Shown here: positions 1 through 9,677 of the stretch, one piece after another
How positions within the stretch are numbered: position 1 is the first letter of the stretch
Layout: each line of letters begins with the position of its first letter
NCBI GenBank assembly: GCA_023132135.1
Contig: JAGLYR010000285.1
Span: 1 to 9,677, forward strand
From: Candidatus Eiseniibacteriota bacterium
Lineage (GTDB): Bacteria > Arandabacterota > Arandabacteria > JAGLYR01
Length of the DNA: 9,677 bases
Direction: 5' to 3'
Made by a program: the position numbers and the translations under genes
The notes under the pieces: model-generated
Database searches by the model: none
Seen by the model: only the letters and a program-made list of their open reading frames with translations
What the model was told of the DNA's origin: nothing

Positions 1-1619
1 GGACTTCTAACACCGGCCGTGACAAAGGCCTCAACTGTACGTTGTGGCTCAGGCACTCCCGTCGCGGCGGCCAGGTTGGCCAAGTCAACTTGCGCCTCGT
101 GAGCTGTAGCTACCGCTGCCAAACGCAGGAAATCAAGCTCTTGGGGTGGAGTGTCGCCCACCCGCACGGCATCTTGAAGCCGCGTGATCTGAGAGCTAAG
201 CCGCGCCTCAAGCGTGTCGGTGTGGCGCAGGAAGTGGACGAACTCAAGAAGAGGCCCACGCCCTCCGAAGGTCCGCCACGCGTCTCGGAAGTTGAGCACA
301 TGGGGAATATCATGCGTGGCACGGAGATGATCATAGACTGCCTCAGCCTCACCTTCGTCAAGCACCAATTCGATGTCTCTGTGAGGTAGATCCACCATCT
401 GACCGAAGACCCGCCGCCAATCTTCCTCGCGCACTGTGACAAGCACTTTGATTGTCTGATGGCCTGCCAGAGACCTCGCTAGCTCGACCCAAGCCGTGTC
501 TCCCGGTCGAACGTCCACGACGACTAACGTATTGACGGCTGTGGCTTGTGCATGACCAGCCAGGGCCAGGGCGATGTTGCGGGCGTGTGAGTGGGTCTCG
601 ATCAAATCCACGCAATAGCGCCACATGGCTGGAAAGAAATCGTAGCAGTAGCGGTAGGAGAGCGCCGTCTTCCCTTGCCCAGACGCCCCGTGTACCACAA
701 CGACATTGGATTGGGCCAAGGAAGAGTGGATGCGGTCGAGGAGAGCGTCTCGCCTCACGTCAACACGGGCCGCGATATGCTCGGGCCGCGCTGAGACACC
801 CGAAGCGAACTCCTCGACAAGTGCTTCGCGACGATCAGCAGGAACGTCTAATTTCTCGACCGGCACAATCGTCTTGAACCATTCGTCGTGAAAGGCACTT
901 CTGTGCCTTAGGAACTGACCAATGGATGTGATCTTCTTGAGGATGAGCTTTCGATCCAATAAGGACTTCCGTTCAGCCGCTGTGTAGACCCACCACCACA
1001 GGACTTCAAGTGCCGTTTCGGGTTCCACTCCGGTGCAGAGCAGAGCGAGCCTGTTGGTGATTCGCCGAGAAACATCGTCCTCAGCCACAGTTTCGATTCG
1101 CAGGCGGTCTGCAACGCTGGCAGCGATCTCTGCATCTCCAACAGCGCGGGCAATGTAATCAACCACCTCGCTTCGTGCAGTCACGTCCTTTTCGTTCAGG
1201 GCGGCCGCCAGTCTAGGCCCGATCGGGCCATAGCTGGCGAGTGTGATGGGAATGTCTGGGTTGTCGCGGACAAGGGCTGCTGAACGGCGATAGAAGGCCG
1301 TACCAAACGAAGACGGAGCGAGGGAATCTGCCCGGCTCTTGACTTGTACAACCTCTTTGAGTTTGCCGTCTTCTCCGTAGACAGCTAGATCCTCAATCCC
1401 TTCGGGCCGGAAGCTCCAGCCATCGTCCGCGGCCAAGATCTTTTCCAGCGCGTACAGGGCTTGGAGCCGGAATCCCCGGTAGGTTGGTCCAGGGTCGTCT
1501 TCCAGAAGTTTGGGGACGTTCTTGGTGTCGTCGACCAAGCTATCACTCCATGCAGCCGAAGTCCGGAAATCAGATTCGTTGGTGGCCCAGCGAACTCGTA
1601 GCCAGCCCCGAATTGCCAA
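1..1619 (-). CDS. Nuclease-NTPase fusion (DUF4297/Cap4-like nuclease plus P-loop/STAND NTPase), partial, runs off left edge
   Basis: The frame is open without a stop from 1619 to base 1 (about 539 codons), so the C-terminus lies outside the window. Residues about 46-100 resemble a PD-(D/E)xK nuclease of the DUF4297/Cap4 type: YRGFRLQALYAL, then PEGIEDLAVY (E73, E76, D77), then EVVQVKSR (Q92, K94). A P-loop GASGQGKT lies at about 311-318, a Walker B-like LVVVDV at about 365-370, and a VTVRE segment follows near 395. Such nuclease-NTPase fusions are typical of Avs/STAND anti-phage proteins, in which the N-terminal effector cuts DNA after the NTPase and C-terminal sensor detect a phage protein; that role is inferred. 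A TGA sits directly before the TTG at 1619, so no start further upstream is possible in this frame. No ribosome binding site is well placed, and TTG at 1538 is an alternative. The start is 8 bases after the stop of the upstream NTPase gene, suggesting translational coupling. Confidence 0.82.
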   Translation of the reverse strand, partial: MAIRGWLRVRWATNESDFRTSAAWSDSLVDDTKNVPKLLEDDPGPTYRGFRLQALYALEKILAADDGWSFRPEGIEDLAVYGEDGKLKEVVQVKSRADSLAPSSFGTAFYRRSAALVRDNPDIPITLASYGPIGPRLAAALNEKDVTARSEVVDYIARAVGDAEIAASVADRLRIETVAEDDVSRRITNRLALLCTGVEPETALEVLWWWVYTAAERKSLLDRKLILKKITSIGQFLRHRSAFHDEWFKTIVPVEKLDVPADRREALVEEFASGVSARPEHIAARVDVRRDALLDRIHSSLAQSNVVVVHGASGQGKTALSYRYCYDFFPAMWRYCVDLIETHSHARNIALALAGHAQATAVNTLVVVDVRPGDTAWVELARSLAGHQTIKVLVTVREEDWRRVFGQMVDLPHRDIELVLDEGEAEAVYDHLRATHDIPHVLNFRDAWRTFGGRGPLLEFVHFLRHTDTLEARLSSQITRLQDAVRVGDTPPQELDFLRLAAVATAHEAQVDLANLAAATGVPEPQRTVEAFVTAGVRS

Positions 1620-1627
1620 TCAAACAC

Positions 1628-4120
1628 TCAACGCACCCAAGAGACACTCCTAAGGTCATCCACGAGCCACTCGTATGCGATCTTCGTTGCTGAATCAGGC
1701 TGAAAGACATCAAGCCCGCCCCAGTGCAGAGACAAGCTGAGCCATCCCGCTTGATCTGGGCGAAGAGCGCGCAGCCGATCCGCTGCAAACTGCACGCCGG
1801 GATCTTCGAAGCGGAAATCCTCGCGCCCAATCTCGAGATCCACAGTTGTCCTGCTTCCCGCTGGCAGGGGTTCCATGTACCAGCTGAAACCGGGGCTGCC
1901 ATCATATCCTCTTCCTCGCTTCCCGGGTCTGACTATTCCCACTAGACGCACTGGCAGTAACGCGGCTGTCCCCAACCTATGCCCGAATCCTGGAAACCAG
2001 CTCTTCACTAGCTCCTGGTAACCCTCCAGAGCCGCTGTGTAGACCGCTCTCGCTCGAGCGAGCATCTGGTCCTCGCTAAAGGGTTCCCAGATGTACCCGC
2101 CGTGAAAACCCCGATCAGGGCCTGGCCATGGAGGCCGCATCGCCTTATCGCCGTCTCCGAGGAGTTGTTCTACTCTGGCCTTAAGGGCTCGAATCAGATT
2201 CAAGCGATAAACCCGCCCGGGCACACTGGCGAGGGAAGTACCTTTTGGACTCTCAGGCAATCCCTTACGAATATCCTCTAGTGACAGTGGGCCTTGGCTC
2301 AACGATCCGCTGCCTGTGATTCGGAGGGCGATTTCCCATATAGCCTCGTCCATCAAACCGCCTCCCTCGAGAGGCAATAGACGCTTATCCAAGATCTCGG
2401 TGAGGTTGTCAGCGAGCTTGTCGAGAGACCATCGCCACGCCCATGCGGACTGATTACCAGTACTCACACCGTAGACCGTGTGCCAGTCGCGGTCGGCCGG
2501 ATCTGAGTCCCACCAACCGCCAGTGAGCTCGGTCACATCGTCTACACGATCTGCACCCTCATACCAGGCTACCGAAAGGGACTCACCCCTCGTGCTGACA
2601 ACGATGGGTCGCAGTGCGCCATCACCACACACCGGCGCGATCAGCTTGGCCAGGGGACCGATCCCCCTGATCCAAGTTGCCATTGATTCACGTATTCGGC
2701 GCCCACATTCTCGGGGCAACGGCAGCGAGACGTCTCCTCTGCTCCCACACCTATCCAACGCCTCGTCTACCACTACGGCGGCAAGAGCTGGGTCGCTTTC
2801 AACAGTGGGCGCGACTAGTTCGGACACCTGGTCATGGCTGAAACTGCCACAGGCTACGACTAGCGGATATCTCCAACAATCCGCTCGCTGAGGGCTCTCT
2901 GCAAGGTCGCTGGGTTTCGGTTCACCATCTGCCAGACTCTGTGCTCCAAACCATTCGGCGAGCATAGCCAATGGGAACGACAACGCCCCGGCCCGTTCGA
3001 CAACTAGCCCGGACCCCAGTAACTGGGCAATCTCTTCCCTAGTTCCGACTTCACAGGAGGGAACGGATCCGCCCCTTCGATCGATGGACAGAGTCGCTAG
3101 CTTCTTGAGAAGCGCATCCGCACTCGCAGTATCCACCTTTGCGCGACCGAGACAGCGCTCAACCAGCCCAGTGACGAGGTCGGCAGTTGATCCAGGCACT
3201 TGCCCCTTCTGCTCTCGCAAAAGGATGCCCAACACTACGGCGAAAAGAGGCCGCCGGATCGTCTCTTGCACTGACTTCGGCCACTGCTCAGCGTCCCATG
3301 CTTCAATCCGGCGTTGAGCAAAGCGTGCGACCAGTGCCAGCGCCTCTGGTTCAGAGAGTTTCGGAACCATGGCAGCCTCTTCCAGATTGGCCACGGTCGG
3401 AACAATCCTGCTAGTGATGATCGCAGACGTGTTGGGCCAGCTGCCCACAAGAATCCGAGCTTGACGGACCAGGTCGCCGGCCGCTCCGATTCCTGCTTCC
3501 TCAGCGCCATCGATTACCACAGTAGCGCCAAGTGCTCTGCAGTCTCCGAGTTTCCGTGTTTCTTCTTTGGCGGCATGTGCCAGGGAGGCGGATAGATCCT
3601 TCGCCTGCAAGTACACAGGTAGTGGAGCGTCTCTGCGGATTGTGGCGCGCTCTATGGCTCCCTGCAGCAGGCGCTCGGCAATGAGGGACTTGCCAGTCCC
3701 CATGTCGCCAATGAGTAGGAGGACCGGCTTATCTGGCTCAGACAGAAGTCCTGCACCTGGAGCTCCAACAAACGGATCCTCAGTAAGGGCAACCGCCTCC
3801 TCCCGTGGGACGCCAGCTGCCTGCCAGCGCTCAGCGCAGCGGGCCCTTGATGCCCGCTTAAGCTCCTCCAATGCGGCAGCACGGTTGCGTAAATGCTCTC
3901 TATGCGCTAGCAGCCTGAGAACTATGCGCAAAGCTACTAGCCCGACCAAGACGACCCATGCCCATTGAAGGTACGGCTTCAGCCAATCCGGAACCTGCCC
4001 TGCAGCAATACTACTCATCACCCCGATGGCAATCAGGATCAGGTCAGACCATAGCGCAGTCCACGTAGAAGCAGTCGCCTTCATAGCTAGTTCATCGTAC
4101 CCGCGGGGTTTGTCCTGCAC
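1628..4120 (-). CDS. Membrane-anchored NACHT/STAND-like NTPase, 830 aa
   Basis: Two hydrophobic segments at about residues 21-40 and 51-71 predict a hairpin membrane anchor, followed by a charged, probably helical linker (73-100). The NTPase core has Walker A GDMGTGKS (138-145), a Walker B-like VVIDGAEEA (201-209, D204) and an ITSR sensor segment (R238). Then come LSEPEALALVARF and an RRPLFAVVLGILL stretch of the kind that follows the core in NACHT proteins. A probable winged-helix portion ends with SFPLAMLAEWFGAQSL (381-396). The remaining 430 or so residues match nothing I recognise and show no clear TPR or LRR repeats; they could be the sensor. The GTG start at 4120 has GGGAAG about 8 bases upstream; ATG at 4084 (residue 13) is an alternative and would still keep both helices. 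It is the first gene of a minus-strand pair with the nuclease-NTPase. A defence role is inferred from architecture and context. Confidence 0.85.
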   Translation of the reverse strand: MQDKPRGYDELAMKATASTWTALWSDLILIAIGVMSSIAAGQVPDWLKPYLQWAWVVLVGLVALRIVLRLLAHREHLRNRAAALEELKRASRARCAERWQAAGVPREEAVALTEDPFVGAPGAGLLSEPDKPVLLLIGDMGTGKSLIAERLLQGAIERATIRRDAPLPVYLQAKDLSASLAHAAKEETRKLGDCRALGATVVIDGAEEAGIGAAGDLVRQARILVGSWPNTSAIITSRIVPTVANLEEAAMVPKLSEPEALALVARFAQRRIEAWDAEQWPKSVQETIRRPLFAVVLGILLREQKGQVPGSTADLVTGLVERCLGRAKVDTASADALLKKLATLSIDRRGGSVPSCEVGTREEIAQLLGSGLVVERAGALSFPLAMLAEWFGAQSLADGEPKPSDLAESPQRADCWRYPLVVACGSFSHDQVSELVAPTVESDPALAAVVVDEALDRCGSRGDVSLPLPRECGRRIRESMATWIRGIGPLAKLIAPVCGDGALRPIVVSTRGESLSVAWYEGADRVDDVTELTGGWWDSDPADRDWHTVYGVSTGNQSAWAWRWSLDKLADNLTEILDKRLLPLEGGGLMDEAIWEIALRITGSGSLSQGPLSLEDIRKGLPESPKGTSLASVPGRVYRLNLIRALKARVEQLLGDGDKAMRPPWPGPDRGFHGGYIWEPFSEDQMLARARAVYTAALEGYQELVKSWFPGFGHRLGTAALLPVRLVGIVRPGKRGRGYDGSPGFSWYMEPLPAGSRTTVDLEIGREDFRFEDPGVQFAADRLRALRPDQAGWLSLSLHWGGLDVFQPDSATKIAYEWLVDDLRSVSWVR

Positions 4121-4584
4121 AAGAACAACTTCCCAATACGAGAATGTGACACCCCTTGCAGGGGTAACCCTAGAGTGCCGACGATTCCTCTAGATCTCTT
4201 CTCAATTGTCGAGGGCGTCTCGCGTTTAGGACTGACAGACTAGCTGAGCTTGGCGCCGTGTCGGACCCCATCCCGCAGCCCTCCACAATCTGGGCAATTG
4301 CGCGGCAGGCCGCCCACCAAGTCTTCGATATGTTGCACCTGAAAAGCGCGCATTCTGCACCCATGTTGGATCCGGACGCGGAGCCTGCGATGCCATGTTG
4401 GGGTGGGTGACCGAGCCACTCTCGGAATGCCTCCGTGTGTCACTGAGTTGGTCCCTGATCATGGGCCAGTGCGTTGGTCGAGCCGCTGATTCTGCGGGTG
4501 CCAGACCGGCGCCCCAATAGGTTGAATCCGTGTTACTATCCGCAGTGCTCACCACTCGACGCGCAGCCATCCTGGGGGGGTAAT
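4121..4584. other. Long intergenic region between divergent genes
   Basis: This 464-base stretch separates the divergently read NTPase gene and the 381-residue gene, so it should hold both promoters. I could not place a convincing -35/-10 pair on either strand. It contains a short inverted repeat near the NTPase start and GC-rich dyads around 4291-4316 (GCGGC/GCCGC at 4302-4313; TGGGC/GCCCA at 4291-4316, mutually exclusive). Open frames exist on both strands, but none has a good ribosome binding site together with a recognisable domain. A non-coding RNA is possible but nothing shows one directly. Confidence 0.6.
4151..4165 (-). repeat. Inverted repeat upstream of the membrane NTPase gene
   Basis: ACCCC and GGGGT form a perfect 5-bp dyad around a 5-base loop, with its near edge 30 bases upstream of the GTG start at 4120. 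The position suits an operator or a small leader hairpin. It has no T-run, so it is not a typical intrinsic terminator. A dyad this short can arise by chance. Confidence 0.4.
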
Positions 4585-5730
4585 ATGGCGCATTCGGGGC
4601 GCAAGAGAAGGCCTACCAAGAAGAGAGGGACCGCTCGACCCAAGCGGAAGACACCTGACGCTTCAGGAAGAACTCCGCCCGAGGGAGAGCCATGGACCCA
4701 GCTCGAGCGGGCTCGACTTACTCAGGATCCAGAGTGGCAGAGGTTAGTACAGAAACAGCTGCGTGGGGCTCAGCGGCAGAAGACGAAAAAGACGAGGCCG
4801 CGAAAGAGCACGCCCTGGGGCTTCCGGCACATCGAAAGGTACAAACTCATTACGCTTCGCACGCTCTGCGGCAGGAAAGAGTTCAAAGAATGGCTGACTC
4901 AGCGCGAGCAATCCGCTGAGGTGTCACACGATTACAATGCGATCATTGAGCTAGTGAGCTTGGACTTGGCATACGCTGCCAGGTTCAAGAGCACGCTTGA
5001 CGTCTGGCAGGAGTGGGCTGCCGCAGGGAGCAAGTTGGCCGAGGGCTGGCTGCGCGAAGCCCTCATTCCTTCGGCGCGTAAGAAAGACGCGCCCATCCCC
5101 TTCAAGGTGGAGTTGATCCGAGATATCCATCAGGAGGTGCTTTCGGAAGGGTTTCGCGGAAGAGATGCGCTCAAGGAAACGGCTCGCCGCGTGTTTGACA
5201 TGACGGGCGAGTTCTACGGTCCCGATAACCTCAGGGAGAACATCCTCTACAGTCGAACCAAGCCCCTGACCGTGGCCCGACACCAACCCTACGAGATTCT
5301 CCAAGATCTAGCGAGCATGTTCCCTATGGACTACACGATGCCCTTGTTCAACCTCAGCCTCCTGAGGGATAGCTGTGAACGCTGCAAGTTCAGAATCCCA
5401 GATTGGGATCGTTGGAAAGACAGCAAGCACTTCAGGACATTCAAGAGCCAATTCTTGGAGCACTTCACGGTCGTCTTTCCAACCGAGAATCCCCGCCGCG
5501 CGTTTCTAAAGATGATCAGTAGCCACGACAAGCTCGCCACGCGAGAGCCCCCACCCAATCCATCTCACTGCAGGCTACTGCTACGCGGCTACGTTCCGTG
5601 CCCATACACCACGGAGATCACACGGGCGAAGCGAAAGACATCCCTCATAAGAGAATTCATCCACAATTACAGGCAGCTCCTCGCGAAAATCCCGGAACCA
5701 TATAGACCTCAATGGATTAAGTCGTTGTAG
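4585..5730 (+). CDS. Unrecognised 381-residue protein with strongly basic N-terminus
   Basis: I do not recognise this family. The ATG at 4585 is preferred because a run of seven Gs ends 4 bases upstream; the frame stays open to a TTG at 4474, but that stretch lacks a good start context. Residues 1-75 are packed with Lys/Arg (GRKRRPTKKRG, RPKRK, KTKKTRPRK) and look disordered, suggesting nucleic acid binding or a cationic tail. From about 80 the sequence looks globular and mostly helical. One CxxC pair is present (C264, C267) with further cysteines at 329 and 339, which might bind a metal. There is no Walker motif, no reverse transcriptase or recombinase motif, and no membrane segment. It is divergent from the NTPase pair and about 220 bases upstream of the M78-like gene. 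It could belong to the defence cassette or be an independent cargo gene. Confidence 0.75.
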   Translation: MAHSGRKRRPTKKRGTARPKRKTPDASGRTPPEGEPWTQLERARLTQDPEWQRLVQKQLRGAQRQKTKKTRPRKSTPWGFRHIERYKLITLRTLCGRKEFKEWLTQREQSAEVSHDYNAIIELVSLDLAYAARFKSTLDVWQEWAAAGSKLAEGWLREALIPSARKKDAPIPFKVELIRDIHQEVLSEGFRGRDALKETARRVFDMTGEFYGPDNLRENILYSRTKPLTVARHQPYEILQDLASMFPMDYTMPLFNLSLLRDSCERCKFRIPDWDRWKDSKHFRTFKSQFLEHFTVVFPTENPRRAFLKMISSHDKLATREPPPNPSHCRLLLRGYVPCPYTTEITRAKRKTSLIREFIHNYRQLLAKIPEPYRPQWIKSL

Positions 5731-5950
5731 CCGCCTCTCCCTTGGATTTACAGCCGAAATGAATACAGCCTTTTTCGCATAGTGGCACTCGAGGCACCTT
5801 GGTCTCTCGCGAGTCCTAGAGTCGAGCATCCTGACGGGATTGGCGCGACGGGCGAGGGAGCCACCAGTTGGTACGGCCGGATGTCGCAACAAGCAGCCCG
5901 GAGAGACTTCCAGATTCCGGCCAGATCCAAGCGATGCAAGGAGGATGAAG
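5731..5950. other. Intergenic region upstream of the M78-like gene
   Basis: This 220-base gap holds no gene I can support. ImmA/IrrE proteins are usually preceded by an XRE-type repressor gene, but none is found here. The frame of the M78-like gene stays open back to an ATG at 5840, but the added 37 residues are low-complexity Arg/Pro-rich sequence without an obvious ribosome binding site, so the extension is judged non-coding. I see no convincing promoter or terminator. Confidence 0.5.
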
Positions 5951-6682
5951 ATGCGAATGAGAGTCCGGCAGCTTCGTGAAGAAAAGATCGCCGCCCAAGC
6001 AAAGGACCTTCTCTCCGACTACGCTCAGTCTCGCCCTTCAACCGCGTGTCCACCGATTCCGGTAGTCCACATCCTCAGGTCGCAGTTCCACCTCGATCCG
6101 GCATACGAGGATCTCTCGCGGATTCATCGTGACGTTGGCGCGGTTGCCGCCGTCTGGTGCGGCCGCCGACAGCTTTCCATCGACCTCAGCCGGCATTCCT
6201 ACCTGGACGCGGAGCGGGAGAGCCACAGCCGACTCATCATCGCTCATGTGCTAGGACACTTGAGCCTCCACGGTGAGCACTTCTCTGCGGACCCGGACCA
6301 GTTGCCACTGTTCGGTGATGTGCCCCAGGCCCCGTGTTTCATCTGCATGCGTAGCGACATCAAACACCCACTCGAGACTCAGGCCGAGGCTTTTGCCTTG
6401 GCACTATTGATGCCCGAGCCCATGCTCCGGGATGCGTGGACGGAATGCGTCGGGCACGTGGAGCCTCGGGTCTGCGACGCAGCCGAATGGAAAGGAATCT
6501 GTCGGATAGCATCGTCTCGCGTCGACGACAGCGCCTTAGAGACGCCGGCAGAGGAGCTGATTCGGAAGCTAGCCGGCGACTTTGAGGTATCGATTCAGTC
6601 GATGGCCGGCCGGCTGAAGCAGCTACGGTTGTTCGTCCGGGCCCACCGTCCGGAACCGGCGTTGTCCACAACCCGAGTCTAG
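5951..6682 (+). CDS. ImmA/IrrE-family (M78) metallopeptidase-like protein with altered HExxH motif
   Basis: The protein (243 aa) has the M78/DUF955 layout: AHVLGHLSLH at residues 98-107 where the family has AHELGH, followed by LETQAEAFALALLMPEPML (141-159), which holds the probable third zinc ligand (E142) and the conserved FA..LLMP signature. Both zinc histidines (H99, H103) are kept, but the catalytic glutamate is Val100 (GTG, 6248-6250). Family members cleave XRE repressors or the DdrO regulator, usually to induce an element or a DNA-damage response. Loss of the glutamate predicts no proteolysis. The ATG at 5951 has GGAGG 6 bases upstream; ATG at 5945 abuts that site and is less likely. 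The usual adjacent XRE repressor gene is missing. The C-terminal part (about 195-230) resembles the region of such proteins that follows the peptidase core. Confidence 0.85.
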   Translation: MRMRVRQLREEKIAAQAKDLLSDYAQSRPSTACPPIPVVHILRSQFHLDPAYEDLSRIHRDVGAVAAVWCGRRQLSIDLSRHSYLDAERESHSRLIIAHVLGHLSLHGEHFSADPDQLPLFGDVPQAPCFICMRSDIKHPLETQAEAFALALLMPEPMLRDAWTECVGHVEPRVCDAAEWKGICRIASSRVDDSALETPAEELIRKLAGDFEVSIQSMAGRLKQLRLFVRAHRPEPALSTTRV

Positions 6683-6730
6683 CCGTCACAGGGCGCAGGT
6701 CCGGGTACTGCAGGGAACGAAGGTGCTTAC

Positions 6731-6744
6731 TACCTAGGGAGGTA
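6731..6744 (+). repeat. Short dyad overlapping the ribosome binding site of the DUF5659 gene
   Basis: TACCT and AGGTA flank AGGG, so the Shine-Dalgarno bases (AGGGAGG, 6736-6742) sit partly in the loop and partly in one arm. Pairing could hide the site, but the dyad is only 5 bp and may be incidental. Confidence 0.3.
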
Positions 6745-6750
6745 TTCAAC

Positions 6751-6978
6751 GTGAAGAGCTATGAGACAACCGATTTCTACCTTGCCTGCTTCCTACGGTG
6801 CGTCGGGTATGAGCTCGTTGAAGTCGGTCGAGACGGGCGGCGCGCAATCTTTGTCTTTCGAGACCGTCCGAAGAGGCGAGAAGAAATCCTGGCCTTCTAC
6901 AATGCCGAGGGCACTGTGTCGCCCTTGGCTTTTGTTGGAGCGATCAGAGATCTCAAGTCCCTGATTCACAATACGTGA
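6751..6978 (+). CDS. DUF5659 domain protein
   Basis: The whole 75-residue protein matches the pattern I associate with DUF5659: an N-terminal YETTDFYLACFLRCVGYEL, a central RRAIFVFRDRP, and a C-terminal FYNAEG..SPLAFVGAIRDLK. The family is small, of unknown function, and often found in integrated elements and phage-like regions. The GTG start at 6751 has AGGGAGG 8 bases upstream. It lies 68 bases after the M78-like gene and 43 bases before the replication-initiator-like gene, so it may head that operon. No catalytic residues are evident. It could be a small accessory or regulatory protein for element replication, which is inference from position only. Confidence 0.8.
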   Translation: MKSYETTDFYLACFLRCVGYELVEVGRDGRRAIFVFRDRPKRREEILAFYNAEGTVSPLAFVGAIRDLKSLIHNT

Positions 6979-7021
6979 GCAGCCGTGGTCGACGGGTGGA
7001 CCCGAAGGTGGGACGTAACGT

Positions 7022-7861
7022 ATGACACAAGCGACAGAATCAGATCAGACTCGCGCCGAAGAGGTTTCCGCAACGGGCAGCGAGAGTATGCTCCTTCCCA
7101 TGGAGCCTTGGCGTCCGTGGTTCCGACTATCGAGTGGGATAGTCTCCACACTGACCTGGGCCAGCCTGTCATCAAGTGCGAAGGCCGTCCTGGTTGTCTT
7201 AGCTTATCACGCAAATCAAGAGCGTGTAGCGTGGCCATCAGTCAAGAAGATTCAGGGCCTTGCCGGGACTTCCAGAAGGAGCACCTACCGTGCGCTGGCG
7301 GAACTCGAGAGTCTAGAGATCCTCGAGAAGCTGACGAGAGGTAGGTGCGGTAGATCAACGCGGTATCGGCTGCTTCACCCTGAAGACGCGGAATGCCTCC
7401 ACCTGACTGGGTGCCAGGAGTGGCACCCTCAGGGTGCCAAGGCCTGCACACACAGGGTGCCACTGGTGGCACCCGAAACAGAAGTAGTTACCACAAACAA
7501 AGAACTGAAGCAGAAGCCCCGCGCCCCTGGCGCGGGGGCTCCTTCTCCACGAATGTCCCGAACTGCATCAAGACCCAACGAGAGTCAGTCGGTCAAAGAT
7601 CAGGCGCGCAGATGGGCTCAAGGTGAGAGGCGACGCCTGAAAGAGGAAGACCCAGATGCATACGACAGGCTGTGTCGGGAGTCTCTGGCGATGGTCACGG
7701 CTGGCCTGTCTCCCGCCGAGGCTGATGCGTTCAGAGGGCGGGGATCACCTGAGAAGAGCGGAATATGGTTGGGGCGAATATACACCACGCTTGAGCATCG
7801 ATTCATAGAAGAACAGACCGAGAGGGGAGATTCGCGCGATGTCGTTGATTCCGAAGGATGA
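7022..7861 (+). CDS. Winged-helix replication-initiator-like protein
   Basis: Residues about 47-118 form a winged helix-turn-helix of the HTH_36 kind: LSSSAKAVLVVLAYHAN, then WPSVKKIQGLAGTSRRSTYRALAELESLEILEKL, ending in the wing RSTRYRL. This fold is common in replication initiators of plasmids, phages and integrative elements. Residues 125-185 are a poorly structured linker encoded by repeated DNA that looks like an origin, and 190-265 form a charged helical C-terminal region. No DnaC- or DnaB-like gene lies beside it, so how a helicase would be loaded is unknown. The ATG at 7022 has AAGGTGG roughly 11 bases upstream; ATG at 7088 is an alternative that keeps the whole HTH. The 3' end overlaps the next gene by 23 bases. 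A transcription regulator is the main alternative. Confidence 0.75.
   Translation: MTQATESDQTRAEEVSATGSESMLLPMEPWRPWFRLSSGIVSTLTWASLSSSAKAVLVVLAYHANQERVAWPSVKKIQGLAGTSRRSTYRALAELESLEILEKLTRGRCGRSTRYRLLHPEDAECLHLTGCQEWHPQGAKACTHRVPLVAPETEVVTTNKELKQKPRAPGAGAPSPRMSRTASRPNESQSVKDQARRWAQGERRRLKEEDPDAYDRLCRESLAMVTAGLSPAEADAFRGRGSPEKSGIWLGRIYTTLEHRFIEEQTERGDSRDVVDSEG
7409..7474 (+). repeat. Iteron-like GGGTGCCA repeats inside the initiator gene
   Basis: Five copies of GGGTGCCA or its complement TGGCACCC lie within 66 bases: direct at 7409-7416, 7432-7439 and 7455-7462, inverted at 7421-7428 and 7467-7474. The first two and last two form inverted pairs with 4-base spacers. They encode the unstructured linker after the winged helix, where amino-acid sequence is little constrained. 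Clustering of an exact octamer suggests binding sites for the encoded initiator. Confidence 0.75.
7515..7540 (+). repeat. GC-rich hairpin inside the initiator gene
   Basis: The left arm 7515-7525 (AGCCCCGCGCC) pairs with 7529-7540 (GGCGCGGGGGCT) around a 3-base loop, with one unpaired G in the right arm; GAAG and CTTC just outside could extend it with a bulge. It has no T-run and lies mid-gene, so it is unlikely to be a terminator. It encodes an Ala/Pro/Gly-rich linker. Confidence 0.7.
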
Positions 7862-8177
7862 CATCTGGCCGTTCAGGCCGGGTGTGTTCAAGGTGTTTGT
7901 GGCGGATCCTCGCAAGTCAAAGAAGATCGCCGGCTGGAAAGGCTGTCGGAAGCACGCGACCTATGTCTTCCCTGACGGTCAGGTCGTCATCGACGTTCTT
8001 GTCCCAGCCAGGCTCTACCGGCGGGCGCGAGAGGTCATGGGGCTCCCGGCTCTGCGCAAGAGTCCGGGGCGCGTGGCCGCGGGCAGGAGGTCCGGCAAGG
8101 CAGCCGCCGCTCGAGGTGTCCTCAAGAAGGGCACGGACCGACAGAAAACGATCGATTTTCCCATGGTCGGAACGTAG
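7839..8177 (+). CDS. Small basic protein downstream of the initiator, unrecognised
   Basis: The 112-residue protein starts at an ATG with a GAGGGGAGA ribosome binding site about 8 bases upstream, and overlaps the end of the initiator gene by 23 bases, so the two are probably translated together. Residues 1-70 look folded (VFKVFVADPRKSKKIAGW, then TYVFPDGQVVIDVLVPARLY). Residues 72-112 form an Arg/Lys/Ala-rich tail likely to be disordered. The tail ends with QKTIDF (102-107), which fits the QxxLxF-type beta-clamp-binding consensus with Ile in place of Leu. I do not recognise the family. Position and tail suggest an accessory replication protein, but no enzymatic motif is visible. Confidence 0.7.
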   Translation: MSLIPKDDIWPFRPGVFKVFVADPRKSKKIAGWKGCRKHATYVFPDGQVVIDVLVPARLYRRAREVMGLPALRKSPGRVAAGRRSGKAAAARGVLKKGTDRQKTIDFPMVGT

Positions 8178-8301
8178 AAATCGCCGCTCACAGAGGCGAT
8201 CGTCAGGGGTTCGACTCTGGAGTCCCACAGATTGAGATCGTCGCTTAGAAACCGTTTTTCGGGTCCCTGACCATGTTGTCCAGTTGCCTTGGAGAAGGCC
8301 A
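8178..8301 (+). promoter_or_regulatory. Dyad-rich gap upstream of the excisionase/integrase genes
   Basis: Just after the stop at 8177, ATCGCC (8180-8185) and GGCGAT (8195-8200) form a 6-bp stem with a 9-base loop. A second dyad, GACTC-TG-GAGTC, lies at 8213-8224, and GATCGTC occurs twice (8198-8204, 8236-8242). Such symmetry suits an operator or recombination-protein sites controlling the xis-int pair. The first stem could also be a weak terminator, although no T-run follows. No clear -35/-10 was found. Confidence 0.4.
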
Positions 8302-8514
8302 GTGAATGATCAGGCCAATCTTCCCATCCTCTTGAAGCCTGAGGAGGTGGCAGACCTCCTCAGGACAAGCCGCGACGCTATATACACAATGAACCAACGT
8401 GGCCAGTTGCCGGGAGGCACTCGAATCGGACGCCGTCTTCTCTTTCGTCGAGACAATGTGCTAGAATGGCTGGAAGAAAGACGTGCGCCATCGGCTGAGG
8501 AGTTGCGGCGATGA
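8302..8514 (+). CDS. Excisionase-like HTH_17/MerR-type DNA-binding protein
   Basis: The 70-residue protein is a single winged-helix domain of the HTH_17 (excisionase/MerR-like) family: LLKPEEVADLLRTSRDAIYTMNQRGQLPGGTRIGRRLLFRRDNVLEWLEERR. Proteins of this type bind and bend DNA at attachment sites and steer the integrase towards excision. The GTG at 8302 is preferred because GGAGAAGG ends 3 bases before it, with GGAG at about 7 bases; an upstream TTG at 8284 would add six residues without a good site. The stop overlaps the integrase start in an ATGA, so the two are translationally coupled. The pairing supports recombination directionality factor over transcription regulator, but the sequence alone cannot separate them. 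Confidence 0.85.
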   Translation: MNDQANLPILLKPEEVADLLRTSRDAIYTMNQRGQLPGGTRIGRRLLFRRDNVLEWLEERRAPSAEELRR

Positions 8515-9611
8515 GCGTGAAGATCAGACCGTTTCGAGGAGGAGGCTGGGAGGTGGACATCCGCGTGCGGTTGCCCGACGGGACCTGGAAGCGGGAGCGC
8601 AGGAAGGCTCCTGTCTCCTCTAAGTCCGGAGCAATACGTTGGGGGCAGGACTGTGAGCGCGAGATTCTGCTCCATCGCCCGGCAAAACTGAGAAAGGGGG
8701 TGCCAACGCTCGCTGAATTCGCTCCGAGATTTCTGGAAGGGTACGCGCTGGCCAATCGCCAGAAGCCGAGCGGGATCGCCGGGAAGGAGACCATTCTTCG
8801 CGTGCACCTGCTCCCGCTACTTGGGACGAAGAGACTGGATGCCATCGGGAATGAGGACATCCAGAAACTGAAGGGCGCACTCGACCAGAAGGCAGCTAAG
8901 ACGGTCAACAACATCTTGTCCGTGCTCAACACCTTGCTTCGGGTCGCCGTCGAGTGGGAAATCATCGAGCGGATGCCATGCACGGTGAAACTCCTCCGTA
9001 CTTCGACCACGGAGGCAGCGTTCCATGAGTATAAAGAGTACGCTCGCCTCATCGAGGCCGCCAGGTCAGTCGATGAGAGGGCGCACCTCGCTGTACTCTT
9101 GGGTGGGGATGCCGGGCTGCGGTGCGGGGAGATCATGGCTCTGGAGTGGACCGACATCGATCTTGATAGACAGCGACTCCGGGTCGAACGCTCCGAGTGG
9201 AAAGGCCGGGTGACAGACCCCAAAGGTGGACGTTCCCGATTGGTGCCGTTGACAAGCCGTCTGGCCGAGGCTCTTCGCGCTCACCGGCATCTGCAGGGAC
9301 ACCGCGTGCTCTGCGATGAGGACGGGCAGCCGCTCTCACAGAAGGTGGTGCAGCTCCTCGTCAGGAGATCTGCTGAGCGGGCGAACCTGGCCGAGAAGGG
9401 AGTCCACATTCTCCGCCATACATTCTGCTCGCATCTGGCGATGCGCGGGGCTCCTCCCCGGGCCATCCAGGAGCTGGCCGGACACAAGAATCTGAGCACC
9501 ACGGAGAGGTACATGCACCTCAGTCCGGCCGCAATCGAGGGGGCCATCCGGCTGCTCGAACAGCCCGGATCCGGCCCAGTTTGTGGAGAGATAATGGAGA
9601 CAGGCACCTGA
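8511..9611 (+). CDS. int: Tyrosine recombinase (phage-type integrase)
   Basis: A full-length 366-residue integrase. It has an N-terminal arm-binding-like region (1-60, GGGWEVDIRVRLPDGTWKRER), a core-binding SAM-like domain (about 65-165) and a catalytic domain (about 170-350). All catalytic residues are visible: R204 in GLRCGEI, K238 in PKGGRSR, H299 and R302 in HILRH, H325 in GHKNL and the nucleophile Y334 in TERYMHLS. It should catalyse site-specific integration and excision of the element. It starts within the excisionase stop (ATGA) and ends 35 bases from the tmRNA 3' end on the other strand, the expected place for an integrase using that gene as its attachment site. Nothing suggests decay. 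The integrase is intact, so the element may still be mobile if its far end survives. Confidence 0.96.
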   Translation: MSVKIRPFRGGGWEVDIRVRLPDGTWKRERRKAPVSSKSGAIRWGQDCEREILLHRPAKLRKGVPTLAEFAPRFLEGYALANRQKPSGIAGKETILRVHLLPLLGTKRLDAIGNEDIQKLKGALDQKAAKTVNNILSVLNTLLRVAVEWEIIERMPCTVKLLRTSTTEAAFHEYKEYARLIEAARSVDERAHLAVLLGGDAGLRCGEIMALEWTDIDLDRQRLRVERSEWKGRVTDPKGGRSRLVPLTSRLAEALRAHRHLQGHRVLCDEDGQPLSQKVVQLLVRRSAERANLAEKGVHILRHTFCSHLAMRGAPPRAIQELAGHKNLSTTERYMHLSPAAIEGAIRLLEQPGSGPVCGEIMETGT

Positions 9612-9634
9612 GCGATTTCCAACTCAAGCGCCTG
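9601..9634 (+). repeat. Dyad spanning the integrase stop
   Basis: CAGGC (9601-9605) pairs with GCCTG (9630-9634), and TGAG (9609-9612) with CTCA (9623-9626), separated by a symmetric 3x3 internal loop around a 10-base loop. It lies between the integrase and the tmRNA end, so it could be an integrase-binding region beside the attachment core or a weak terminator. No T-run follows. Confidence 0.35.
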
Positions 9635-9639
9635 CAAGA

Positions 9640-9677
9640 AGATAGATGGTGGAGGCGGCGGGAATCGAACCCGCGTC
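9640..9677. other. Presumed attachment site (att) at the tmRNA 3' end
   Basis: Tyrosine integrases encoded beside an RNA gene usually recombine within that gene's 3' end, leaving the RNA gene intact and a direct repeat at the other element end. The integrase orientation and 35-base spacing fit this. The second copy of the core is not in the window (no other match to the T-arm sequence was seen), so the exact boundaries are unknown and the call is inferred. Confidence 0.6.
9647..9677 (-). ncRNA. ssrA: 3' end of tmRNA gene (ssrA), partial
   Basis: Read on the minus strand, the last 31 bases give a T-arm GCGGG-TTCGATT-CCCGC, preceded by GAC, followed by an acceptor 3' strand CGCCTCC, then A and a CCA end at 9647. 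This agrees with the widely conserved tRNA-like 3' end of tmRNA, which rescues stalled ribosomes by trans-translation. The rest of the gene lies beyond the right edge. A tRNA with a similar T-arm (for example a serine tRNA) cannot be excluded because the anticodon or tag region is not visible. Confidence 0.75.

What the first reader, a model, noticed from the sequence alone, without database searches (positions are those of the whole stretch)
1..4120. Candidate two-gene defence cassette: membrane-anchored STAND NTPase plus nuclease-NTPase
Seen: two adjacent minus-strand genes 8 bases apart, each with its own P-loop NTPase. The first carries two N-terminal membrane helices and the second a QxK-type nuclease-like domain. 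Known: STAND/NACHT proteins with N-terminal effectors (Avs, bacterial NACHT proteins) are anti-phage sensors, usually acting alone. Inferred: a tandem of two STAND-like proteins with different effectors (membrane and DNA cleavage) could be a cooperative or layered abortive-infection system I cannot match to a named type. Location inside an integrative element supports defence cargo.
Basis: partly seen in the sequence, partly recalled or inferred. Interest (0 to 1): 0.75.

Follow-up and report, generated by a model that had tools for sequence, protein, structure and literature searches.

The report
Two independent STAND anti-phage immune genes
The window carries two neighbouring genes for alarm proteins that probably defend the bacterium against viruses, but relatives show that each works as a separate unit, and the second gene has apparently been cut in two by a jumping element here, so this is a defence island and not a new two-part machine.

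Summary
Both genes are real STAND-type NTPase genes, and defence is the best reading. The proposed two-gene system is not supported.

Gene 1 (1628-4120, minus) belongs to a rare, unnamed family. Its STAND NTPase plus ~360-residue C-terminal module is conserved, while the N-terminus is swapped between relatives: two membrane helices here; EAD10, SMEK, alpha/beta hydrolase, HNH or TIR/SEFIR elsewhere. The same C-terminal module also sits on NB-ARC NTPases with caspase or hydrolase effectors. This looks like one conserved sensor with exchangeable effectors.

Gene 2 (window start to 1619, minus) is a Cap4/LmuA-type nuclease fused to an nSTAND NTPase (~1,400 residues in relatives). E73, D77, Q92 and K94 are invariant in nine sequences.

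In 12 other gene-1-type and 9 other gene-2-type loci the families are never neighbours, and no other searched genome has both.

The window is a whole contig. Gene 2 continues on contig C301; both contig ends carry multicopy insertion-sequence ends with a 5-bp duplication, so gene 2 is apparently disrupted here. C301 continues with a ThaI-type restriction-modification pair and a PD-T7-1-like gene: a defence island beside a tyrosine integrase at a tRNA 3' end. No function was tested.

The parts
1628..4120 (-). Gene 1: 830-aa STAND NTPase with an N-terminal two-helix membrane segment
   Evidence: family
3851..4120 (-). Gene 1 N-terminus, residues 1-90: swappable effector position; two hydrophobic helices (22-40, 54-72), weak DUF4231 (E 0.047) and SLATT_1 (E 0.22) matches over residues 14-91
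   Evidence: helices 17-39 and 45-101 in an otherwise poor model
3686..3709 (-). Gene 1 Walker A, residues 138-145 (GDMGTGKS)
   Evidence: conserved in relatives
3497..3520 (-). Gene 1 Walker B, residues 201-208 (VVIDGAEE; consensus VVIDGxDE)
1631..2710 (-). Gene 1 C-terminal module, residues 471-830: conserved in all relatives and also fused to NB-ARC NTPases; probable sensor
   Evidence: no Pfam, NCBIfam, PADLOC or PHROGs match
3..1619 (-). Gene 2, 5' part: Cap4/LmuA-type nuclease plus nSTAND NTPase; continues on contig C301 (34465-37284, minus) after an insertion
1338..1403 (-). Gene 2 nuclease motif, E73 to K94 (E, D, QxK)
   Evidence: E73, D77, Q92, K94 invariant in 9 sequences
666..689 (-). 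Gene 2 Walker A, residues 311-318 (GASGQGKT)
1..23 (.). Right end of a multicopy insertion sequence interrupting gene 2
   Evidence: same end at 3 places in the genome; partner end on C301 at 3 places
24..28 (.). Target-site duplication AAAGG, also found at the IS junction on C301
   Evidence: the empty site reads in frame like the Pseudanabaena homologue
8511..9611 (+). Tyrosine integrase of the carrier element
   Evidence: Pfam Phage_integrase E 3.8e-31; phrog_1 integrase E 3.6e-55
9645..9677 (-). 3' end of a tRNA gene, probable attachment site
   Evidence: GGTTCGATTCC T-loop and CCA end; only copy in the assembly
7022..7861 (+). HTH_36, phage O-like replication initiator of the element
5840..6682 (+). 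M78 (ImmA/IrrE-like) metallopeptidase
   Evidence: Pfam E 5.1e-5; capP model E 1.1e-8

Best explanation
Two separate STAND-type anti-phage proteins lie side by side in a defence island carried by or next to an integrase element; they are not one machine. Gene 1: its C-terminal module probably recognises a phage product, the NTPase oligomerises, and clustering of the N-terminal membrane helices damages the inner membrane (abortive infection). Gene 2 in intact relatives: the large C-terminal half senses a phage product, the NTPase assembles, and the PD-(D/E)xK-like Cap4-type nuclease cuts DNA. In this genome gene 2 is apparently split by an insertion sequence, so only gene 1 is likely to work. 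Shown: the sequences, the domain and motif conservation, the swapping of effectors, the lack of linkage, and the insertion-sequence ends with a duplication. Inferred: the defence role, sensing, oligomerisation and the effector outcomes.
For: Gene 1 relatives keep the NTPase and C-terminus and swap the N-terminus: EAD10 (PF19954, E 1.6e-22), alpha/beta hydrolase (LCAT, E 2e-8), HNH (PADLOC effector models, best E 1.4e-34), SMEK (E 3.4e-46), SEFIR/TIR (E 2e-4). The C-terminal module alone is shared with caspase-NB-ARC and hydrolase-adjacent NB-ARC proteins (A1 profile E 1e-29 and 9.5e-24, over C-terminal positions only). Gene 2: LmuA model E 3.7e-11, nSTAND_NTPase5 E 4.4e-7, full-length homologues of about 1,300-1,430 aa standing alone, catalytic and P-loop residues invariant in 9. 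No locus outside the window has both families and no searched genome other than the window's has both. Island: ThaI endonuclease E 5.9e-76 and N6_N4 methylase next to gene 2's 3' end, PD-T7-1 model E 1.4e-123. IS.
Against: I found no published test of a member of either subfamily. Both families are rare, so zero co-occurrence is expected by chance too (4 x 3 / 386 is about 0.03); it excludes obligate pairing but not a pairing peculiar to this lineage. The IS junction is inferred from contig ends, not from a read or contig spanning it. Structure predictions from single sequences were too poor to confirm the folds (mean pLDDT 45.3 and 42.7).
Confidence: 0.75

Rival explanations
1. The two genes form one cooperative defence system in which both STAND proteins sense or act together, with membrane and DNA damage as layered outcomes.
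For: Same strand, close spacing, both with effector-NTPase layout. In Nostoc the gene-1 relative is also followed about 16 bp later by a second STAND gene, but that one is an EAD10-NACHT protein, not a gene-2 relative.
Against: 0 of 12 and 0 of 9 other loci are linked. Gene 2 is interrupted here while gene 1 is intact. Full-length relatives of both stand alone in many replicons.
Confidence: 0.07
2. Gene 2 is not interrupted in the living population: the contig break is an assembly artefact or strain mixture, and an intact copy exists.
For: No contig spans the junction; the assembly has 345 contigs.
Against: Both contig ends carry distinct IS ends, each present at three places, with a matching 5-bp duplication, and the empty site reads in frame.
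Confidence: 0.12
3. One or both are regulatory STAND proteins (MalT-like) or cell-death modules unrelated to phage.
For: STAND NTPases include transcription regulators such as MalT (PMC10427625 abstract). I found no functional test for these subfamilies.
Against: Effectors in the families are nuclease, TIR/SEFIR, caspase-linked, hydrolase and membrane types, and neighbours here are restriction-modification and PD-T7-1-like genes.
Confidence: 0.1

Closest known systems
Effector-swapping STAND conflict systems, including EAD10 systems (Kaur et al. 2020, 2021; PMC7159879, PMC8195603)
   Same: Gene 1 family has a constant NTPase plus C-terminus and an exchangeable N-terminus; a Nostoc member carries EAD10 with an EAD10-bearing caspase gene next door.
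   Different: The window's C-terminal module has no named family, and its N-terminus is a two-helix membrane segment, not an EAD. The published EAD10 archetype has TPR repeats, a GreA/B-C domain and a PIN domain in its C-terminus (PMC8195603).
AVAST (Avs) STAND proteins
   Same: Gene 2 has the Avs-like layout: N-terminal nuclease, P-loop NTPase, large C-terminal half.
   Different: Only the P-loop region hits the Avs4 model, far below cut-off (14.1 bits against 1500); no match to the named Avs types.
Bacterial NACHT proteins with PD-(D/E)XK effectors (bNACHT25, clade 6; PMC12169576)
   Same: Nuclease effector fused to a STAND NTPase.
   Different: Gene 2's NTPase fits nSTAND_NTPase5/nSTAND3, not NACHT; no NCH1 domain shown.
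Lamassu LmuA / CBASS Cap4 nuclease
   Same: Gene 2's N-terminal domain matches LmuA (E 3.7e-11) and weakly Cap4_nuclease, with conserved E, D, QxK.
   Different: Fused to a STAND NTPase; no LmuB among the neighbouring genes examined.
SLATT/DUF4231 two-helix membrane effectors
   Same: Gene 1 residues 14-91 weakly match DUF4231 and SLATT_1 at the same place.
   Different: Both below cut-off; membership not established.

Membership tests
STAND NTPase superfamily (gene 1) | Walker A, hhhhDGxDE-type Walker B, sensor TSR | tested here: met
   GDMGTGKS 138-145, VVIDGAEE 201-208, TSR 236; consensus VVIDGxDE in relatives; Pfam AAA_16 E 5.8e-4, below curated cut-off
STAND NTPase superfamily (gene 2) | P-loop NTPase matching an nSTAND model | tested here: met
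   nSTAND_NTPase5 E 4.4e-7, 30.2 bits against cut-off 34, so significant but under the curated score; homologue in L077 passes the cut-off (34.7)
AVAST Avs1-Avs4 | Match to an Avs family model above cut-off | tested here: not met
   Avs4 14.1 bits against 1500; PADLOC Avs4 E 0.013; gene 1 no match
Cap4/LmuA-type nuclease (gene 2 N-terminus) | Model match and conserved E, D, QxK active-site residues | tested here: met
   LmuA E 3.7e-11; residues invariant in 9; Cap4_nuclease over cut-off only in the related Sphingopyxis protein (27.4 against 26.2)
Lamassu system | LmuA gene with an adjacent LmuB SMC-like ATPase gene | tested here: not met
   Neighbours are gene 1 and ThaI endonuclease/methylase genes
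Two-gene system gene 1 + gene 2 | Orthologues adjacent in unrelated genomes | tested here: not met
   0 of 12 and 0 of 9 other loci
SLATT/DUF4231 membrane effector (gene 1 N-terminus) | Model match above cut-off; two membrane helices | tested here: inconclusive
   DUF4231 E 0.047, SLATT_1 E 0.22; two hydrophobic segments
Anti-phage defence (both genes) | Reduces phage infection | not testable with these tools
   Needs a plaque assay

The most novel reading that the evidence does not exclude
The C-terminal ~360 residues of gene 1 are an unnamed phage-sensing module that has been joined to two different NTPase types (its own STAND type and NB-ARC) and, over the family, to about seven different effectors in Actinomycetota, Bacillota, Cyanobacteriota and the window's small phylum.
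Probability: 0.5. Interest if true: 0.5.

Novelty: new member of a known kind. Interest (0 to 1): 0.33.

Why it matters
The claimed two-gene system would have been a new design for bacterial immunity; the evidence instead shows two solo alarm proteins in one island. What is left of value is a rare, unnamed gene 1 family in which one conserved C-terminal module meets many effectors and two kinds of NTPase, a good natural case for asking whether sensing specificity lies in that module.

Tried and rejected
Genome-contig scans with single-protein queries gave no relatives; viral-contig scans with alignments gave none; the phage collection gave no gene-1 relative and one gene-2 relative, an unannotated 8.7-kb gut record. 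The window's phylum holds only 8 searchable genomes, and none but the window's own has a gene-1 relative. PDB sequence searches gave only weak matches, mostly around the P-loop. Single-sequence AlphaFold models were too poor for a fold search, so none was run. Rfam found nothing. Membership in Avs and Lamassu was considered and rejected. Many weak genome hits are P-loop matches only and were not counted as relatives.

Full report
What is there. The window is a complete contig, G000:C207, of a 3.4-Mb draft genome with 345 contigs. Two long minus-strand ORFs occupy 1628-4120 and 3-1619, the second open at the contig edge. Gene 1 encodes 830 residues with hydrophobic segments at about 22-40 and 54-72, a Walker A at 138-145, a Walker B at 201-208 and a TSR at 236. 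Gene 2 has a Cap4/LmuA-like nuclease start (LmuA E 3.7e-11) and an nSTAND NTPase (nSTAND_NTPase5 E 4.4e-7). The 8-base gap between the genes relies on a TTG start at 1619; homology begins about 40 residues later.

Gene 1 family. tblastn in plasmids found relatives at about 24-36% identity in Nostoc, Priestia, Niallia, Microbacterium, Gordonia and Rhodococcus. The NTPase and C-terminus are conserved, and the N-terminus is different nearly every time. Nostoc has EAD10 (E 1.6e-22) with an EAD10-bearing caspase gene upstream; Priestia an alpha/beta hydrolase; Rhodococcus p52 an HNH domain matching CBASS/SAVED effector models; Rhodococcus YL-1 a SEFIR/TIR domain in the open frame upstream of the annotated start; a cyanobacterial genome a SMEK domain. 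Two further cyanobacterial proteins share only the last ~360 residues and carry an NB-ARC NTPase, one fused to a caspase, one next to a hydrolase gene. Aligned to the window protein, their NTPase region is 13-17% identical, their C-terminus 24-25%. All-against-all BLASTP links the C-terminal regions of the nine proteins compared, while between the N-termini it finds five pairs, four of them confined to the short stretch just before the NTPase. The C-terminal module has no match in Pfam, NCBIfam, PADLOC or PHROGs and was found in none of 385 other diverse genomes. That the larger genome set was cyanobacterial was inferred from HIP1 octamer counts in its centre genome and from the Nostoc plasmid turning up in it.

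The window's N-terminus. Residues 14-91 weakly match DUF4231 (E 0.047) and SLATT_1 (E 0.22) at the same place. A two-helix membrane effector is the likeliest reading, but its family is not established.

Gene 2 family. Full-length relatives of about 1,300-1,430 residues stand alone in Pseudanabaena (41% identical), Deinococcus, Hymenobacter and other genomes. The match is to nuclease and nSTAND models, not to an Avs type.

Are they a pair? The other gene-1-type loci number 12 (10 of the same NTPase plus C-terminus type, some truncated, and 2 with the C-terminal module only) and the other gene-2-type loci 9. None contains both, with flanks of about 4-8 kb where the record allowed. In 386 cyanobacterial genomes 4 had a gene-1-type and 3 a gene-2-type match, none both. 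Because both are rare, absence of co-occurrence is weak evidence against occasional pairing, but it speaks against a conserved two-gene system.

Gene 2 is interrupted. A profile search found gene 2's C-terminal half on contig C301 (34840-37266, the open frame running to the contig end at 37284). The last 25 bases of C301 occur at three places in the genome, and the first 23 bases of the window at three places. By eye the two ends resemble each other as imperfect inverted repeats. Both flanks carry AAAGG, and a script that placed the flanks side by side showed an in-frame empty site reading VPEPQRTVEAFEKEYFLRL, matching the Pseudanabaena protein. The simplest reading is a multicopy insertion sequence in gene 2 with a 5-bp duplication. 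Its family was not identified, and no contig spans it.

Surroundings. Downstream of gene 2 on C301 come a ThaI-type restriction endonuclease (E 5.9e-76), an N6_N4 methylase, a PD-T7-1-like gene (E 1.4e-123) and, on the other strand, a gene with a pPIWI-associated nuclease domain. On the other side of gene 1 lie an M78 peptidase, an O-like replication initiator and a tyrosine integrase ending at a tRNA 3' end. This is a defence island in or beside an integrative element; the second attachment site was not found.

Mechanism. From established knowledge of STAND immune proteins, gene 1 probably senses a phage product through its C-terminus, oligomerises, and disrupts the membrane; intact gene-2 relatives probably assemble and cut DNA. 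These steps are inferred, not shown.

Verdict. Observation confirmed; the defence reading is likely; the two-gene cassette is not supported; novelty is that of new members of a known kind, with an unnamed C-terminal module worth following.

Noticed in passing
L003 6301-13836 (Nostoc plasmid pn3): A cluster of EAD10-bearing genes: caspase, gene-1 relative, then a second EAD10-NACHT gene about 16 bp downstream, and a CHAT gene whose start also matches the EAD10 region.
   Followed up: partly
G000:C301, L049 11189-12376: Gene with a pPIWI-associated nuclease domain (pP_pnuc_1, E 1e-28) in the same island; no Argonaute gene was looked for.
   Followed up: no
G000:C301, L049 3387-3743: 23S rRNA intervening-sequence protein family member (E 2.9e-26) near the island.
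   Followed up: no
window 4474-5730, plus strand: 418-aa ORF divergent from gene 1 with no match in Pfam, NCBIfam, PADLOC or PHROGs.
   Followed up: no
L032 5044-8409 (MT836892): A gene-2 relative of about 1,110 aa in an unannotated record labelled as phage from human faeces.
   Followed up: partly
L076 6299-10306 (G717): A gene-2 relative whose nuclease domain is missing, with a short separate ORF in its place in the same frame and a TGA inside the gene: decay or another effector arrangement.
   Followed up: partly
L005 7977-9692 (Niallia): Gene-1 relative truncated at its 5' end beside an IS110 transposase gene: possibly a second case of transposon damage in these families.
   Followed up: no

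Follow-up and report, generated by a model that had tools for sequence, protein, structure and literature searches.

A probable replication origin inside the initiator gene of an integrative element

We have analysed a window of 9,677 nucleotides, which comprises an entire contig (1-9677) of a draft genome of 345 contigs from an uncultured bacterium, and find that positions 7409-7516 very probably serve an integrative element as its replication origin, located inside the gene for the element's own initiator. This reading follows from dyad iterons situated in the DNA encoding the protein's linker and abutting the least stable tract of the gene, a layout which is repeated in relatives. The region in all likelihood works like a lambdoid origin, although the protein, to judge from its domain content, falls outside the lambda O family. 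The features to which the text refers are the following.

7022-7861, plus strand: initiator gene, 279 aa (Pfam HTH_36, PHROG 391, AlphaFold), with an HTH_36 winged helix at residues ~38-120, a predicted disordered linker at ~122-186 and a helical C-terminus at 187-269
7409-7428, no strand: iteron 1, perfect dyad GGGTGCCA-N4-TGGCACCC (exact octamer matches)
7432-7451, no strand: iteron 2, left half 7432-7439 exact, right half 5/8
7455-7474, no strand: iteron 3, perfect dyad GGGTGCCA-N4-TGGCACCC (exact octamer matches)
7475-7516, plus strand: tract rich in A and in purines, proposed as a DNA unwinding element (duplex stability)
7517-7537, no strand: GC-rich perfect hairpin, 9-bp stem and 3-base loop (sequence and folding)
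7839-8177: short gene, no assigned product
8284-8514, plus strand: excisionase-type HTH_17 protein (Pfam HTH_17, 4.4e-13; TIGR01764 over cut-off)
8511-9611, plus strand: tyrosine integrase (Pfam Phage_integrase, 3.8e-31; phrog_1, 3.6e-55)
9647-9677, minus strand: 3' end of a tmRNA gene, 31 bases, truncated where the contig stops (Rfam tmRNA, E 8.2e-15, model positions 344-374)

Iterons, unwinding tract and the protein that encloses them

Five exact GGGTGCCA/TGGCACCC octamers are present within 66 bp, at 7409 (+), 7421 (-), 7432 (+), 7455 (+) and 7467 (-), as the sequence-only reading had described, and this number is far above that obtained in shuffled sequences. Three hundred shuffles of the contig produced at most 3 copies of any 8-mer per 66 bp, and the same maximum of 3 copies of any 8-mer was found when the codons of the gene 7022-7861 were shuffled 60 times. 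Across the whole window the octamer occurs 7 times against an expectation of 0.37, a count reached in 0/200 dinucleotide shuffles, and the inverted octamer pair is unique to 7409-7474 within the 3.4-Mb genome. Read directly from the sequence as dyads, the octamers make up three iterons of 20 bp at an exact spacing of 23 bp, the middle one being degenerate, and they are better described in this way than as single copies. The copies fall in reading frames 0, 0, 2, 1 and 1 and the peptides they encode differ; their occurrence in all three frames with differing peptides indicates selection on the DNA and not on the protein.

The A-rich tract at 7475-7516 directly abuts iteron 3 and contains 22 A and 31 purines per 42 bases, with an AT content of 62% compared with 42% in the gene. 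Among the 42-bp windows of the gene none is less stable, and the tract ranks within the top 0.02% of the contig; the gene's least stable 30-bp window also starts at 7475 (top 0.06% of the contig). An A-rich purine tract following the octamers, which had been noted from the letters, is thus borne out, as is the reality of the GC-rich hairpin, whose stem at 7517-7537 is a perfect 9 bp and not merely near-perfect; hairpins of this kind are expected 0.28 times per window of the same composition, making its presence by chance unlikely. It is, however, not typical of relatives, in which the longest stem after the unwinding tract averaged 4.8 as opposed to 4.6 in control windows (P 0.52), and only the window and two viral contigs, L011 and L018, stand out in this comparison. 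A conserved hairpin as a feature of the class was rejected on this basis.

Residues 49-101 of the initiator match Pfam HTH_36 (8.8e-10), and a match to PHROG 391 ('replication initiation O-like', 1.9e-11) covers residues 46-184. In the AlphaFold model, pLDDT is 88-97 for the greater part of the wing domain and falls under 50 at residues 122-167, a stretch predicted from this very low confidence to be disordered. The iterons, A-rich tract and hairpin encode approximately residues 130-172, and the earlier placement of these elements in the linker of a winged-helix protein therefore agrees with both the HTH_36 match and the predicted disorder. When compared with viral proteins using Foldseek, the winged helix lies near many phage helix-turn-helix proteins, some of them entered as replication protein O or lambda GpO N-terminal, and the same program returned no match passing 0.001 for the initiator in the PDB. 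No relative of the C-terminal domain was identified, and close relatives of the entire protein were not found in 98 genomes, phages, plasmids and viral contigs.

Repeats within related initiator genes

Ten other winged-helix genes, selected by the octamer itself, carry the same octamer in their linkers, and they are located on viral contigs L011, L018, L066, L105, L120, L121 and L157 and in Microbacterium, Thiohalocapsa and Chloroflexi genomes. A second set of relatives was picked by protein similarity to L105 or L121 and not by octamer, and consists of 8 annotated phages and 13 viral contigs, 21 in all. In-gene repeats exceeding codon shuffles occur right after the winged helix in 18/21 of these protein-chosen relatives, comprising 8/8 annotated phages (L235 being marginal) and 10/13 viral contigs. 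The remaining three, L254, L256 and L259, are without repeats above shuffles, and the reading frames of L256 and L259 are short (110 and 120 aa). As in the window gene, the repeats of relatives are scattered over the reading frames. Their octamers differ, including GGGTGCA, GGTGACA, CCTGCAC, TAGTGCA, AGTGAAA, GGGCACC and others, most of which contain GTG. The sequence-only reading had suggested checking whether homologues keep repeats at this place with different octamers, and had named homologues lacking any linker repeats as the observation that would count against it; the former is what is seen in the 18 genes, and a search for the latter did not turn it up.

The position of the unstable DNA is also repeated, as the least stable 5% of the gene falls 0-30 bp after the repeat block in 27/31 genes but in the equivalent upstream position in 12/31 (Wilcoxon P 0.0002), the window gene and lambda O included. 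The comparison with relatives as a whole runs through distant ones (14-25% identity), and several of them are near one another and hence not independent. In a P. aeruginosa phage, an HTH_36 gene of the same kind immediately precedes a Phage_lambda_P gene, tying the class to lambda-type initiation.

The iterons of most of these related winged-helix initiators were observed to have a common GTG core with variable flanks, with GGGTGCCA recurring in several very divergent lineages. Another observation concerns the A-rich tract of the phage initiators, which is filled by RAACC repeats ~11-12 bp apart, that is, one helical turn, and often shifting frame. RAACC density in the first 80 bp after the iterons is 38 per kb in comparison with 1.7 per kb elsewhere in the genes, and the phased repeat is present in 14/14 phage genes examined (L228-L232, L247, L248, L250-L253, L255, L257 and L258) and absent from the window's tract. 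These repeats, a common feature observed here and not an established definition of HTH_36 O-like initiators, might serve the unwinding element as a single-strand or phased binding motif.

As a control, the reversed octamer was searched and gave 3 viral matches versus 10 for the octamer, none of the 3 matching the seed profile. One of these, at positions 90-142 of L226, falls in repeats within a gene judged by eye to encode another helix-turn-helix protein. In-gene repeats under the reversed octamer indicate that it is not the octamer as such that defines these genes, and the L226 case suggests that such repeats are common beyond HTH_36. Most triplets of GGGTGCCA in genome contigs proved to belong to unrelated repeats lying elsewhere than in such genes, chiefly in Prevotellaceae, and a broad genome search with PHROG 391 returned mostly unrelated winged helices and was left out of the statistics. 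A literature search on the octamer found no relevant paper among those listed.

The surrounding element and other readings of the repeats

The right end of the contig has the gene order 7022-7861, 7839-8177, 8284-8514, 8511-9611 and the tmRNA end. Such an order is typical of the border of elements that have integrated at the 3' end of a gene for a small stable RNA, and the tmRNA 3' end at 9647-9677, the only copy in the genome, is the probable attachment site; neither a distal attachment copy nor the tmRNA body was found when searched for in the organism's own genome. The combination of integrase, excisionase and an attachment-type tmRNA end makes excision of the element likely, and an initiator borne on an island along with an origin of its own points to replication of the excised circle, as in phage-inducible islands and PLE, which on these gene assignments is plausible. 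No transfer genes are visible in the contig, and no primase gene and no packaging genes or sites were seen in its 9.7 kb, which hold an incomplete element. It is possible that the element is a satellite, an integrative mobilizable element or a small prophage.

To the left of the initiator lie a DUF5659 gene, an IrrE-like protease gene, a gene with no assigned product and two NTPase genes. The NTPase genes (3-1619 and 1628-4120) are on the minus strand, and the first has nSTAND-type matches and a match to LmuA (3.7e-11) over its N-terminal part; from such matches, the pair may represent anti-phage defence carried by the island. The IrrE-like metalloprotease at 5840-6682, with a CapP match of 1.1e-8, is followed by the DUF5659 gene at 6751-6978, and these two may serve in control of the island. 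Two further structures were observed on the other side of the initiator, a second strong hairpin at 8339-8363 (CTGAGGAGGT-GGCAG-ACCTCCTCAG) within the start of the excisionase gene, and a stretch between the initiator and excisionase genes at 8195-8225 (CAGGGGTTCGACTCTGGAGTCCCACA) that resembles a tRNA T-arm and 3' end and was not called by ARAGORN or Rfam.

The repeats could alternatively be sites at which the winged-helix protein regulates its own gene or forms a transcription roadblock, with no part in replication. The winged helix gives weak structural matches to the repressors MarR, PerR and CodY, and iteron binding in plasmids often serves autoregulation as well. The sites, however, lie ~390 bp inside the gene, away from the promoter, and adjoin the least stable tract in an arrangement repeated in annotated phage replication genes, and we regard this alternative as quite improbable. 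Structure in the transcript, as an attenuator or a processing site, is more improbable again: the 74-nt stretch does fold unusually well when single-stranded (z -5.1, DNA parameters), but any dyad iteron array folds well, the hairpin has no T-run after it, and relatives have in common dyads and an unstable duplex, not one RNA shape. It is scarcely credible that the repeat was kept for the protein, a low-complexity linker yielding DNA repeats by accident. While the linker is predicted to be disordered, the octamers occur in three frames and both orientations, specify differing peptides and are not reproduced by codon shuffles.

It is also conceivable, though unlikely, that 7409-7516 is the former origin of a decayed element from which replication has been lost. 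The middle iteron is half degenerate, a helicase loader (lambda P, DnaC or other) was not recognised in the contig by profile searches, and the contig ends within the tmRNA with the other border missing. Against decay, the reading frames of the initiator, excisionase and integrase are intact, two of the dyads are still perfect and the unwinding tract is clean.

On the favoured reading of the region as a functional origin, each 20-bp dyad would be bound by two winged-helix domains, and two to three dimers, placed on one face of the DNA by the 23-bp period, would form an O-some-like complex. The A-rich tract at 7475-7516 would be opened by strain or wrapping, the helical C-terminus, alone or with a loader, could recruit the replicative helicase of the host, and theta replication of the excised circle would precede its reintegration or transfer.

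Wider reading and comparison with known systems

We tentatively propose that HTH_36 initiators might constitute a widespread class, distributed over phages and non-phage integrated islands of several phyla, that regularly carries the origin in the linker of the initiator gene, with iterons varying around a GTG core and the octamer GGGTGCCA recurring in very divergent lineages; exchange of the gene would then be exchange of the origin as one unit, and islands like that in the window would replicate with it after excision. What is possibly less known is the generality for HTH_36 initiators, the recurrence of the octamer across distant lineages and the phased RAACC repeat in phage relatives. For an integrative island of a lineage that has been poorly sampled, the reading predicts a compact replicon, a single gene with its origin inside, and it provides a simple rule for finding origins in many unannotated phages and islands, namely to search the linker of HTH_36 genes for dyad repeats. 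Such a gene with its origin, being self-contained, could also be tried as a plasmid backbone for hosts without genetic tools.

An origin within lambda gene O is the textbook case of this arrangement (PMC7466680), and in lambda, as in the window, the initiator gene has dyad iterons near its middle with an A-rich unwinding tract after them (PMC7466680, PMC6022878). The window shows the traits of the lambdoid-type architecture, multiple dyad iterons in the initiator gene after the DNA-binding domain and an AT-rich unwinding tract adjoining them. Lambda O with its annotated iterons was measured identically as a yardstick. Its dyad iterons number four, are 18 bp long and lie 20-24 bp apart, in comparison with three of 20 bp spaced 23 bp in the window. 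Relative position and composition are nearly equal; the repeat block extends over 0.39-0.48 of the gene in lambda O and 0.46-0.54 in the window, and the 42 bp after the block are 71% purine in both, with 62% A in lambda O and 52% A in the window. The iteron sequences, in contrast, are unrelated. Lambda O is recognised by Phage_rep_O (PF04492, 5.7e-36), whereas the window protein has HTH_36 instead, gives no Phage_rep_O match in Pfam at E up to 1 and shows no significant similarity to lambda O in profile comparison. The lambda O C-terminal domain, which matches phrog_391 positions 133-288, is not detected in the window protein, whose match covers only positions 10-138, and no counterpart of the lambda P gene was recognised in the window. 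The description of the region as a lambda-like origin, with iterons, A/T-rich tract and palindrome in the lambda order, consequently holds for the layout of iterons followed by the tract inside an initiator gene, but does not extend to the protein's domain and C-terminus, the iteron sequence or the hairpin, which is not shared in the class.

Pseudomonas, Vibrio and rhizobial phages also provide counterparts in their HTH_36 O-like initiators, which like the window combine a winged helix, in-gene repeats and an A-rich tract, although their octamers differ from that of the window and some have a lambda O-like C-terminus and a P gene. The placement of a winged helix in the N-terminal half with in-gene repeats just downstream, characteristic of this PHROG 391 group, is found in the window gene. 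For Pseudomonas phage MD8, outside the classic lambda group, repeats inside an O-like gene have likewise been reported (PMC8508860), and the likeness drawn to the window concerns those repeats. Among integrated islands, phage-inducible islands (PICI), whose rep-ori drives a plasmid, resemble the window in having an integrase, an AlpA/Xis-type regulator and their own initiator with iterons (PMC6092414), and this PICI-type combination of integrase, AlpA/Xis-type gene and own replication initiator is present here. PLE is similarly an integrated island with an integrase and its own initiator with iterons (PMC7145576). The PICI origin, however, follows pri-rep, and that of PLE lies in non-coding DNA and is served by a RepA_N initiator, whereas the origin proposed in the window is inside the HTH_36 gene. 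The Microbacterium dauci element L130 has exactly the same octamer in the linker of its winged-helix initiator, a relative of the window's, and genes for an HTH_17 excisionase and an integrase lie close by, as in the window; this element has a weak match to a terminase large subunit, and its initiator is only distantly related to the window's. The design is a known one, of which the window provides a clear further example, and the mechanism is not new.
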